In this document: positions 1 to 64,000 of the stretch, one piece after another | How the letters are laid out: each line of letters begins with the position of its first letter | Numbering within the stretch: the stretch's first letter is position 1 | Origin: a bacterium | GTDB taxonomy: Bacteria; Joyebacterota; Joyebacteria; Joyebacterales; Joyebacteraceae | Assembly (NCBI GenBank): GCA_025774935.1 | Contig: JALGZK010000010.1 | Span: 31,817 to 95,816, forward strand | Reading direction: 5' to 3' | Length of the DNA stretch: 64,000 nucleotides | The notes under the pieces: model-generated | Databases searched by the model: none | Told to the model about the DNA's origin: nothing | Seen by the model: only the letters and a program-made list of their open reading frames with translations | Program-made: the position numbers and the translations under genes

Positions 1-1780
1 GGAACGAACGGCCGGGCCCGCGATCGATCGACGGCATCGGGAACGTCTCGGCGAACCGCGCGACGCGGACGCCGTTCTCCCCGATCCAGTCGAGGAGCGT
101 GCTCGGGCTGGGCGTGCCGGGCGGCTCCGCGCCCTCCATGGGCCGCCTCTGGTCCGCCTTGCTGGTGATCACGAGGTAGTCGGGGCGGATCTCCTCGATC
201 GCCGCGATCATCGCGGCCTGGTCGTCGCCGGCCTCGGGGATCCGGAAGAGCTCCTGCCCCCAGCCGGAGCCGAAGATCCGGTACTGCGGGTGCCTCGCCC
301 GACCGATGTCGAGCTCGAGCTCGTTGATGCGCCGCTTCGACGCGCTCCACGAGGAGACGCCCGTTTTGTCGGCTTCGATCGCGTGCTCGAGCTGCGCTGT
401 CGCGCGGTTGAGCTCCGGCCCGTAGGACTCGACCACCACCGTGCTCCCCGCCTCGATGTTCTCCTCCACCCACTGCTTCGCCTGCGTGCGCGTGTCGGTC
501 GCGTCGAGCGCGCGGACGAATCGGAGCGATGGCCACGCGGCGAACGCCAGCACGACGATCGCGACGGTCGTTGCCGCGGCCACCGCCGACGGGGCGCGCG
601 ACGTACCGCGTCCGCCGGGTGTCCGATCGAACGTCCCGAGCCCGAGCAGGAGGACGATCCCCGCGCCCGCCATGGCGGCGATCGCCGGGATCGCCGGCGT
701 CACGTACGTCGAGCGCTTCACGGTGATCGCGATCAGGAACAGGAGGACGCAGACGACGTAGACGAGCGAGATGAGCGCGCCCGCGAGCCTGAGCTCGGGA
801 TGACCCGGTTCGAGCTTGTCGCCGGCCCTGCCGCGGCGCGCCCCCCGACCCTCGGCCACGCCGCGGCTGAGAGCGAGCACGAACCCGAGGACCGCGAGCA
901 GGAGCACGGGGTAACCGACGCCCCGGCCGAGGCTCTTCCCGAACACTTCCCCGAGGCCTCGCCAGATCGAGCTCGCCTCCTGGGCGACGCCCGACTCGGA
1001 CACCATCGTGAACTGCATGAGGACGTCTCTCGAGAACTCGCCCGCGCTCACGACCGAGTACGGGGTTCCGATCACGAATCCGACGACGCACGCGACGATC
1101 GCGGCCGGGAGCACCCACGCCGCGATCGCCCGTCTCGAGACGAGGAAGACGAACGCCGTGAGGGTCCCCGCGAAGACGATCACTCCGGGGTACTTGGTGG
1201 ACGCGGCCAGTCCGGCCAGGAGACCCGAGAGAACGAGCTGGCTCGCCCGCCCGGAACGGACCGCGTAGAGAGCGAACAGGAGCGAGACCGACGCGAGGAA
1301 GGTCGTCGCCACGTCCGGAGTCGCGTAGTGCGAGTCGCGGACGTGAAGGAAGCCCACCGCGACCAGGGCCGCCGCGATGAGCCCGGCCGCCCTCCCGAAG
1401 GCCGTTCGGCCGAAGAGATACGTCGTCCAGACGGTGGCGACCCCGGCCGCCACCGAGACGTATCGTCCGATGAGCCAGAACGGCGTTAGGTCGGTGAGGT
1501 ACGCGCGCGCGAGGTCGAGCGGCCCGCCGAACGTGCCGGCCGCCTTCCCGATGAGGTAGAAGACGGCGTAGAGGCCGAACACGAAGTACATCATCAGGGA
1601 CGGCCACCTGAACCAGTGAGGGTTCATGTCGCCGGTGCCGAATCCGAGCGAGTGGATGAGGATCGAGCCCTCGTCGGGATGGTATGCGTGCGGGAGCCCC
1701 CACCCGATCCCCCAGATGCGGATCCAGAGGGCGACCCCGATGATGACGATGAGGATGATCGTAGCGTTGCGTCGGCTCAT
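1..1780 (-). CDS. GT39/ArnT-like membrane glycosyltransferase (3' end beyond window)
   Basis: An open frame starts at ATG 1780 (GGAGAGGAG ribosome site just upstream) and is still open at base 1, so the C-terminus is missing; at least 593 codons are present. The N-terminus is a hydrophobic helix followed by a first loop with HPDE (about residues 34-37), the acidic motif typical of GT-C polyprenyl-phosphate-sugar transferases of the PMT/ArnT type, and many further transmembrane helices follow. The soluble C-terminal part begins around residue 450. It is the last visible gene of the wza-wzc-wecB-GT2-SMR operon and would transfer a lipid-linked sugar on the periplasmic side. The acceptor is unknown. 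Confidence 0.8.
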   Translation of the reverse strand, partial: MSRRNATIILIVIIGVALWIRIWGIGWGLPHAYHPDEGSILIHSLGFGTGDMNPHWFRWPSLMMYFVFGLYAVFYLIGKAAGTFGGPLDLARAYLTDLTPFWLIGRYVSVAAGVATVWTTYLFGRTAFGRAAGLIAAALVAVGFLHVRDSHYATPDVATTFLASVSLLFALYAVRSGRASQLVLSGLLAGLAASTKYPGVIVFAGTLTAFVFLVSRRAIAAWVLPAAIVACVVGFVIGTPYSVVSAGEFSRDVLMQFTMVSESGVAQEASSIWRGLGEVFGKSLGRGVGYPVLLLAVLGFVLALSRGVAEGRGARRGRAGDKLEPGHPELRLAGALISLVYVVCVLLFLIAITVKRSTYVTPAIPAIAAMAGAGIVLLLGLGTFDRTPGGRGTSRAPSAVAAATTVAIVVLAFAAWPSLRFVRALDATDTRTQAKQWVEENIEAGSTVVVESYGPELNRATAQLEHAIEADKTGVSSWSASKRRINELELDIGRARHPQYRIFGSGWGQELFRIPEAGDDQAAMIAAIEEIRPDYLVITSKADQRRPMEGAEPPGTPSPSTLLDWIGENGVRVARFAETFPMPSIDRGPGRSF

Positions 1781-1834
1781 GCGCTCCTCTCCGGACGCGG
1801 TCCCGCGGCTCTGCGCCGCGCGGCCCGGCGCCCG

Positions 1835-2194
1835 CTAGCTCCGCGAGATGACGAACACGCCGAGACAGATGATGACGAGACCTATGGTCCTCACGGCCGT
1901 GATGTGCTCCCCCAGAAAGAGCCAGGACGCCACGAAGACGAGCACGTACGCGAGGCTCACCATCGGGTACGCGAGGCTCAGGTCCACGTTTGACACCACC
2001 GCGATCCACAGGACGGCGGAGAGCCCGTAGCAGACGAAGCCGATCGCCACCTGCGGGACCTTGAGGATCGGGACGAGCTGACCCCACACGCTTCCTGCCG
2101 ACACCTCGCCGTAGATCATCATCCCCTTCTTCATGATGACCTGGCCGGTGGCTCCCAGCAGGACCGCCGCGAGGATGAGCGGGATTCCCTTCAT
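1835..2194 (-). CDS. SMR/EamA-like small membrane transporter, ArnE-like
   Basis: This 119-residue protein has four hydrophobic helices and the length of small-multidrug-resistance proteins. The N-terminal helix carries GATGQVIMKKGM and the end reads VRTIGLVIICLGVFVIS, like the undecaprenyl-phosphate-aminoarabinose flippase subunits ArnE/ArnF. It sits between a GT2 polyprenyl-phosphate transferase and an ArnT-like GT39 protein, the same trio as in the Arn pathway, so I infer that it flips a lipid-linked sugar across the inner membrane, not a drug. No lipid A deformylase or 4-amino-sugar synthesis gene is visible here, so the sugar need not be aminoarabinose. Confidence 0.75.
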   Translation of the reverse strand: MKGIPLILAAVLLGATGQVIMKKGMMIYGEVSAGSVWGQLVPILKVPQVAIGFVCYGLSAVLWIAVVSNVDLSLAYPMVSLAYVLVFVASWLFLGEHITAVRTIGLVIICLGVFVISRS

Positions 2195-2249
2195 CGAGCG
2201 CCTCCTCCACGAACCCGGACCGGCCGCGCGCCGCGGCCCCGGGCACGGA

Positions 2250-3002
2250 CTACGATGGTCTCCTGATGGCCTGACGTCCTGCGGCGACCATCACGAGGTA
2301 TCGCCTGATGGTGTCCAGGATGTTCATCTTGCTCGCGCCGCCCTTCCTGTCGTACCTGAGGACGAGCGGCACCTCTGTCACGCGCGACGGGAGCTGCGCG
2401 AGCTTGAGAAGCACCTCGGCGGACGAGACGAACCCGGACTCCGTGATGAGGTCGTCTCCGAAGACCCGGAATCCCGCCGCGAGGGTCGAACCCCTGTAGG
2501 CCCTGTATCCGCACGAGTAGTCCCGCACCCCGGGCACTCGCAGGAACGTCCTCAGGAGCATGCTCGCACCCTTGCTCAGGAAGCTCCTGAGAGGCGACAG
2601 CCCGACCTCCCTTCCGCCCTTCGCGTACCTGGAGGCGATGACGATGTCGTAGCCGTCATCGATCCGCTCGAGCATGTCCGGTATGATCGACGGATCGTGC
2701 GTGTCGTCGGTGTCCATGCCTACGAGCACGCCGTCCTCGCCCGCGATGTCCTTGCCGCGAGCGAACCCGGTCCTGAGCGCCTCCCCGAGGCCGCGGTTGG
2801 TCTCGTGCGTCTCGACCGTCAGCTCGAGCCCGAGCTCCCGGGCGCGCTCCCTGGCCTTCTCCGCGGTCCCGTCTGAGCTCCCGTCGTCGACGAGGAGCAC
2901 GCCCGCGGGACGGTCGACCCGGCCGAAGACGGCCGCGATCTTCTCCAGCAGGGGCCCGATCGCTCCGGACTCGTTGTATGCCGGCAGCATCACTACGAGC
3001 AT
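2250..3002 (-). CDS. GT2 polyprenyl-phosphate sugar transferase (DPM1/ArnC-like)
   Basis: This 250-residue GT-A glycosyltransferase has LPAYNESGAI at the start, the nucleotide-binding DDGSSDGT near residue 40 and a metal-binding region DTDDTHDPS near residue 100. It has no C-terminal membrane helices, so it resembles cytoplasmic dolichol-phosphate-mannose synthases more than full-length ArnC. Its ATG overlaps the wecB stop by 10 bp, with GAGGAA upstream. It probably loads a nucleotide sugar onto undecaprenyl phosphate for the downstream SMR and GT39 proteins. The donor sugar cannot be told from sequence. Confidence 0.85.
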   Translation of the reverse strand: MLVVMLPAYNESGAIGPLLEKIAAVFGRVDRPAGVLLVDDGSSDGTAEKARERARELGLELTVETHETNRGLGEALRTGFARGKDIAGEDGVLVGMDTDDTHDPSIIPDMLERIDDGYDIVIASRYAKGGREVGLSPLRSFLSKGASMLLRTFLRVPGVRDYSCGYRAYRGSTLAAGFRVFGDDLITESGFVSSAEVLLKLAQLPSRVTEVPLVLRYDRKGGASKMNILDTIRRYLVMVAAGRQAIRRPS

Positions 3003-4156
3003 CGGTTCACGTTCCTCACTTTCGGCACGAAGTCCGCGGGGCGCGACGTCTTGCCGACGCCGAACGCGTGTTCGATGCCGTCGACGATCCTGACGGCAGC
3101 CCGCCCGTCGCCGTAGGGGTTCACGGCGTTCGCCATCTCCGAATAGAGCCCGTCGTCGGTCAGGAGCGCGGAGATCCCCTCGGCGACAGACCTCTCGTCC
3201 GTCCCGACGATCCGCACGGTTCCGGCCTCGACCGCCTCCGGCCGCTCCGTCTCGTTCCTGAGCACGAGCACCGGCTTCCCGAGGGCCGGGGCCTCCTCCT
3301 GGAGGCCGCCCGAATCGGTCACGACGATCGCGGCCTTCTTCATGAGGTCGACGAACGGCGCGTAGGGCATCGGATCGACGAGGTGGATCCGCGCGTGGCC
3401 CGAGAGGACCGCGCGCGCCGTCTCCTGAACGCGGGGGTTCAGGTGGACGGGATAGACGACCTCGATGTCACTCAGGTCGTCGGCCACGGTCCGGAGAGCG
3501 CGACAGATGTTCTCGAGCGGCTCCCCGAAGTTCTCCCGCCGGTGCGCCGTCACGAGGACGAAGCGTCCGCCCACCGGGACGCCGTGGGGCGGCGCCTTCG
3601 GGTCGCCGGCGACCTCGAGGAGGGCGTCTATGACCGTGTTGCCCGTGACGTAGATCGAGTCCGCGGATACGCCTTCGTCCAGGAGGTTCCGCCTGGCCTG
3701 CGCGGTCGGGGCGAAGTGGTAGACCGACAGCGAGTCTGCGACCCTGCGGTTCATCTCCTCAGGAAACGGCGTGTAGAAGGAGTGCGTACGGAGTCCGGCC
3801 TCCACGTGTCCGACCGGGATCCGTCTGTAGAAGGCGGAGAGGGACGCCGCCATCGTGGTGGTCGTGTCCCCGTGCACCAGCACGAGGTCGGGGCTCTCGG
3901 AGGCGATGACCTCGTCCATGCCCTCGAGCACCGCTGAAGCCACGCGCCACGGGGGCTGGTTGTCGGTCATCACGCGCAGGTCGACGTCGGGAGCGATCGC
4001 GAAGAGATCGAGCACCTGGTCGAGCATCTCGCGGTGCTGGCCCGTCACGCAGATGCGCGACTCGACGCGCCCCTCGCGGGAGGCCAGCTCCTCGATGACG
4101 GGTGCCATCTTGATGGCTTCGGGACGGGTCCCGAAAACCGAGAGCACTCGGACCAT
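2993..4156 (-). CDS. wecB: UDP-N-acetylglucosamine 2-epimerase (non-hydrolysing)
   Basis: This 387-residue protein interconverts UDP-GlcNAc and UDP-ManNAc for polysaccharide synthesis. Family motifs are clear: FGTRPEAIKMAP at the N-terminus, VTGQHREML, VHGDTTTT, VEAGLRT, PEEMNRR, AHRRENFG, and near the C-terminus DSGGLQEEAPALG followed by RNETERPEA. I chose ATG 4156 because GTRPEA lies a few residues after it, as in the family, and GAGGAAGAGGAG lies upstream; the open frame extends further 5' but only inside the wzc gene. It starts 5 bp after the wzc stop and overlaps the next gene, so it is inside an operon. Confidence 0.95.
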   Translation of the reverse strand: MVRVLSVFGTRPEAIKMAPVIEELASREGRVESRICVTGQHREMLDQVLDLFAIAPDVDLRVMTDNQPPWRVASAVLEGMDEVIASESPDLVLVHGDTTTTMAASLSAFYRRIPVGHVEAGLRTHSFYTPFPEEMNRRVADSLSVYHFAPTAQARRNLLDEGVSADSIYVTGNTVIDALLEVAGDPKAPPHGVPVGGRFVLVTAHRRENFGEPLENICRALRTVADDLSDIEVVYPVHLNPRVQETARAVLSGHARIHLVDPMPYAPFVDLMKKAAIVVTDSGGLQEEAPALGKPVLVLRNETERPEAVEAGTVRIVGTDERSVAEGISALLTDDGLYSEMANAVNPYGDGRAAVRIVDGIEHAFGVGKTSRPADFVPKVRNVNRCS

Positions 4157-4161
4157 GCGTG

Positions 4162-6414
4162 CTACTCCTCTTCCTCCTCGAGCTCGCTGCTGTCGGACGT
4201 GTAGCCGTAGTAGCGGTAGTCGTAGTAGTACGGCAGCACGCGCTCGAGGTTGTTGACGACCACACCGAGCACGTTCTCCTTCTCGTCCCGCTGCAACTGA
4301 ACGCCGCGTGTGACGACCTCTCTTGGAGTCACGCCGGCTCTGAGAACGATCACGACGCCGTCCACCTCGCCGCCCAGGATCATCGCGTCGGGCACGGGCA
4401 GGTTGGGCGCAGTGTCGAGGATCACGGTGTCGAAGCTCGCGAGGAGCTCCGCCATGACGCGCGACCCGGGCATCGACTCGAGCAACCACGTCGGCTGATC
4501 TCGCCGGGTCCCGCACGGCAGGACGAAGAGGTTCGGCAGCTTCGTCGGCTTGATGTCCGTGCCGAGGAGGTTTCCCCTCTCGAGAGCGTCGGAGAGCCCG
4601 GGCTTGGACGCCACGGCCATGAGGCGGTGCGCGCGGGGCTTCCTGAGGTCGCAGTCGACGAGGACGGTCCTGTGCCCGTAGTGCTTCGCGAGCGTGATGG
4701 CGAGCGAGGCCGCCGCGGTCGACTTCCCCTCCCCCCTGTTCGCGCTCGTGACCAGGATCGACTTGGGGATGTCGCGCCCCACGCCGCGCGCGATCCTCCT
4801 CGCCATCCTCCTGAACTCGAAGCTGACCGCGGTCTCCCGCACCATGTGCCGGAGGAGCTCCGAGTCCCCGTTGGATGGCCCCGCACCCTTCTTCCTTACC
4901 TTCTTCGCGGCCTTCTTCTCCCTCGCCGAGATGCCTCGCAGAACGTCGCTGCTCGGGATGGTCGCCAGCACGGGAACGCCTACCGCGGCCTCGATCTCGT
5001 CGATGTTCTTGAAGGACGTGTCTCCCTGCTCCGAGACGAGGATGGCGGCGAGTCCGACGACGGCGCCTCCGAAGACCGACATCACGAGGATCATCAGCTT
5101 GTCGGGAGCGACGGGCGAGGTCGGGCGGACCGGGGGCTCGATGATCTCGAACCGCCCGCCGGCTCGCGCGGCCTCGAGAGCCTCCGTGATCTGGCCGGCT
5201 GCGGTCTGCTGTAGAAACGCCTCGTAAAGGGCCCGCGTCGACTCGACCTCCTGCTCGAGCCTCGTGATCTCGAGCTGGCTTCCCGCGGCCGACGCGCGGC
5301 CGCGCGTGTAGTCCCGCATGAACCTGCCGAGCACCGACGCCCGCTCCGAGATCATCTGCTCCTCCACCTGAGCGATTCGGTACTGAGCGAACGCCTCCAG
5401 GATGTCCGGCGCGGCTCCCGGCACGGCCGCCGCGGCCAGTCTCCTCGCCTCCTGGCGGTACTGGTCCTTCTTCTCGGCCTCGCTGACGTAGAGCGTCGTG
5501 ATCTCGGGACCCTCCTGCGCCGAGAGTACGAGCACGGAGGCGACCTCCCGCTCGAGCTCGACGAGCTGCTCGGAGTACGACGTGAGGAGGTCGGACTCGA
5601 GCACCGAGAGCCTGTTGTACGAGTTCCCGGCGAGGCCCATCAGGTCATTTCGCTTCTCGTTGACCCGCTCGCCGGCGCGGTCGCGCTCGACGGTCGCCTG
5701 ACTTATGAGGATGTCGACGCGCCCGACGTTCGTCGAGTTGACGGGGTTGGCCATCGAGTAGCCGACCGCCTGGCTCTCGCGGTAGTCCTTCAGGCGCAGT
5801 TCGGCGTCGTCGAGCTTCTGCCGGTAGATGACGAGCTGCTCGATGCTGAAGTCGTAGACCGCCCTGATCTCCTCGAGCTGCTCGCGGTTCGACGCACTCA
5901 CGAAGGCGTTGGTGATGTGCTGCGCGAGGAGGGTCGCCCGGTCGGGATCGGTGTCCCGTATCACGACCTGGAACCCGTCGGTCGACGAACGGTGGACGCT
6001 GATCCGTCGACGGAGCCCCTCCACGGCCGCCCCCTCCGCCAGATCCTGGACCGGGATCGCCGGATCCTCCGCGTACGTCTCCTCAGCCCACGCCTTGATC
6101 CCCGGATCCTCCGCGAGGTCGAGCGAGCGGACGAGTTCGACGAGGAACGCCCTGCTCTTCAGCTTCTCCTGAACTCGCGAGAGTTGCTCCTCCGCCGGCG
6201 ACCGTCCGATGATCTGCGCGAGCCCCTCCGAGAACCTCTCCTGCACCTTGACGACTATCGTGCTCCTGGCCTCGTAGACCGGCGCGAGCGTCTGCGCGAC
6301 CCCGAAGCCTGCGCCCCCGGCCACGACGATCGGGACGATGAGTAGCCACTTCCGCCTCCACACGGCCCTCAGGAGCGCCATAACGTCGATAGTCTGTACC
6401 GGCTGGTCAGGCAT
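4162..6414 (-). CDS. Wzc-like polysaccharide co-polymerase / BY-type tyrosine autokinase
   Basis: This 750-residue inner-membrane protein has a Wzz chain-length domain with TM helices near residues 22-45 and 435-460, a long periplasmic coiled-coil part with GNVR-like ending, and a cytoplasmic BY-kinase domain. Walker A (NRGEGKSTAA) is near residue 558, Walker A' (VLVDCDLRKP) near 585 and Walker B (ILDTAPNLP) near 665. The C-terminus has a tyrosine cluster YYYDYRYYGY (about residues 729-738), then an acidic tail of glutamates. It would control export and chain length of a surface polysaccharide together with the outer-membrane protein encoded just upstream, autophosphorylating on the cluster. 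Confidence 0.93.
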   Translation of the reverse strand: MPDQPVQTIDVMALLRAVWRRKWLLIVPIVVAGGAGFGVAQTLAPVYEARSTIVVKVQERFSEGLAQIIGRSPAEEQLSRVQEKLKSRAFLVELVRSLDLAEDPGIKAWAEETYAEDPAIPVQDLAEGAAVEGLRRRISVHRSSTDGFQVVIRDTDPDRATLLAQHITNAFVSASNREQLEEIRAVYDFSIEQLVIYRQKLDDAELRLKDYRESQAVGYSMANPVNSTNVGRVDILISQATVERDRAGERVNEKRNDLMGLAGNSYNRLSVLESDLLTSYSEQLVELEREVASVLVLSAQEGPEITTLYVSEAEKKDQYRQEARRLAAAAVPGAAPDILEAFAQYRIAQVEEQMISERASVLGRFMRDYTRGRASAAGSQLEITRLEQEVESTRALYEAFLQQTAAGQITEALEAARAGGRFEIIEPPVRPTSPVAPDKLMILVMSVFGGAVVGLAAILVSEQGDTSFKNIDEIEAAVGVPVLATIPSSDVLRGISAREKKAAKKVRKKGAGPSNGDSELLRHMVRETAVSFEFRRMARRIARGVGRDIPKSILVTSANRGEGKSTAAASLAITLAKHYGHRTVLVDCDLRKPRAHRLMAVASKPGLSDALERGNLLGTDIKPTKLPNLFVLPCGTRRDQPTWLLESMPGSRVMAELLASFDTVILDTAPNLPVPDAMILGGEVDGVVIVLRAGVTPREVVTRGVQLQRDEKENVLGVVVNNLERVLPYYYDYRYYGYTSDSSELEEEEE

Positions 6415-6480
6415 GTACCCCCCGTGAGTTCGGATGTGCTCGTGGCATCGATGCCGTCCCGCTCGCTGCTCGAGAGCCGC

Positions 6481-7518
6481 CTACGGTGTCGTTGTGGTTG
6501 TCTGCTGCTGCTGCGCCGTCGCGATCGCCGCGTTCCTGAACCTGCGGTCGTCGATCTCCCGCTCGATGCTGAGGTAGAGGAGGTAGGCGGTGAGCACCTG
6601 GGTCGTCGCGGTGAGAAGCGCGCCCGCGGCGTTCCAGAACTGGCCGCCGAACGTGTCCTGCGTCGATCCGATGACCACCCTGTCTCCCGCCCTCAGGAAG
6701 AACGGCTTCGGCGTGCCGCGTGTGAGCACGCTCTTGAGGTCCACCTTCGCGACGGCGTGCCCCTCGCCCGCGTCCATCACCACCGAGACCTCGTCCAGTC
6801 GCGCGTCGACCGTCGTGCCTCCCGCGATCGCGATGAGCTGGAAGAGGTCGATCCTGTCCGACGTCGCGTACGCCCCGGGCGTGTTCACCTCGCCGAAGAT
6901 GTAGACCATGCCCGGGCCCGCGAGGCCTCCCCCGCCAATGATCGACGGGATCTCGATCGTGTCGCCGGGCATGAGCGCGGGGAGCGGCTGCGCCGTCTCG
7001 CCTCTCATGTACGCGCCGAGATCGACGTTGATGAGCTCGGGTCCGCCGATCGAGGGTCTCAGGATCGAGACGTTGGAGAGGTCGGCGCTCGGGAGCGCCC
7101 CTCCGGCGGAACTGAGGAGCTGCAGGATGTCGGGGATGGCCTCGAAGCTGTAGCGCCCGGGCGCGGTGACCTGTCCGGTCAGATAGACGGCTCTGCTGTT
7201 GAACTGCTCGACCGACACCGTTACCTGGGTGGTCTCCCTCGTGTAGTCTCTCAGGCGCTGGACGATCTCCCTCGAAAGCTCGGACGGAGTGAGTCCGGCC
7301 GCCGTGAGCTCGCCGATCGGGGGGAGCGTGATCGTCCCGTTCGATTTGACGGTGACGTCCTGGTTCAGGTCGGAGTGACGCCAGACCGCGACCCTGAGCA
7401 CATCGCCCGGGCCGATGACGTACTCGATTCCCTGCTGCTGCGCCGGCGCCTCGACCGCAACGAGCGGCAGGATCATGGTAACGAGCAGGATCGATGACAC
7501 GAGCTTTCTGCTGGACAT
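6481..7518 (-). CDS. Wza-like polysaccharide export protein (Poly_export + SLBB)
   Basis: This 345-residue protein has a signal peptide (MSSRKLVSSILLVTMILPL) ending near AQQQG, a Poly_export domain starting YVIGPGDVLRVAVW, then soluble ligand-binding beta-grasp repeats (VYLTGQVTAPGRYSF and VYIFGEVNTPGAYA) and a C-terminal amphipathic or membrane helix around residues 300-325. No lipobox is seen, unlike E. coli Wza. I chose ATG 7518 for the signal peptide and the upstream GGGGGGA. It forms the outer-membrane/periplasmic exit channel for the polysaccharide and is the first gene of the operon. Confidence 0.92.
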   Translation of the reverse strand: MSSRKLVSSILLVTMILPLVAVEAPAQQQGIEYVIGPGDVLRVAVWRHSDLNQDVTVKSNGTITLPPIGELTAAGLTPSELSREIVQRLRDYTRETTQVTVSVEQFNSRAVYLTGQVTAPGRYSFEAIPDILQLLSSAGGALPSADLSNVSILRPSIGGPELINVDLGAYMRGETAQPLPALMPGDTIEIPSIIGGGGLAGPGMVYIFGEVNTPGAYATSDRIDLFQLIAIAGGTTVDARLDEVSVVMDAGEGHAVAKVDLKSVLTRGTPKPFFLRAGDRVVIGSTQDTFGGQFWNAAGALLTATTQVLTAYLLYLSIEREIDDRRFRNAAIATAQQQQTTTTTP

Positions 7519-7610
7519 CGTTCGTCCCCCCGAGTCAGAACTGCGTGGAAGTCGCCGGTCGTGCCGGCGGCGTCCCGTCTGTTCCACGTTCTCGCTGAGT
7601 TCCCAGAGTT

Positions 7611-7664
7611 GTGCGGCACACGACGGGCGGCCCGGGACGCGAGTCCCGCAGTCGCCCGGCGCAC
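7611..7664 (-). ncRNA. Structured leader element upstream of the polysaccharide export operon (candidate)
   Basis: Three perfect nested stems lie about 95-145 bases upstream of the export-gene start. In plus coordinates they are GTGCG 7611-7615 with CGCAC 7660-7664, CGGGCG 7624-7629 with CGCCCG 7653-7658, and CGGGAC 7633-7638 with GTCCCG 7643-7648 closing a 4-base loop. In the mRNA sense (minus strand) this would be a stacked hairpin in the 5' leader. I do not recognise a known riboswitch or JUMPstart/ops sequence. It could be an attenuator, an RNA-protein site or chance folding in GC-rich DNA. Confidence 0.4.
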
Positions 7665-7831
7665 ACATGGTTACCGGCTACGGACACAGCGGTCAACAGG
7701 AAACAGTCAGAACTGTTGCCTTTTCCGACACCCCCACTCCAGCCACTCGCACGGGTCATCTCTAATACCTTGCGGTTCAACAAGTTACGGATATCCACAA
7801 GGGGGGCTCCGCGTGCCGGGAGCGAACGCAG

Positions 7832-7874
7832 GGACCCCCCGGAAAGCACACAATGAAGCAGTTCCGGGGGGTCC
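7832..7874. terminator. Perfect 11-bp inverted repeat after ddl, terminator-like
   Basis: GGACCCCCCGG (7832-7842) and CCGGGGGGTCC (7864-7874) form a perfect stem with a 21-base loop, 28 bases beyond the ddl stop. On the plus strand it is followed by TTTT (7875-7878); on the minus strand, the direction of ddl, no U-run follows. Ending of the ddl transcript is the likeliest role. Confidence 0.5.
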
Positions 7875-7902
7875 TTTTGCATCACCTGTGCCAGAGAGAA
7901 CC

Positions 7903-8955
7903 CTATTTGAGGGCCATTCTGACGATTCTGTCCACCAACTCGCCAAATCCGATCCCCGCCGCGGCGGCCGCCATCGGGACAAGACTCACGTCCGTCATGC
8001 CGGGGACCGTGTTGATCTCGAGGCAGAAGACGCCGTTGTTGGGAGCGACGCGGTAGTCGGCGCGCGCGTACCCGCGGCAGCCGAGCGCGCGGAACGCGTG
8101 GAGCGCCGTCGCCTCGAGGACGTCAGCGAGCCGCTTCGGAACGTCCGCCGGGCACGTGTACTCGCTCATGCCCTTCGTGTACTTGCTCTCGTAGTCGTAG
8201 AGCCCGCCCTTCGGCGCGATCTCCACCACGGGGAGCGCTTCCCCGCCGAGGATCGCGACCGTCATCTCGCGCCCCGGGATGTATGTCTCGAGCAGCACGT
8301 GGCGCGAGTACTCGGCCGCCGACCTGATCGCCCCGACGAGCTCCTCCTCGCCCTCGACGACGGTGAGTCCGACCGTCGATCCCTGGTCGTTCGGCTTGAC
8401 GACGAGCGGGTAGCCGCCGACACGCTCCGCCGCCTCGAGAGAGTCCGAGACGGAGAGGTCGTCGGGCAGCCACGGCGAGCCGCCCCGCTCGTCCGCCGCG
8501 AAGCTGCCCTCGAGCGAGACCACGGCCCACGCCGGTGTCGGCACCCGCGATTCCCTGAAGATGATCTTGGACGCCCGCTTGTCCATCGCGAGCGCGCACG
8601 CGAGTACGCCCGAACCCGTGTACCGTTTCCCGGCGAGCTCGAGAAGCCCCTGGACCGTGCCGTCCTCGCCCGACCCGCCGTGGAGCGCGACGAAGACGAC
8701 GTCGGCGCCCTGCACGGCTTCGCCCGTGACCGCGCGGAGCGCCGCCCCGGCCTCCTTGAGGATCGGCGGCGGCGCGGCGCCGATCTCGGCGGCGGCCGCG
8801 GCCTCCCTCGCCCCCACTGCGGAGTCGCCGACGGCCGGATCGATCAGGAGCACGTCGTGTCCCGCGTCCGCGAGCGCCAGCCCGACGGCCCGGCCCGTGA
8901 CGAGGGAGATCTCGCGCTCCGCGGACGTTCCACCGTAGAGAACTGCGATCCTCAC
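7903..8955 (-). CDS. ddl: D-alanine--D-alanine ligase
   Basis: This 350-residue ATP-grasp ligase makes the D-Ala-D-Ala dipeptide for peptidoglycan in the cytoplasm. Seen motifs: VLYGGTSAEREISL at the N-terminus, ALHGGSGEDGTVQG near residue 95, MDKRASK, VKPNDQGSTVGL in the ATP-binding part, the phosphate-loop region YDYESKY, and the metal-binding end CLEINTVPGMT. The length is within the usual 300-370. The ATG overlaps the gltX stop by 4 bp (ATGA), so the two are co-translated. The pairing with gltX has no obvious functional reason beyond housekeeping. Confidence 0.96.
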   Translation of the reverse strand: MRIAVLYGGTSAEREISLVTGRAVGLALADAGHDVLLIDPAVGDSAVGAREAAAAAEIGAAPPPILKEAGAALRAVTGEAVQGADVVFVALHGGSGEDGTVQGLLELAGKRYTGSGVLACALAMDKRASKIIFRESRVPTPAWAVVSLEGSFAADERGGSPWLPDDLSVSDSLEAAERVGGYPLVVKPNDQGSTVGLTVVEGEEELVGAIRSAAEYSRHVLLETYIPGREMTVAILGGEALPVVEIAPKGGLYDYESKYTKGMSEYTCPADVPKRLADVLEATALHAFRALGCRGYARADYRVAPNNGVFCLEINTVPGMTDVSLVPMAAAAAGIGFGELVDRIVRMALK

Positions 8956-10403
8956 CGCCGGGCCTCCTTCCCCGCCGCGCTCGAGAGGCGGGCGAGCGCA
9001 AGCTCCCGCCCGAGTGTCGCCGCGACGTCGCCGAGCGCCGGGCCGTGCGTCCGTCCCGTCAGAGCGGCGCGCGCCGGCATGAAGAGGTCCTTCCCCTTGA
9101 CGCCGAGTTCCTTCCCGACGCCCTTCAGAATCGACTTGAAGGTCTCGGGAGCGAGCGCGGCCGTCTCGCGCTCCACCGCGGAGTGGAGCGCCTGGACCAC
9201 GCGGGCCCCGACCTCACCTTCGACCCAGTCCCGCGCCTCGGTCTCGAACTCCAGTCCGTCTTCGAAGAAGATCGCGATCTCGTCGGGAATGTCGCTCAGG
9301 CGCTCGATGCCGTCTCGCACCAGGTCGACCATCTGCGCGAACCGCGCCGCATCGGCCTCGACGAACCCCGCTCCCTCCGCGAACGGACGCGCGAGATCGG
9401 CGACGCGCTCGAGAGGCTCCTCCCGGATGTGGTGGGCGTTGACCCACGAGAGCTTGTCCTCGTCGAACGCGGCCGGCGACGGGGAGACCCGGTCGAGCTC
9501 GAACGCCCCGACGAGTTGCTCGCGCGTCAGGATCTCCGCGGCCTCGGGGTGGGACCAGCCGAGGAGCGCCAGGTAGTTCACGATGCCCCCGGGAAGGAAG
9601 CCCTGCTCCCTGAACTCCGCGACCGACGTCGCGCCGCGCCGCTTCGAGAGCTTGCTCCTGTCCTTGTCGACGATGAGCGAGACGTGCACGAAGGTCGGCG
9701 GCTCGAACCCGAGCGCCCGGTAGACGAGGATCTGGCGCATGGTGTTCGAGAGGTGCTCCTCCGCGCGGATGACGTGCGAGATGTCCATGAGAGCGTCGTC
9801 CACGACGACCGCGAAGTTGTAGGTCGGCCTTCCGTCGCTCCTCATGATGACGAAGTCCCCGAGCATGTCCTTCCCGAACTCCACGGCTCCCCTAACGAGG
9901 TCCTCGAACGCGATGTCTTCCGTCGGTCCGTAGAGTCGGACGACCGGAGGCCTGCCTTCACTTCGCAGCCTCTCCTCGTCTTCCGGGGAGATGCCCCGGC
10001 AGGTGCCGTCATACTGCGGTACGAGCCCCCTCGCGAGCGCGTCCTTTCGCTTCGCCTCGAGCTCCCCGTCCGTGCAGTAGCAGCGGAACGCCTTCCCCTC
10101 CTCGAGGAGCCTCTCGGCCTGCTCCCGGTAGATCTCGCGCCTCTCCGATTGGCGGTAGGGTCCCCTGTCGCCACCCGCCCCGGGACCCTCGTCCCAGGAG
10201 AGCCCCAGCCACTCGAGGTCTTGGAGCACGGCCTTCTCGGATTCGGCGGTCGACCTCGCCGTGTCCGTGTCCTCGATCCGGAGGATGAACGTGCCGCCCG
10301 TGTGCCTGGCGAACAGCCAGTTGAAGAGCGCCGTCCTGGCGCCGCCTATGTGAAGGTGTCCCGTCGGGCTGGGCGCGAACCTCACTCGTGTGGAACCGGT
10401 CAT
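8952..10403 (-). CDS. gltX: Glutamyl-tRNA synthetase
   Basis: This 483-residue class I aminoacyl-tRNA synthetase charges tRNA-Glu. The N-terminus has RFAPSPTGHLHIGGARTAL (the HIGH box as HIGG) and RIEDTD; the KMSKS loop is present as KLSKRRGA near residue 245. A zinc-site-like CYC lies near residue 108. The length matches bacterial GltX (about 465-500). No glutamine amidotransferase (gatCAB) or glnS is in the window, so I cannot say whether it is discriminating. Confidence 0.97.
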   Translation of the reverse strand: MTGSTRVRFAPSPTGHLHIGGARTALFNWLFARHTGGTFILRIEDTDTARSTAESEKAVLQDLEWLGLSWDEGPGAGGDRGPYRQSERREIYREQAERLLEEGKAFRCYCTDGELEAKRKDALARGLVPQYDGTCRGISPEDEERLRSEGRPPVVRLYGPTEDIAFEDLVRGAVEFGKDMLGDFVIMRSDGRPTYNFAVVVDDALMDISHVIRAEEHLSNTMRQILVYRALGFEPPTFVHVSLIVDKDRSKLSKRRGATSVAEFREQGFLPGGIVNYLALLGWSHPEAAEILTREQLVGAFELDRVSPSPAAFDEDKLSWVNAHHIREEPLERVADLARPFAEGAGFVEADAARFAQMVDLVRDGIERLSDIPDEIAIFFEDGLEFETEARDWVEGEVGARVVQALHSAVERETAALAPETFKSILKGVGKELGVKGKDLFMPARAALTGRTHGPALGDVAATLGRELALARLSSAAGKEARR

Positions 10404-10445
10404 GATCTCTCCGTTCGGGCTTCCAGTGATCCCGTCGTGGCCGGG

Positions 10446-10460
10446 CCGGCGTTGCGCCGG
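10446..10460. terminator. Short GC hairpin downstream of the rhomboid gene
   Basis: CCGGCG (10446-10451) and CGCCGG (10455-10460) flank a 3-base loop in the 102-bp gap between gltX and the rhomboid gene. There is no U-run. It may end the rhomboid transcript or be chance in GC-rich DNA. Confidence 0.25.
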
Positions 10461-10505
10461 TGCTCCCGCCCCTCCAGCCGGCCGTGCGCCGACCCTACAC
10501 CACGC

Positions 10506-11252
10506 TCATCTCCGGCGCGACAGGCGCATCACCTTCTGGCGCGCGGGGACCCGCGGCGGCCGCCCGATGGCCATGAGGAAGATGAGCACCACGCCGGCCG
10601 CGAAGCCGCCGATGTGCGCCATGTAGGCGACGCCCGTCGACGCGCCGAGCCCGACGGTCACCTGCGAGATGAGCTGGAGCACGATCCAGAACCCGAGGAC
10701 GACGAACGCCGGCATGACCACGATCGCCCGCACGACGAGCACTCGCACCGGGTTCCGGGGGTACTTGACGAGATACGCTCCTAGGACGCCGGCGATTGCG
10801 CCCGAGGCGCCGAGTGAAGGGATGACCGAGTTCGAGGCAAACGCGACGTGCGCCAGACTCGCCCCGATCCCGCAGAGGAGGTAGAAGAGGATGAAGCGCC
10901 CGTGTCCGAGGATGTCCTCGATCTGGTCGCCGAAGATGGCGAGGTAGAGCATGTTCCCGATGATGTGCATCCAGGACCCGTGCATGAACATCGCGGTCAG
11001 GAGCGTGATGTGGATGGGAACCGGGCCCGGAGCCTGCGGGATCTCGAGCGTCTGCCCCGCGAACTCGACCATCTGCGCGTGGACGAGGTCGACGTTCCTG
11101 GTGATCTCGAACGGGATCGCGGCCCAGCCGTAGGTGAACGACTCGCCGATCCCGAGCTGCGCGAGCCAGAAGAGTACGTTGACCCCGATTAGCGTCCAGA
11201 CCACGTACGGGGTCGTCTCCCTCTGTGAGTTGTCGTCGCCGAGCGGGAACAT
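10506..11252 (-). CDS. Rhomboid-family intramembrane serine protease
   Basis: This 248-residue integral membrane protein has about six to seven helices. The catalytic serine lies in GASGAIAG (Ser150), the partner histidine in AYMAHIGGFAAG (His213), and HIIGN (Asn100) fits the oxyanion asparagine of the HxxxN-type motif in helix 2. The ATG at 11252 follows CGGAGTGAACG. Rhomboids cut transmembrane substrates within the bilayer; the substrate is unknown. The gene stands between gltX and small accessory genes without overlap. Confidence 0.93.
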   Translation of the reverse strand: MFPLGDDNSQRETTPYVVWTLIGVNVLFWLAQLGIGESFTYGWAAIPFEITRNVDLVHAQMVEFAGQTLEIPQAPGPVPIHITLLTAMFMHGSWMHIIGNMLYLAIFGDQIEDILGHGRFILFYLLCGIGASLAHVAFASNSVIPSLGASGAIAGVLGAYLVKYPRNPVRVLVVRAIVVMPAFVVLGFWIVLQLISQVTVGLGASTGVAYMAHIGGFAAGVVLIFLMAIGRPPRVPARQKVMRLSRRR

Positions 11253-11267
11253 CGTTCACTCCGGTGT

Positions 11268-11286
11268 GCCGGCGGGCGTCGCCGGC
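11268..11286. terminator. 7-bp GC hairpin between two minus-strand genes
   Basis: GCCGGCG (11268-11274) and CGCCGGC (11280-11286) surround a 5-base loop in the 95-bp gap downstream of the STAS-like gene. No U-run is seen. It is a plausible transcript end or insulating hairpin before the rhomboid gene. Confidence 0.3.
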
Positions 11287-11347
11287 CTGAGCTGGATCGG
11301 GGCCCCCGCCACCCACGTCGGTGAGGGCGCGTCGACCCCTCCGCCGC

Positions 11348-11749
11348 CTAGTCACCCGTTCCCGACGCGGCCTTCTGCTCCACTCCGAGCCAGTCCTCGG
11401 CCTCCCTCATCTCCCTGAAGACGCTCAGCTCGATCGACACGTCCCCGAGGTGCGCCTGGAGCATCCGGATGAGCCCGAAGCTCGCATCCGTCGGAGCCAC
11501 AACTGCCACCTTGAGTGGCCCGATCTCCTCGACGTGGCTCTTGACGTACGCCGCCACCCTGGCGACGTCGGCCTTGTGCGCGGTCGTGGTGACGCCACGC
11601 ATGTCCGTGAGCATGTGCATCCCTGGACGGTAGTCGGGATCGCGGAGCGCCTCGTCAAAGCTCTCGAGGAGCTCGTCGGTCGTCACGACGCCGGTCAGGG
11701 TGCGGTAGAGGATCCCCGCTTCCTTGTCGATGACATAGATGGTAGGCAT
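11348..11749 (-). CDS. Small SpoIIAA/STAS-like protein of unknown function
   Basis: This 133-residue soluble protein begins MPTIYVIDKEAGILYRTLTG, a beta-strand opening like the SpoIIAA-like/STAS-fold proteins that have a DFR or DMRG segment after helix 1 (here LTDMRGVTTT near residue 50). No catalytic motif is evident. The ATG at 11749 follows AAGGGGTGAG. It lies just downstream of a DUF2284 gene and a dimeric-barrel gene on the same strand. A small-molecule or lipid-binding role would fit the fold but is a guess. Confidence 0.6.
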   Translation of the reverse strand: MPTIYVIDKEAGILYRTLTGVVTTDELLESFDEALRDPDYRPGMHMLTDMRGVTTTAHKADVARVAAYVKSHVEEIGPLKVAVVAPTDASFGLIRMLQAHLGDVSIELSVFREMREAEDWLGVEQKAASGTGD

Positions 11750-11800
11750 GCACTCACCCCTTCGAGTTGCGGTCGACGCTTGCCGGACGTCGCCCCGCCG

Positions 11801-12340
11801 CTACTCCACCAGGAGGATGGCGTAGCGGTTCATGGTCTGGTCGCGGCTCGTCAGGACCTCGATGGGGTAGCCGCACGCGCGCACCGTCGAGAACACGTCG
11901 ACTCCGAGACCCTCGGCGCTCGGTCTCGCAGACTCGGGGTGCAGGCAGGTCTCGGGCGTTCCCGGACACTCGTCGCAGATATGGCAGGAGCTCGTGCCCA
12001 TGACGAAGGCCTTCTCGGACCCCGCCAGGAACGCTCCTCGTTCGATCTCCAGGAGCGTCGCATTCAGCTCGGCCGTCCAGACGTGACGCTTCTCGGGGTC
12101 GTCGAGCCGCTTCTCAAATCGGAAGACGACGGCGGACGTGTATTCGCCAATGAACTCCCTGCACTCGTCCACCGGCGGGTTGTGCGGAGGACACGCGGCG
12201 GTCCGGCCGTAGTCCTCGCATCCGAACCGGCACTTCATCCGGACCCACTGGGCCACCACGATGCTTGCCGCGTCGATCCACCTGTAATCCTCGCAGCCCT
12301 TCTCCCGAAAGAGCGCCTCCAGCGCTGCTCGATCTGCCAT
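11801..12340 (-). CDS. DUF2284-type cysteine-rich predicted metal-binding protein
   Basis: This 179-residue protein has two cysteine groups: C37, C41 and C50 in CRFGCEDYGRTAACPP, and C119, C122, C125 and C132 in CHICDECPGTPETC. These match the DUF2284 family of predicted metal or Fe-S binding proteins, often near corrinoid or methyl-transfer genes. I chose ATG 12340 because MADRAALEALFREKGCEDYRW is a typical start; the frame continues upstream only through the next gene. It is probably co-transcribed with the gene upstream (23-bp gap). Function unknown; redox or metal handling is likely. Confidence 0.8.
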   Translation of the reverse strand: MADRAALEALFREKGCEDYRWIDAASIVVAQWVRMKCRFGCEDYGRTAACPPHNPPVDECREFIGEYTSAVVFRFEKRLDDPEKRHVWTAELNATLLEIERGAFLAGSEKAFVMGTSSCHICDECPGTPETCLHPESARPSAEGLGVDVFSTVRACGYPIEVLTSRDQTMNRYAILLVE

Positions 12341-12363
12341 CTTCACCCCGCTTGTACGTCGGT

Positions 12364-12684
12364 TCAGAGATCGACTGGCTCGAAGTTCGCGAACCGCTCG
12401 GCCGACTCCGGTAGCTCGGACAGGCTCGGGAACTCGGCGCACTCGATGAGCCGCTCCCACAGCTCCCGCACCGCCTCGTGCTCGTGTGCCTTCGTCTTCG
12501 CCTCGGGCGACGCCCACTCGATGACCTCGACGATGGTGCCGTCGCGCGAGCGCATGACGACCCGCGGCCGGTCGGTCACGAAACCGTGCGCGCGCAGTGT
12601 GGGGTCGTGCTGTCTGACCGTGTCGAGCAGATCGACGTCTCTGCCCGGCTTCGGACGATAACACGCTACGGCGATTCCCGCCAT
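12364..12684 (-). CDS. Small dimeric alpha/beta-barrel (ABM-like) protein
   Basis: This 106-residue protein begins at ATG 12684 with MAGIAVACYRPKPG and has the pattern of antibiotic-biosynthesis-monooxygenase-like ferredoxin folds: strand, helix (DLLDTVRQHDPTLRAHG), then paired strands (PRVVMRSRDGTIVEVIEW) and a helix rich in E and K. No conserved catalytic residue can be named. It lies directly upstream of the DUF2284 gene in the same orientation. Such proteins can be enzymes or simple stress or binding proteins. Confidence 0.6.
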   Translation of the reverse strand: MAGIAVACYRPKPGRDVDLLDTVRQHDPTLRAHGFVTDRPRVVMRSRDGTIVEVIEWASPEAKTKAHEHEAVRELWERLIECAEFPSLSELPESAERFANFEPVDL

Positions 12685-12734
12685 GCTCTCGTTCTCCTGT
12701 GATGGCCCGCGAGGAAACGTCCCATGCCCGAGGG

Positions 12735-14084
12735 TCACTCGACCGCGGGGTCGATCCGCACGTACGCGCGCTCGCCCGACTTCTCGACGGTCGCGCCCTC
12801 GATGTCGAGCTTGAACGCGGGCAGCTCCAGCGCCACGTGCCCACCCGAGACCTCGAGCGCCGGCTCGCCGGCGAGCCCGGTAAGGACCACCCGGGTGACG
12901 CCGTTGTAGAGCGGATGCGGACCGGGACCTTCGGTGAGCACGGTGTCTCCCATGACGTCGATCGTGCCGGCGTCGTTCCCCAGAGACAGGTAGCGCCTGT
13001 GGATGAGTCCCCCCTCGATCCGGTCCACGTTCATGGGATCGAACCCTCTGAGCCAGAGCCTCTGGCTCAGGGGCGCCTCCACGATGAGGCGCCACCCCGG
13101 GGCCGACTCGAACTCCTGCTTGCGCCGGTCGCGCTCGGCCATGAGCGCTTCGACGTCCTCGCCCGCGATGCGCGCGAACTCGTCCTTCTCCTCGGCAGTA
13201 AACGCCCGGCGCACGGTCTCCGGGATCTCCGGGAGCGCCCGCGCCAGATCGACGTCGGGGAATCGTTCCTCGTCGTCACCGAACCCGTCGCGCCACCCTG
13301 GGTCGTAGCGATCCAGGAGGAACGCGAACGCGACGCCCGTCTGGTAGGAACGGGCACGGACGTTCGTCGCATCGAACCCGCCCTCGGGGAGCTCCGGGTC
13401 GGTCCGTCCGGTGGCGCGGTACTCGACGTACGTCGGCGTCCCTTCGCCCACCTCGGTCCCCCGTTCGTAGGCCGGGAACTCGGCCTCCATCTGCCCGAAC
13501 CGATCGCCCCTCACGTCGAGCGCGAGGCGCGCCCAACCGGCGACCTCGTCGTCCTCGTCCGCGAGAAACGCGCGCCGGAGCGCCTCGGTCTCCATGCGTC
13601 GGAGCGCGAGGAGGTCTGCGCGCTCGACCGGGAACAGGAAGAGCGACGCCTCGTTCGCGCCCCACCTCCGGTCCGTGTCCCGCTGAAACACGTGGAAGGC
13701 CTCGTGGACCGCCACGCCGGCCATGCCCGTCACGTCGTGCCTCTCCCGCATGGACTCGATCATGAGCGTCGCCGTCGCGACCTCCCCGATCATCGCCGAC
13801 GAGTTCGCGACGATGGCCGGGTGGCGCCCGGCGAACACCTGCGCCCCGTTCCGCTCGACGAACCCCTCGGGCGGGGCGGGGTGCCGGAAAAGCCACGTGT
13901 CGGTGCCGTCGTAGACGGCGAGCGGTATGGCGAGGGGGTCGTAGTCCGGCCAGAGCGTACCGGCGGACGCGATCCGCGCCATCTCCGCTTCGATCTCCAG
14001 GGCGGAGATCGGTTCCTCCTCCCGAGCGCATCCGGCGAGAGCGAGGCATCCGATGAGGAAGAGCGTCAACACCTTCGAGCGCAT
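12735..14084 (-). CDS. Lipoprotein with HExxH motif, putative zinc metallopeptidase
   Basis: This 449-residue protein has a lipoprotein signal ending in LAGC (Cys19). The motif HEAFH (His127, Glu128, His131) is a classical zinc-peptidase signature, followed by GANEASLF and later by GTPTYVEY, which could supply a third ligand. The C-terminal 120 residues look like a separate beta-rich domain. GGAGG lies before ATG 14084. It would be anchored in the envelope. I do not recognise the exact family, and the peptidase activity is inferred from the motif only. Confidence 0.7.
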   Translation of the reverse strand: MRSKVLTLFLIGCLALAGCAREEEPISALEIEAEMARIASAGTLWPDYDPLAIPLAVYDGTDTWLFRHPAPPEGFVERNGAQVFAGRHPAIVANSSAMIGEVATATLMIESMRERHDVTGMAGVAVHEAFHVFQRDTDRRWGANEASLFLFPVERADLLALRRMETEALRRAFLADEDDEVAGWARLALDVRGDRFGQMEAEFPAYERGTEVGEGTPTYVEYRATGRTDPELPEGGFDATNVRARSYQTGVAFAFLLDRYDPGWRDGFGDDEERFPDVDLARALPEIPETVRRAFTAEEKDEFARIAGEDVEALMAERDRRKQEFESAPGWRLIVEAPLSQRLWLRGFDPMNVDRIEGGLIHRRYLSLGNDAGTIDVMGDTVLTEGPGPHPLYNGVTRVVLTGLAGEPALEVSGGHVALELPAFKLDIEGATVEKSGERAYVRIDPAVE

Positions 14085-14183
14085 GGGAACCTCCGGGATG
14101 GAGACGGATCCTGTCGCCTCGGAGCCGCCCGCTCACGCGTCGGCGACATCGGCTGTTCGCCGCTCGCGATCGCGTCGCGGGCC

Positions 14184-15623
14184 TTACCGCGTGCGTTCTG
14201 TCGAGTCGATGGCCAGCAGCGTGAACTGCGGGTTCCGGTGCGCCACCTCGAGCCTGTCCTCCGATCTATCGATGAACGCACGGTAGTCGTCCGTGTCTTC
14301 CGGCCCCGACACGAGGTAGTCCGCCCCGATCCGCTCGAGGTACGCCCACAGGTCGGCGTCCGATGCTCGATGGTAGACGGACGCGGCGCGGTCCGTGTAG
14401 AGGCTGAGCACACGGGGGCGCCTCGCCACGAACACGTCGGTCTCGTCGGTCGCCTCCCGGACGAACCGGAAGAGGTCCTCCGCGTGTGCGGTCCTGCCGG
14501 GGCTCCCGAGCGGTCCGAACTCCAGAGATGTGTACCGCGCTCCGTACGCGGCCAGGACGACGCACAGGAGGACGGCAAGCGCGCGTCCCCTCGTGCGCTG
14601 CGGGAGCGAGGAGGTCACCCTCTCGAAGGCGAGCATGGTGTGGAACACGTACAGCGGGATCAGTGGGAAGAGGTAGCGCGCCGCGCTCCAGGGCGAGACG
14701 AGCAGGACGGCGGCGTAGGCAAGGGTGAAAGTCTCCACGATCGTCGCCCGTCTGCGGACTCTCCTCGTGAAGCTCCAGACCGCGGCGGCCCCGGTCAGTC
14801 CGAAGAGCGCGAGGCGCAGCGGGGGGAAGTACCCGTTGCTCCAGACGGCGGTCGCGGCCCTCGTGAGCTTGGCGGTGTTGTACCACACGGCCGCCGGGTC
14901 CACGGGCCAGAGCCCCGCGACGCTGCTCCCCGAACCCGGGAACAGCACTCCCTGAAGGAGCACGAGCGCTCCCGTGGCGACCGTGACGAGGACGGCGAAC
15001 CCCGAGATCTTCCGGTGTCTGAGAATGTCGAGCAGGATGAGCGCCGGGACGACCGCGAGCCCGACCGCTCTCACGGCCGCGGCGAACCACACGACCACCG
15101 AGACCACGAGGGCGTAGAGCGGCCACGGGAGACGGCGCGCCTCGCCGCGGTAGTACCGCTCGATCAGAAGAAGGCCCGCGAAGAGGAACGGCAGGAACGC
15201 GAAGTCGGAACTGATGTGCTCCTTGTGCAGCCAGAAGACGGGACAGAGACCCGTGATGAGGAGCGCGGCGACCGCGGACGGGCGGGAGAGCTCCTTCGAG
15301 ACCAGGGTGAAGTAGAGCGGCAGGAACACCAGGAACAGGAGGATCGTCAGGACCTGCATCACCTCGAGATCCATCCCCCGAAGGCGATAGACCGGGGCGA
15401 GAAGGAGTGGGTATCCGGGAGGGTACGACTGCGGCCCGAGCACCGGGTACTGCGGGTTCACTATGTACCCCGTCTCGGCGTAAGGGACGCCGGTGGCGAG
15501 GTTCTTCGCGTGGTGGATGTACATCGCGTAGTCGCCGCCGCCTCCGGAACCGTCGCGGACGGTCCCGAAGTAGAAGAACGCGATGACGACGATGATGGCC
15601 GCTACGCCGAGGTTCCTCGTCAA
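14184..15623 (-). CDS. GT39/GT-C membrane glycosyltransferase
   Basis: This 479-residue polytopic protein has an N-terminal helix followed by a GGGGDYAMYIHHAKNL loop whose Asp31 corresponds to the catalytic acidic residue of GT-C (PMT/ArnT-like) enzymes. About ten further helices follow, then a soluble C-terminal domain from about residue 385. The start is TTG 15623, preceded by GGGAGACGGGAGC; no closer ATG fits. It would use a polyprenyl-phosphate sugar on the outer face of the inner membrane. It follows the ispDF gene by 36 bp. Confidence 0.8.
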   Translation of the reverse strand: MTRNLGVAAIIVVIAFFYFGTVRDGSGGGGDYAMYIHHAKNLATGVPYAETGYIVNPQYPVLGPQSYPPGYPLLLAPVYRLRGMDLEVMQVLTILLFLVFLPLYFTLVSKELSRPSAVAALLITGLCPVFWLHKEHISSDFAFLPFLFAGLLLIERYYRGEARRLPWPLYALVVSVVVWFAAAVRAVGLAVVPALILLDILRHRKISGFAVLVTVATGALVLLQGVLFPGSGSSVAGLWPVDPAAVWYNTAKLTRAATAVWSNGYFPPLRLALFGLTGAAAVWSFTRRVRRRATIVETFTLAYAAVLLVSPWSAARYLFPLIPLYVFHTMLAFERVTSSLPQRTRGRALAVLLCVVLAAYGARYTSLEFGPLGSPGRTAHAEDLFRFVREATDETDVFVARRPRVLSLYTDRAASVYHRASDADLWAYLERIGADYLVSGPEDTDDYRAFIDRSEDRLEVAHRNPQFTLLAIDSTERTR

Positions 15624-15659
15624 GCTCCCGTCTCCCTCTGGTGCCTCCCGGGCCGAAGG

Positions 15660-16862
15660 TCAGGGCCGTGCGCGGACGACCGCCACGGCGTAGGCCGAGA
15701 TCGCGAGCCCCTCGCCTTCCGGCCCGGTCCCCTCGGTCGTCGTGGCCTTGACGGAGACCGCCGCCTCGTCGACACCGAGCGCGCCCGCGAGCGCCCGTCT
15801 CATGTCCGGGACGTGAGGCGCGAGCTTCGGCGCCTCGGCGACGATGGTCACGTCGACGCTCGCGGGATCATGGCCCCGTTCGCGAACGATCGCGACCACC
15901 CGCTCCAGGAGGCCGAGACTCGAGACGTCCCTGAACGCGGGATCGCCCGGAGGGAAGTACCCGCCGATGTCGCCGGCCGCGACGGCGCCCAGGAGCGCGT
16001 CCATGACGGCGTGCGCGGCGACGTCTGCGTCCGACCACCCGTCGAGCCCCTTCCCGAACGGGATGTCGACTCCCGCGAGGACGAGCTTCCGTCCCTCGAC
16101 CAGGCGGTGGGTGTCGCTCCCCGTTCCCACGCGCGCTCCCGCCTCGAGGCCCAGCTCGCGGCCCACTCGTGCGACGGCGGTCTCCAGATCGAGCGCCGTC
16201 GTCACCTTGACGTTCCCCGCGTCGCCTTCCACCACGGTCACGCGCCGTCCCACCATCTCGACCGCCTGGGCGTCGTCGGTCACGGCGGCGTCCCCGAGCA
16301 CGCGGTACGCTTCGTCCAGCACCGCGCGCCTGAATCCCTGAGGCGTCTGCGAAAGGCCGAGGACCGCGCGGTCGAGCGTCGCGACGACGTCCCTCCCTTC
16401 CACGCGCTTCACGGTGTCCGGGACCGGCGCGACCGGAACCGCCGCGCCGCACGCGACGGCCGCGTCCACGACCCGGTCGACGAGCTCGCGCGACACGAAG
16501 GGCCTCGCTGCGTCGTGGACGAGGACGACCTCGACCTCTTCGGAGAGCGCGGCGAGACCGCGGACCACCGAGTCCTGCCGGCGCTCCCCCCCCTCGACGA
16601 CCGCGACACGCGTCCCCTCGAACCTGTCCCCGCCAGGCCAACCGGCCTCGCGAAGGAGTCCCTCCGCGGTCGAGACACGGTCCGCCGCGGCGACGATGAT
16701 CACCTCGGCCGACACCTCGAGCAGGGGCCGGAGCGCGCGGACGAACATCGGTTCGAGACCGAGAAGGCAGAACTGCTTCGGGGTCGGGTCGCCGACCCTC
16801 CTCGACGCGCCGGCCGCGACGAGGACGGTGCCGATCCGTGGGCCGTTCGTGTCGTCGTTCAC
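15660..16862 (-). CDS. ispDF: Bifunctional IspD/IspF isoprenoid enzyme
   Basis: This fusion carries two MEP-pathway enzymes. The N-terminal half (about residues 1-235) is CDP-ME synthase: VAAGASRRVG, PKQF, VHDAARPF, RAVLGLSQTPQGF and a GNVKVTTALDLE end. The C-terminal half is MEcPP synthase: GSDTHRL (the metal DxH), SDADVAAHAVMDALLGA, GDIGGYFPPGD and KATTTEGTG. IspE is not included. I chose GTG 16862 because GAGGAG lies 9 bases upstream; ATG 16871 in the same frame sits directly on that site. The upstream gene ends 32 bp before. Isoprenoids made here would supply undecaprenyl carriers and the UbiA substrates elsewhere in the window. Confidence 0.94.
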   Translation of the reverse strand: MNDDTNGPRIGTVLVAAGASRRVGDPTPKQFCLLGLEPMFVRALRPLLEVSAEVIIVAAADRVSTAEGLLREAGWPGGDRFEGTRVAVVEGGERRQDSVVRGLAALSEEVEVVLVHDAARPFVSRELVDRVVDAAVACGAAVPVAPVPDTVKRVEGRDVVATLDRAVLGLSQTPQGFRRAVLDEAYRVLGDAAVTDDAQAVEMVGRRVTVVEGDAGNVKVTTALDLETAVARVGRELGLEAGARVGTGSDTHRLVEGRKLVLAGVDIPFGKGLDGWSDADVAAHAVMDALLGAVAAGDIGGYFPPGDPAFRDVSSLGLLERVVAIVRERGHDPASVDVTIVAEAPKLAPHVPDMRRALAGALGVDEAAVSVKATTTEGTGPEGEGLAISAYAVAVVRARP

Positions 16863-16893
16863 TGGGGTCATCTCCTCGGAACGCGTGGAGAAC

Positions 16894-17847
16894 TTAGTCG
16901 GCACCCGCCGCGCTCGCGCGTTCCTCGAACCACGATGCGAGAGGGTCCGCCGCTGCGAGACCGTTCAGGGACCCGGGGAACCGGAACGTCCCCTCGTAGA
17001 CCGGGCAGACGAGCTCGTCGAGCGCCGCCGCCCTTCGGTCCTCGGGCACGCGGTCGTGGAAGTGGAGCGGGTAGCTGTACTCGGGCGGAAGCTCTCGCAG
17101 GCGGTCCGCGGCGAGAGTGTCGGTGAGGAGCGCGCTCAGGATCGCCTGGTGCAGGAAGATCCGGTGCTCCTCGTCGGCGTACGGCCCCGACATGAACTCC
17201 TCGTCGGAGACAGCGATCTTCCAGAACTCGAGCCACCGCCGGAGCAGTCCCCTTGACGGGTTCACGGAGAACAGGTGCGTGTTGAAGTAGGGACGAATGG
17301 CCTCGCGGTCGACGAACGACTCGAGCGCTCTCTCGGGCGCGACGACGCCGGCCAGCTGGTAGACTCTCTCCCAGAACCCGTCGACGGGCGAGCCCGCCGG
17401 GGAGCCGACGTTCCTCACGTGCACCACCCGGAACGCAGCGTCGAGCGACGGCTCGAGGTCGAGAAGGACCGGCGGACCCGTGACGAGACACCCCGGATTC
17501 ATCCAGACGAGCGTTCCGGCGTCGTCCCAGGCCATCGTCTCGGCCTCGGACGCCGCGTACACCTTCGCAGCGAAGTGGTGTTCGCGCCACGGCGGCGGGA
17601 CCAGGAGGGGGATGCCGTAGACGTTGTCGAGGTCCGCGTGGACCCGGAGGGGAGCGCCGGGATCGGACTGGAAGACGAGCACGGTGGAATCCGCGAGCGT
17701 TCCACCGAAGGCCCTCAGGCTCTCGATCAGTAGCCGGACGCCGCTCTCGTCCTCGGCGGAGCGGGTCAGCGTGAAGACGACGGCGCGCGCGGAGACGGGC
17801 GACTCGGCCATGCCGTCGATGCGAGCGTCTTCAATGGGTTCGGCCAC
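16894..17847 (-). CDS. Conserved hypothetical protein, nucleotide-sugar-transferase-like
   Basis: This 317-residue soluble protein has an alternating strand/helix start (ARAVVFTLTRSAEDESG...LLIESLRAFGG...STVLVFQSD) as in GT-A-fold nucleotide-diphospho-sugar transferases, then TLVWMNPGC near residue 125, where a DxD-type motif would sit, and YADEEHRIFLHQAILSALL near residue 240. A true DxD is not evident, so activity is uncertain. It lies between radA and ispDF, about 40 bp from each, on the same strand. I do not recognise a named family. Confidence 0.55.
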   Translation of the reverse strand: MAEPIEDARIDGMAESPVSARAVVFTLTRSAEDESGVRLLIESLRAFGGTLADSTVLVFQSDPGAPLRVHADLDNVYGIPLLVPPPWREHHFAAKVYAASEAETMAWDDAGTLVWMNPGCLVTGPPVLLDLEPSLDAAFRVVHVRNVGSPAGSPVDGFWERVYQLAGVVAPERALESFVDREAIRPYFNTHLFSVNPSRGLLRRWLEFWKIAVSDEEFMSGPYADEEHRIFLHQAILSALLTDTLAADRLRELPPEYSYPLHFHDRVPEDRRAAALDELVCPVYEGTFRFPGSLNGLAAADPLASWFEERASAAGAD

Positions 17848-17883
17848 GGTGCGCCGACTCCTTCGCGTGGGGGACGTTCTCTC

Positions 17884-19311
17884 TCAGATCTCGGGGACCT
17901 GGGCGGTGGAGGTCTCCTTCTTCCTGCCGCCCGGCCGCTCACCCCCAATCAGGGCGCCGATCGCTTCCCGCACCGTGCCCACTTCCACGATCCTGATGTC
18001 CTTCGGACGCTCCTCTCGCGGAATCGCTCCCTTCGGCACGACGAGCCGCGTGTACCCGAGACGTTCGGCTTCCTGCGCGCGCTTCGCGGCGAGCGTCACG
18101 CGGCGCACCTCGCCGCCGAGCCCGATCTCGCCGAAGACGGCGGTGCGCTCGTCGATCTCCGCGTCCCAGTAACTCGACGCGACGGCGAGCGCGATGCCGA
18201 GGTCCGCGGCCGGCTCCTCGACGCGCACGCCCCCGGCGACACTCACGAAGACGTCGCGGTTCCCGAGCGAGAGACCTCCCCGCCGCTCTAGGACCGCGAG
18301 AAGGAGCGGCAGCCTCCGGCGATCGATGCCGGTGCTCGAGCGCTGCGGCGTCGCGTAGTTCGTGAGACCCGTCAGCGCCTGGATCTCGACCATGAGCGCG
18401 CGCGTTCCCTCGATGGTCCCGATCACCGCGGACCCGGACGTCGGGCCGCGCTCGCGGGAGACGAAGAGACCCGACGGGTCGTCGACCTCGACGAGCCCCC
18501 TGCCGGTCATCTCGAAGACCCCGATCTCGTCGGTCGAGCCGTAGCGGTTCTTGACCGCCCGGAGGATCCGGTACGAGAGATGCTTGTCCCCCTCGAAGTA
18601 GAGGACCGTGTCGACCATGTGCTCGAGGATGCGCGGGCCCGCGATCGCGCCCTGCTTCGTGACGTGACCGATGAGGAAAACGGGCGTGCCGGTCTCCTTC
18701 GCCAGACGGACGAGCGCTGCCGCCGACTCGCGCACCTGGGAGACGCTGCCGGGGGATCCTGCGATCTCGGGAACAAAGACGGTCTGAATGGAGTCGAGGA
18801 TGACCGCGCCCGGAGAGAGCGAACCGGCTACCTCGATCACGCGCGAGACGTCGGTCTCGGTGAGGACCTGGATCGTGCTCGACTCGACCCCGAGCCTCCT
18901 GGCCCTCATGCGGAGCTGCGAGCGGGACTCCTCGCCGGACACGTAGAGCACGGCCTCGCCCGTCCGGGCGAGCGCGTCGCTCACCTGCAGGAGGAGCGTC
19001 GACTTGCCGATGCCGGGGTCTCCGCCCACGAGCACCACGCCGCCGGGAACGACTCCCCCGCCGAGCGCCCGGTCGAGCTCGCCGATCCCGGTCACGAGAC
19101 GCTCGGTCTCGTCGGCCCTTATCTCCGTGAGCGGCACCGGGTCCTGACGCACGCCGGCGCCCCGCGACCCTCGCGACCCGCCCGCCGGCGCCCGCGACAC
19201 CTCCTGCTCGACGAAGGTGTTCCACTCTCCGCAGGCCGGGCAGCGCCCGAGCCACTTCGGCGACTCGTGCCCGCAGTCCTTGCAGAAGAAGATGCTGCGC
19301 TTCTTCGCCAC
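17884..19311 (-). CDS. radA: DNA repair protein RadA
   Basis: This 475-residue protein has an N-terminal zinc finger (CKDCG...CPACGEWNTF), a RecA-like ATPase with Walker A GGDPGIGKSTLLLQ near residue 90, the RadA-specific KNRYG (usually KNRFG) near 250, and a C-terminal Lon-like domain (VFVSVAGGVRVEEPAADLG). It acts as a helicase-like factor in recombination and branch migration. I chose GTG 19311, with GGAGGGGGC directly upstream, because the zinc finger follows within ten residues; the frame is open further 5' without family similarity. Confidence 0.96.
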   Translation of the reverse strand: MAKKRSIFFCKDCGHESPKWLGRCPACGEWNTFVEQEVSRAPAGGSRGSRGAGVRQDPVPLTEIRADETERLVTGIGELDRALGGGVVPGGVVLVGGDPGIGKSTLLLQVSDALARTGEAVLYVSGEESRSQLRMRARRLGVESSTIQVLTETDVSRVIEVAGSLSPGAVILDSIQTVFVPEIAGSPGSVSQVRESAAALVRLAKETGTPVFLIGHVTKQGAIAGPRILEHMVDTVLYFEGDKHLSYRILRAVKNRYGSTDEIGVFEMTGRGLVEVDDPSGLFVSRERGPTSGSAVIGTIEGTRALMVEIQALTGLTNYATPQRSSTGIDRRRLPLLLAVLERRGGLSLGNRDVFVSVAGGVRVEEPAADLGIALAVASSYWDAEIDERTAVFGEIGLGGEVRRVTLAAKRAQEAERLGYTRLVVPKGAIPREERPKDIRIVEVGTVREAIGALIGGERPGGRKKETSTAQVPEI

Positions 19312-19395
19312 GCCCCCTCCTTCACGTCCCCTCGGCACCGTCCGGGCCACTCTCGGGACGACGCCCGTCACCGTCCACCGCCCGACGTCGGACCG

Positions 19396-20769
19396 CTACG
19401 CGTCCTCTTCCAGCCATCGCTCGGCGTAGTCGGGCTCGAGCCGCACGAGATCGAAGAGCGTCGCGATCAGCTCACCCTCTTTCCCCGCGCGCTGCGGGTT
19501 TATGAACTCCCAGACGATCTCGCCGTCGGGCGCCGCCTCGAACGCCCTGCCGCTCCCGGACTCGACGATGAGCGTGTTGCCGTTCGGGAGCCTCTGGCAC
19601 GAGCCGGCCTTCCGCGAGTAGAACGGGATCTCGTCGCTTCCCCGGTACGACCAGAGCTTCCGCTGCGTCAGAGGGTCGAACTCGAGCACCTCGGACACCT
19701 GGAAGTCCGCGACGTTGTTGAAGACGAGCACGCTCCCTTCCGGAAGGAGCACCGGCTCGTGCTGCTGGATCCACCGTCCGGACATCGCCCAGACGAACAG
19801 CTCCTTCTCGAGGTCGAGCACGGCTATCGTGTCGAGGTTCCGGAGCGACGTCAGGATATTCCCCTCCGCGAACGCCGGAACCACGTCGGCGAACTTGCCG
19901 TCGAGCACCTGGATCGTGTTCCCGTGCATGATGTCGCCGGACTCCCGCCCTCCCCGGAAGAGCGGCGCGAACTCGGAGCGCAAGAGGGCGTCGAGCATCG
20001 AGACCCTCCTCCGCTCCGCGCCGTCGGTGTCGAGGATCACGATGAAGTTCTCGAAGACCTGGTCCCTCTCGTTCAGCTCGGGGACTAGCCTCGTCTCGTT
20101 CTCGAGGACGTAGACCATCCCGTCGTCGGTGACCCAGAGGTCGTTGAAGCAGCTCCCGGGGTAGGCCCACAGCAGGTTCGAGTCCCGGTCGAGCTTGACG
20201 AGACCGTGCCACTGGAAGATCGCGTAGATGTTGCCGTCCGCATCGACGTGCGCGCGCCGCCAGCACTTGGTGTTCGGATCGTCGTCGGGAAGATCGTTGT
20301 CGGGCCAGACGGTGTCGTACTCGATCGACCACCGGTGGAGCACCTGACCGTCCATGTCCATCAGAGTGGCCTCGGGCGCGTGGCCGGAGACAACGAGGTT
20401 GAATCCCGCGTTCGCTCTCGCCGGGTCGTGAGCCGTGACGCCCGCGTACACGCCCGCAAGCTTCGAGCCCTGGAGATACGGGAGCGACATGAGCTGGTCG
20501 ATCTCCGCCTTCTGCTCCTCGGTGAGCCTGAGCTCTCCCCACGGCGTCCTGCTCTGACCCGAGCTCGTGTCCGCCGCGTTGCACGCGCGCTGCACCGCGA
20601 CGTGACGGACCGACCTGTAGGCCCGCCTCACCAGTTCGTACGGGAAGACCTGATACGTCGCGGCCGCAAATCCCCAGACGAATGCGCCACCCACGAGCAC
20701 GACGGTGACGATCAGGCGGAGCGCGTTCACACGCTTCCCGCCCCTCGCGTTGATACCCTCACGTACCAT
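19396..20769 (-). CDS. Arylsulfotransferase-like (ASST) beta-propeller protein, membrane-anchored
   Basis: This 457-residue protein has one N-terminal transmembrane helix (about residues 17-37) and then a repeating W/D-rich beta-propeller: GQVLHRWSIEYD, GNIYAIFQWHGLVKLDRD, WVTDDGMVYVLENE, QQHEPVLLPEGSVLVFNN and GNTLIVESGSGRAFE. This is the pattern of the arylsulfotransferase/ASST family in outer-envelope proteins. Catalytic histidines of true ASST enzymes may correspond to His in IMHGNTIQVL and QQHEPVL. GGAGG precedes ATG 20769. It follows the mla genes by 51 bp. Enzyme activity is uncertain; many relatives are uncharacterised. Confidence 0.72.
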   Translation of the reverse strand: MVREGINARGGKRVNALRLIVTVVLVGGAFVWGFAAATYQVFPYELVRRAYRSVRHVAVQRACNAADTSSGQSRTPWGELRLTEEQKAEIDQLMSLPYLQGSKLAGVYAGVTAHDPARANAGFNLVVSGHAPEATLMDMDGQVLHRWSIEYDTVWPDNDLPDDDPNTKCWRRAHVDADGNIYAIFQWHGLVKLDRDSNLLWAYPGSCFNDLWVTDDGMVYVLENETRLVPELNERDQVFENFIVILDTDGAERRRVSMLDALLRSEFAPLFRGGRESGDIMHGNTIQVLDGKFADVVPAFAEGNILTSLRNLDTIAVLDLEKELFVWAMSGRWIQQHEPVLLPEGSVLVFNNVADFQVSEVLEFDPLTQRKLWSYRGSDEIPFYSRKAGSCQRLPNGNTLIVESGSGRAFEAAPDGEIVWEFINPQRAGKEGELIATLFDLVRLEPDYAERWLEEDA

Positions 20770-20820
20770 GGCAGCCTCCGTAAGCCGGCTGATGCAAGCG
20801 CAAGCTGTCGGACTACCCGG

Positions 20821-21684
20821 CTACCATATGGAGAAACGGATGAAGTTCTTCGGGTTCGCGCGGATCTCCGCCACGAGGTCCCTGACCTCCTTGACGGCCG
20901 CCGTGAACTCGTTGTACGCAGTGTCGTCCGTGACGACCTTGCCCAGCGTTCCCTCCCCCGCCTCGATGCGGGTCACCAGTGAATCGAGCGTCGCCGAGAT
21001 CGTTGCGAGTTCGGCGGAGACCTCCGCGAATCTCTCCGAGGCCTCCCCGACCGAGTCGATCGCGTCGCCCGCGTCGTCTGTCTTCGCCTCGACGAACGCA
21101 CGGAGGTCGGCGGCCATCGCCCTGATGTCGGCGACCGCTACCTTGAGGTCGATCGTGGCGTCCCGCGCGTTCGTGATGGTCTCCTTGATCTGATCGCGCC
21201 CCTCCATGTCGGAGAGGACCTCGTCCGCCGCCCTCATGACGCCGCGGATCTCCGTGAGAGCCTCGCCCATCTCGCTCACGACGTCGCCGAGCGCCTTTTC
21301 GTACTCGCCGTCCACCCTCGAGCCCGCCTCGATGTAGGCGTCACTCGTGCCTGGCCTGACGGCGATGATCTTCGCCCCGATGAGGCCGTAGCTCGCCACG
21401 CTGATTCGGGAGTCGTCGGGGATCCTGATGTCCGGGTCGATCTCCACCGCGACGACGACCTCGTTGCCCTCCAGGTCGAGCGAGATGACCTCGCCCGCGG
21501 CGAGTCCCGCCACCGTGACCTTGTCGCCCGGAACGAGCCCGGCGACCTCGGGAAAGACGATGCTCAGCTCGTACCGCTCGTCCCCGAACTGGACATCGCT
21601 CAGCCAGAGGATGCCGAAGACGAGCGCCGCACCCGCGATGGTGAGTGTGATCCCGACCCTCAGCTCGCTCCCGTGCTCGGTCAT
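20821..21684 (-). CDS. mlaD: MlaD/MCE-domain lipid-transport protein
   Basis: This 287-residue protein has one N-terminal membrane helix (ITLTIAGAALVFGILWL), then an MCE domain (ELSIVFPEVAGLVPGDKVTVAG, LIGAKIIAVRPG), then a long helical region from about residue 130 with heptad-like spacing. It is the periplasmic substrate-binding component of an Mla-type phospholipid transporter. The ATPase and permease genes lie directly upstream in the same direction. No mlaB (STAS) or mlaC gene adjoins; the STAS-like protein at 11.3 kb is distant and need not be related. Confidence 0.92.
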   Translation of the reverse strand: MTEHGSELRVGITLTIAGAALVFGILWLSDVQFGDERYELSIVFPEVAGLVPGDKVTVAGLAAGEVISLDLEGNEVVVAVEIDPDIRIPDDSRISVASYGLIGAKIIAVRPGTSDAYIEAGSRVDGEYEKALGDVVSEMGEALTEIRGVMRAADEVLSDMEGRDQIKETITNARDATIDLKVAVADIRAMAADLRAFVEAKTDDAGDAIDSVGEASERFAEVSAELATISATLDSLVTRIEAGEGTLGKVVTDDTAYNEFTAAVKEVRDLVAEIRANPKNFIRFSIW

Positions 21685-21738
21685 CGCGTTCTCCCTTTCG
21701 TCGTCGTGTCAGGCGCGGACGGGCAGGCCGTCCTCGTG

Positions 21739-22536
21739 CTAGAAGAGCCCGTACCGGTCGCAGCTCGGATCCGCTTCACGTTCTCCGGGAAGCGGCCGTC
21801 GTCCTCTCGCGATGAACGTCCTCACTGCCTCGTTCTCGGTCTTCGTGAGCTCGTCGGTCGTCCCCTCGAATGCGATCCTGCCTTCGTCCATGAGCGCGAC
21901 CCTGTCGCCCGTGAAGCAGGCGCTGTGGAGGTCGTGAGTCACCACGATCGAGGTCGCGTTGAGCTTCCCCTGAGTGCTCCGGATGAGCTCGTTGATCTGC
22001 TCGGCCATGACGGGATCGAGCCCCGTCGTCGGCTCGTCGTAGAGGATGACATCCGGGTCGAGCGCGATCGCACGGGCCAGCGCGACCCGCTTCTTCATGC
22101 CGCCCGAGAGCTCAGACGGCCAGAGGTGCGCGGTCCCGGCGAGGCCGACCATCTCGAGCTTCTCCTCCACGAGCCGGTCGAGCTCGGAGCCACCGGTGCG
22201 GTGGTGCTCCACGAGCGGTAGGCCGACGTTCGCGCCGACCGTCATCGAGTCGAAGAGCGCGGCGCCCTGGAAGACCATCCCGAAGCGCATCCGGAGCTCG
22301 TTGAGCTCGCCGCGATCGAGGCCCGTGACCTCTCTGCCCTCGACGACGATCGAGCCGCCGTCCGGCTTCATCAGCCCGATGATGTGCTTGAGGAGCACGC
22401 TCTTCCCGCATCCGGAAGGCCCGAGGACGACCATCGTCTCGCCGTCCCTGACCGCGAGGTCGACCCCGCGGAGGACCTCGTTGTCCCCGAACGCCTTGAA
22501 GAGCCCCCTTATGTCGATGATCGCTCTGCCGGTCAC
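21739..22536 (-). CDS. mlaF: Mla-type ABC transporter ATP-binding protein
   Basis: This 265-residue ABC ATPase has Walker A GPSGCGKSVLLKHI near residue 38, Q-loop MVFQGAALFDSMTV, signature LSGGMKKRVALARAIALDP, Walker B VILYDEPTTGLDP and the H-loop VTHDL. The VFQ.AALFDSMTV segment is characteristic of the MlaF/Ttg2A group. It powers the MlaE permease and MlaD protein for glycerophospholipid movement between the membranes. The gap to mlaE is 57 bp and to mlaD 54 bp. Confidence 0.95.
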   Translation of the reverse strand: MTGRAIIDIRGLFKAFGDNEVLRGVDLAVRDGETMVVLGPSGCGKSVLLKHIIGLMKPDGGSIVVEGREVTGLDRGELNELRMRFGMVFQGAALFDSMTVGANVGLPLVEHHRTGGSELDRLVEEKLEMVGLAGTAHLWPSELSGGMKKRVALARAIALDPDVILYDEPTTGLDPVMAEQINELIRSTQGKLNATSIVVTHDLHSACFTGDRVALMDEGRIAFEGTTDELTKTENEAVRTFIARGRRPLPGEREADPSCDRYGLF

Positions 22537-22593
22537 TCGGTCTTCCTTCCCGGGAGCGCGTCCCCGGGCCGCGGACCGAAGGCCCGCGCGTGC

Positions 22594-23430
22594 TCACGCC
22601 TCTCCGAAGATCACCTTGAAGAGGAGGGTCGCGAGCACGTAGTCGCCTATGAGAATGAGGACGCAGCTCGCAACTACGGCCCGCGTCGCTGCGCGGCCGA
22701 CGCCGACGGCGCCTCCGTGCGTCCTGAGCCCCGCCGTGCATCCCATGATCGCGATGATCCCGCCGAACACGAACGCCTTGAACAGGCCGCCGAGGACGTC
22801 GTGGGGGAAGAAGAAGAGCTTCATCCCCTCGACGAACGTCTTCGCCGACACGTCGAGCGAGAGGTTCGAGACGATGAACCCGCCGCTGATGGCGAGCACG
22901 TCCGCGAAAATCGTGAGGACCGGGAGCATGATGAGCGCCGCCACGACCCTCGGCATCACCAGGTAGCGGACCGGATCGATCGCCATCGCGTCCATCGCGT
23001 CGATTTGCTCGGTGACCCTCATCGTCCCGAGCTCCGCCGCGATCGACGCGCTGACCCTGCCACCGACGACGAGCGCCGTCAGTACCGGACCGAGCTCGAT
23101 CGAGACCGACTTGTAGATCGCGACCCCGAGGTAGATCTTCGGAACGAACTCCTTGAGCTGGTACGCCGCCTGGACGGCCGTGACCGCGCCGGTGAAGATC
23201 GACGTGATCATCACCAGGGGCAGCGACTCGACACCGATCCGCCGCATCTGCACTACGATCAGATGGAACGATCGGCCGAGCTTCCGGAGCGACAGGAAGG
23301 CACGCCACAGGAGGAGTCCGGCAGCTCCGACCTCGGTCACCAGATCGAGCGCGCCTCCTCCGAAGGTGCGGAGCAGACCGCTCCCGAACCCGCCCTGGTT
23401 CCGTCGCGAGGTGACGCTAGAGCTCGTCAA
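22594..23430 (-). CDS. mlaE: MlaE-type ABC transporter permease
   Basis: This 278-residue polytopic permease has family motifs VVGGRVSASIAAELGTMRVTEQ and AIDPVRYLVMPRVVAAL, and a C-terminal set of helices ending DYVLATLLFKVIFGEA. The start is TTG 23430, 14 bp inside the dnaB 3' end and 7 bases after GAGGAG, so it probably depends on dnaB translation. It works with the downstream mlaF and mlaD products in lipid transport across the envelope. Confidence 0.93.
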   Translation of the reverse strand: MTSSSVTSRRNQGGFGSGLLRTFGGGALDLVTEVGAAGLLLWRAFLSLRKLGRSFHLIVVQMRRIGVESLPLVMITSIFTGAVTAVQAAYQLKEFVPKIYLGVAIYKSVSIELGPVLTALVVGGRVSASIAAELGTMRVTEQIDAMDAMAIDPVRYLVMPRVVAALIMLPVLTIFADVLAISGGFIVSNLSLDVSAKTFVEGMKLFFFPHDVLGGLFKAFVFGGIIAIMGCTAGLRTHGGAVGVGRAATRAVVASCVLILIGDYVLATLLFKVIFGEA

Positions 23431-24811
23431 CGAAACTCTCCTCGGGCCTGTGAGAGAGGTTCTCGAACCTCGTGCACTCCGAGAGGAACGCGAGCTTCAC
23501 CGTTCCCGTGGGACCGTTCCGCTGCTTCCCGACGATGACCTCCGCGAGTCCCATGTTCTCCGGCGAGCGTTCGTAGACCTCCTGACGATAGATGAACGCG
23601 ACGACGTCGGCGTCCTGCTCGATAGCGCCCGACTCACGGAGGTCTGAGAGGATCGGACGCCTGTCTCCGCCGCGCGACTCGACGGCCCGCGAGAGCTGTG
23701 AGAGCGCCATGACCGGAACCTCGAGCTCCTTCGCCAGGGCCTTGAGCGAACGCGAGATCTCCGAGATCTCCTGCTGCCGGTTCTCCTGTCGCCCCAGTCC
23801 GTGCATGAGCTGGAGATAGTCGACGATGACGAGCCCGATGTCCGACTCGGCCTTGAGCCTCCGGGCCTTCGAGCGCATCTCCAGGACGGTCATGGCGGGC
23901 GTGTCGTCGATGTAGATCGAGGACTCCGAGAGGAGCCCGGCCGCCGTCGTCAGGCTCGACCAGTGCTTGTCCGCGAGATACCCGGTCCTCAGCTTGTGCG
24001 CGTCGACGCGCGCCTCCGAACAGAGCATCCTCTGGACGAGCTGCTCCTTCCCCATCTCGAGGCTGAAGATCGCGACCGGCAGCCCCGCCTTGATCGACGC
24101 GTGCGACGCGACATTCAGCGCGAAGGCCGTCTTCCCCATCGAGGGCCGGCCGGCAATGATGACGAGGTCCGACTTCTGGAACCCGGACGTCATCTGGTCT
24201 AGCTCGTTGAACCCGGTCGGTACGCCGGTGATGTGCTGCTTCTTGTCGTAGAGCTCCTGGATGACCTCGAAGCTGTGCTTGAGGATCTCGCGCATCGGGA
24301 CGAAGTCGCGTCTGACCCTCGACTGCGCGATCTCGAAGATCATGTGCTCCGCGCGGTCCAGGATGTCGCTCGCCTCGCCGCCGGCGTCGAAGGCCTCCTG
24401 CACGACCTCGGTCGCGACGTTGATGAGTCTCCTGAGCACGGACTTCTCAAGGACGATCTTCGCATGGTGGCGGACGTTCGCGGTCGTCGCCACGCTCCCG
24501 AGAACCTGCGAGAGGTAGGCCGCCCCGCCGACGTCGTCGAGCTCCTTCCGCTTCTTGAGCTCCTGCGTCACGGTGACCAGATCGACCGCCTCGTCCCGCG
24601 CGAAGAGCGTCATGATCGCGCTGAAGATCTTCCGGTGCGCGCCCCTGTAGAACGAGCTCTCGTCGAGGACCTCCGTCACCACCCCGCACGCGCCCTTGTC
24701 GAGGAGCATCGCCCCGAGCACCGCGACCTCCGCGTCGACCGCCTGCGGCGGAACGCGGTCGACGGCGGTCGCCGTCCTCTCCGTCGTTGCTGTCTTCTCC
24801 AGTGTTGCCAT
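23417..24811 (-). CDS. dnaB: Replicative DNA helicase DnaB
   Basis: This 464-residue hexameric helicase has an N-terminal DnaB domain beginning with PPQAVDAEVAVLGAMLLD and a RecA-like domain with Walker A AGRPSMGKTAFALNVA near residue 210, VIVDYLQLMHG (Walker B), and the C-terminal arginine-finger region GKQRNGPTGTVKLAF. There is no intein. I chose ATG 24811 with GGAGG six bases before it; the frame extends 12 codons upstream through weaker starts. No rplI neighbour is seen, unlike many genomes; mla genes follow instead. Confidence 0.97.
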   Translation of the reverse strand: MATLEKTATTERTATAVDRVPPQAVDAEVAVLGAMLLDKGACGVVTEVLDESSFYRGAHRKIFSAIMTLFARDEAVDLVTVTQELKKRKELDDVGGAAYLSQVLGSVATTANVRHHAKIVLEKSVLRRLINVATEVVQEAFDAGGEASDILDRAEHMIFEIAQSRVRRDFVPMREILKHSFEVIQELYDKKQHITGVPTGFNELDQMTSGFQKSDLVIIAGRPSMGKTAFALNVASHASIKAGLPVAIFSLEMGKEQLVQRMLCSEARVDAHKLRTGYLADKHWSSLTTAAGLLSESSIYIDDTPAMTVLEMRSKARRLKAESDIGLVIVDYLQLMHGLGRQENRQQEISEISRSLKALAKELEVPVMALSQLSRAVESRGGDRRPILSDLRESGAIEQDADVVAFIYRQEVYERSPENMGLAEVIVGKQRNGPTGTVKLAFLSECTRFENLSHRPEESFVDEL

Positions 24812-24872
24812 TCTGTCCTCCACGTCGCACACCTCCCCGCCCCTCACCGATGTAATGGCGTCTCAGACGCCG

Positions 24873-25100
24873 CTAGCCCCCGTCGTCCGATCCCCGATCG
24901 TCCGTTCCTTCTTCCTCTCTGCGCTTCCTCTTCGACCCCTCGAAGGCCGCGCCGAGGCACAGGCCCACTCCGATCCCGATGGCGAGCCACGCGGGGTTGT
25001 CGGTCGCGGCCATGAGCGATATCCCAACGGCCGGGCCGAAGATGAGCCCGAACGCGATCCCGTTGACCTCCCGCTTCCTCTTGTCGCCGGATGCAGACAT
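24873..25100 (-). CDS. Small hypothetical membrane protein
   Basis: This 75-residue protein starts at ATG 25100, with GGAGAGGG five bases upstream, and has a short charged head (MSASGDKRKREVNG), two hydrophobic helices (IAFGLIFGPAVGISLM and WLAIGIGVGLCLGAAF) separated by TDNPA, and a very charged C-terminus (SKRKRREEEGTDD). The glycine-rich helix pair resembles small glycine-zipper proteins. It lies upstream of dnaB on the same strand. Function unknown. Confidence 0.65.
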   Translation of the reverse strand: MSASGDKRKREVNGIAFGLIFGPAVGISLMAATDNPAWLAIGIGVGLCLGAAFEGSKRKRREEEGTDDRGSDDGG

Positions 25101-25179
25101 GCGATCCCTCTCCGTCGCGGCCGTCACTCATGTCGCCGTGCGCGCCCGCCACGAGCCCGGCACGGATCGCCCTTGCCGC

Positions 25180-25647
25180 CTACGCCATCGTCGCGAGATC
25201 GTCGAGGAGCATCTTCTTCGAGTCCGCGTCGTCGACGGACTCCGCCGCCTTCCTCGCTTCCTCGAGGTACTCCTGCTTCTTCTCCGCGTTCCCGGCGATC
25301 CACTCAGCGCGCGCCAGCGCCTCGTATGCGTAGCCGACGAAGAACGGGCCGACGTCGTCGGCATCGCTCGCTTCCAGGCAGAGCCTCCCGTAGTGCCGGG
25401 CGGGGTCGGCGAGTCCGAGCGCCGCGTAGACGCGCGAGACCTGCCAGTACCCGACCGACATCTGCTGTGCGCCGCAGTCGTCGCGCTGCGTCCAGTGCCA
25501 CATCGACGCCAGCGCGGTCCGGATCATGTCCTGATCCTCCTCGGGCGTCCGGTCGGCCTTGTCGAGAAGCTCCCACGTCTTGTTGAAGCACTGCGCCGAG
25601 AAGTACTTGTGAGCTGCACTGAGGTCGAACTCAGGTCCCTGTGCCAT
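25180..25647 (-). CDS. Hypothetical helical protein, TPR-like
   Basis: This 155-residue soluble protein is almost wholly alpha-helical, with W/A/Y spacing that suggests two or three tetratricopeptide-like hairpins (VGYWQVSRVYAALGLADPARHYGRLCLEAS, shown here only as its first part VGYWQVSRVYAALGLADPAR, and YAYEALARAEWIAGNAEKK). No signal peptide or catalytic motif is seen. It sits 45 bp downstream of the uracil-DNA glycosylase gene and may share its transcript. I do not recognise a characterised family. Confidence 0.6.
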   Translation of the reverse strand: MAQGPEFDLSAAHKYFSAQCFNKTWELLDKADRTPEEDQDMIRTALASMWHWTQRDDCGAQQMSVGYWQVSRVYAALGLADPARHYGRLCLEASDADDVGPFFVGYAYEALARAEWIAGNAEKKQEYLEEARKAAESVDDADSKKMLLDDLATMA

Positions 25648-25692
25648 CGTGCTGTCCTCCGCGCGCCGGCGCGGGGTCGTCCAGGTGTCTGC

Positions 25693-26766
25693 CTACTTCC
25701 GCTCGTACTCCCTCTTGATGAGGAGGAAGTCGTCCCATATCGGCCGCTTGTACTTCGGGTCGCGGAGCGCGGCCGCAGGGTGGTATGTGGGGATCACCCT
25801 GAGGTCTCGCGACCGGTAGAGCTTGCCGCGCATGCTTCCCATCGACCCGCGGATGCCGAGGAGCGTCTGAGTCGCCGGAAGACCGAGCGTACAGATGATC
25901 CTCGGCTTGATGAACCCGACCTGCTTCGCGAGGTACGGGATGCACGCTTCGATCTCGCTGGTCAGGGGCGTCCGGTTGTTCGGTGGCCTGCACTTGATGA
26001 TGTTCGCGATGTAGACGTCGTCCCGCCCGATGCCTGCCGCGTCGAGGATCTTGTTGAGGAGCTGCCCGGCCCTGCCTACGAACGGAATGCCCTGGATGTC
26101 CTCGTCGCGCCCTGGCGCCTCGCCGATGAACATGAGCTTCGCCGAGACGTCCCCGACGCCGAAGACGACGCTGTTGCGGCCGGCCGCGAGCTCGCAGTTC
26201 TCGCACTTCGACGCGACCTTCTCGACGTCGTCCAGGCTCGCGCACGTCTCGAGAGGCGACGCTCCCTTGAACATGTCGGGCGCCCCGCCCGCCGTGGTGA
26301 ACGCGAGCGTCACGTCGACGATCTCCGGCGCTGGCACGTCGTCCGCGGGCGGCTGCTTCGCGGTCTTGCGCGCGGCCGTCTGGGTGGCGGTCGCACCGGC
26401 CGCGGTCTTCCGGGGCCCCGCGTTCCCGGCCCCGGTGCTGCGGGGTCCCGCGTTTCGGGGCGCGGCCTTTCGGGGCTCGGCCGCACGCGGCTTCCCGGAA
26501 CCGCCCGGCCGATCGGGGCTCACTGCGCGGAGCCCTTCCTTGAGGGCCGCTCCGCGTTCACGCCGTGACGGCACCCCTGCGGGCGGTGAGACCGCTTCGG
26601 CCCCCGCTTCCGCGGCGACGCCGTCGTCTGCGGCGCCGAGTCCGTCTCGCAGCGCGCGGGCGGCCTCCTCGGAGACGTAAATCTCCCGCTCGCCTCTCTC
26701 GGCGAGCTGCCCGAGGTAGCGCGCCAGGAGGAGGCGCGCTCTGTCCCTGGCGTCACTCCGTCCCAT
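25693..26766 (-). CDS. Family 4 (Fe-S) uracil-DNA glycosylase with N-terminal extension
   Basis: This 357-residue protein removes uracil from DNA. The C-terminal ~200 residues are a type-4 UDG: CENCELAAGRN, motif GEAPGRDEDIQGIPFVGRAG, KCRPPNNRTPLTSEIEAC (cysteines for the 4Fe-4S cluster together with CENC) and the catalytic-loop-like YHPAAALRDP. The N-terminal ~155 residues are extra: a short helical region (ARLLLARYLGQLAERGEREIY) and a low-complexity stretch rich in Pro, Ala, Arg, Gly and Thr. It overlaps the coaBC stop by 14 bp, so it belongs to that operon. Confidence 0.92.
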   Translation of the reverse strand: MGRSDARDRARLLLARYLGQLAERGEREIYVSEEAARALRDGLGAADDGVAAEAGAEAVSPPAGVPSRRERGAALKEGLRAVSPDRPGGSGKPRAAEPRKAAPRNAGPRSTGAGNAGPRKTAAGATATQTAARKTAKQPPADDVPAPEIVDVTLAFTTAGGAPDMFKGASPLETCASLDDVEKVASKCENCELAAGRNSVVFGVGDVSAKLMFIGEAPGRDEDIQGIPFVGRAGQLLNKILDAAGIGRDDVYIANIIKCRPPNNRTPLTSEIEACIPYLAKQVGFIKPRIICTLGLPATQTLLGIRGSMGSMRGKLYRSRDLRVIPTYHPAAALRDPKYKRPIWDDFLLIKREYERK

Positions 26767-28015
26767 CGCCGCCCCACTCGAGCTCGGCGATGGTCCTCGT
26801 GAGGACGAGGTCCGCGAGCTCTCTCTTCGGGACTTTCCCGACGCTCTCCTCGAACCCCGAGCGCCCGATGATCGTCGCCACGTTCGTGTCCGACTCGAAC
26901 GCGGCGCCGTCGACCGTCGGGTCGTTCGCCACGATGAGGTCCAGTTCCTTCTTCGCGAGCTTGTCCTTCGCGTTCGCGATGAGGTCCTCGGTCTCGACGG
27001 CGAACCCGACGACCCCCTGACCCTCGCGCCTGTGCTCCTTGACGCCCATCAGGATGTCGTCGGTGCGAACGAGCTCGATCGTCAGCCGGTCCCACGACTT
27101 CTTGATCTTCTTGTCGGCGACCTCAGCAGGTCGGTAGTCCGCGGGGGCGGCGGCCATGACGAGGAGGTCGAGCTCCGGGAGCTCGGCCATGACCGCGTCC
27201 TTCATCTCTTCGGTCGTCACCACTGGAACGAGTCGTACGCCCGCGGGCGCCTCGAGGGACGTCCGTCCCGAGACCAGCACGACGTCGGCCCCCCGTCTCG
27301 CAGCTCGCTCGGCGACGGCGTACCCCATCTTCCCGCTCGACCGGTTCCCGATGTGCCGGATCGGGTCGAGCGGCTCCTCCGTCGGACCCGCAGTCACGAC
27401 GACGCGCCTTCCGGCGAGGTCCTGCGAAGGGAGGAGAAGCCTCTTCACCTCTTCCACGATCTGGTCGGGGTCGGCCAGCCTGCCGCGGCCAACCGCGCCG
27501 CTCGCCAGGCGCCCGACCTCCGGCTCGATGACGATGACGCCCCGGGTCTTGAGCTTCTCGACGTTCTCGCCGACGGCGTCGGACTCCATCATGTTGACGT
27601 TCATCGCGGGCGCGACGATGACGGGACACGTCATCGCCATGAGCTCGGTCGACAGGAAGTCGTCCGCGATCCCTCCCGCCATCTTCCCGATCACGTTCGC
27701 GGTCGCGGGAGCGACGAGCGCCAGGTCGGCCGCCTCGGCGAGGTGGACGTGCTGGAGGTGATCGTCCCGGGCGAGCGCCTCCTCGGGGCTCGAGACGCCC
27801 TCCTTGCCCTCCGACCACATGTCGACAATGACCTCGGTGCCCGTCAGCGTCTCGAATGTGAGCGGCGTGACGAAACGCGTCGCGTTCTCGGTCATGACAA
27901 CGACGACGTCGGCGCCCATCGCAACGAGGCGCGTCACGATCGACGGCGCCTTGAACGCTGCGATGCTGCCGGTCACGCCCAGCACGATCTTCCTGTCAGC
28001 GAGCGGCCTCGACAT
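26753..28015 (-). CDS. coaBC: Bifunctional phosphopantothenoylcysteine synthetase/decarboxylase
   Basis: This 420-residue protein catalyses two steps of coenzyme A synthesis. The CoaC half is a flavoprotein: GVTGSIAAFKAPSIV, HVHLAEAADLALVAPATANV (with the active-site His) and APAMNVNMM. The CoaB half starts near residue 190: VVVTAGPTEEPLDPIRHIGN, RSSGKMGYAVAE and VGFAVETEDL. ATG 28015 follows GGGAG directly after a GTG. It is downstream of rpoZ, the usual order in many bacteria, and overlaps the UDG gene downstream. Confidence 0.96.
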   Translation of the reverse strand: MSRPLADRKIVLGVTGSIAAFKAPSIVTRLVAMGADVVVVMTENATRFVTPLTFETLTGTEVIVDMWSEGKEGVSSPEEALARDDHLQHVHLAEAADLALVAPATANVIGKMAGGIADDFLSTELMAMTCPVIVAPAMNVNMMESDAVGENVEKLKTRGVIVIEPEVGRLASGAVGRGRLADPDQIVEEVKRLLLPSQDLAGRRVVVTAGPTEEPLDPIRHIGNRSSGKMGYAVAERAARRGADVVLVSGRTSLEAPAGVRLVPVVTTEEMKDAVMAELPELDLLVMAAAPADYRPAEVADKKIKKSWDRLTIELVRTDDILMGVKEHRREGQGVVGFAVETEDLIANAKDKLAKKELDLIVANDPTVDGAAFESDTNVATIIGRSGFEESVGKVPKRELADLVLTRTIAELEWGGDGTE

Positions 28016-28049
28016 CACTCCCGTCCTGCTCCCGCCGGTCCGTTCCCTG

Positions 28050-28280
28050 CTACTCCTCCGCCGCTTCCTCTTCCTCTTCTTCCTCGACTTCCTCGATCTC
28101 GTAGTCGACCTTGCCCTGCGTGATGAGCTTGAGGGCGAGCGAGGTCACCTTCGCCTTCGGGTCCTCGCGGTCGACCGGCTCCATGCTGTGGAGCCGTCGG
28201 GCGACCTTCGCAGCGAGCATCGCCCCGAGGTACTCGTTCTTTGCGTGCTTCAGGAGCTTCCTCTTCTCCAGCTGTTCCAT
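28050..28280 (-). CDS. rpoZ: RNA polymerase omega subunit
   Basis: This 76-residue protein has the omega pattern: EYLGAMLAAKVARRLHSM and KVTSLALKLITQGKVDYE. The C-terminus is an unusual run of glutamates (EEVEEEEEEEAAEE). It helps assemble RNA polymerase on the beta-prime subunit. I chose ATG 28280, preceded by GGACGGAG. Its place between gmk and coaBC is the standard arrangement and supports the call. Confidence 0.92.
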   Translation of the reverse strand: MEQLEKRKLLKHAKNEYLGAMLAAKVARRLHSMEPVDREDPKAKVTSLALKLITQGKVDYEIEEVEEEEEEEAAEE

Positions 28281-28319
28281 GGATTCACTCCGTCCTGGGT
28301 TCACCGCTTCGGATGCTGA

Positions 28320-28907
28320 CTAGTCGAGCCTGACTCGTGACGTCCGCAGCCGCTCGGCGACTACGATCGCCTTCGCCTCGCGCACCGCCTCGTCGAGGAC
28401 GTCGTTCACCACAACGTAGTCGTAGCGCTGCGCCCACTTCAGTTCGTCGAGGCTGTTCGTGAGCCTCGTCTGAATCGCCTCCTCGTCGTCGGTGGCCCTC
28501 CGGCGCAGCCGCTCTTCGAGCGCCGCGGGCGACGGTGGGAGCACGAAGATCAGGACGCTCTCAGGGTAGAGCTCCTTGATCGACATCCCTCCCTGGACGT
28601 CGACGTCCATCACGACGTCGCGTCCGCCGGCCACCGTCTCCTGAATGAACTTCTTCCTCGTTCCGTACCTGTGGCCGTGGACGACTGCCCATTCGGCGAG
28701 CTCGTTCATCATGACGAGCGCGTCGAACGTCACATCCTGCACGAACTCGTAGTCCCTCCGATCCTCCTCCCCCGGACGCACCGGCCTCGTCGTCACGGAG
28801 ACGGAGTAGGCCGTCTCAGGGTCCTCGGCGAGGAGTCCCTGGCAGATCGACGTCTTCCCGACACCGGACGGCCCCGATATGACTATGGGGAATGCGGAAC
28901 GCTCCAC
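28320..28907 (-). CDS. gmk: Guanylate kinase
   Basis: This 195-residue P-loop kinase converts GMP to GDP. Walker A ISGPSGVGKTSICQGLL lies near residue 10, followed by VSVTTRPVRPGEEDRRDYEFV (GMP-binding; VTTRPVRPGE is the diagnostic part), VHGHRYGT and VMDVDVQGG, and FVLPPSPAALEERLRRR. The start is GTG 28907. It sits between remA and rpoZ in the conserved yicC-remA-gmk-rpoZ-coaBC operon. Confidence 0.96.
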   Translation of the reverse strand: MERSAFPIVISGPSGVGKTSICQGLLAEDPETAYSVSVTTRPVRPGEEDRRDYEFVQDVTFDALVMMNELAEWAVVHGHRYGTRKKFIQETVAGGRDVVMDVDVQGGMSIKELYPESVLIFVLPPSPAALEERLRRRATDDEEAIQTRLTNSLDELKWAQRYDYVVVNDVLDEAVREAKAIVVAERLRTSRVRLD

Positions 28908-28944
28908 GTTCTACTCCCGCGGCGCGGGTCCGAGTGCCGGCGCG

Positions 28945-29205
28945 CTAGGCGTCGGCGTGCTCGTCCCTGCCCTCGAGCCTCTGCGTGATGGTCTCGGCGG
29001 CGACGGCCGACAGGATCACGTGATCGCTGTCGGTCACGATGACGGCGCGCGTCCGCCGCCCCTGCGTCGCGTCGACCAGCTTGCCGGCCTCTTTGGCGTT
29101 GTCCTTCAGGCGCTTGACGGGCGCCGATCCGGGCGTGACGATCGCGACGACGCGATGCGACGCGACGACGTTCCCGAATCCTATGTTGAGAAGGACGCCG
29201 TTCAT
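28945..29205 (-). CDS. RemA/DUF370-family regulatory protein
   Basis: This 86-residue protein starts [20 protein letters not shown], diagnostic of the DUF370/RemA family, with [12 protein letters not shown] and [19 protein letters not shown] following. In Bacillus RemA is a DNA-binding activator of matrix genes; in other phyla the role is mostly untested. The gene lies between yicC and gmk, its usual place. Whether it affects the polysaccharide genes at 1-7.5 kb is open. Confidence 0.9.
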
Positions 29206-29253
29206 CCCGGACCTCCCGTTTCGGACGCCGCGCCCTCGGGCGCGTGTCCGCGA

Positions 29254-30138
29254 TCACTCCACGTTCTGGACCTGCTCGCGGAGTTTCTCGACCTCTTCCT
29301 TGAGCGACACGACCGTGTTCGACACGCCGATGTCGACGCTCTTCGACCCGATCGTGTTCGCCTCCCTGTGCATCTCCTGAACGAGGAAGTTCAACCGCTT
29401 CCCGACGGGCCCGCCTTCCTCGATAACCTCGTGCGCGTGCGAGAGGTGCGCACCGAGCCGCACGAGCTCCTCGGTGAAGTCGGACCGCTCCGCGGCCATC
29501 ACGATCTCCTGCGCGATGCGCGTCTCGTCCACCGGGGGCGTGTCGTCCATGAGCGCCGTAAGCCTCTCGCGGAGACGCTGCTTCGAGGCCTCGAGCGCCT
29601 CGGGCGCCGACCGCTCGAGCCCGGTCACGATGGACTTGATCGCGACGATCCTCTCCATCAGATCGTCGCGGAGCTTCGCTCCCTCCGTCTCGCGCATCGC
29701 CACGAGTCCGGCGAGGGCCTCGGTGAACGCGGGCTCGAAGAGCTGCCACACCTCGTCGGCCGCCGGGGTCTCGCCGTTCGTCTCGAAGACCTGAGGGAAC
29801 TGGGACAGAACGGAGAGATCGATCTCACCAGGGAGCGCGAGCGTCTCCTTGATCTCGCGGAGTTCCCTCACGAGGCTCCACGCGACGTCGCGGTTGAGGA
29901 CGGCTCCTCCCGCTCCCGATTCGTCGCGCCACTCGACGTAGACCGTCATGCGGCCGCGATTGAGGGACGACTCGATGGCCTTTCGGATCTTGTCCTCGAC
30001 CTGAAGGAGCAGTCGCGGGGCCTTGATCTGAACGTCGAGGAATCGCTGGTTGACCGACTTGAGCTCGACCCGGATGCGTCGCCCGCCGTCGGCCCGCTCC
30101 GAGCTACCGTAACCGGTCATGCTCCTGAGCACGGGCAC
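29254..30138 (-). CDS. yicC: YicC family protein (endoribonuclease-type)
   Basis: This protein of about 294 residues has RSMTGYGSSE at the start, VELKSVNQRFLDVQIKAPRLL, IRKAIESSLNRGRMTVYVEW, and the C-terminal GKRLNFLVQEMHREANTIGSKS, the family hallmark. Relatives are reported to be small-RNA-linked endoribonucleases. The start is uncertain: GTG 30138 or GTG 30132, both in GGAAGGGGGTGCCCGTG; 30132 has the better spacing. It is the first gene behind the promoter at 30166-30194 and leads the remA-gmk-rpoZ-coaBC-udg operon. Confidence 0.93.
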   Translation of the reverse strand: MPVLRSMTGYGSSERADGGRRIRVELKSVNQRFLDVQIKAPRLLLQVEDKIRKAIESSLNRGRMTVYVEWRDESGAGGAVLNRDVAWSLVRELREIKETLALPGEIDLSVLSQFPQVFETNGETPAADEVWQLFEPAFTEALAGLVAMRETEGAKLRDDLMERIVAIKSIVTGLERSAPEALEASKQRLRERLTALMDDTPPVDETRIAQEIVMAAERSDFTEELVRLGAHLSHAHEVIEEGGPVGKRLNFLVQEMHREANTIGSKSVDIGVSNTVVSLKEEVEKLREQVQNVE

Positions 30139-30165
30139 CCCCTTCCGGATTTGACGTGAACAGAT

Positions 30166-30194
30166 ACTATACTCCGCCCCTGACCGGGAGTCAA
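30166..30194 (-). promoter_or_regulatory. Near-consensus sigma70-type promoter for the yicC operon
   Basis: On the minus strand TTGACT (30189-30194) and TATAGT (30166-30171) are separated by exactly 17 bases, with the first gene starting 28 bases after the -10. The AT-rich hexamers stand out sharply in this GC-rich DNA, and the position at the head of a conserved operon supports it. Confidence 0.85.
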
Positions 30195-30240
30195 CGAAAT
30201 GCTGAGCTTTTCGCCGGATTCGGGCGTTCTACGGGCCTTA

Positions 30241-30270
30241 TTGACGAGCGCTCCGGGACACGGCTATACT
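30241..30270 (+). promoter_or_regulatory. Near-consensus sigma70-type promoter for the NFACT gene
   Basis: TTGACG (30241-30246) and TATACT (30265-30270) are spaced by 18 bases. Transcription would start near 30277, about 20 bases before the first in-frame ATG of the NFACT gene at 30297. It is divergent from the yicC promoter, with 46 bases between the two -35 boxes. Confidence 0.8.
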
Positions 30271-30296
30271 GCCGCCGACATGCAGTTCGGTCCCCG

Positions 30297-31787
30297 ATGC
30301 AGAGGGAGGTCCCGCTGGACACGACGGTCATCAGGAAGCTCGCGGACGAGATCTCCCCTCGAATCGAGGGGGCGAAGATCGCGGGCTCGACGCTCGCCGC
30401 CAGAGACTGCCTCGTCCTCGAGCTCCTCGCGGGCGACCGGCTGTTCCTGGTCGCGAGCACCATGCGCGCGATGCCCCTCGTCTTCCTGACGGATTCCCCG
30501 GACGACGTCCCCCCTTCCCGCGCGGAGCTCGACCCTGGACCCGAGCGCGAGCTCCGGAACTCCCGCGTTTCGTCGCTCCGGTTAGCGGGGACGGGCGACG
30601 TGCTCGAACTCCCCGTCGCGCGCACCGACACGGCCGGGCGAACGGTGGAGCGCGTGCTCGCCGTAGACCTCGGGAGGAAGCCGGGCATCTCCGTCCGCGA
30701 CGTCGCGCGACCCAGGACGCCACCCGAGTCCGACGGACCGGCGGACGGCTCGGACGGCGCCGGCGCCGATGCCGCAACCGGCTCCGGCGCCACCGTCGCG
30801 TGGAGACACGACCGGTCGGGGCGCCTTCACGTCAGGCTCCGGACGGACGACGAAAGGGCAGATGCCGACGACGCCGGCCGGTTCGAAGGCAGGAACGCGT
30901 TCGAGAGCGCGAACGAGGCCGCCCGTTTCGCGTTCGCCCGTTTCTGGGACGAGCTCGACCACGAGCGGCGCCGCGGGGACGTCCGCCGCGCGATCGCCGC
31001 CGCCGTCCGCAGGAAGCGCCGCGCTGTCGGCAAGGTCCAGCGAGAGGTCGACGACGCGCGCAAGGCCGAGGAGTACCGCGCGAAGGGGCAGCTCATTCTC
31101 GCGAGGAAGGACTCGATCCCGCGCGGGCGGACGCCGATCGAGGTCCTCGACTTCGACAACGAGACGAAGATCACCATCGACGTCGACCCCGCGCTCGACC
31201 CCCAGAGGAACGCGGAGACCCTCTTCCGCCGAGCGAAGAAGGCCGAGCGCCGGGGCGAGCGCGCCCCGGCGAGGCTCGACGAGATCGAGACGGAGATGCG
31301 GGAGCTCGAGGAGCTCGAGGCGTCGGTCGCCGAGGCGTCCGACGAGGAACTCGCGGCCCTCGAGGAGCGCTTCCTGCGCCCCGCGATCGGGCGCGCGCGA
31401 GTGAAGACGCAGGCCGCGCGAGCGCGGTACCGGACCTACACGGTGTCGGGCGGCTGGCAGGTCCTCGTGGGGAAGTCGAACCGCGACAACGACGTCCTCT
31501 CGCACCGCATCGCGCGTCCGGACGACCTTTGGTTCCACGCGCATCAGTCGGCGGGATCCCACGTCGTCCTCAGACGCGCCGGACGGAAGGAACAGCCGGA
31601 CAAGAGAGCGATCCTGGAGGCCGCGGCGATCGCGGCGTACCACAGCAAGGCGGGGAAGTCCTCGAAGGTCTCCGTCTGCTACACGGAGAAGCGCCACGTA
31701 AGAAAACCGCGAGGCGCCAGACCGGGCCTCGCGGTCGTGAGTCGTGAGAAGGTCGTCATGGTAGAGCCGAAGCTCCCCGAGACATAG
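30297..31787 (+). CDS. NFACT/RqcH-like ribosome-quality-control protein
   Basis: This 496-residue protein has an N-terminal NFACT-N-like domain (VIRKLADEISPRIEGAKIAG...LEL...FLV), a charged coiled-coil middle (about residues 250-380), and a C-terminal NFACT-R domain: WQVLVGKSNRDNDVLSHRIA, DDLWFHAHQSAGSHVVLR, AAYHSKAGKSSKVSVCYTEK and VRKPRGARPG. RqcH binds stalled 50S subunits and adds C-terminal tails. The length is shorter than typical (about 570), with a reduced N-terminal part. ATG 30297 has no ribosome site and would start a nearly leaderless mRNA; the only GGGAGG (30304-30309) lies inside, before CTG 30315, which could be the true start. Confidence 0.88.
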   Translation: MQREVPLDTTVIRKLADEISPRIEGAKIAGSTLAARDCLVLELLAGDRLFLVASTMRAMPLVFLTDSPDDVPPSRAELDPGPERELRNSRVSSLRLAGTGDVLELPVARTDTAGRTVERVLAVDLGRKPGISVRDVARPRTPPESDGPADGSDGAGADAATGSGATVAWRHDRSGRLHVRLRTDDERADADDAGRFEGRNAFESANEAARFAFARFWDELDHERRRGDVRRAIAAAVRRKRRAVGKVQREVDDARKAEEYRAKGQLILARKDSIPRGRTPIEVLDFDNETKITIDVDPALDPQRNAETLFRRAKKAERRGERAPARLDEIETEMRELEELEASVAEASDEELAALEERFLRPAIGRARVKTQAARARYRTYTVSGGWQVLVGKSNRDNDVLSHRIARPDDLWFHAHQSAGSHVVLRRAGRKEQPDKRAILEAAAIAAYHSKAGKSSKVSVCYTEKRHVRKPRGARPGLAVVSREKVVMVEPKLPET

Positions 31788-31825
31788 TGCCGGGGGCGCG
31801 ATCTACGGCGCCCCTCCGGTCCCTC

Positions 31826-32233
31826 CTAGGCGCACTCCTCGTCCGGAACGAACCCGAGCGCGACCGAGTTGATGCAGTAGCGGAGACCCGTCGGCTCCGG
31901 GCCGTCGTCGAACACGTGCCCCAGATGCCCGCCGCAGCGCGCGCAGAGGACCTCCGTCTTCATCTCCCCGTCGGAGTCGTCCGGCGCGGTCTCGAGCGCA
32001 TCGTTCCGGACGACCTCCCAGAAGCTAGGCCATCCCGTTCCCGACTCGTACTTCTTGTCGGAACGGAAGAGCTCGCTCCCGCATCCCGCGCAGACGTAGA
32101 CGCCCTTGTCGGTCAGGAGGTAGTACTCCCCCGACCCGGCCAGCTCGGTCCCCTTCTCACGGAGAACCTGATACTGCTCCGGCGTGAGGGTCTTCCTCCA
32201 CTCCTCCTCCGTCTTCACGATCTTCTCGGACAT
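31826..32233 (-). CDS. msrB: Peptide-methionine (R)-S-oxide reductase
   Basis: This 135-residue enzyme repairs methionine-R-sulfoxide. It has zinc cysteines C48/C51 (CAGC) and C97/C100 (CARC), [23 protein letters not shown] and the catalytic cysteine C120 in RYCINSVAL. No signal peptide precedes ATG 32233, which follows GGGGGGAGACG, so it acts in the cytoplasm. No msrA adjoins. It converges with the plus-strand NFACT gene, with a 38-bp gap between stops. Confidence 0.96.
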
Positions 32234-32367
32234 CGTCTCCCCCCTGGACGAGCTCGTATTCGATGCCGAGGTCGGTGACGTCGTCGCGAGCCATGCCCGC
32301 GCTCCCCGCACCCTCCGCGTCCGTGCTCGCGTATGCGCTCTCGTCGTCCTCGCCGCCGTCAAGCAGA

Positions 32368-32386
32368 CCTGCCGGTACCGGGCAGG
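32368..32386. terminator. Hairpin downstream of the micro-ORF
   Basis: CCTGCC (32368-32373) and GGCAGG (32381-32386) enclose a 7-base loop just 11 bases beyond the micro-ORF stop on the minus strand. There is no U-run, but the position suits a transcript end. Confidence 0.35.
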
Positions 32387-32396
32387 AATACGGTCC

Positions 32397-32459
32397 TCAG
32401 CAGCCGGCGAGGAAGAAGCTCACAATGAGCATCGAGAACAGCAGCAACTTGACAGCCAT
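32397..32459 (-). CDS. 20-codon lipoprotein-signal micro-ORF ending at its lipobox cysteine
   Basis: ATG 32459 follows AGGAG by seven bases (GAGAGGAGTTGGCC). The frame encodes [15 protein letters not shown] then FLAGC and stops (TGA) directly after the cysteine. It has the positive n-region, hydrophobic core and LAGC lipobox of a lipoprotein signal peptide, but no mature domain. A hairpin follows. It could be a real microprotein yielding a lipidated cysteine or short signal fragment, or the remnant of a small entericidin-like lipoprotein. The good ribosome site argues against pure chance. Confidence 0.5.
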
Positions 32460-32599
32460 GGCCAACTCCTCTCACGGCAACCCCCGTCGCCTGAGAGCCT
32501 CGGCTGTATCTCGATGCACCAATCGTGCCATTTGTCAATATGTTGCGGCTGAGTCCCCGTTCCGGCCATCTGGAGGCCGTATTCTGCCCCCGGGAACTC

Positions 32600-32615
32600 C
32601 TGAGTCACCACTCAG
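32600..32615. terminator. Perfect short hairpin after the DUF374 acyltransferase gene
   Basis: CTGAGT (32600-32605) and ACTCAG (32610-32615) flank a 4-base loop, 9 bases beyond the stop of the minus-strand acyltransferase gene. No U-run. A weak terminator or an operator for the downstream micro-ORF are the options. Confidence 0.35.
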
Positions 32616-32624
32616 TATCCTAGT

Positions 32625-33386
32625 CTATGCGCTTCGGCTCGGAGTTTCAAGGGCCTCGTCGCCGTCCGTTCGCGGGGGGTCGGGCCTCCTCCCCACCCTG
32701 CGGTCGGCCTCCGCCGTCCACTCATCGATGGCGCGGTCGAGCTCCTCGACGGTGAGCGTCCCCTCAGCCGACCCTGGAATCGGCGCCCCCCGGCCCACGA
32801 AGCAGCGCGTGAACGGGAGCGCGATGAGGTACCTGTCCCACGTGCCGGGGGTCACGAACGCGCGCCGCGCGCTCGTCGCGACGGGCACGATCGGGTACCC
32901 GAGCTTCTTCGCGAGAAGGAGAACGCCCGGCTTCGACCTTCGCTCGGGACCGCGCGGCCCGTCGAGCGCGAACGCGGGAGGGTGTCCGTCTTCCACCACT
33001 CGCTTCATGTTCGAAAGCACCCGGGCCGCGTTCCGCTTCGTGGACCCGCGGACCGTCAGGAACCCGAGACGTTCGACGGCGCGCGACTGCACCTCCCCCG
33101 CCCAGCTCAGCTCCAGAAGGACGACGATGCCCCAGTCCCGGTAGTTGGGCATCATCAGGTAGTAGCGCCCGTGCCAGAACGCGTAGATCACGCGGTTCCG
33201 GTCGAGCGGTTCGGTGTCCGGGTGGGTGTAGCTGGTGACTCGGAGCGTCTTCCAGTGAAGAACGATGAATGCCTGGATCACTCGCGCCAGGAAGTCGATG
33301 AACGCTTCCGACCGGGTGACCCGGCGTCTCGTCGACTTGAGTCGCGAGCGGAGACTCTCGCGGGGTGCGTCGCCGGGATTCGCCAT
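32625..33386 (-). CDS. DUF374 lysophospholipid acyltransferase-like protein
   Basis: This 253-residue protein has the DUF374 pattern: VIYAFWHGRYYLMM (the HxxxxD-type region in altered form), FLTVRGSTKRNAARVL, ALDGPRGPERRSKPGVLLLAK (ALDGPRGP is the family mark) and GYPIVPVATSARRAF. There is a hydrophobic stretch near residues 30-45. Relatives are predicted acyltransferases working on lipid A or phospholipid at the inner membrane. The start lies 3 bp from the stop of the alpha/beta-hydrolase gene upstream, suggesting one transcript. Confidence 0.85.
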   Translation of the reverse strand: MANPGDAPRESLRSRLKSTRRRVTRSEAFIDFLARVIQAFIVLHWKTLRVTSYTHPDTEPLDRNRVIYAFWHGRYYLMMPNYRDWGIVVLLELSWAGEVQSRAVERLGFLTVRGSTKRNAARVLSNMKRVVEDGHPPAFALDGPRGPERRSKPGVLLLAKKLGYPIVPVATSARRAFVTPGTWDRYLIALPFTRCFVGRGAPIPGSAEGTLTVEELDRAIDEWTAEADRRVGRRPDPPRTDGDEALETPSRSA

Positions 33387-33389
33387 CGA

Positions 33390-34949
33390 CTACTCCGTCG
33401 TCTCCTTGATCCAGTCGACCACCATTCCGAGAACGAGCGGCGACATGGTCTCGTCGATGGACGCGTACTCGGTGGGAAGCCCGGTTATCGCCGTCTGGAA
33501 CAGGTGGTTCAGTCCCTCGAGCTTCCGAACGGTGTAATCCTCGGCGCACCCGTCGTCGAGCGCGTCCTCGATCGCGTCGAGGTTCTCCTCGGCGGGGACC
33601 TGCAGGTCCTTCTCCCCGATCAGCGCGAGCACTGGACAACACACCTCGCGGAGCGTCGGTTCCGGATCGTACGTCAGGAAGAACATGAACCACGGAGCGA
33701 GGACGCGATCGATCTGCTCCTCGATCTGTTCGTCGGTCGCGGTGGCTATCGCTATCTGCTGCGCCTCCGTCGCCTCTTCCGGGAGCTCCCTCAGGACGGA
33801 GCGGAGCCTCTCCCGCCTGGCATCTTCGTCGCCCTCTTCTTTCAGGACCTCGAAGACACGCTCCTGGATGGCGCGGCTGCCGGCAACGTCCGCCTCCGTC
33901 GCGCCCGCCGCCCGCGAGATGAGCTCGGCCTGCGAGTAGAGGACCTCCTCCCCCGGCAGGCCCGGCGCTGCGAGCAGGACGAGGAACGCGACGTCGTCGT
34001 TACCCGCCGCGACCATCGGTCCGATGATGCCGCCCTCGCTGTGCCCGATGAGACCGACCTTCGCGGGGTCGATCTCGTCGCGCGCCATGAGGTAGCGGAA
34101 CCCGGCCTCGACGTCTCCCGCGAGATCCTCGGACGTCGACTGTGCCACGCTTCCCGTCGACCCGCCGATGCCGCGGTCGTCGACGCGGAGCACGGCGATC
34201 CCGCGCCGCGTGAGGTAGTCGGCCATCACCAGGAACGGTCGGTGCCCGAAGACCGCCTCGTCGCGGTCCTGCGCGCCCGAACCCGAGATGAGGATCGCCG
34301 CGGGAACGCGTTCCTCCGAATGCGGGATCGTGATCGACCCCGTGAGCGTGACGCCGTCCTTCTCGTTCGCGTACGTGACCTCCTCGGAGGCGTACGGGTA
34401 CGGCTCCCTCGGCTCCTGGGCCCTCCGGACCTCCGGGAACTCCTCCAGGCGCGTGAGCGTGAGCGGCATCTCGATCGCCGCCTGACGCCACGTCCCGTCC
34501 ATCGCGGTCGCGTCGTCGGCCATCACGCCTTCGAAGTAGGCACCCGCGAACGACATCTCGAACCGCACGGTGTCTCCCCTGACGACGATCCTGTCGACTG
34601 GGAGGTCGGCGGCGCCCTGGTCCGGGCTGTCCATGAGCGACGAGAGGGTCCCGTCGTCCTCACGCCACACGCGGAAGATGATCCGGAAGTCCGAACCGTT
34701 CGGGAGCGTCAGGATGCCCTGCCAGAACCCCTCGGCTGCGCCGGACGCCGCTTCCTCGACGCGGCCGGAATCCGCGGCCGCCGCGCCCTCGGGGGTCCCG
34801 GACGCATCGTCGGGAGCGTCCTGTGCGAGAGCGGCGGAGGCGAACGCGATCGCGGCCAGGGCGATAAGGAGCACGAGGGTCCGGGCGATCGACCGGGCCG
34901 GCTTCCCCGGCACGGGCGCAGCCGGCGGTGACTTCGCGGGGGCTCTCAC
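33390..34949 (-). CDS. Secreted alpha/beta hydrolase
   Basis: This 519-residue protein has a signal peptide (TLVLLIALAAIAFASAALAQ, near residues 25-44), a beta-rich N-terminal domain of about 150 residues (GFWQGILTLPNGSDFRI), and an alpha/beta-hydrolase domain: ILISGSGAQDRD (oxyanion region), nucleophile elbow GHSEGG near residue 303, and the catalytic-His candidate GLNHLFQT near 480. GTG 34949 follows GGAGGAACGAAC. This architecture occurs in periplasmic esterases/peptidases of uncertain substrate. Confidence 0.85.
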   Translation of the reverse strand: MRAPAKSPPAAPVPGKPARSIARTLVLLIALAAIAFASAALAQDAPDDASGTPEGAAAADSGRVEEAASGAAEGFWQGILTLPNGSDFRIIFRVWREDDGTLSSLMDSPDQGAADLPVDRIVVRGDTVRFEMSFAGAYFEGVMADDATAMDGTWRQAAIEMPLTLTRLEEFPEVRRAQEPREPYPYASEEVTYANEKDGVTLTGSITIPHSEERVPAAILISGSGAQDRDEAVFGHRPFLVMADYLTRRGIAVLRVDDRGIGGSTGSVAQSTSEDLAGDVEAGFRYLMARDEIDPAKVGLIGHSEGGIIGPMVAAGNDDVAFLVLLAAPGLPGEEVLYSQAELISRAAGATEADVAGSRAIQERVFEVLKEEGDEDARRERLRSVLRELPEEATEAQQIAIATATDEQIEEQIDRVLAPWFMFFLTYDPEPTLREVCCPVLALIGEKDLQVPAEENLDAIEDALDDGCAEDYTVRKLEGLNHLFQTAITGLPTEYASIDETMSPLVLGMVVDWIKETTE

Positions 34950-34989
34950 GTTCGTTCCTCCTGTCCGTCGCGGCGCTCGGCCGCGCTCC

Positions 34990-36018
34990 TCACCGGATCT
35001 CGTAGGAGAGACACCAGTAGTACCGGAAGAGCGTCACGACCGCGTCGTCGGTCGCCTCGGCGACCGCGGCGCGCAGCTCCTCCTCCGTCGGGAAGTTCTT
35101 CACGAGGAGGTACTCCGTCCCGTCCTCGAGGCGGCGCACCTGATACGTGTTGCCGTGCTCGTCCTCGTGCGAGAGCGGAGTGCTCTCGCCCTCGACGTAC
35201 CGGTTGTCGAAGAAGACCACGTGCCCGCCGGACCCGAGCCGCTCGTGAAGGCTCTCGAGGAAGACCGGCAGGTCCTGCCGGGGGACGTGCGACCACCAGA
35301 ACGCGCCGAGGGCCGCGGTGAACGAGCCTTCGAGGTGATGCATCTCGTAGGCGTCGGCGACCGCGAACCTGACGCCGTCGGCCCCCTTCACCCTTAGCTC
35401 GGCGACCTCGGTCAGGGCCGGCGACAGATCCGTCGCGACCACGGAGCTCGCGACCGCGGCGGCGACGTCGGTCCAGTAGCCGGTCCCGCAGGCGATCTCC
35501 AGGACGTCCTGGCCCGCGAGCTTCTCGCGCACCAGCCTCCGGAGCGCGGCCAGGTCCTTCTGGCGCTCCGGGCGCTCGTAGATGCGGTCGTACTCCGGAA
35601 GTCGGCGCTCGTAGTACTCGACGATGTCGTCCGGACCGCGGTCCGCGTCGACGGCGGCAGCGGCGTCCGCCTGGATGACCTCGAGCACGAGGCCGTCGGG
35701 ATCCCTGATGAAGACGCTCTCGTCTCCCGGTCTCCACCGCGACTCGAAGTCGACGTCGTGCTCCGCGAGATGCCTCACGGCCTCCGCGATGTTCTCGACG
35801 ACGACGTCGAACGAGATCGAGGGCGCGACGCAGTACGGCGGGCGTCCGCCCTCTTCCTTCGCGACTCCGAGCAGAAGGACCTGCGCATCCGCGGAGAGAA
35901 GGTGGTAACCGTCCCCTTCCTTCCCGAGAACCTCGAACCCGAGGACGTCCCGATAGAACCGGAGGGACCGCTCGAGGTCCGTGACGATGACGTTGATCTC
36001 TCCGACCGAGAACTTCAT
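34990..36018 (-). CDS. Glyoxalase/VOC domain fused to a SAM-dependent methyltransferase
   Basis: This 342-residue protein joins two domains. Residues 1-117 are a vicinal-oxygen-chelate (glyoxalase/dioxygenase-like) domain: INVIVTDLERSLRFYRDVLGFE and VFIRDPDGLVLEVIQ with the terminal Glu ligand. Residues 130-342 are a class I methyltransferase with motif I VLEIACGTGYW (172-182), ATDLSPAL and FFDNRYVEGE. There is no stop or frameshift between them. GGAAGGGCGAGC precedes ATG 36018. The fused substrate site is unknown; a methyl transfer on a metal-chelating small molecule is conceivable. Confidence 0.88.
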   Translation of the reverse strand: MKFSVGEINVIVTDLERSLRFYRDVLGFEVLGKEGDGYHLLSADAQVLLLGVAKEEGGRPPYCVAPSISFDVVVENIAEAVRHLAEHDVDFESRWRPGDESVFIRDPDGLVLEVIQADAAAAVDADRGPDDIVEYYERRLPEYDRIYERPERQKDLAALRRLVREKLAGQDVLEIACGTGYWTDVAAAVASSVVATDLSPALTEVAELRVKGADGVRFAVADAYEMHHLEGSFTAALGAFWWSHVPRQDLPVFLESLHERLGSGGHVVFFDNRYVEGESTPLSHEDEHGNTYQVRRLEDGTEYLLVKNFPTEEELRAAVAEATDDAVVTLFRYYWCLSYEIR

Positions 36019-36098
36019 GCCGCTCGCCCTTCCGTCCGTGTCCGCACCGTCTCCGCGTTGCGCCGGCGTCCGGTGCCCTACGCCCCACGGTTCCCCTG

Positions 36099-36431
36099 CT
36101 ACCGGTCGATCGTCTCGTACCGTTCGAAGTAGCCGACGAGGTCTCCGTCTGTCGACCGCACGGCGCGCATGTAGATCCGCCGCTTCTCGTCTTCACTGAT
36201 GAGACGCTCTTCCTCCCCGGCAGCGAACGCCTCGATCACCTCCAGGATCACCGCGTTCGACTTCTCGTTGTGGCAGTCGAGGAGCGAGCGTCCGAGGAGG
36301 TCGACGCCGTCCTCGTAGTGCGAGATGGCGGCCCGGTTCATGTACACGATCTCGTGACTCGCCGCGTCGGCGACGAGCACGGGGTCCTTGAGACTGTCGA
36401 GCACCGACGCGAGGAAGGCCTCGTCGATCAT
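36099..36431 (-). CDS. Small stand-alone PAS-domain protein
   Basis: This 110-residue protein is essentially one PAS domain: FLASVLDSLKDPVLVADAAS, HEIVYMNRAAISHYE, LLGRSLLDCHNEKSN and RAVRSTDGDLVGYFERYE at the end. The DCHNEKS segment resembles PAS proteins of the DUF438/heme- or flavin-binding type. Its ATG overlaps the stop of the FBPase gene by 4 bp (ATGA), so the two are translationally coupled. It has no output domain, so it would act by binding a partner. Confidence 0.85.
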   Translation of the reverse strand: MIDEAFLASVLDSLKDPVLVADAASHEIVYMNRAAISHYEDGVDLLGRSLLDCHNEKSNAVILEVIEAFAAGEEERLISEDEKRRIYMRAVRSTDGDLVGYFERYETIDR

Positions 36432-37546
36432 CGTACCGTGAACTCCTTTTCGATGTCCGCGAGCGAGGTGCGGAACGCGCCGTACTCGAGCTCCTGGATC
36501 GGCAGCATCGCCGGCCCGACGAACCCCTGCTGTCTGAGCTCCGCGCCCTTGCGCTGCGCCTTGAGCCGCGTGTCGTCCCACGCCGTGTTTCCGAAGAGGT
36601 CGACCCTGTCCGAGAGCTTCCCGGCGCTCGTCACGGAGTACGCGGCGCAGGCGACGACCGGGAGGCAGTACGGTCCCGCGACCGGCGTGTTGATCGCGAC
36701 GGGCATGATGGGCATGTGATGGCTCCCGCGCGCGTCGCCGGCGACGAAGTGCGCCGTCACGTACGGGCTCACGACTTCCTCCGGGGCCGGGAAGACGCCC
36801 TGCGTTCTCACGATCGCGACGGGGTCGTCCTTCCCCTTGTACTCGCCGGCGATCGTGTGGAGCCTGTCGGTCGACACGGACACCACCTGCTGCTTGGGAT
36901 AGAGCCGCGACGTGATCGACTTGATGCCGAAGCGACCCTCGTCTCGCAGGAGTACCGCGAGATCGACGTGGCGCTCGGGAGCCTCGAGCTCGACCACGCG
37001 GTCTCCCCCGGTGTGCTCCATGTCGATGACGGTGAACGTGAACCCGACCTTCATCTTCGGAAGCATCAGGCCCCCGCAGTACAGGGGGCTCGTGAAGACC
37101 GCCCACAGCGGGAAGTTGTACGCGCCCGGCCCGCACTTGTCCGCGGTGAAAATCAGGAACGGCTCCGCCGAGCGCTCCTCCGCCGAGGTGTCGAACGTGA
37201 TCTCCGCAACGCCGGGTCCCGCTCCGCGTACGTTCCCCGAGGGCGCGTCCGCCAGGAGGTCCTGCCCCGCGCCGTACAGCCCTTCCTCCCGGGCGATGTC
37301 GGCCGCGGCCTCGAAGATGCCCCACGCGAGGTTGTGCACGTCCGCCGAGTCGCTGCCGTGCGTGTGGACCATGAGGAGGCAGATGTCGTCGCCGGTGAAC
37401 GTCACGTCGAAGTCCGTGATTGTTCCCTTCTTCTTTTCCTCAGCGAGCTGCGCGCGGGCCGCCTCGAGCATTCTCTCGGACGGACAGGTGTGTCCGCCGA
37501 TGCTGCCGACGTCGGCCTTGATGGCGCTCAGGGTGAGCTTGCTCAT
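36428..37546 (-). CDS. fbp: Archaeal-type (class V) fructose-1,6-bisphosphate aldolase/phosphatase
   Basis: This 372-residue enzyme condenses triose phosphates and dephosphorylates FBP to F6P, a one-way gluconeogenic step. Family motifs: LSAIKADVGSIGGHT at the start, HTHGSDSADVHNLAW, FTADKCGPGAYNFPLW, GFTFTVIDMEHT and HHMPIMPVAINTPVAGPYCLP. ATG 37546 follows GGAGGGCATGCT. The family is widespread in archaea and scattered in deep bacterial lineages. It makes cell-wall sugar precursors from C3 units; the PAS gene overlaps its end. Confidence 0.94.
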   Translation of the reverse strand: MSKLTLSAIKADVGSIGGHTCPSERMLEAARAQLAEEKKKGTITDFDVTFTGDDICLLMVHTHGSDSADVHNLAWGIFEAAADIAREEGLYGAGQDLLADAPSGNVRGAGPGVAEITFDTSAEERSAEPFLIFTADKCGPGAYNFPLWAVFTSPLYCGGLMLPKMKVGFTFTVIDMEHTGGDRVVELEAPERHVDLAVLLRDEGRFGIKSITSRLYPKQQVVSVSTDRLHTIAGEYKGKDDPVAIVRTQGVFPAPEEVVSPYVTAHFVAGDARGSHHMPIMPVAINTPVAGPYCLPVVACAAYSVTSAGKLSDRVDLFGNTAWDDTRLKAQRKGAELRQQGFVGPAMLPIQELEYGAFRTSLADIEKEFTVR

Positions 37547-37622
37547 AGCATGCCCTCCGTGACCGCGGGCCCTGGGGGAAGGGCCCGCCATTCGTGATCC
37601 GAACCTTGCCGGCGGGTTCGGT

Positions 37623-38537
37623 CTAGCTCTCTGCCGGCGGCTCCTCGGGAGGCAGGACGTTCGCGGCGTCGAGGACGAGCCTCCACTCGCCGTCGGCATT
37701 CCTCTTCCAGATCCTCAGATAGCTCTCGCGCCTCGCGGACTCGTCTCCCGAGTCTCCGGGCGTGAAGACCGAGAGCCCGTACGTGTAGCCGAGGTCGGCG
37801 CTGCTGGAGACGCCGGCGGCCATCGGCGCCCACGCGTACGTTCCGCCGGTCTTCCCGATCGCCTCGAGCGCGGCGTCCTGCCCGAGCACGGGGAACATCC
37901 CGCCCCGGTAGACCCTGATGTCCGGCTGCGAGTGCGAGCGGAACGTCTCGGCGAACCCGTTGAGCTCGGAGAGAGCGGAGTACTCGCTGTCCCTCATGAA
38001 GAGCGCGCGGCGCTCGGGCTCGTCGCCGTTGCTCGGGCCCGCCCACGTGTCCCCGCGCTCGGCGTACGCGAGCTCGGGTGCGGGGCCCTCGGGCTCCCCG
38101 TGCCCGATCCCGATGTCGAGCGCGACCTTCCAGGGCCCGCCCGCTTCCCTCTTCCACACCGACGTGTAGTGCCCGTGGTAGGTCACGTCTCCGTCGGCCG
38201 TCGAGCGCGTCATCGCCCACGGGCCGGTCGTGTACCCGAGGTCGCCGGCGCGGGAGACGTCCGCGAACACCGGGCCCCACGTGAGCCTCCCCGGGTTCCC
38301 GTGCATTGCCTCGTAGTACTCCCGGGCGTCTCCCGGCTCCGGTCGGAAGTCGATCGCGCCCTCCCCCAGGTACTCGAGGAACGCGTCGCGCAGTCCGAGG
38401 TCAGCGGACGCCTGGGCGAACGCCCTCTCCGCTTCGACGAGCGAGTCGAGATTCGAGTCCATGTCGGCCTCCTGCTGCGTGCATCCCAGCGGAAGGAGGA
38501 GCAGCAGCACAGCCGCCGCAGTCGCTGCGTTTCTCAT
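37623..38537 (-). CDS. Lipoprotein with tandem DUF4440/SnoaL-like domains
   Basis: This 304-residue protein has a lipoprotein signal ending LPLGC (Cys near residue 19). Two NTF2-fold domains of the DUF4440 type follow: the first around ADLGLRDAFLEYLGEGAIDF...YTSVWKREAGGPWKVALDIG, the second around GQDAALEAIGKTGG...YLRIWKRNADGEWRLVLD. Both end in the W-x-V/L-x-L-D strand typical of the family. I chose ATG 38537, after GGGGGGACCACG. Catalysis is uncertain; many such proteins are binding domains. Confidence 0.8.
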   Translation of the reverse strand: MRNAATAAAVLLLLLPLGCTQQEADMDSNLDSLVEAERAFAQASADLGLRDAFLEYLGEGAIDFRPEPGDAREYYEAMHGNPGRLTWGPVFADVSRAGDLGYTTGPWAMTRSTADGDVTYHGHYTSVWKREAGGPWKVALDIGIGHGEPEGPAPELAYAERGDTWAGPSNGDEPERRALFMRDSEYSALSELNGFAETFRSHSQPDIRVYRGGMFPVLGQDAALEAIGKTGGTYAWAPMAAGVSSSADLGYTYGLSVFTPGDSGDESARRESYLRIWKRNADGEWRLVLDAANVLPPEEPPAES

Positions 38538-38607
38538 CGTGGTCCCCCCCATGTCGTTCCGACCCCGTGACGTGCCCGTTCGTGCCGCAGTGCTCAGCGG
38601 CCTCCCC

Positions 38608-41097
38608 TCACTCGCCACCGCCGTCGGACGGCTCGGCGTTCTTGACGTACGTGTCGAGCCACCGCCCGGTCTCCCAGAGGAGGTGGAGGAGCGACTCCCT
38701 CGCGCGGTAGCTGTGCCGTTCGCTCGGGAGCATGACCAGCCTCGCGACCGCGCCGTGTCCCTTGAGAGCGTTGTAGAACCGCTCGCTCTGCATCGGGAAC
38801 GTCCCGGCGTTGTCGTCGGCCTGACCGTGCACGAGGAGAATCGGCTCGTTCACCTTGTCCGCGTGCATGAACGGCGACATCGCGAAGTAGACCTCGGGCG
38901 CCTCCCAGAGCGTGCGGTCCTCCGCCTGGAACCCGAACGGCGTGAGCGTGCGGTTGTACGCGCCGGTCCGCGCGAGGCCGGCGGCGAAGAGGTCAGAGTG
39001 CGCGAGGAGGTTCGCCGTCATGAACGCCCCGTACGAGTGCCCGCCGATCGCGATCCTGTGACGGTCCGCGACGCCGCGGCGAACGACCTCGTCGACGGCG
39101 GCGGCCGCGCTCGCGACGAGCTGGTCGATGTGCGTGTCGTTCGGGTCCTCGTCCCCTTCTCCCACGATCGGCATCGTCGGTCCGTCGAGGACCGCGTAGC
39201 CCTGCGTGAGCCAGAGGAGCGGCGACCACCAGCCGACCCAGTCGAAGCGGTAGGGCGAGTCGTCGACCTGCCCCGCGGCGCTCGCGCTCTTGAACTCGCG
39301 GGGGTAGGCCCACATCACCATCGGGAGAGGGCCCTGATCGGGCCCGTAGCCGGGCGGCAGGTAGAGCGTTCCCGACAGCTGCACACCGTCGGCGCGCTCG
39401 TACTGGATGAGCTCCTTGGAGTAGCCGACGAGCTCGGGTGTGGGGTGCGGAAAGGAGGTGAGCCGCCGCGTCGACCCGTCGGCAAGGTCGCGCACGAAGA
39501 AGTTCGTCACCTCGTCGACCGACTCCCGCTCCGTCACGATCTGCCGCGCGTCCTTGTTGAGCGGCGTGATCGGCATCTCGTAGTAGGGCGCCTCCGACCG
39601 GAACATGCGCGTCGTCTCGTTGTGATAGGTGTCGAACGCGTCCAGGAACGGGCGGTCACCCTCGGGCGACGCTCCGTCCCCGATCATGAAGATCGTGTTC
39701 GCGTCGTCGGCGGTCATGAGGACGTCGCGGCCGTATGAGTTCGTGATCGTGACGGGTGCGCCGGGGTGGTTGTAGCCGTCCTCGTAGCTGTACTCGATGA
39801 GGAGCTCGGGCTCGGCATCCGGGTCCCCCGGCTCCACCTTCCAGAACCGGACCGTTCGGGTCCTCCACCACCACTCGCGCACGAGCGCGAGTCCGTCGTG
39901 CGCCCACAGGATCCGGGAGTAGCGCAGCGGGATCGTGATCAGCGGGACCGGGTCGCCGTCGAACGGCGCCTCGAGGAGGAACACGCGATCGCGCTGCTCC
40001 GTCTCCACCCGCGCGTCGCCGCCGTCCAGCGTCTCCGCCCAGTAGAGTGTCGCCGGCGCGTCGGGACGCCACGTCACGTTGCGGGGTCCCTCGGCGACGC
40101 TGTTTCTCGCGATGGGAATCTGGTCCCTGAGCGGGAGGTCCGCGACCTCGTGCACGACGTTGCCATCGAGGTCCCACACCTGGATCGCCATCGGGAACCG
40201 CCACGCGGTCACGAGGTACGAGAACGGCCGATGGAGCGACTGGACGAGGACGTACTCCCCGTCCGGTGACGGGTCGAAGTCCCAGACGATCGTCGGCTCC
40301 CCGACGAGGGTGACCTCCCCGTCGAGCGTCACGAGCGCGAGCTGCGACGTGAGGTAGTGCTCGAAGAGCTCCTCGTCGTGCTCGTCCTCGAGCAGGTACT
40401 GGTAGGTCCGCGCCGGCGCTTCCTCGCCGAGGTTCTCCTGAATCGTGGGCCCCGTGGGAACACCCGGCTCCTCGATCTCGGGCGCCAGCCCGAGATCGGC
40501 CACGAGGCACGCGAGCAGCGTCCGGCCGTCCCGCATCCACGTCGGAGGCGCGCCCGCCGTGAGGTTCAGGACGGGACCGAGAACCCGTGTCGCCTCCGCG
40601 CTCTCGACGTCCGCGGTCCAGAGCTCGACGCCGTCGGATGTCGTGTTGGTGAACGCGATCCGGGAGCCGTCGGGCGACCACTCGGCGTTCCCAACCCGTG
40701 CGTTCTCCGGGAGTCCCGTGACGACGCGCTCCTCGGAGTCCGCGATGCTCACGAACGCGAGCCTCACGTACGACCACGTCCAGCTCGGCGCGTGGTTAGC
40801 GGGATTGATGCGCTGCCCCGCGAGCCCCAGCTCGGGCCTCGAGAGCTCCTCGACCGACGGGTAGTTCTGCCTCGTCGTGAGGAGAAGCGACTGCCGGTCC
40901 GGCGAGAGGCTCCCGACGGGAGTGCGCGGCGCGTCGACGATGTCGACGAGGACCTGTGCCGGCTCGCGGTAGACGCTGTCGGTGAACCCGGCAGCCTGCG
41001 CGGCCGACGGGGTCAGGGCGGCCGCGGCGACCGCGGCGAACGTGACGATCCTGACGATCGCGGGCAGCGCGGAAGCGCGCGCGTGCTCTCGGTGCAT
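38608..41097 (-). CDS. Secreted S9-family prolyl-oligopeptidase-like peptidase
   Basis: This 829-residue protein has a signal peptide (about residues 12-36, ending AAQAAG), a beta-propeller part (VGNAEWSPDGSRIAFTN and many similar blades) and a C-terminal alpha/beta-hydrolase domain with GGHSYGAFM (Ser near 688), HGQADDN (Asp near 760) and ERHSYRARES (His near 791). The glutamyl-endopeptidase-like S9 branch fits best by the motif style. ATG 41097 is followed at once by the signal. It lies downstream of the ATP-grasp triplet but with a 160-bp gap, so is probably separate. Confidence 0.9.
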   Translation of the reverse strand: MHREHARASALPAIVRIVTFAAVAAAALTPSAAQAAGFTDSVYREPAQVLVDIVDAPRTPVGSLSPDRQSLLLTTRQNYPSVEELSRPELGLAGQRINPANHAPSWTWSYVRLAFVSIADSEERVVTGLPENARVGNAEWSPDGSRIAFTNTTSDGVELWTADVESAEATRVLGPVLNLTAGAPPTWMRDGRTLLACLVADLGLAPEIEEPGVPTGPTIQENLGEEAPARTYQYLLEDEHDEELFEHYLTSQLALVTLDGEVTLVGEPTIVWDFDPSPDGEYVLVQSLHRPFSYLVTAWRFPMAIQVWDLDGNVVHEVADLPLRDQIPIARNSVAEGPRNVTWRPDAPATLYWAETLDGGDARVETEQRDRVFLLEAPFDGDPVPLITIPLRYSRILWAHDGLALVREWWWRTRTVRFWKVEPGDPDAEPELLIEYSYEDGYNHPGAPVTITNSYGRDVLMTADDANTIFMIGDGASPEGDRPFLDAFDTYHNETTRMFRSEAPYYEMPITPLNKDARQIVTERESVDEVTNFFVRDLADGSTRRLTSFPHPTPELVGYSKELIQYERADGVQLSGTLYLPPGYGPDQGPLPMVMWAYPREFKSASAAGQVDDSPYRFDWVGWWSPLLWLTQGYAVLDGPTMPIVGEGDEDPNDTHIDQLVASAAAAVDEVVRRGVADRHRIAIGGHSYGAFMTANLLAHSDLFAAGLARTGAYNRTLTPFGFQAEDRTLWEAPEVYFAMSPFMHADKVNEPILLVHGQADDNAGTFPMQSERFYNALKGHGAVARLVMLPSERHSYRARESLLHLLWETGRWLDTYVKNAEPSDGGGE

Positions 41098-41257
41098 GTT
41101 CTCGGTCTCCTGTGGTGGGTGCGGGGGCGCGGTCGGGGCGGCGGTTCCCCTGGACGGCGCAGACCCTGCCGTCGGCTCGGACAGTGCCCCAGCTCATTAG
41201 TAGGGATGTAACGACATCTGGAGACGAAAGTCCAGCGGGATTGCGCGGGAGCGGGGG

Positions 41258-42325
41258 CTAGAGCGCGTCGTGCGCCTCGAAGAACGCGCGAACCCTCGGG
41301 TTCACGAGCAGCGGCTCGAAGTTCTGGTGTCCGAGGTCGGGGTAGTTGTTCCCCTCGATCACGGTGAAGCCCTTCTCGGTGATCACGACGTCCCAGCCCA
41401 CGTACGGGATGTACGCCATCTCGCGGCACACCTCCAGGAGCTTCGACTTGAGGTACTCCCAGTGAGGGAGCTTGGTTCCGGTGATCGGAACCCCGGTGTC
41501 GGGATGGACTGGGGCCGGCTCGAGGTTCCGCTGCATGTGCCCGGCATACGCCGGCCCGAGGGTCCCCGTGTCGAGGTGGACGAAGCAGGCGATGCCCCCC
41601 TGAGAGCAGTTGTCGACGGGGACGCTCGAAGGCCTCCCGAACCGGTGGCCCGCGAACGGGATGAACGGCTCGTCCGCCTCGTAGTCCCACATCGTGAGGA
41701 CGCGGATCGAGTTCGTCGAGTGAGGGAAGATCCTGGAGGAATACTCGTGCTGATGCACGAACTCGAGGATCACCGCCTCCTCGAGGCGTCCGAGGATCGA
41801 GAGCACGTCATCCTCGCCGGCCTCGCTCCAGTCGAGCAGGAGCTTCCCGTCCCGAACCGTGAGGACGTGCACGGACACGCCGCTCCCTCCCCCGTACGGC
41901 TTGATCACGAACTCGCCGCCGGCCCGGCAGGCATCGATGACGTCCGCGGGCGACCACATCGTGTAGCGGTCGCCGATCTGAACGAACTCCCCTCGCGAGA
42001 CGATGCAGAAGTAGTCCGGCACTTCGCACCCGTAGCTCCTCACGAGCCGCGAGAAGACGAGCTTGTTGTTGAGCGCCTCGCCGAACCGGCCGTTGATCCT
42101 CGGGGTCTTCACGTAGCGCGCGTAGTCGGAGACGTACTCGCGGTGGTCGTTGCCGGGAAGGCCGTAGCGGATCGACGAGAACCCGGTGTTCCCGTGGCGC
42201 CACGCCCGAAGCCTCGTCCCGAGCGAGATCGGGAAGGGCGTCCCGACCTCGCGCTGGATGAGCCGCTGGATGTTCCTGGCGGTGCGTCCGGCCTCGAGCA
42301 TGCGTTCGGAAAAGCCACGAGCCAT
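41258..42325 (-). CDS. ATP-grasp protein, sugar-transfer-associated type (copy 3 in transcript order)
   Basis: This 355-residue protein belongs to the ATPgrasp_ST-like group: NGRFGEALNNKLVFSRL, glycine loop FVIKPYGGGSGVSVHV near residue 140, ILEFVHQHEYSSRIFPHSTN, SIRVLTMWDYE, GGIACFVHLDTGTLG, HPDTGVPITGTKLPHWE and the metal end GWDVVITEKGFTVIEGNNYP. It is a close paralog of the gene upstream and a more distant one of the third. Start ATG 42325 aligns with the sisters' MxxxFxxR start. Substrate unknown; ATP-dependent carboxylate-amine or peptide-type ligation is the fold's chemistry. Confidence 0.85.
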   Translation of the reverse strand: MARGFSERMLEAGRTARNIQRLIQREVGTPFPISLGTRLRAWRHGNTGFSSIRYGLPGNDHREYVSDYARYVKTPRINGRFGEALNNKLVFSRLVRSYGCEVPDYFCIVSRGEFVQIGDRYTMWSPADVIDACRAGGEFVIKPYGGGSGVSVHVLTVRDGKLLLDWSEAGEDDVLSILGRLEEAVILEFVHQHEYSSRIFPHSTNSIRVLTMWDYEADEPFIPFAGHRFGRPSSVPVDNCSQGGIACFVHLDTGTLGPAYAGHMQRNLEPAPVHPDTGVPITGTKLPHWEYLKSKLLEVCREMAYIPYVGWDVVITEKGFTVIEGNNYPDLGHQNFEPLLVNPRVRAFFEAHDAL

Positions 42326-42355
42326 CGGTCGTGTCTCCGTCGTTCAGCGCACGGA

Positions 42356-43420
42356 TCAGAGGATCCCGTGCGCCTCGTAGAACTCCCTGACGCGCGGGAT
42401 GGGCAGGAGCGCCCCGTGCAGCTGGTGAGAGAGATCCGGGTAGTTGTTTCCCTCGATCACGACGAAGCCCTTCTCCGTGATGACGACGTCCCACCCGACG
42501 TACGGGATGTACGCCATCTCCCTGCACACGTGCAGGAGCCTCGACTTCACCGTCTCCCAGTGCGGGAGCGTGACCCCCACGACCTGCTCGCCGGTGTCGG
42601 GGTGGTGAGTGACCTCGAAGACCTGGGGCGTCGTGTGTCCGCCGTGCGCCGTCACGATGACCCCGGTCTCGACATCGATCTTGCAGCTGATCCCGCCGCG
42701 CGAAGCGTTGTCGACGGGAGCGCTGGTGCGGCTCCCGAACCGGTGACCGGAGAACGGGATGAACGGCTCCATCTTCTCGTAGTCCCACATCGTGAGGACG
42801 CGGATGGAGTTCACCGAGTCCGGGAAGATGCGCGACGAGTACTCGTGCTGGTGGACGAACTCGAGGATGACGGCCTCGTCCAGGCTCCGGAGGAGCGACC
42901 GCACGTGGTCTATGTCGGTCTCGCGCCGGTTCAGGAGGAGCTTCCCGCCGTCCGCGGTCAGGACGTGCACCGCGACCCCGCTCCCGCCCCCGTACGGCTT
43001 TATGACGAACTCCCCGCCCGCGAGACATGACTCGATGACCTCGTCGGGCGACCGCATCCGGTACCGATCGCCGATCTGGACGAACCTGCCGTCGGTCACG
43101 AGGCAGTAGTACTCCGGGACGTCGATGCCGTAGCTCCTGACGAGCATCGAGAAGACGACCTTGTTGTTGAGCGCCTCCCCGAAGCGGCCGTTGATCTTCG
43201 GCGTCCTGATGTAGCGCGCGTAGTCGCTCACGAAATCAGTGTAGTTCTCCTCGGTGAGTCCGTACCGGACGAACGAGAACCCGGTGAAGCCTCGGCGCCA
43301 CGCCCAGAACCGGTTCCTGAGCGGCACGCGGAACGGCGCGCGAAGCTCCCTCAGCACCAGCCGCTGGAAGTTGCGGGCCGTCTTTCCTGCCGTGAGCATG
43401 CGGTCGGCAAATCCGGGCAC
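42356..43420 (-). CDS. ATP-grasp protein, sugar-transfer-associated type (copy 2)
   Basis: This 354-residue protein has the same order of motifs as its downstream sister: INGRFGEALNNKVVFSMLV, GEFVIKPYGGGSGVAVHVLT, EFVHQHEYSSRIFPDS, SIRVLTMWDYEKMEPFIPF, and YVGWDVVITEKGFVVIEGNN. I chose GTG 43420 because VPGFADRML aligns with MARGFSERML and MRTDFAGRAL of the paralogs; the open frame extends 22 codons further to a GTG at 43486 beside the previous stop. The gap to copy 3 is 30 bp and to copy 1 67 bp, consistent with one transcript. Confidence 0.84.
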   Translation of the reverse strand: MPGFADRMLTAGKTARNFQRLVLRELRAPFRVPLRNRFWAWRRGFTGFSFVRYGLTEENYTDFVSDYARYIRTPKINGRFGEALNNKVVFSMLVRSYGIDVPEYYCLVTDGRFVQIGDRYRMRSPDEVIESCLAGGEFVIKPYGGGSGVAVHVLTADGGKLLLNRRETDIDHVRSLLRSLDEAVILEFVHQHEYSSRIFPDSVNSIRVLTMWDYEKMEPFIPFSGHRFGSRTSAPVDNASRGGISCKIDVETGVIVTAHGGHTTPQVFEVTHHPDTGEQVVGVTLPHWETVKSRLLHVCREMAYIPYVGWDVVITEKGFVVIEGNNYPDLSHQLHGALLPIPRVREFYEAHGIL

Positions 43421-43487
43421 TCCGGTTCCCTCTCTTCTCCACTCGCGCCGCCCCGCCGCGGTCGGCTCGGACGGCACCTCGAACACC

Positions 43488-44558
43488 TCAGATGACGCGG
43501 TGCGCCTCGTAGAAGCGCCGCACGCGCGGGTCGGTAAGGAACGGGCGGAAGATCTGGAGTCCGTGAACGTCCGTGAAGCTGTTGCCCTCGGTGACCGCGA
43601 ACCCTTCCTCGGTCACGACGACGTCCCACCCGATGTACGGCACGAACGGCAACCGCCTCGCGAGGTCGAGGACGCCGGACTTCATGTACTCCCAGTGCGG
43701 GACCTCGACGCCTTCTATCGCGGCCCCGGTGACTGGATGATGCGAGAGCCACTGCATCGACCCCGAGTGGGGGTACGGCGCTGCCTTGCCGAGGATGCCG
43801 GTCTCGACGTCGACCTCACAGATGTACCCTCCCTGCGTCCAGTTGTCGACGGGAATCGTGGAGTCAGACCCGAAGCGGTGGGCGGCGATCGAGACGAACG
43901 GCACCTCGCGGTCGTAGTCCCACATCGTCTGCACCCGCATTGAGTTCGTCGTGTTCGGGTAGATCTCCGATGCGTAGCGGTGCTGCTGGATGAACTCGCT
44001 GATGACGCCCTCGCCCGTGGAGGTGAGAACGCGCCCCACCTCGTCGCGCGTCGTCTCCTTCTCGTTCATGTAGAGCTTCCCGTCCGTCGCCCGGAGGAGC
44101 CACACCGCGACCCCGCCCCCTCCCCCGTAGGGCTTCAGGACGAGGCGTCCTTCCTTCTCGAGGACGTCGATGACGGAGTCGGCGTCGGTGATGTGATAGA
44201 GGGTGCCGACGGGCACGAACCGCCCGCCGGAGATGACGCAGAAGTACTTCGGCACCTTCGCCCCGAGGCTCGCGAGAAGACGAGAGAAGATGATCTTGTT
44301 GTCGAGGGCCGCTGCGAACCGGCCGTTGATCTTCGGCGTCTGGACGAACCGGACGTAGTCGGAGACGTAGTCCCCGAGGTCCTTCCCCTCGAGACCGTAG
44401 AGGACCCAATCCTGGCTCACGAACCCCCTGCTCCAGAGCCGGAGCTTACTGGCGAACGGGACGCGAATGGAGGAGTGCACCTCCCGCATGACGAGATGAT
44501 GCATCTGTCGGAGCGATTTCCCCCAGGCGAGGGCCCGTCCTGCGAAATCGGTTCGCAT
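43488..44558 (-). CDS. ATP-grasp protein, sugar-transfer-associated type (copy 1, most divergent)
   Basis: This 356-residue protein is the first and most diverged of the triplet: KINGRFAAALDNKIIFSRLL, LVLKPYGGGGGVAVWLL near residue 140, ISEFIQQHRYASEIYPNTTN, SMRVQTMWDYDREVPFV, GGYICEVDVETGILG, HPVTGAAIEGVEVPHWEYM and GWDVVVTEEGFAVTEGNSFTD. The metal-binding end reads EGNS where the others read EGNN. The glycine loop is GGGGG where the others have GGGSG. It follows the methyltransferase gene after a 168-bp gap with a strong hairpin. Confidence 0.85.
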   Translation of the reverse strand: MRTDFAGRALAWGKSLRQMHHLVMREVHSSIRVPFASKLRLWSRGFVSQDWVLYGLEGKDLGDYVSDYVRFVQTPKINGRFAAALDNKIIFSRLLASLGAKVPKYFCVISGGRFVPVGTLYHITDADSVIDVLEKEGRLVLKPYGGGGGVAVWLLRATDGKLYMNEKETTRDEVGRVLTSTGEGVISEFIQQHRYASEIYPNTTNSMRVQTMWDYDREVPFVSIAAHRFGSDSTIPVDNWTQGGYICEVDVETGILGKAAPYPHSGSMQWLSHHPVTGAAIEGVEVPHWEYMKSGVLDLARRLPFVPYIGWDVVVTEEGFAVTEGNSFTDVHGLQIFRPFLTDPRVRRFYEAHRVI

Positions 44559-44650
44559 GCTCCCGCTCCCCGTCCCGGACGCCCGATGGCGGCCCGTCGG
44601 TTCGTCGAATCACTCAGGGCACTTCAGTACGCTTCCGTCTCCAATACGCG

Positions 44651-44684
44651 CTTCATCGCGCCCCCTGCCTGGGACGCGATGAAG
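44651..44684. terminator. 10-bp inverted repeat between the methyltransferase and ATP-grasp genes
   Basis: CTTCATCGCG (44651-44660) and CGCGATGAAG (44675-44684) form a perfect stem with a 14-base loop, 43 bases beyond the methyltransferase stop on the minus strand. There is no U-run. It may end the methyltransferase transcript, or act as an operator or leader structure for the ATP-grasp genes. Confidence 0.45.
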
Positions 44685-44726
44685 ATGCGTTCGACGGTGC
44701 GTTCCACGACTCGTCCCCCGGAGCCA

Positions 44727-45515
44727 CTATCCCACCTTCGGCGGACCGACCTTCCTGGCAACGTAGTAGATCCACGGGCTGGAGTGGTCGATCTCGTTGC
44801 TGCCGATCGCCGTCCCCTCGAAGTCGTAGATCTCGAGCGTTTCGAACCCGAGGTCCCTGAGCTGCTCGACCTGCTTCCTCTGGTCGATGTAGTAGGTCAC
44901 GAGCGAGAAGTTGTGCGAGCTGTCGTTGATGATCGCGTAGTCCTTCTCCTCGCGCTCGAACTCCCGGTTCGCGCGGCGCCGCGCCACGCGCCTCTGGTGA
45001 CGGACGACCGCGCGGGCGAGCGCGAACGGGTCGAACGAGAACTCGATCTCGGGTTCCTGTCGCGCGTGGTCGCAGTTCCGGTTGTGCGTCGAGAAGACGT
45101 AGAGCCCGCCATCGGCGAGGACGCGGTTGACCTCGCACATGCCGAGGATCCGGTCCTCGTGTCCGAGCGAGTCGAGCCCGTTGTTGGCGAAGAGCACGAA
45201 GTCGTACGAACCGTCCGCGAACTGGTGCATGTCCCTGACGTCGCAGCAGAGGCAGTCGACGTCGGCGAACCTGCGCTTGAGCACCTTCGTCATCTGCTCG
45301 GAGTAGTCGATGCAGCGGTACTCACCCGCCCAGTGCCGGAGGTATTCCGCGGTGCGACCGGCGCCGCATCCGACGTCCAGAACGCGCTTGCCGTAGTGAT
45401 CCTCCTTGTACTTGACGAGGATCATGACTTCGGCGATCTGGAGCGGCATCGTCGTGTAGCGCTCAACGAGGCGCTCGCTCTCGTACGTGCTGCGGTTCAC
45501 GTCATCGTATGCCAT
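44727..45515 (-). CDS. Class I SAM-dependent methyltransferase
   Basis: This 262-residue protein has motif I RVLDVGCGAGRTAEYL near residue 44, post-I CIDYSEQM, motif II-like FVLFANNGLDSLGHED and motif III region LADGGLYVFSTHN. I chose ATG 45515, with GGGAGGGAAGC upstream. The C-terminal third (EREEKDYAIINDSSHNFSLV and FETLEIYDFEG) suggests a small-molecule O- or N-methyltransferase. It lies upstream of the three ATP-grasp genes on the same strand, so it may share a pathway with them; the hairpin between could separate them. Confidence 0.85.
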   Translation of the reverse strand: MAYDDVNRSTYESERLVERYTTMPLQIAEVMILVKYKEDHYGKRVLDVGCGAGRTAEYLRHWAGEYRCIDYSEQMTKVLKRRFADVDCLCCDVRDMHQFADGSYDFVLFANNGLDSLGHEDRILGMCEVNRVLADGGLYVFSTHNRNCDHARQEPEIEFSFDPFALARAVVRHQRRVARRRANREFEREEKDYAIINDSSHNFSLVTYYIDQRKQVEQLRDLGFETLEIYDFEGTAIGSNEIDHSSPWIYYVARKVGPPKVG

Positions 45516-45610
45516 GCTTCCCTCCCGTGCGTGGTTGTCCGGCAGGGAAGTCATGCAAAACGCGAGCCTGTTTGCCGGTGCGGGCGCCTGAAATCCGCCC
45601 GGAACCGGGT

Positions 45611-45943
45611 CTAGAAGAGGGGCTTCAGGGACACGAGTGTCGCTCCCCAGCCTCCGCGGCCGCTACCTTCAAGACGGTAGGAGGATACGTCGGGAAGTCG
45701 AGCGAGGATCGAGTGGACGGTCTCCCGCAGGGCGCCCGTCCCCTTCCCGTGGACGATCCTGACCTCGAGGATCCCGCGCTCCCGGCAGGCCTCGAGGTAG
45801 CCGGGCACGAGGTCCCGGACGTCCGCCGGCCGGAACGTGTGGAGGTCGAGCGTCCCGTCGATCGGAATCTCGAAGGCGCCCCCCGCGCCCGTCGCGTTGT
45901 CCGCTCCTTCTTCTCCTCCCGCTTCGTCCCGCTCGTCCGTCAC
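45611..45943 (-). CDS. Smr-domain protein
   Basis: This 110-residue protein is a stand-alone Smr domain: TLDLHTFRPADVRDLV (the LDLHG-like motif), RIVHGKGTGALRETV (HGKGTG) and GWGATLVSLKPLF at the end, after an acidic Gly/Ala-rich leader. I chose GTG 45943, five bases after GAGGAGG. Such domains are nucleases or nucleic-acid binders linked to mismatch-repair MutS2 or translation. It stands downstream of the membrane-protein gene with a 65-bp gap. Confidence 0.85.
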   Translation of the reverse strand: MTDERDEAGGEEGADNATGAGGAFEIPIDGTLDLHTFRPADVRDLVPGYLEACRERGILEVRIVHGKGTGALRETVHSILARLPDVSSYRLEGSGRGGWGATLVSLKPLF

Positions 45944-46008
45944 CGGTCCTCCTCGCCTCCGCCCGTCGCACTCCGGCGCCCGCCCCGCGGTCGCCCCGCG
46001 TCGGCCTG

Positions 46009-46563
46009 TCATCGGCCCGGGTGCGCGCTCACTCCCGTCACGTTCTGGATCACGACACTCGCCGCGACGGCGATGACGGCGAACACGACCACCTTCCACG
46101 TGAGCGTCCGGAGCGGCGTTCCGCCCAGGCCGCTCCCAACGACGCCTCCCGCGATGCCGAGCGAGACGGTCTGGCCGACGAACCAGCCGAGCATAAGCGA
46201 GGGCTCGGCCGTCGAGATCGAGAGGAGGCCGACAGTGTGCGCCCCCCAGATGAACGCGCCGAGCGCGAGGCCGAACAGGGCGCCCCCGCGCCACGTCCGG
46301 ACGCCCAGCCGAACGGAGAGCCACGTGAGGAGGGCAGCCAGGAACGCGAACGAGAGATACCCAAGCGGGATGAGCCGGAACGCCTGGTCGAGCGGAAGCA
46401 GGAACGGGCTCGGCTGCTCGTAGTGAGCCGCGAGAACACCGCCGTGCAAAAACAGGTCGAACCCGAGCATCGCGATCCACGCGAGGAACCCGACTCCGAA
46501 GAGCCTCCCTCGCATCGCGGCGTCCGGCGTGGCCGTCGCGTCGCCACGGACCGGCTCCGTCAT
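46009..46563 (-). CDS. Hypothetical membrane protein, four to five helices
   Basis: This 184-residue protein has a short polar head, then helices near residues 20-42, 62-85, 93-115, 120-145 and 155-178 with many Gly/Ala. The LGYLSFAFLAALLTWLSVRLG and GALFGLALGAFIWGAHTVGL stretches (each no more than part of a helix pair) show no known catalytic residue. Its ATG overlaps the AMP-ligase stop by 4 bp (ATGA). Function unknown; the coupling suggests a role with the ligase. Confidence 0.7.
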   Translation of the reverse strand: MTEPVRGDATATPDAAMRGRLFGVGFLAWIAMLGFDLFLHGGVLAAHYEQPSPFLLPLDQAFRLIPLGYLSFAFLAALLTWLSVRLGVRTWRGGALFGLALGAFIWGAHTVGLLSISTAEPSLMLGWFVGQTVSLGIAGGVVGSGLGGTPLRTLTWKVVVFAVIAVAASVVIQNVTGVSAHPGR

Positions 46564-48104
46564 CTCCCCTCTTCCTCCTGTCCATCGGTGTCGGCAACCA
46601 TGCCGCTCACGATCCTCGTCACGGCGCGGAAATCGGACTTCCCGCCTCCCGTCATCGGGAAGTCCTCGAGCACGACGTGCTCCCTCGGCACCGAGATCGA
46701 GGGAAGCCGCCCAGCGAGCTCGTGGTGGATCTGTTTCCAGTCGACCTCGGCGCTCACCGCGGCGATGATCCTCGACCCCTTGACCGGGTCGGGGACGCCG
46801 ACCACGCAGACCTCGACGTCGTCCGGCACGAGGTCGTTGATCGCCGTCTCGACGGAGACGAGCGAGACCATCTCGCCGCCGATCTTGACGAACCGCTTGA
46901 GTCGGCCCGCGAGCCAAAGGTACCCGTCCGAGTCGAAGTACCCCATGTCGCCGGTGTCGTACCAGCCGGCCCGCATGCACGCGGCTGTCGACTCGATGTC
47001 GTTCCAGTACCCCTTCATGACCGTGTCGCCCCTGACGAGCACCTTGCCCGTCTCGAGCGTGTCGCAGTCCTCGCAGGACTCGAGGTTCTCGATGCGGATC
47101 TCGACACCCGGGAGCGGGCGACCGACGCTGCCGGGCCTGTTGTGCTCCGGCGTGTTCGCGGTGATGCACGGCGAGGTCTCGGTCGCCCCGTAGCCCTCGA
47201 GGAGCTCGATCCCGTGCTTCTCGCGGAAACCGGTCCGGAGCACGTCCGGGACCTTGTCGGCGCCGGCGATGGGCACGCGGACGCTCGAAAAGTCGCCCGG
47301 TTCGGACGCGCGCAGGTATCCGCGGAAGAAGCTCGGGGTGCCGACCATGATCGTCGGCCTCTCCGCTCGGATGGCGGCGACGACGCCGCGGTAGTCGAGC
47401 GGGCTCGCCACCGTCGTCATCGTGAGGCCCTTATAGACCGTGACCCAGAGGGTCGCCGTCTGGCCGAGCACGTGGAAGAGAGGGAGATTCGCGAGGACGC
47501 TGTCCTCCGGGCTGAGCTCGAAGATCTCGGCGAGCGCCTCGACGTTCGCCAGGATGTTCCGGTGCGTGAGCGGCACCGCTTTCGGGTCGCGCTCGCTCCC
47601 GCTCGTGAAGAGAACGAGGAGGTTGTCCTCTTCGTCCCCTCCGCCTGCGAGCCTCTCGATTGCGCCGGAGGGGAGCGCGGCGACGAGCGCCGCGGTCAGC
47701 TTATCGAGCGGCGAAAGCGACTCCTTGATGTCCTCGATCATGACCATCCCCGCGACGGGCTCGACCTCGAGCTTCTTGAGGAGCGCCCTCGACGTCACGA
47801 TCGCGTGGAACCCGCACTTCTCCTGGGCGTAGCGTGCGTTCTTCGCGGCTCCGGTCGCGTAGTTGACCATGACGGGCGTGTGCCCGGAGAGGAGCGCGCC
47901 CAGAACCGAGACGACGCATCCGATTGACGGCGGGATCATAATCCCGAGGAGTCCCGGTTCGTATCGCCGGAACCTGCGAGCGAGAATGAGAGCGCCGATG
48001 AGCGCCCGGTGGTACGTGACGCGCATGCCGACAGTGCGGTCGACGATGAAGAGCCTCTTGCCGTCGCTCTTCGCGGTGCGTATGAAGCGATGGTGGAGGA
48101 GCAT
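46560..48104 (-). CDS. AMP-binding acyl-CoA/acyl-ACP synthetase-like enzyme
   Basis: This 514-residue ANL-family adenylating enzyme has the phosphate loop LVLFTSGSERDPKAVPLTHRN near residue 165 (core: FTSGSERDPKAV), LPLFHVLGQTATLW, YGATETSPCI, GWYDTGDMGYFDSDGYLWLAGR (core: YDTGDMGYFD) and the C-terminal lysine region PMTGGGKSDFRAV. It resembles the ligase half of the Aas acyl-ACP synthetase and would activate a fatty acid. I chose ATG 48104; an in-frame GTG at 48128 is possible. The following membrane-protein gene overlaps its stop. Confidence 0.85.
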   Translation of the reverse strand: MLLHHRFIRTAKSDGKRLFIVDRTVGMRVTYHRALIGALILARRFRRYEPGLLGIMIPPSIGCVVSVLGALLSGHTPVMVNYATGAAKNARYAQEKCGFHAIVTSRALLKKLEVEPVAGMVMIEDIKESLSPLDKLTAALVAALPSGAIERLAGGGDEEDNLLVLFTSGSERDPKAVPLTHRNILANVEALAEIFELSPEDSVLANLPLFHVLGQTATLWVTVYKGLTMTTVASPLDYRGVVAAIRAERPTIMVGTPSFFRGYLRASEPGDFSSVRVPIAGADKVPDVLRTGFREKHGIELLEGYGATETSPCITANTPEHNRPGSVGRPLPGVEIRIENLESCEDCDTLETGKVLVRGDTVMKGYWNDIESTAACMRAGWYDTGDMGYFDSDGYLWLAGRLKRFVKIGGEMVSLVSVETAINDLVPDDVEVCVVGVPDPVKGSRIIAAVSAEVDWKQIHHELAGRLPSISVPREHVVLEDFPMTGGGKSDFRAVTRIVSGMVADTDGQEEEGR

Positions 48105-48157
48105 GCTCTTCCCTGGTCTCCGTGGCACGGGACCCCTCGCGGGTTCGGGAGCGGCGG

Positions 48158-48580
48158 CTAGTCGTCGCCCGCGACGGGCCGGCGGCGACGCTTGGTCTCT
48201 CCGCGCTGGCGCTTTGCCTGAAGGCGCCGCTCTCGCGACGCCTGACTCGGCCTGGTCTTCTTCCGCTTCCTGGGCTTCGTCGCGGCTTTCCTTATTAGCG
48301 CGGCGAGCCGGTCCCGGGCGTCGTCCCGGTTCCGCTTCTGCGTCCGGTACCGACGGGCGTCGATGATGAGAACGCCGTCGTCCGTCATGCGCCGGCCGGC
48401 GAGCCTGGTGAGGCGCTCGCGGACGTCGTCGGGAAGCGACGGCGAGTTCGCGACGTCGAACCTGAGTTGGACAGCCGTCGCGACCTTGTTGACGTTCTGC
48501 CCGCCCGGACCCGAGGCACGCACGAACTCCTCGCGGACCTCGTCCTCGGGAATCTGGATGTTCGAGGTTGCGTAGATCAC
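48158..48580 (-). CDS. arfB: Peptidyl-tRNA hydrolase ArfB
   Basis: This 140-residue ribosome-rescue protein has the release-factor-like GGQ motif in RASGPGGQNVNKVATAV (residues 26-28) near the N-terminus and a basic C-terminal tail (PRKRKKTRPSQASRERRLQA) that enters the mRNA channel of the stalled ribosome. It lacks the codon-recognition domains of RF1/RF2. The start is GTG 48580. Together with the NFACT protein at 30.3 kb it suggests two rescue routes. Confidence 0.94.
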   Translation of the reverse strand: MIYATSNIQIPEDEVREEFVRASGPGGQNVNKVATAVQLRFDVANSPSLPDDVRERLTRLAGRRMTDDGVLIIDARRYRTQKRNRDDARDRLAALIRKAATKPRKRKKTRPSQASRERRLQAKRQRGETKRRRRPVAGDD

Positions 48581-48774
48581 GCGCTCACCTTACCCCTTGC
48601 CGGGAGGGCACTTCAAGGGGCGTTTCGGGGGTCGACAGGCGGGGCGCGCCCTGCTAGTCTCTGCCCGGCAGGACCCCGCTCGGATGTCATCCGGCCCCGC
48701 GGCGCGGACCGCGGGCGGGTGTGCAGGCGGACCCTCGGTCCGTCCGATCGCGACACCTCCCGGAGGAGGGCGCA

Positions 48775-49713
48775 ATGAAAGACCCGATCGGCGCCTGGTT
48801 CAGGATCATCCGCATCCAGTTCTATCCGATGACGTGGATCGCGTACAGCCTCGGGGCGGTGTCGGCCGTCGCCGTGGGCGCGCGCTTCCACCTGGGCGCA
48901 TACATCGTCGGTTACATCTGCCTCTTCCTGATCGAGCTCGCCACCATCCTCATGAACGAGTACTTCGACTACGAGTCCGACGTCCGGAACCAGAACGCGG
49001 GTCCCTACACCGGCGGCTCGAGGATGCTCCCGGAGGGACGGCTCACGCACGTCGCCGTCAGAACCGCTGCCTTCTACGTGCTCGGTCTCATGGTTGCCTC
49101 GGGCGTGGCGCTCGTCTTCGTGACGCGCGGGATCCCGACATCCGGCACCATCGTCCTGCTCCTCCTCGGACTCCTCCTCGGTCTCGGGTACACGACGCCC
49201 CCGTTCAAGTTCTCCTACCGAGGTATGGGGGAACTCGTGGTCGGACTGATCCACGGTCCGTACGTTGTCGTCTGCGGGTTCTTCCTGCAGACCGGCACGG
49301 TCGCGAGCTCGCTCCCGTGGCTCCTCTCCGTCCCGGTCTTCTTCGCCGTCTTCGCCGCGATCACGCTCGCGGGACTCCCCGACCGCCCGGCCGACGCGTA
49401 CGCCTCGAAGCGGACGCTCGCGGTCCTCCACGGACCGAAGAAGGCGGCGCTCATGGCGTTCGTGTTCACGTTGGGCGCGGCTGCCGCCGCTATCACGCTC
49501 GTCACACTCAATACCTTCACGAGGGCAGCGGGCATCACCTACGTCGCGATCGCCGTCCCGTTCGCGGTGCTCGTGTCGATCGCCATCGCGCGTGTGATCA
49601 AGACCGAGGCGTTCGACCGCCGCATCGACGCCGCGATGCAGGCCGCCCTCTCCTACATCATCGTCTTCGGCGTGGTCCCGCTCGTCGCGCTCCTCCTGCT
49701 CATCCGCCCTTGA
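48775..49713 (+). CDS. UbiA-family prenyltransferase
   Basis: This 312-residue protein has nine predicted helices and both aspartate motifs of the UbiA superfamily: NEYFDYESD (NxxxDxxxD) near residue 60 and DRPADAYASKRT near residue 205. It would attach a prenyl chain to an aromatic or other ring at the inner membrane, as in menaquinone or quinone synthesis (MenA-like). ATG 48775 follows GGAGGAGGGCGCA. The next gene starts at a TTG that overlaps its stop. The substrate cannot be told. Confidence 0.9.
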   Translation: MKDPIGAWFRIIRIQFYPMTWIAYSLGAVSAVAVGARFHLGAYIVGYICLFLIELATILMNEYFDYESDVRNQNAGPYTGGSRMLPEGRLTHVAVRTAAFYVLGLMVASGVALVFVTRGIPTSGTIVLLLLGLLLGLGYTTPPFKFSYRGMGELVVGLIHGPYVVVCGFFLQTGTVASSLPWLLSVPVFFAVFAAITLAGLPDRPADAYASKRTLAVLHGPKKAALMAFVFTLGAAAAAITLVTLNTFTRAAGITYVAIAVPFAVLVSIAIARVIKTEAFDRRIDAAMQAALSYIIVFGVVPLVALLLLIRP

Positions 49714-50444
49714 GGAACACCGCGACCATAGGTCTCACCCTCCTCGTGGCGTGCGCCGCCGTCCTTGCGGCCCAGTCCGCGTCAGCGGCGTTCGCGCCGC
49801 CCGCGAATTCGTGGGACGAACTCTACAGATACGTCGCGCGGCCTGCCGGAGACGACCGGGAGGAGCGCCGCGAGCACGTCGAGATCGGCTTCCGGTACGA
49901 CGAGGAGGGAACGTTCATCCGTTCGAGCACCATCGTGGGCGGGAACTTCGAGAACGTCTTCGTCCGGATCGGCCCGGAGGGCACGTTCAGGTCGGCGTAC
50001 AGGGTCGGCGAGCTCGGGGGCACGACCGCCATGGACGGCTCGATCTGGTTCGACGACGGGACCGTGAGCGTGACCACCGAGGGCAAGATCGAGGAGGGCG
50101 AGCGCGAGGTCCCGGAGGGAGTGCCCGTCGCTGCCGACGTCTCGCTCCTCCACCTCATGCGCTCGTTCCCGTTCGGGACCGACGCGGCGTGGGAGGTCCT
50201 CATGGCGGACTTCTCCGGGAACTTCGTCACGGTCTCCATAAGAAACGCCGGCACGGACTCCGTCTCCGTGCCGGCCGGGGTCTTCCTCTGTCACCGGATG
50301 GACGTCGCCGTCCGGATCCTCATCTTCCGCCCGACGATCACGTTCTGGCTGGCGGCCGACCCGCCGCACTTCCTCGTGAAGCACAGGGGGAAGCGCGGGC
50401 CGTTCACGAGGACCTACACGACAGAGCTCGTCGCGGGCGAGTGA
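49710..50444 (+). CDS. Secreted protein, DUF3108-like, translationally coupled to the UbiA gene
   Basis: This 244-residue protein starts at TTG 49710, within the TTGA that also contains the UbiA stop, and has a clear signal peptide (TIGLTLLVACAAVLAAQSAS) with a mature part that is beta-rich (ENVFVRIGPEGTFRSAYRVG, VFLCHRMDVAVRILIFRPTI, LVKHRGKRGPFTRTYTTEL). The pattern resembles DUF3108-type periplasmic proteins with an extended beta-barrel or jelly-roll. There is no SD before the TTG, so translation depends on termination of ubiA. Function unknown. Confidence 0.7.
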   Translation: MRNTATIGLTLLVACAAVLAAQSASAAFAPPANSWDELYRYVARPAGDDREERREHVEIGFRYDEEGTFIRSSTIVGGNFENVFVRIGPEGTFRSAYRVGELGGTTAMDGSIWFDDGTVSVTTEGKIEEGEREVPEGVPVAADVSLLHLMRSFPFGTDAAWEVLMADFSGNFVTVSIRNAGTDSVSVPAGVFLCHRMDVAVRILIFRPTITFWLAADPPHFLVKHRGKRGPFTRTYTTELVAGE

Positions 50445-50469
50445 CCCTCCGCGGCGGCGCCCGGTCCCT

Positions 50470-51045
50470 CTAGCTCTCGAGCTTCCTGAGGAGCCACGCC
50501 ATGTTCTGGCCGAGGATCTTCATCGTCCGGAGACCCTCCGTATCCTCGTCGACCTCCCCCACGTCCCGGCCGATCCCGACGTTCCAGTAGACCGAGCCCG
50601 GGACGATCATCTGCTCGATGAAGAAGAAGTGGTTCATCGAGTCGAACGCGTGCGTGCTCCCCGCCCGGCGCACCGCTACGACCGCTGCGCCGACCTTCCG
50701 CGCGAGCATGTATTCGTTCGCGATCGATACCAGGCCCGCCCGGTCGATGAGCGCCTTGATCTCCGGGGAGACGTCGGCGAAGTACGTCGGCGAGCCGAGG
50801 ATGATGCCGTCCGCCTCGAGCATCTTGTCGAGGCACTCGTTCAGGACGTCGTTCTGGACGGCGCAGTGCTTGTCCTTGTTGGCGAAGCACTGGTAGCACG
50901 CGATGCACCCGCGGATCTTCTTCCCCGCGAGCTGGTAGAGCTCGGTCTCGATCCCAGCCTCCTCAAGCTCCCTGAACACGTGGCCGATGAGGAGCGCGGT
51001 GTTTCCGTCCTTGCGCGCGCTACCGCTGAACGCGACGACTTTCAT
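50470..51045 (-). CDS. Flavodoxin-fold NAD(P)H-dependent oxidoreductase
   Basis: This 191-residue FMN-reductase-type protein begins with VVAFSGSARKDGNT (FMN phosphate loop), followed by CIACYQCFANKDKHC (cysteines that suit an Fe-S or redox site, as in iron-sulfur flavoproteins), and GSPTYFADVSPEIKALIDR. It would transfer electrons or reduce small molecules in the cytoplasm. The gene converges with the plus-strand secreted-protein gene, with a 25-bp gap between stops. The partner is unknown. Confidence 0.88.
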   Translation of the reverse strand: MKVVAFSGSARKDGNTALLIGHVFRELEEAGIETELYQLAGKKIRGCIACYQCFANKDKHCAVQNDVLNECLDKMLEADGIILGSPTYFADVSPEIKALIDRAGLVSIANEYMLARKVGAAVVAVRRAGSTHAFDSMNHFFFIEQMIVPGSVYWNVGIGRDVGEVDEDTEGLRTMKILGQNMAWLLRKLES

Positions 51046-51065
51046 GGAACTCCCTCCTCCTTCGG

Positions 51066-51656
51066 CTAGATCCGTCTGCAGAGGAGGACGCCGCTCCCGA
51101 TGGGGACGACGAGCGCGTCGACCCTCTCGTCCGCAATCGACTGGTCGATCATCGGCCGCAGCACGTCCTCGTGGCTGATCACGTTGTCTGCGGCGAGAAT
51201 GCCGCCGGGGACCATGTTCGGGACGACGAGATCGAAGCAGTCCTGGTAGGTGTCCTTCTCGGCGTCGAGGAAGCAGTACGAGACGTCCGTGTAGTTCGCG
51301 AGATGGTCGCGAGCGTCGCCCTGGACGATCTCGATGATGTCAGCGACCCCCGCCACCCGGAACGTCTCCGTCGCGAGCTTCACCTTCGCGTCGAGCACCT
51401 CGAACGTCGTGAGCTTCCGCCCGGTCGCGCGGAGCGCGAGCGACGTCCACAGACCCGAGTACCCCCCGCTCGTCCCGATCTCGATGTACGTGCCGGCGGG
51501 CGCGCTCGCTGCGAGGACCGCGAGGAACCGCCCGGTCAGAGGCGGCACCTGGCGGAGTCTCTCGAGCGACGGCTTCCCGGCGTTTCTGTCGTCGGCGTCC
51601 ATGCACTCGAGGAAGCGCATGCGGTCTGTTATCTCCTGGGGTATGTCGTGGAACAC
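51066..51656 (-). CDS. SAM-dependent O-methyltransferase (family 3)
   Basis: This 196-residue protein has the catechol/caffeoyl-CoA O-methyltransferase pattern: GTYIEIGTSGGYSGLWTSLAL (motif I, EIGTSGGYS), TFEVLDAKVKLA, VSYCFLDAEKDTYQDCFDL (metal-binding acid, LDAEKDTY) and GGILAADNVISH. I chose GTG 51656, preceded by AGGAG and aligned to an N-terminal helix; the frame continues 24 codons upstream without similarity. It sits 20 bp upstream of the flavoprotein gene. Confidence 0.86.
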   Translation of the reverse strand: MFHDIPQEITDRMRFLECMDADDRNAGKPSLERLRQVPPLTGRFLAVLAASAPAGTYIEIGTSGGYSGLWTSLALRATGRKLTTFEVLDAKVKLATETFRVAGVADIIEIVQGDARDHLANYTDVSYCFLDAEKDTYQDCFDLVVPNMVPGGILAADNVISHEDVLRPMIDQSIADERVDALVVPIGSGVLLCRRI

Positions 51657-51736
51657 GGTCTCCTGAGCCTCCTCCCGGCGGATTGAGGGGCGCCGGGCGC
51701 CCCGCCGTCCGACCGCACCCGCGGGCAACGCGCCCG

Positions 51737-51765
51737 TTGAAGCCCGATGCGCGAACGGCTACGCT
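51737..51765 (+). promoter_or_regulatory. Promoter of the first CBM9-EEP gene
   Basis: TTGAAG (51737-51742) and TACGCT (51760-51765) are 17 bases apart. The same arrangement with the shared core GAACGGCTA(A/C)GCTG occurs before the second paralog at 53423, so conservation between the duplicates supports the site. The transcript would start near 51772, leaving a leader of about 95 bases. Confidence 0.65.
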
Positions 51766-51868
51766 GTTAGGCGAAGCAACGAACGTCCTGTCTTCCTGAT
51801 CGTGTCTCTTGAGCGTGTATCCAGAAGCCGTCCACCCCGAACCCGTCTCCTGAAACCGCGAGAGTGCA

Positions 51869-53368
51869 GTGAACGATTATACACGAACGCGGCTCCTCGT
51901 CTCTCTCATGTTCGTCGTTGTGGGTTCCATTCCTGGAGCGGCGGAGGCCGGAACTGAGTCGCCGCCGGGAATCGTCATCGACGGGAGGTTCGAGGACTGG
52001 GCCGACGTCCCGGTGGCCCACGCGGACCCCGGGGGCGACGACCTCGGGGGCGGGGTCGACTTCGGCGTCCTCAAGGTCGCGAGCGACGCGGAGCGCGTCT
52101 TCCTCTTCTTCGAGGTCGGGGTCGAGCTCAACCTCCAGCACGACAACGGGATCATCCTCCACGTCGACGCCGACAACTCCCCCGCGACCGGTTTCCCGCT
52201 CCGGGGCCTCGGCGTCGATTTCGAGTGGTGGTTCGGCGACCGCCAGGGCGTGAAGTGGTACCAGGCGACGCGCGTCATCGTCGACCAGGACGATGTGAGC
52301 CTGAGGCAGGGGCCGACAGTCTCCTCGACCGCGTTCGAGATCTCGTTCGACCGGCCGTGGCTCCTGAGCGGTGAGCCGATCCTCCGGAGGAGGAAGATCG
52401 CGCTCCTCCTCCGGAACGGGCACACGGGGATGAACGACACGCTCCCCGACCGCGGGGAGAAGCTCGTCGTCGAGCTCACGGCGGACCCGGCGCCCGAGCC
52501 GTGCCCGGCGAACCTCGTCCGCGAGCGCGCCGACGACATCCGCATCGTCGCGTACAACGTTCTCTTCGACGGGCTCTTCGACCGCGGGGGCAGGTTCATC
52601 CGCATCCTCCGCGCGCTCGACCCCGACGTCATCTGCTTCCAGGAGATCCAGTCTCACACCGACAAGCAGACCGCGGACATGGTCCGGGCGGCGATTCCGG
52701 ACGCGAGGTGGTACGCGAAGGGCGACGACACCAGCGGCGTCACGGTCAGCCGCTACCCGTTCGCCGATTCGCGGATCATCCCTTCCGAGCGGAACCACCT
52801 CTGGACGCTGATCGACCTTCCCGACCGGCGCTACCCGGTCGACCTCTCGATCGTGAACGCGCACCCGCCGTGCTGCTTCCGGGAGGAGGAACGCCAGGAC
52901 GTGCTGGACTCGATCGCGGCGTGGCAGCGCGACCTCATCGAGCCGGGCGAGCCCGAGCTCGAACCGGGAACGCCGATCGTGATCGCGGGCGACCTGAATC
53001 TGGTCGGCGCCGCGCGCCAGGTCGAGACCCTGCTCGCAGGAGCGATCGTGAACGAGGACCTCTACGGTCCGTCGCGAGCGCCAGACTGGGACGGGACGCC
53101 GCTCGTGGACTCGATGCCGTACCACACCACGTGCCGCGAGGCGTACACGTGGCGGGACGAGGACTCGTGGTTCGCGCCGGGCCGGCTCGATTACGTCGTC
53201 TACTCGGACAGCGTGCTCGAGCTCGGGAACCGCTTCGTCCTCTGGACCGAGGACATGTCGGCCGAGGAACTCAGGGCCGCAGGCCTCCGGGCCGACGACG
53301 TGAGAAGGGCCTCCGACCACCTGCCCGTCGTCGCGGACTTCCGCGTGCTCCCCCGCGAGGAGCGGTGA
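51869..53368 (+). CDS. Secreted CBM9/DOMON-like + endonuclease/exonuclease/phosphatase protein (intact copy)
   Basis: This 499-residue protein has a signal peptide (about residues 8-28), a beta-sandwich of the CBM9/DOMON-like type (IDGRFEDWADVPVAHADP, VDFGVLKVASDAERVFLFFE, NGIILHVDADN) to about residue 205, then an EEP domain: AYNVLFDG (Asn230), CFQEI (Glu259), VNAHPP (His332), AGDLNLVG (Asp375, Asn377), GRLDYVVYS and SDHLPV (Asp483, His484). All catalytic positions are present. The start is GTG 51869; MNDYTRTR matches MSDCTRAR of the paralog. It is likely a periplasmic or exported nuclease/phosphatase; the substrate is unknown. Confidence 0.88.
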   Translation: MNDYTRTRLLVSLMFVVVGSIPGAAEAGTESPPGIVIDGRFEDWADVPVAHADPGGDDLGGGVDFGVLKVASDAERVFLFFEVGVELNLQHDNGIILHVDADNSPATGFPLRGLGVDFEWWFGDRQGVKWYQATRVIVDQDDVSLRQGPTVSSTAFEISFDRPWLLSGEPILRRRKIALLLRNGHTGMNDTLPDRGEKLVVELTADPAPEPCPANLVRERADDIRIVAYNVLFDGLFDRGGRFIRILRALDPDVICFQEIQSHTDKQTADMVRAAIPDARWYAKGDDTSGVTVSRYPFADSRIIPSERNHLWTLIDLPDRRYPVDLSIVNAHPPCCFREEERQDVLDSIAAWQRDLIEPGEPELEPGTPIVIAGDLNLVGAARQVETLLAGAIVNEDLYGPSRAPDWDGTPLVDSMPYHTTCREAYTWRDEDSWFAPGRLDYVVYSDSVLELGNRFVLWTEDMSAEELRAAGLRADDVRRASDHLPVVADFRVLPREER

Positions 53369-53406
53369 TCGGCGCCGCGACATCCGCGCCGAGGCGCCGA
53401 ACGCGA

Positions 53407-53432
53407 GCGTTGAACGCAGGCGTTGAACGCAG
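53407..53432 (+). repeat. Two perfect tandem 13-bp repeats over the -35 of the second EEP gene
   Basis: GCGTTGAACGCAG occurs at 53407-53419 and again at 53420-53432. Each contains TTGAAC, and the second copy supplies the -35 box (53423-53428). The unit is itself near-palindromic (GCGTT...AACGC). It looks like a regulator site or a slippage duplication. Confidence 0.7.
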
Positions 53433-53451
53433 CCCCCGGAACGGCTAAGCT
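53423..53451 (+). promoter_or_regulatory. Promoter of the second CBM9-EEP gene
   Basis: TTGAAC (53423-53428) and TAAGCT (53446-53451) are 17 bases apart, matching the first copy's promoter in spacing and in the core GAACGGCTA(A/C)GCTG. The start ATG follows at 53503 after GGAGGGAGATCAGCG. Confidence 0.65.
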
Positions 53452-53502
53452 GGACGCAGCGAACGAGAAGCTCCCTGTTCCCCGAACGGAGGGAGATCAG
53501 CG

Positions 53503-54927
53503 ATGAGCGACTGCACACGAGCGCGCGGGCGGGCGGCTTCACTCCCGATCCTCCTGGCGGCCGCCCTCGCGGCCTCGGGACCGGCGGGCGCGGCCACGCA
53601 CGACGTCATCATAGACGGATCCTTCGCGGACTGGGCGAGCGTCCCGGTCACGTACACCGACCCCACGGGCGACGCCCTCGGCGGCGCCGTCGACTTCGGC
53701 GTCCTCAAGGTCGCGAGCGATCGCGAGCGCGCATACCTCTACTTCGAGATCGGCGCCGAGATGAACCTCCAGAACGACAACGGGATCGTCCTCTACGCGG
53801 ACGTCGACAACGACCCGGCGACGGGTCACGCCGTCGGCGGCATCGGAGCGGAGGTCGAGTGGAGGTTCGGCGAGCGGACGGGGGTCGTGAGGCACGCGGA
53901 GCCCGGGCTCATCGTGAGGCAGGCCGACGTCGGCCTGAGGCAGGGGCCGACCGTCACGTCGACCGTGTTCGAGGTCTCGTTCGACCGCAGGGCGGCGACG
54001 AGCGGCGAGCTCCTCATGGAGGACCGGAACGTCGCGATCCTCCTGCAGAACGAGTCGGGCGGAACGCGCGACACCCTCCCGGACCGAGGGGAGACGCTCG
54101 TGGTCGAACTCTCGGGCGCCGCCCCGGTGGAGCCCTGCCCGACGTTCATGAAGCGCAGGGACGCAGGCGACATCCGGGTCGTAACGTACAACGTCCTCTT
54201 CGACGGGATCTTCAAGAGACACAGCGCCTTCCGGCGCATCCTCAGGGCGATCGACCCCGACATCATCTGCTTCCAGGAGATCTACGAGCACAGCGAGAAG
54301 CAGATCGCCGACCGCCTCTCGACGATGTTCTCCGGCACGACGTGGTACGTCACGTCGAACGGGGACTGCGCGATCGCGAGCAGGTTCCCCGTTCAGAACC
54401 GCGGAGAGGGCAAGGTGGCGAGGGCCGTCTGGGGCTGGGTCGACCTCCCGGACGACCGGTTCGACCGCGACCTCTCGCTCGTCTGCGCGCACCTCCCCTG
54501 CTGCGGAGACAACGAAGGCAGGCAGGACCAGCTGAACGCCATCGTGCGGTGGCACCGGATGATGCGTGAGACGGGCCTCATCACGCCGCGCTGGGGCATG
54601 CCGTTCATGATCGCGGGCGACATGAACCTCGTGGGCTACTCGGAGCAGCTCGATTCGCTCCTGAACGGCTGGATCTCGGACGAGCAGAAGTACGGCGTCT
54701 CCCGCGCGGCCGACTGGGACGACACGGGGTTCGCCGACGCCATGCCCTACCACACGACCTGCCGCGAAGCGTACACCTGGCGCGACGATGCCGAGACGTA
54801 CGCGCCCGGCAGACTCGACTACATCGTCTACACGGACAGCGTGCTCGAGATCAGGAACCACTTCGTCCTGTGGACGCCGGACCTGACGGACGCCGAGCTT
54901 CGGAGCCTGGAAAGGAAGACGCCGTGA
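53503..54927 (+). CDS. Second CBM9-EEP paralog lacking the C-terminal SDH catalytic motif
   Basis: This 474-residue protein aligns residue for residue with the gene upstream through residue ~460: signal peptide, IDGSFADWASVPV sandwich, TYNVLFDG (Asn230), CFQEIYEHSEKQ (Glu259), CAHLPCC, AGDMNLVG and GRLDYIVYTDSVLE. It then ends LTDAELRSLERKTP instead of continuing to the ASDHLPVVADF of copy 1, so the Asp and His of the SDH motif are missing and its hydrolytic function is doubtful. The last 4 bases overlap the start of the beta-barrel gene. Sequence beyond the stop in other frames does not restore SDH. Confidence 0.87.
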   Translation: MSDCTRARGRAASLPILLAAALAASGPAGAATHDVIIDGSFADWASVPVTYTDPTGDALGGAVDFGVLKVASDRERAYLYFEIGAEMNLQNDNGIVLYADVDNDPATGHAVGGIGAEVEWRFGERTGVVRHAEPGLIVRQADVGLRQGPTVTSTVFEVSFDRRAATSGELLMEDRNVAILLQNESGGTRDTLPDRGETLVVELSGAAPVEPCPTFMKRRDAGDIRVVTYNVLFDGIFKRHSAFRRILRAIDPDIICFQEIYEHSEKQIADRLSTMFSGTTWYVTSNGDCAIASRFPVQNRGEGKVARAVWGWVDLPDDRFDRDLSLVCAHLPCCGDNEGRQDQLNAIVRWHRMMRETGLITPRWGMPFMIAGDMNLVGYSEQLDSLLNGWISDEQKYGVSRAADWDDTGFADAMPYHTTCREAYTWRDDAETYAPGRLDYIVYTDSVLEIRNHFVLWTPDLTDAELRSLERKTP

Positions 54928-55640
54928 AGAAGTGGATCCTCGCCGCGCTGATCGCCCTGCTCGTGCTGGCGCCAGCGGTCGCGAGCGGGCAGGTGCTCAT
55001 CGGAATGCTCCTCGGCGACAAGGTGACGTCGCCCACGTTCCACCTCGGCGCCAACGTCGGCGCTAACTACACGACCCTGACGGGCATCGACGGGGCGGGC
55101 GGCAAGTGGGGCTTCCAGCTCGCCCTCTTCGGCGAGTGGAAGTTCGCGGAGCGCTGGTATCTCCAGCCGGAGCTGGTGCCGTTCTTCTACACCGGAGCGC
55201 ACGACGTGCCGACGGGGACGATCGGCAGGGTGCCCCCGGACGAGTTCGCGGTCGAGACGTGCACGACCAGCATGAACTACTTCGCGGTCCCCATCATCCT
55301 GAAGTTCGCCGTCGCGCCCCAGTTCCACATCGGAGCCGGTCCGCAGGTCGGATGGGTGCTCAAGGCGGACAACACGTACGAGGCCGTGCCGGCCGGCGAC
55401 ATCGAGGTCACGACCGTGCAGGACATCAAGGACGCCGTCACCTCTCCGGACTACGGCGTCGCCTTCCACCTCGAGTACAAGTTCAAGGACCACTACCTGA
55501 GCCCGAGCGTCACAGGCCGCTACTACTACGGCCTCGCCGACGTCATCAAGGACAACACGGGCGACGAGGTCCGGAACAGCGTCTTCGAGCTCCTCCTCTC
55601 GTTCCCGATCGGGGGCGACAAGGACGTGAAGCAGGAGTAG
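54924..55640 (+). CDS. Outer-membrane beta-barrel protein
   Basis: This 238-residue protein has a signal peptide (WILAALIALLVLAPAVASGQ) and alternating aromatic/polar strands ending in a terminal strand VFELLLSFPIGG, typical of outer-membrane barrels of the OmpW/porin-like size. Segments GANVGANYTTLTGIDG, WGFQLALFGEWKFAERWYLQ (core: LALFGEWKFAERWYLQPEL), FHIGAGPQVGWVLKAD and VAFHLEYKFKDHYLSP show strand pairs. The start is GTG 54924, inside the previous gene's TGA overlap, with AGGAAGACGCC upstream. A strong terminator follows at 55674. Confidence 0.87.
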   Translation: MKKWILAALIALLVLAPAVASGQVLIGMLLGDKVTSPTFHLGANVGANYTTLTGIDGAGGKWGFQLALFGEWKFAERWYLQPELVPFFYTGAHDVPTGTIGRVPPDEFAVETCTTSMNYFAVPIILKFAVAPQFHIGAGPQVGWVLKADNTYEAVPAGDIEVTTVQDIKDAVTSPDYGVAFHLEYKFKDHYLSPSVTGRYYYGLADVIKDNTGDEVRNSVFELLLSFPIGGDKDVKQE

Positions 55641-55673
55641 GACTCGCCACAGAGTCGAACGCGAACGCAAGAG

Positions 55674-55706
55674 CGCCAGCCGGGTCCTCGGCTGGCGCTT
55701 CTTCGT
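55674..55706 (+). terminator. Intrinsic terminator after the beta-barrel gene
   Basis: GCGCCAGCCG (55674-55683) and CGGCTGGCGC (55690-55699) form a perfect 10-bp stem with a 6-base loop, followed by TTCTTC. It lies 33 bases after the barrel stop and closes the EEP1-EEP2-barrel segment. Confidence 0.85.
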
Positions 55707-55773
55707 GCATTCGGATGTCCGGACCCGGGCGCCGGCGCCCCGTGCGTGCCCCGCGCATGCCCCGCGCCGCTCC

Positions 55774-56490
55774 CTACCGCTTGAGCTTCTCCTGCACCTT
55801 CGCGCTCTCGAGCTCGCGGAGCGCGTCGGCTGCGATCCACTTCGCGGACTTCGAGTCGATCTTCTCCAGCCGCCTCGCCTGGCGGATGGCCGACGCGTTC
55901 AGACGTCGGTCGCGCTTCCCGATCTGACGGAGCGCCCAGTTCACGGCCTTCATGACGTAGTTCCGCTCGTCGAGGGACGCCTTCTCGATCACGTGCAGGA
56001 ACTCCTCGAACCGCCCGGCGCCCGTCTCCTTGTCGTGGACCGCGAGCGTCGCGATCAAGGCGAACGACGCGCGCTTCACGTACTCCTCCTCGCGCGTCGC
56101 CCACTCGAACGCCTTCTTCCACGCGAACGGCGTCTTCCTGAAGAGGTTCATGCAGCACTGGTCGCAGAGGTCCCACGAGTCGAACTTCTTCACCCAGCGC
56201 TCCATCTGCGCCTCGGTGACGCGCGCGGGGTCCTCGATCATCGTCGCGAGGATGCGCGCGTCGTGGATGCCGGTCTTCCAGAGCTCCTTCGCGAGGGCGT
56301 GGTCGGTCCCGGCCTTCTTCGCTATCTTCCTGAGGTTGGGGATGGAGACGCCGAACGCGGCCTCGACGTTGATGCCGTACTTCGCCATGCCCTCGAGCGC
56401 GTCGGGCCGGGCGTTCCGTTCGAGCTCCTGCATGACCTCGTCGAAGGTCATCGGGTCGGGTGCGGGTTCCTTCCCCTTGGCGGGTGTCAC
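55774..56490 (-). CDS. AlkD-like DNA alkylation repair protein (HEAT-like repeats)
   Basis: This 238-residue helical protein matches the AlkD family: VSIPNLRKIAKKAG near residue 50, KELWKTGIHDARILATMIEDP, VKKFDSWDLCDQCCMNLF and WALRQIGKRDRRLN. AlkD uses helical repeats to excise bulky N3/N7 adducts without base flipping. GTG 56490 sits 7 bases after GGAGG and overlaps the DUF2461 stop by 4 bp, so the two are coupled. Confidence 0.9.
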   Translation of the reverse strand: MTPAKGKEPAPDPMTFDEVMQELERNARPDALEGMAKYGINVEAAFGVSIPNLRKIAKKAGTDHALAKELWKTGIHDARILATMIEDPARVTEAQMERWVKKFDSWDLCDQCCMNLFRKTPFAWKKAFEWATREEEYVKRASFALIATLAVHDKETGAGRFEEFLHVIEKASLDERNYVMKAVNWALRQIGKRDRRLNASAIRQARRLEKIDSKSAKWIAADALRELESAKVQEKLKR

Positions 56491-57185
56491 CTCATTACCT
56501 CCACGAGCCAACGGTAGAGAGGTGCCATATCCTTGAACCGCTTGAAGCAATAATCGAGAAGCTCCCGGCTGTAAAGCTCTTTCGGCACCTTCCCGGACTC
56601 TCGTGCCCAGAGGCCGTTGTAGAGGAGGTATTCGGCGTTTCGGTGGTCGGGATCGTAGCCCCGCGGCGTCCTCTTGTAGTGCGCACCGCCCATCACGTAG
56701 CCCTTCTTGACGATGCCGTTCACGGCGCGGACGAGCGCGGCGCCCTTCTTCGGGTGCACAACGGCGTCCCGGTAGGCAGCGAGGTTCTCCTTCGAGAACT
56801 CGTGGGAACCCATCGCGATGAAGAGTTCCGTGGGCTCCAGGTGGAAGTAGAACCCGGGGCTCGACATCTTCTTCCTGTCGGCCTCCCACCAGAGGATGCC
56901 GAGGTACGTCTTGTACGGGCTCTTGTCCTTGCTGAACCTCGTGTCCCGGTAGATGCGGAAGATCGACCCCGCGCCATTTGTGCGCGGGTCCGCCATGATA
57001 TTCGGCGAGAGCTTCTTCAGCCGCTCCCCCATCGCCAGGACGAACTCCTGCGCCGGCGCGAGAACGCTCTCTTTATAGACGTCCTTGTTGGTGTTGAACC
57101 ACGTGCGGTTGTTGTTCTTCGCGAGGTCGCGGTAGAACTTGACGGTCGCTCTCGGGAAGCCGTCGAACGGGTACTTGGCGGGCAT
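56487..57185 (-). CDS. DUF2461-family protein
   Basis: This 232-residue protein has the DUF2461/TIGR02453 pattern: YPFDGFPRATVKFYRDLAKNNNRTWF (core: FPRATVKFYRDLAKNNNRTW), RIYRDTRFSKDKSPYKTYLG (core: RDTRFSKDKSPYKT), GFYFHLEP and GLWARESGKVPKELYS. The function is unknown in the family. The stop overlaps the start of the AlkD-like gene, which suggests a shared repair or stress role. The start is ATG 57185. Confidence 0.88.
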   Translation of the reverse strand: MPAKYPFDGFPRATVKFYRDLAKNNNRTWFNTNKDVYKESVLAPAQEFVLAMGERLKKLSPNIMADPRTNGAGSIFRIYRDTRFSKDKSPYKTYLGILWWEADRKKMSSPGFYFHLEPTELFIAMGSHEFSKENLAAYRDAVVHPKKGAALVRAVNGIVKKGYVMGGAHYKRTPRGYDPDHRNAEYLLYNGLWARESGKVPKELYSRELLDYCFKRFKDMAPLYRWLVEVMR

Positions 57186-57188
57186 GGT

Positions 57189-59207
57189 TCATCCTCCGGT
57201 TGGGGCACGGGGTGCTCGGTCCGGCTCGGCTCTGAGGACCTCGAAGATCACGGTGACAGCGGGCGCCCTCACGTCGGTCTCCCCGAGGTATCCCTTCCTG
57301 TACCACTCGTACGGGGCCTCCACGAGGTCGAGGACCCTCGTGTACAGCTCCGGGTTCTGGTCGAATATCGTCAGCTGCGGGTCGAGCGCGAGCGTCCGCA
57401 TGAAGATGAAGTCGATGTCATCCGCGAGGAGATCGCGGTGCGCGGCGACCGGACCTTCGCGGAAGATGCCGAACCCCACCTCGTGGTCGCCCATCATGAC
57501 GACGGTGTTGCCCGGGAGGTCCCCGACGAGCGGGTACCGGAACGTCTGGTAGAGACTCCTCTCCGAGACCTGCAGGAGGAGGATCCTCGTTCCCTCGGGA
57601 AACTCGTAGACCATCTCGGGCATGTGGTAGAGCTCGCGGTGCGTCGGGAAGTCCTTCTTCGAGGCGACGATGTCGTCCTCGCCGTAGACCACCCGCAGCG
57701 ACTCGAGCGCGGAGAACGCGGCGCCCACGATGAGGACGGCGACGAGTACGGAGCGCGCGATCCGGCCGGCCGAGTCGAAGAGGAGCGCCACAGGCGCGCA
57801 CGCGAGCGCGAACGCGGGGAGCAGATACCTCGGGAGCCGGAACCCCGAGACCCACCAGGCGGCGACCACGATCGCGAAGAGGGCGAGCACCACGACGATG
57901 CTCCGCCGCGCGCGCCTGCTCCCGTCCCGCGCTCTGAGCCTCGCGATCGCGAGGACGAGCCCCGGCCCCGCGAGCGCCGCGAACGCCGCCCCGAACCCGG
58001 CCGAGCTCGAATACGACCCCTGCTTCCCCATGTCGATCCACGGGAAGAGGAGCCACCCCGAAGGCCTCGCGACGTAGCCGAGCTCCTGCGCGCCGTACGT
58101 TGACGCGACGCCCACGCCGCTCCAGATCTCCCAGCCGCCGATTCCGACCGCGAGCGGAGCAAAGGGGTTCCCCGCGACGATCCAGTTCTGGAGGAACCAG
58201 AAGAGCGACGGGACGGCCATCGCGACTCCGAAGGTCGCGACGTGCCGGAGCGGCCCTCGCCATGCCGGACTGCCGGCGTCCCCGCCGTCCGCAGGGCGTT
58301 CCCGATGACGGAAGAGGAGGTAAGCGAGCGGCAGGACGAGGAGCGCCGTCGGAACCATCGTGTACTTCGTCCCGAGCGCGAGGCCGAACGCGAGGCCGGA
58401 GACAGCGAGCTCCGCCCCCGCACCCCAGTCCTGCTGCCGGAGCGCCCGGCAGAGGAGCAGCGCACCCACGGCCACGAGCGCCGCGACCATGAGGTCGTTC
58501 TTCGCGATCGCCGACTGGAAGAACACGATCGGCGCCGCGAGGAAGATGATGGCGGGGACGGCAGCGGACCGCGCCTTCGTCCCCAGCTCCCGTGCGAGGC
58601 CGTAGACGGCGACCGCGCCCAGGAGCGCGAACGGCAGCTGCACGAGCGGGGCCAGGCGGTCGGTGCCGGTGAAGAGCCCGAGGAGGAGCGCGATCTCTCC
58701 GTTCCCCGGGAAGAACGCGGCCGACGCGCCGTAGTTGCCGAGGTTTCCGTGCTGGAGCCAGGCGACGGCGCGCGGGAGGTGATACGCGAGGACGTCCCAG
58801 CCGCGCGGCGGCGCCGAGAGCGCGAGAACGATCGAGTTCGGAAGAAGGACGACCGCGACGCCGATGGCGACGAGGACGGCCGGAGCGATGCGCGTCGTCG
58901 AGGCGGCGCCGGTCTCCTCTGCTGCGAGCCCGCCGCGTCCGACTGCCCGGACCCGGGAGCTCCAGATCCACGCGAGCGCCGCAAGGACGGCGACGGCGAG
59001 GGCCACCGGCCACGGACCGACCAGCGGGCTCTTGGTGACCGCCGCGAAGAACCCGACAACCTGGGTCCCCACGACGTGGACGGCGAAGAGCGTCACGCCG
59101 AACACGACGAGCCTGGGAGAACGAGCGGGCCAGAGCCGGGCGATTGCGTACGCACCTGCGACTGCCAGGACGGCTGCGATCGCGACCGGTGTCGGAGAGA
59201 GCCCCAC
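57189..59207 (-). CDS. GT39/GT-C membrane glycosyltransferase with long C-terminal domain
   Basis: This 672-residue polytopic protein has about eleven helices and a first periplasmic loop carrying PPRGWDVLAYHLPRAVAWLQ, whose Asp is the GT-C acid position. A soluble domain of about 140 residues follows the last helix from near residue 525 (ILLLQVSERSLYQTFRYP, NTVVMMGDHEVGFGIFREG, TRVLDLVEAPYEWYRKG). The third GT-C protein of the window; the acceptor is unknown. It lies just upstream of the DUF2461 gene with a 3-bp gap. Confidence 0.8.
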   Translation of the reverse strand: MGLSPTPVAIAAVLAVAGAYAIARLWPARSPRLVVFGVTLFAVHVVGTQVVGFFAAVTKSPLVGPWPVALAVAVLAALAWIWSSRVRAVGRGGLAAEETGAASTTRIAPAVLVAIGVAVVLLPNSIVLALSAPPRGWDVLAYHLPRAVAWLQHGNLGNYGASAAFFPGNGEIALLLGLFTGTDRLAPLVQLPFALLGAVAVYGLARELGTKARSAAVPAIIFLAAPIVFFQSAIAKNDLMVAALVAVGALLLCRALRQQDWGAGAELAVSGLAFGLALGTKYTMVPTALLVLPLAYLLFRHRERPADGGDAGSPAWRGPLRHVATFGVAMAVPSLFWFLQNWIVAGNPFAPLAVGIGGWEIWSGVGVASTYGAQELGYVARPSGWLLFPWIDMGKQGSYSSSAGFGAAFAALAGPGLVLAIARLRARDGSRRARRSIVVVLALFAIVVAAWWVSGFRLPRYLLPAFALACAPVALLFDSAGRIARSVLVAVLIVGAAFSALESLRVVYGEDDIVASKKDFPTHRELYHMPEMVYEFPEGTRILLLQVSERSLYQTFRYPLVGDLPGNTVVMMGDHEVGFGIFREGPVAAHRDLLADDIDFIFMRTLALDPQLTIFDQNPELYTRVLDLVEAPYEWYRKGYLGETDVRAPAVTVIFEVLRAEPDRAPRAPTGG

Positions 59208-59263
59208 GGATCCCCCTCGGCCTCCGGAGCGGCCGGGTCGGTGGACGGCCTACCTGTGACTCA

Positions 59264-59455
59264 TCAGCCCGCGAGCCAACGGAAGAGGCGGCCGATCTCG
59301 GCCCAGTGCATGGCGAGGTAGAGGACGAGAAGGAGGCAGCTGGCGGACGCAGCGACCGCCGGCGCAGACACGGGCGGCTGCCCGCCGGGCGTCGCAGCCG
59401 GCTGCGGCCTCGTCGCTCCGGTTGCTCTCTTCCGCTTGCTCTTCTTCGCGGCCAT
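59264..59455 (-). CDS. Small basic-head single-helix protein
   Basis: This 63-residue protein has a strongly basic start (MAAKKSKRKRATGATRPQ), a Pro/Ala-rich stretch, and one hydrophobic helix (ASCLLLVLYLAMHWAEIGRL). ATG 59455 follows GGCTGAGGCGAGAG. It precedes the GT39 gene on the same strand. Function unknown; a small membrane-bound partner of the transferase is possible. Confidence 0.5.
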   Translation of the reverse strand: MAAKKSKRKRATGATRPQPAATPGGQPPVSAPAVAASASCLLLVLYLAMHWAEIGRLFRWLAG

Positions 59456-59491
59456 CTCTCGCCTCAGCCCGGGCTCGCCGGGGGTTCGGGA

Positions 59492-59516
59492 GTCACCATG
59501 TGACGAAACGATGATA
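59492..59516 (-). promoter_or_regulatory. Extended -10 candidate with adjacent short palindrome
   Basis: On the minus strand TGC-TATCAT (-10 at 59511-59516) is an extended -10 motif without a good -35. Just downstream GTCAC (59492-59496) and GTGAC (59500-59504) form an inverted repeat with a 3-base centre, which could be an operator for the small-protein/GT39 transcript. Confidence 0.3.
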
Positions 59517-59693
59517 GCACGCGTGGCGTCCGTCGGACGTGGTTCTGTCGGAGCGGCCCTCCGGGTCCCGTGTCGGCGCATTCCTTGCCCACCGCCGCCC
59601 CCCTGTGATATCGTTGAGGAGTGACCTGTTCGCTGCGCGCGACCCGGTGCGCGGAATGGACGGCGCCCTGACTCCGCTCCGGAGGTTCCCGAC

Positions 59694-61223
59694 ATGAGAA
59701 CGCTCGCCACCCTGCTCCTCATTCTCGCTCTCGCTACGCAGGCCTCCGCTCAGGTGAACGGCGACCTCGAGGTCATCGACGGGAAGTCGGTCCTCACCGT
59801 CTGGGGGACCCACCACGAGCGCGGCTACGCCCAGGGATATCTCGCGGGCGACGGGGTCAAGGCCATGTTCGACGACTACATGATCGGCTACCTCTGCGCC
59901 GGGAGCGCGTTCATGTACGGCCTCTTCCGAGGCGAGTACGTGGCAAGCTACACCGTCGATGCCGACTACCTGGACGAAGCGAACGGGATCCTCGCCGGGA
60001 TGGTCGACGCGGGCGTCAGCCTCCACAACGGAACGATCGGGCGCGACGTCGACGTCACCGACCTTCTGGCCTGCAACGCCATCGTCGACATCGGCTCGGC
60101 TCTCGGGCTCGCGCCGTTCGCTTGCTCGAGCCTCTCGAGCTGGGGAACGAGCACGGTCGACGATCCGGTCCTCGCCGGCAACCACATCATCACGCGACAC
60201 CTCGACTGGACGAAGCACCCGGCGCTCAGGGAGAACGCGATCCTGATCGTGCAGCTCCCATCGGAGCCGGACGAGCAGGCGTGGCTCTCGATGACGTGCC
60301 CCGGGTTCATGGGATCTCTCTCTGGCATCAACGAGTCCGGTGTCGGCGCGTTCCTGAACATGGGGAACAACTCGGTCGGCACCGCCGGCGCGCCGTACCA
60401 TCCGATCCTCCTGACCGTCAGGAACGGGGTAGAGGCAGCGGACTACGACGAGAGCGGCGAGTGCTCGCCGGACGACGTCATCCGCGCCATTGAGGACAAG
60501 AGCCAGTTCGGGGGCTACATCGTCCACGCGACGAAGAACGAGGGCGCCGGCTCGAGGCCCGTCATCATCGAGTGCAACAACGAGAACGGCGTCGCCGTCA
60601 GAGACGTCACGGACAACACGCTCGTCGCGGGCGAGAACCTGCTCGCGACGAACCACTTCCGCGCCCTCTACCCGCCCGTCTACTGCAGCCGCTACTACGG
60701 CGTCGTCAACGCGCTCAACGTCTCGACCGCGATCTCCCCCGAGCGGAGCTGGCAGGTCATGGCCGACCATGCCGGCTCGTTCTCGTCGAACATACAGGCG
60801 ATGCAGTACATCGAATCCGAGGGGCGGCTCGCGTGGGCGATCGACACGGCGACCGAGCCCGCGTACATGCAGGAGCCGACGCTCTTCGACATCGACGAGC
60901 TCTTCGACACGGGGAGCGGGATAGACGAGAGCGTGCGGGTGGCGCTCCTCCATCAGAACCGGCCCAACCCGTTCAGCCCGAGGACGGACATCGCGTACAC
61001 GATCCCCGGGGGCGCCGCGACCTCCGGCGTCACGGTGAACGTCTACGACGTCACCGGCCGGCTCGTGAGACGGCTCGTCGAAGCGGACCGGTCTCCGGGG
61101 ACGCACAGCGTGACGTGGGACGGGAGGGACGAAGACGGCGGGGACGTCGCGAGCGGCGTGTACTTCTGCAGGATCACTTGGAACGGGGAGAGCGAGGCAC
61201 GGCGGATGGTGCTGTTGCGGTAG
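59694..61223 (+). CDS. Secreted C45-type Ntn hydrolase with FlgD-like C-terminal sorting tail
   Basis: This 509-residue protein has a signal peptide (residues 1-19, ending ASAQ), a domain like peptidase C45/acyl-CoA:6-APA acyltransferases (GTHHERGYAQGYLAG near 38, nucleophile candidate Cys144 in ACSSLSSWG, then NHIITRHLDW), and a C-terminal ~90-residue FlgD-like immunoglobulin-type domain (NRPNPFSPRTDI, VTVNVYDVTGRLVRRLV, GVYFCRITW). GGAGG precedes the ATG. C45 enzymes self-process to expose the cysteine; the chain would be cleaved after Pro-Phe-Ala. It is an amide hydrolase or acyltransferase of unknown substrate. Confidence 0.86.
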   Translation: MRTLATLLLILALATQASAQVNGDLEVIDGKSVLTVWGTHHERGYAQGYLAGDGVKAMFDDYMIGYLCAGSAFMYGLFRGEYVASYTVDADYLDEANGILAGMVDAGVSLHNGTIGRDVDVTDLLACNAIVDIGSALGLAPFACSSLSSWGTSTVDDPVLAGNHIITRHLDWTKHPALRENAILIVQLPSEPDEQAWLSMTCPGFMGSLSGINESGVGAFLNMGNNSVGTAGAPYHPILLTVRNGVEAADYDESGECSPDDVIRAIEDKSQFGGYIVHATKNEGAGSRPVIIECNNENGVAVRDVTDNTLVAGENLLATNHFRALYPPVYCSRYYGVVNALNVSTAISPERSWQVMADHAGSFSSNIQAMQYIESEGRLAWAIDTATEPAYMQEPTLFDIDELFDTGSGIDESVRVALLHQNRPNPFSPRTDIAYTIPGGAATSGVTVNVYDVTGRLVRRLVEADRSPGTHSVTWDGRDEDGGDVASGVYFCRITWNGESEARRMVLLR

Positions 61224-61256
61224 GACATCGCGGCGACCGCATCTTGTGGAGATGAA

Positions 61257-61301
61257 AGGCGGATGATCCACGGCCCCGCCGGGGTCATGAGTCATCCGCC
61301 T
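61257..61301. terminator. Bidirectional hairpin between convergent genes
   Basis: AGGCGGATGA (61257-61266) and TCATCCGCCT (61292-61301) form a perfect 10-bp stem whose loop holds a smaller CCCC/GGGG stem. It lies 33 bases beyond the hydrolase stop and serves the convergent repeat-protein gene as well. Confidence 0.7.
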
Positions 61302-61305
61302 CGTT

Positions 61306-61340
61306 GCCATCAGGGGCCGCCGCGCGGTGCCCCCGATGGC
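61306..61340. terminator. Second hairpin between convergent genes
   Basis: GCCATCAGGGGC (61306-61317) pairs imperfectly with the GCCCCCGATGGC arm ending at 61340. It is nearer the minus-strand stop (61368), so it probably ends the large surface-protein transcript. No clear U-run. Confidence 0.55.
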
Positions 61341-61367
61341 CTCTGTGTCTCGAGAGTCGGTCGCTGC

Positions 61368-63968
61368 TTACTGCCCCGCCCCGCTCCTGAGCGCGTTCGT
61401 CACCGACATCGACTCCGGCTGACCGTAGAGCTCCGGATGGAGATAGTAGCCCGCCTCGTCCGGCGGCTTGTCCTCCTCCACGGGGATCCGATACGCCTCC
61501 GCGAACGGATCCTGTCGGATGCCCGTCACCTGCCAGCAGACCTCCATGCCGGGCTGGCCTCCGGCGATCGCGAAGCGGTTCCCGGAGACCTTCTCGGAGA
61601 TGTAGACCGGCGCGAATCCGCCGATGCACGTGAGCTGGTAGCGGAAGTCCCTGTTCAGCGTCTGGAACCACTCCGGGAGCTCGACCGACGCGCCGCCCGA
61701 GCCGTCGAGCACGACGACGCCATCGTAGACGTTCTTCATGTCCGGCGACTCCACGAACGAGTGGTTGAGGTACTTCTTCGCGGGGTCGAGCGGATGGTCG
61801 ATCTTGAAGTTCCCGCCCCCCTTGCTCACCGTGCCGGAAACGAAGAGATTGCCGACGACCTGCACCTGCCCGTCGAGCCAGCCGGCGTACGCCGCGCTCT
61901 CGCCGTACACACCGAAGGACGATCCGTTGCCGTGGACGCCGGTCCCTCCTCCCCCGTAAACGGCGGTCCCCGCGCTCACGGCGTGGACGGCATCGCTCGC
62001 GTAGGACGTCTCCGCACGGATGAGCTCGCCCGGCAGGCCCGAGGAGACATGGAGCTTCGACGTCGGGTTGAGTACACCGATGCCGACCTGTCCGTTCCCG
62101 AGGTAGAGCTGCCCCCACTCGCCGGCGCCGCGGTCGTAGACCTGGACGTACCCGCGGTTGAGCGAGCTGCCGTACGCGAGCTCCAGACCTGCGCCCGTGA
62201 GCGGCCAGCCGACGCCCTGGATCCGCGCCAGCCCTCCGATGTCGAGCTTGGCCCCGGGCGTCGAGTCTCCGATCCCGACGTTGCCCGATACCCCGGAGTA
62301 CATGTTGCTCCCGGAGATCACCCAGTCACTGTCGCTCCCGCCCGGCGCGGCCTGCCACGTGCCGTTCCCCGACGAGTCCGACGTGAGAACGTATCCGTTC
62401 GACGGTCCCGTCGTGAGCCGGAAGCCGTCCATGCGGACCGGACCCTCGAAGTAGCCGGCGTACCCCGCAGAGGAGATGGCGTGGATCGCGTCGCCCGTCC
62501 CGCTCGACGCCCAGACGCCGGCCCCCGATCCCGTCGAGGCCTCGATTCCGGTACCGTTCGGGGAGTTCGCGTGCACGGCGTTCCCGGTCCCGTAGTGCCT
62601 GGCGTAAACGGCGGCGCCCGAGCCCAGACTCGCCTCGGCGCGGAGCCCGTTCACGGGTCCGGCGAGGTACGCGTTGGTCCCGTCGGGGTGCTCGGCGTAG
62701 ACCGCGTAGTCCGGCCCGCAGATCTCCGCCGTCTTCCCGTCCCCGCGCTCGGCGGTGATCGCTGTCCCGACCGAGGTGAGGGCGTGGATGGAGACGCCCT
62801 CCGTGCTCGACGCCCACATCCCGTAGCCCGTTCCGGTCGACGCCTCGATCCCCGCGCCGAGTGGCGAGTTCGCGTGCACCGCGTTGCCGGTCCCGTAGTG
62901 CCTCGCGTACACTGCCGCACCCGAGCCGGCGCTCGCCTCGGCGCGGAAGCCATTGACGGGACCCGCCATGTAGGCGTTCGTCCCGTTCGGATGCTCGGCG
63001 TAGACCCCGTAGTCGACGCCGCAGATCTCCGCCGTCTTCCCGTCTCCACGCTCGGCGGTGATCGCGGTCCCGATCGACGTGATGGCGTTGATTGAGGTTC
63101 CCTCCCCGCTCGACGCCCAGACGCCCCAGCCAGACCCCGTCGACGCCTCGATCCCCGCGCCGGTCGGCGAGTTCGCATGGACGGCGTTCCCGCCCGCGTT
63201 GTGCTTCGCGTAGACGCCCGCGCCCGACGTCACGTTGGACTCGCCGCGCACGGCGTTGACCGGCCCGCCGAGGTACCCGAAGTTCCCGCTCGACCCGTGC
63301 GAGCCGACGATCCCGAGCCCGCTCCCGGCGTTCGTTACGGTGAAGGCGTTCCCGCTCGTCGCGACGCTCCCAGAGTACGGGAGCGTGAGGCCCCCTCCTC
63401 CCGACGCGGCCGTGGTCTGAAGCGACCCGTCGGGGAACCGGAACCCTCCCGAGGTCGAGTGGATCGTGCCCGCGACCTCGAGCCTCTCGCCCGGGTCGCT
63501 GGTCCCGATCCCGACATCGCCGGCGAGACGGTAGACGTCGCTGCCGCTCACCTCCCAGTCGCCGTCGGACCAGCTGTCCATTCCGTCGAGCGAGTCGGCG
63601 ACCGCGGCCCGCATCGCATAGGGAGCCCCGGCGAGCGCGACGCGGGGCGTGAGCTCGGGGCCAGCGTCCACGGAGACGCCGAGCCAGAGCGGAGTGTCGA
63701 AGGCGAGGTCGAGGGCGACCAGGATCCCGATGATCGCGTTGAACCCTCCGTTCGTGACCGTCAAGGTCTGAATCTCCGTGAACAGCGGCGACCCTCCGGT
63801 CGGTACGCTGTAGATCCTGAACGTGAGAGAGTAGTCACCGTCGGGAACGACGGCGCCGCCCCCGTCGGTCAGGAACCCCTGATAGCTCATCGTCCTGGGA
63901 ACGTCGGCGGCGGCCATCTGGGCGAGCACGACAACAGCAATGAGGAACACGACGAACGTCGGCTTCAT
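61368..63968 (-). CDS. Large exported repeat protein, surface-structure-like
   Basis: This 866-residue protein has a signal peptide (residues 1-21), then a domain typical of FCB-type exported proteins (VPRTMSYQGFLTDGGG, SLTFRIYSVPTGG), short hemagglutinin/tail-fibre-like signatures (VGIGTSDPGERLEVAG, VGIGDSTPGAKLDIGG, VGIGVLNPTSKLHVS), three ~100-residue tandem units with AVYARHYGTGNAVHANSP and GTAITAERGDGKTAEICG, and a C-terminal beta-rich part with DHPLDPAKKYLNHSFVESPD. The C-terminus lacks a sorting tail. I chose ATG 63968 after GGAGGGTGTCGAG. It is a probable surface filament or adhesin-like protein. Confidence 0.78.
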   Translation of the reverse strand: MKPTFVVFLIAVVVLAQMAAADVPRTMSYQGFLTDGGGAVVPDGDYSLTFRIYSVPTGGSPLFTEIQTLTVTNGGFNAIIGILVALDLAFDTPLWLGVSVDAGPELTPRVALAGAPYAMRAAVADSLDGMDSWSDGDWEVSGSDVYRLAGDVGIGTSDPGERLEVAGTIHSTSGGFRFPDGSLQTTAASGGGGLTLPYSGSVATSGNAFTVTNAGSGLGIVGSHGSSGNFGYLGGPVNAVRGESNVTSGAGVYAKHNAGGNAVHANSPTGAGIEASTGSGWGVWASSGEGTSINAITSIGTAITAERGDGKTAEICGVDYGVYAEHPNGTNAYMAGPVNGFRAEASAGSGAAVYARHYGTGNAVHANSPLGAGIEASTGTGYGMWASSTEGVSIHALTSVGTAITAERGDGKTAEICGPDYAVYAEHPDGTNAYLAGPVNGLRAEASLGSGAAVYARHYGTGNAVHANSPNGTGIEASTGSGAGVWASSGTGDAIHAISSAGYAGYFEGPVRMDGFRLTTGPSNGYVLTSDSSGNGTWQAAPGGSDSDWVISGSNMYSGVSGNVGIGDSTPGAKLDIGGLARIQGVGWPLTGAGLELAYGSSLNRGYVQVYDRGAGEWGQLYLGNGQVGIGVLNPTSKLHVSSGLPGELIRAETSYASDAVHAVSAGTAVYGGGGTGVHGNGSSFGVYGESAAYAGWLDGQVQVVGNLFVSGTVSKGGGNFKIDHPLDPAKKYLNHSFVESPDMKNVYDGVVVLDGSGGASVELPEWFQTLNRDFRYQLTCIGGFAPVYISEKVSGNRFAIAGGQPGMEVCWQVTGIRQDPFAEAYRIPVEEDKPPDEAGYYLHPELYGQPESMSVTNALRSGAGQ
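62424..63263 (-). repeat. Tandem 300-bp coding repeats within the surface protein
   Basis: Two full units (62964-63263 and 62664-62963) and one partial unit (about 62424-62663) repeat at exactly 300 bases, encoding 100 residues each. Units 2 and 3 are nearly identical over GPVNG.RAEAS.GSGAAVYAR; unit 1 is more diverged (GPVNAVRGESN). The exact spacing indicates in-frame duplication. Confidence 0.85.
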
Positions 63969-64000
63969 CTCGACACCCTCCATGCTGATGGGCTGTGGGA

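Follow-up and report, generated by a model that had tools for sequence, protein, structure and literature searches.

A lineage-specific tandem expansion of an uncharacterised ATP-grasp family in a little-known bacterium

Three ATP-grasp genes of nearly equal length lie side by side in the window (the whole stretch of DNA analysed here, 64,000 nucleotides), and their arrangement raises the question of whether they are redundant duplicates of one enzyme or ligases that have diverged in substrate. Their coding status, duplication history, conserved residues and neighbours were compared with those of relatives in other genomes.

Organisation and coding evidence

The genes, named A, B and C in reading order, are adjacent and fill positions 44558-41258 (Table 1). 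The first-pass annotation had described three same-strand genes of 355, 354 and 356 codons, and these are found at exactly the positions it gave, on the minus strand. The intergenic gaps, 67 bases between A and B and 30 bases between B and C, fit a single transcript; no promoter-like sites were found across the triplet region with the pattern tested, which may not be that of the host. Inspection of the start context placed a purine-rich stretch upstream of the GTG start of copy B at 43420, and an alternative reading of this gene comprises 376 codons from 43486.

Table 1. Features of the triplet and its flanks, in window coordinates
Feature	Positions	Strand	Description
Class I SAM-dependent methyltransferase	45554 or 45515 to 44727	minus	275 aa; Methyltransf_25 61.6 bits
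MOSC-domain gene remnant	44707-44624	minus	27 codons, between methyltransferase and copy A; aligned with the gene in G002
ATP-grasp copy A	44558-43488	minus	356 aa, first gene of the triplet; glycine loop GGGGG, metal end EGNS; PF14397 118.9 bits
ATP-grasp copy B	43420-42356	minus	354 aa from GTG start; PF14397 143.6 bits
ATP-grasp copy C	42325-41258	minus	355 aa; PF14397 122.5 bits
Prolyl-oligopeptidase-family (S9) peptidase	41097-38608	minus	PF00326 83.5 bits; signal-like N-terminus; directly downstream

All three proteins match PF14397 (ATPgrasp_ST) over nearly the whole profile, with E-values of 3e-34 (A), 9e-42 (B) and 3e-35 (C) and with scores far over the curated cut-off of 31.4 bits, which bears out their earlier description as ATP-grasp proteins of the sugar-transfer-associated family. 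These matches, a strong third-position GC bias in A, B and C, and the existence of same-genus orthologues indicate that each copy is coding. Copies B and C share 66% protein identity, whereas A is 47% identical to B and 46% to C, as expected from the initial view of two close sisters and one diverged copy. Structure prediction from five sequences reached a mean pLDDT of 48 for B and 38 for A, too poor for pocket comparison; in a fold search with the low-confidence B model, the matches listed were only ATP-grasp enzymes, all with E-values above 0.001. No real relative appeared in a sequence search against solved structures, and no relatives of A, B or C were found in the viral contigs and phages searched. 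The scan of genome contigs gave the G002 record as its sole find.

Duplication history and conserved residues

The window genome carries five PF14397 genes: besides the triplet, two more lie in tandem on contig C39. A PF14397 gene is present in nine of 20 genomes of the bacterial family, several with at least two copies or fragments, and absent from the other 11; copy number between genomes ranges from 0 to at least 5. Outside the bacterial family (386 genomes were searched in all), 14 of 15 positive genomes are single-copy, the exception being G240 with two copies in tandem. The phylogenetic tree, rooted at its midpoint and with long outgroup branches, places the members from the bacterial family in one clade (96/99), within which the A clade (99/97) splits from the remainder (98/99) first. 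This early branching of A is likely but not certain. Copies B and C group together at 78/79, a moderate support value, and the one B/C-like gene of G001 branches next to the pair; G001 holds A and this one B/C-like gene, and G000 and G002 hold three genes each.

The most economical history starts from two genes, A and B/C, with B/C later duplicated within the genus. An old duplication would have given rise to copy A and to the ancestor of B and C, the A split pre-dating the genus, and a later duplication of that ancestor within the genus, as the moderately supported B/C node suggests, would have produced B and C. The tree of homologues and the comparison of neighbours across genomes had both been proposed as checks on the locus, together with the caution that the triplet might be a recent duplication of a usually single gene; the old A split and the younger B/C split show copies that are not all recent, and several copies are usual in the bacterial family. 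The triplet is a real, ordinary-looking, lineage-specific tandem expansion of a known, uncharacterised ATP-grasp family.

Orthologues in the same-genus genome G002, the sole other genome with the triplet, are 88% (A), 92% (B) and about 81% (C, N-terminal part) identical to the window copies, and the A orthologue in G001 is 59% identical. Against the G002 orthologues, dN/dS was 0.154 for A, 0.145 for B and 0.242 for the N-terminal part of C, and values of about 0.145-0.24 point to purifying selection; dN/dS is interpreted here for orthologues, paralogue dS being hard to trust in a GC-rich genome. In G002, copy C is broken across two reading frames, either by mutation or through an assembly error; if it is not such an error, the frameshift may be a sign that C is dispensable. 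ATP-grasp copies split between reading frames, which could be assembly errors or decaying copies, are found in G002 (C163 and C194) and in G008 (C120 and C125).

In an alignment of 31 relatives, including haloarchaeal and distant bacterial proteins, residues R207, R227, G229, D237, D311, E323 and N325 (numbering of copy B) do not vary in any row that extends far enough to include them, and R207, R227, D311, E323 and N325 are invariant in the distant rows as well. The lysine before the glycine loop, K141, is invariant across all rows of the bacterial family. By analogy with the ATP-grasp superfamily, K141 is read as the putative ATP-binding lysine and D311, E323 and N325 as a putative metal site; all four are present in A, B and C. 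Disabling mutations at ATP-binding residues, an early concern, were not seen, the family-universal residues being present in all three copies. With these residues kept and the orthologues constrained, the three copies are, on sequence grounds, intact.

The motifs of copy A (Table 1) are replaced in B and C by GGGSG and EGNN, exactly as quoted in the first-pass annotation; across orthologues, only the second of these differences is stable. The metal end reads EGNS in three of three A-type proteins and EGNN in all B/C proteins that cover the site. The glycine loop of A orthologues varies, being GGGSG in G002 and SGGSG in G001, and because the closest A orthologue itself carries GGGSG, the loop was rejected as a mark of an A subtype or of function. 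EGNS is also common elsewhere in the family, and the residue that differs between EGNS and EGNN comes after the conserved E-x-N and is probably not a metal ligand. P328T, combined with an insertion of one residue just beyond the metal end (TDVHGLQ), is a better signature of A, and each of the three A orthologues has both.

Neighbouring genes and relatives elsewhere

The methyltransferase gene does precede the triplet, as had been noticed at the outset, with a gap of 168 bases to copy A; the ATG at 45515 is its more likely start, with a better ribosome-binding stretch than 45554. The suggested tie between this gene and the triplet did not hold. The methyltransferase occurs in 13 of the 20 bacterial-family genomes, eight of them without an ATP-grasp gene, and four of the nine ATP-grasp genomes are without it (Fisher p 0.64 for co-occurrence). 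It adjoins a second methyltransferase and an S9 peptidase in G009, with no ATP-grasp gene between, and in G002 it is separated from copy A by an intact MOSC gene of 152 aa (L039 9499-9957), at the place where the window has the remnant. Another, distantly similar methyltransferase is located directly upstream in G005 and G018, and G011 has it too without an ATP-grasp gene. From this distribution and these arrangements, the methyltransferases go with the site and not with the ATP-grasp genes; a role as functional partner is unsupported, and the window methyltransferase is probably a mere neighbour. A relative of it is directly followed by an asparagine synthase gene in G004 and G006, genomes without the ATP-grasp gene (L126 4040-6806; L124 4168-6839).

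In the window, the triplet has as neighbours the methyltransferase gene and genes for an Smr protein, an AMP-ligase, the S9 peptidase and a DUF4440 protein. Genes for glycans, a precursor peptide or transport were not seen beside it, and the one short frame examined as a precursor-peptide candidate at the locus is the MOSC remnant; a precursor could be encoded elsewhere. The cluster is chromosomal and flanked by conserved genes unrelated to it, so that its surroundings give no clue to its product. The early remark that no known pathway is recognisable here still applies: neither a RiPP precursor nor an Rlo partner nor a glycan cluster was seen next to the triplet. Elsewhere in the window, on the plus strand, two adjacent genes at 51869-53368 and 53503-54927 encode secreted-looking proteins that are 54% identical, another tandem duplication; by eye, these proteins resemble endonuclease/exonuclease/phosphatase enzymes.

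Location in a surface-glycan cluster, a context feature that PF14397 membership does not need, is apparently the basis of "sugar transfer" in the ATPgrasp_ST name, and the triplet is not so located. Members outside the bacterial family are mostly single and several lie in surface-glycan clusters, whereas the window copies are in tandem without glycan genes beside them. Surface-glycan clusters with a PF14397 gene include those of G313 (alongside alanine racemase and an ATP-grasp of TupA type), G107 (with TupA and pyruvyl transferase), Shinella (with a nucleotide sugar dehydrogenase) and Natrononativus (near an O-antigen ligase). The genes of Halomontanus and G270 occur with asparagine-synthase-like and other ATP-grasp genes, and that of G175 occurs with RloA- and RloB-type genes. 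G240 resembles the triplet in having two adjacent PF14397 genes on one strand, but theirs is a glycan cluster of teichoic-acid-like type that includes CDP-glycerol and glycosyltransferase genes. The G240 pair adjoins another ATP-grasp-like gene (L169 5578-9251), and a similar-looking one is found in G270. No paper naming PF14397 was found among open-licence full texts.

Possible functions of the three copies

The best reading of A, B and C is as putative amide-forming ligases with diverged substrates. From the chemistry of the superfamily, each copy would use ATP to turn a carboxylate into an acyl phosphate and would then join it to an amine, giving an amide bond. ATP-grasp enzymes can also form thioesters or phosphorylate, and for this reason amide formation is something we infer. 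Less certainly, and going by the relatives, the ligases would most likely attach amino acids or small amines to an acceptor that is peptide-like or an envelope glycan. RloC may act on an acceptor of this kind, and the TupA-like domain of Campylobacter jejuni Cj1438 is reported to form an amide on glucuronic acid in the capsule (PMC11800379). TupA-like genes neighbour PF14397 genes in G198, G313 and G107 and offer a possible functional model, but they belong to a separate Pfam family (PF14305), unlike the window copies. A and B/C would differ in one of their two substrates, and the three enzymes could act in sequence or in parallel. We put the probability of this explanation, a tandem expansion of PF14397 amide ligases in which A and B/C differ in one substrate, at about 0.5.

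The copies could instead be tandem duplicates that catalyse one and the same reaction and persist by chance or because of a dosage effect. The identity of B and C, which have most motif residues in common, the broken C of G002, and a copy number that varies so widely in a gene that is often absent are all consistent with such redundancy. Copy A fits it poorly, being less than half identical to B or C, separated from them by a split older than the genus and marked by conserved changes of its own; moreover, the A and B orthologues are equally constrained. Redundancy is accordingly a possible account, but a clearly less probable one than divergence in substrate.

Two further explanations bring in the flanking genes. 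In one, the window copies would be graspetide-like RiPP tailoring ligases with the methyltransferase and peptidase as co-workers. Graspetide ATP-grasps are known to have radical SAM and methyltransferase genes nearby (PMC8939145), and in G012 a gene resembling radical SAM/SPASM peptide maturases and one for a small protein of ~106 aa precede a PF14397 member. We consider this improbable: no small precursor gene was seen at the window locus, the methyltransferase recurs in eight genomes without an ATP-grasp gene, A, B and C match PF14397 and not RiPP ATP-grasp models, and the radical SAM cassette stands without an ATP-grasp gene in G011 and G003. The radical SAM gene adjacent to the G012 copy also has relatives without ATP-grasp, and a RiPP pathway was rejected. 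In the other, A, B and C would belong to an Rlo-like envelope system, in which a secreted peptidase, at this locus the S9 enzyme downstream, would process what an RloC-type ligase makes. PF14397 covers RloC-type proteins elsewhere, and A, B and C have weak but consistent similarity (28.8-59 bits) to TIGR02291, the alpha-L-glutamate ligase-like model of RloC in the Pseudomonas rlo operon, but lie far below its cut-off of 314 bits. In Pseudomonas, RloC mutations rescue defects of peptidase mutants, and RloC and a secreted peptidase interact genetically (PMC12239564). Eight of the nine carriers have an S9 peptidase directly after the ATP-grasp genes, but seven of the 11 genomes without these genes have the peptidase as well (Fisher p 0.09), and the partner RloB (PF14402, an inactive transglutaminase with seven helices) was detected in the positive control G175 and in none of the 20 bacterial-family genomes. 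An Rlo-like system is thus a quite unlikely reading of the locus. TupA (PF14305) likewise gave no match in any of the 20 genomes, with its positive control working, and partners of either kind were dropped as candidates.

A cassette shared by three relatives (L041 1017-2630; L131 1073-2754; L132 around 1172-2763) combines a radical SAM/SPASM maturase-like gene with genes for a propeller-like protein and for a protein of ~100 aa whose N-terminus is similar. It is possibly a new peptide-modification cassette; one of the three adjoins an ATP-grasp gene.

More speculatively, the triplet and the distant tandem pair could together form a five-enzyme toolkit, producing a mixed amide-linked chain or an ordered decoration of an exported polymer. 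This is a long shot by comparison with amide ligases that differ in one substrate; if true, it would amount to a modification pathway not recognised before and peculiar to this isolated group of bacteria. The best-studied relatives of PF14397 are envelope-stress and glycan-amide enzymes, and this lineage, in which two to five diverged copies occur and the order of duplication can be traced, offers a natural series for locating the residues behind substrate choice. On its own, the triplet is an ordinary paralogous expansion with a clean duplication series.
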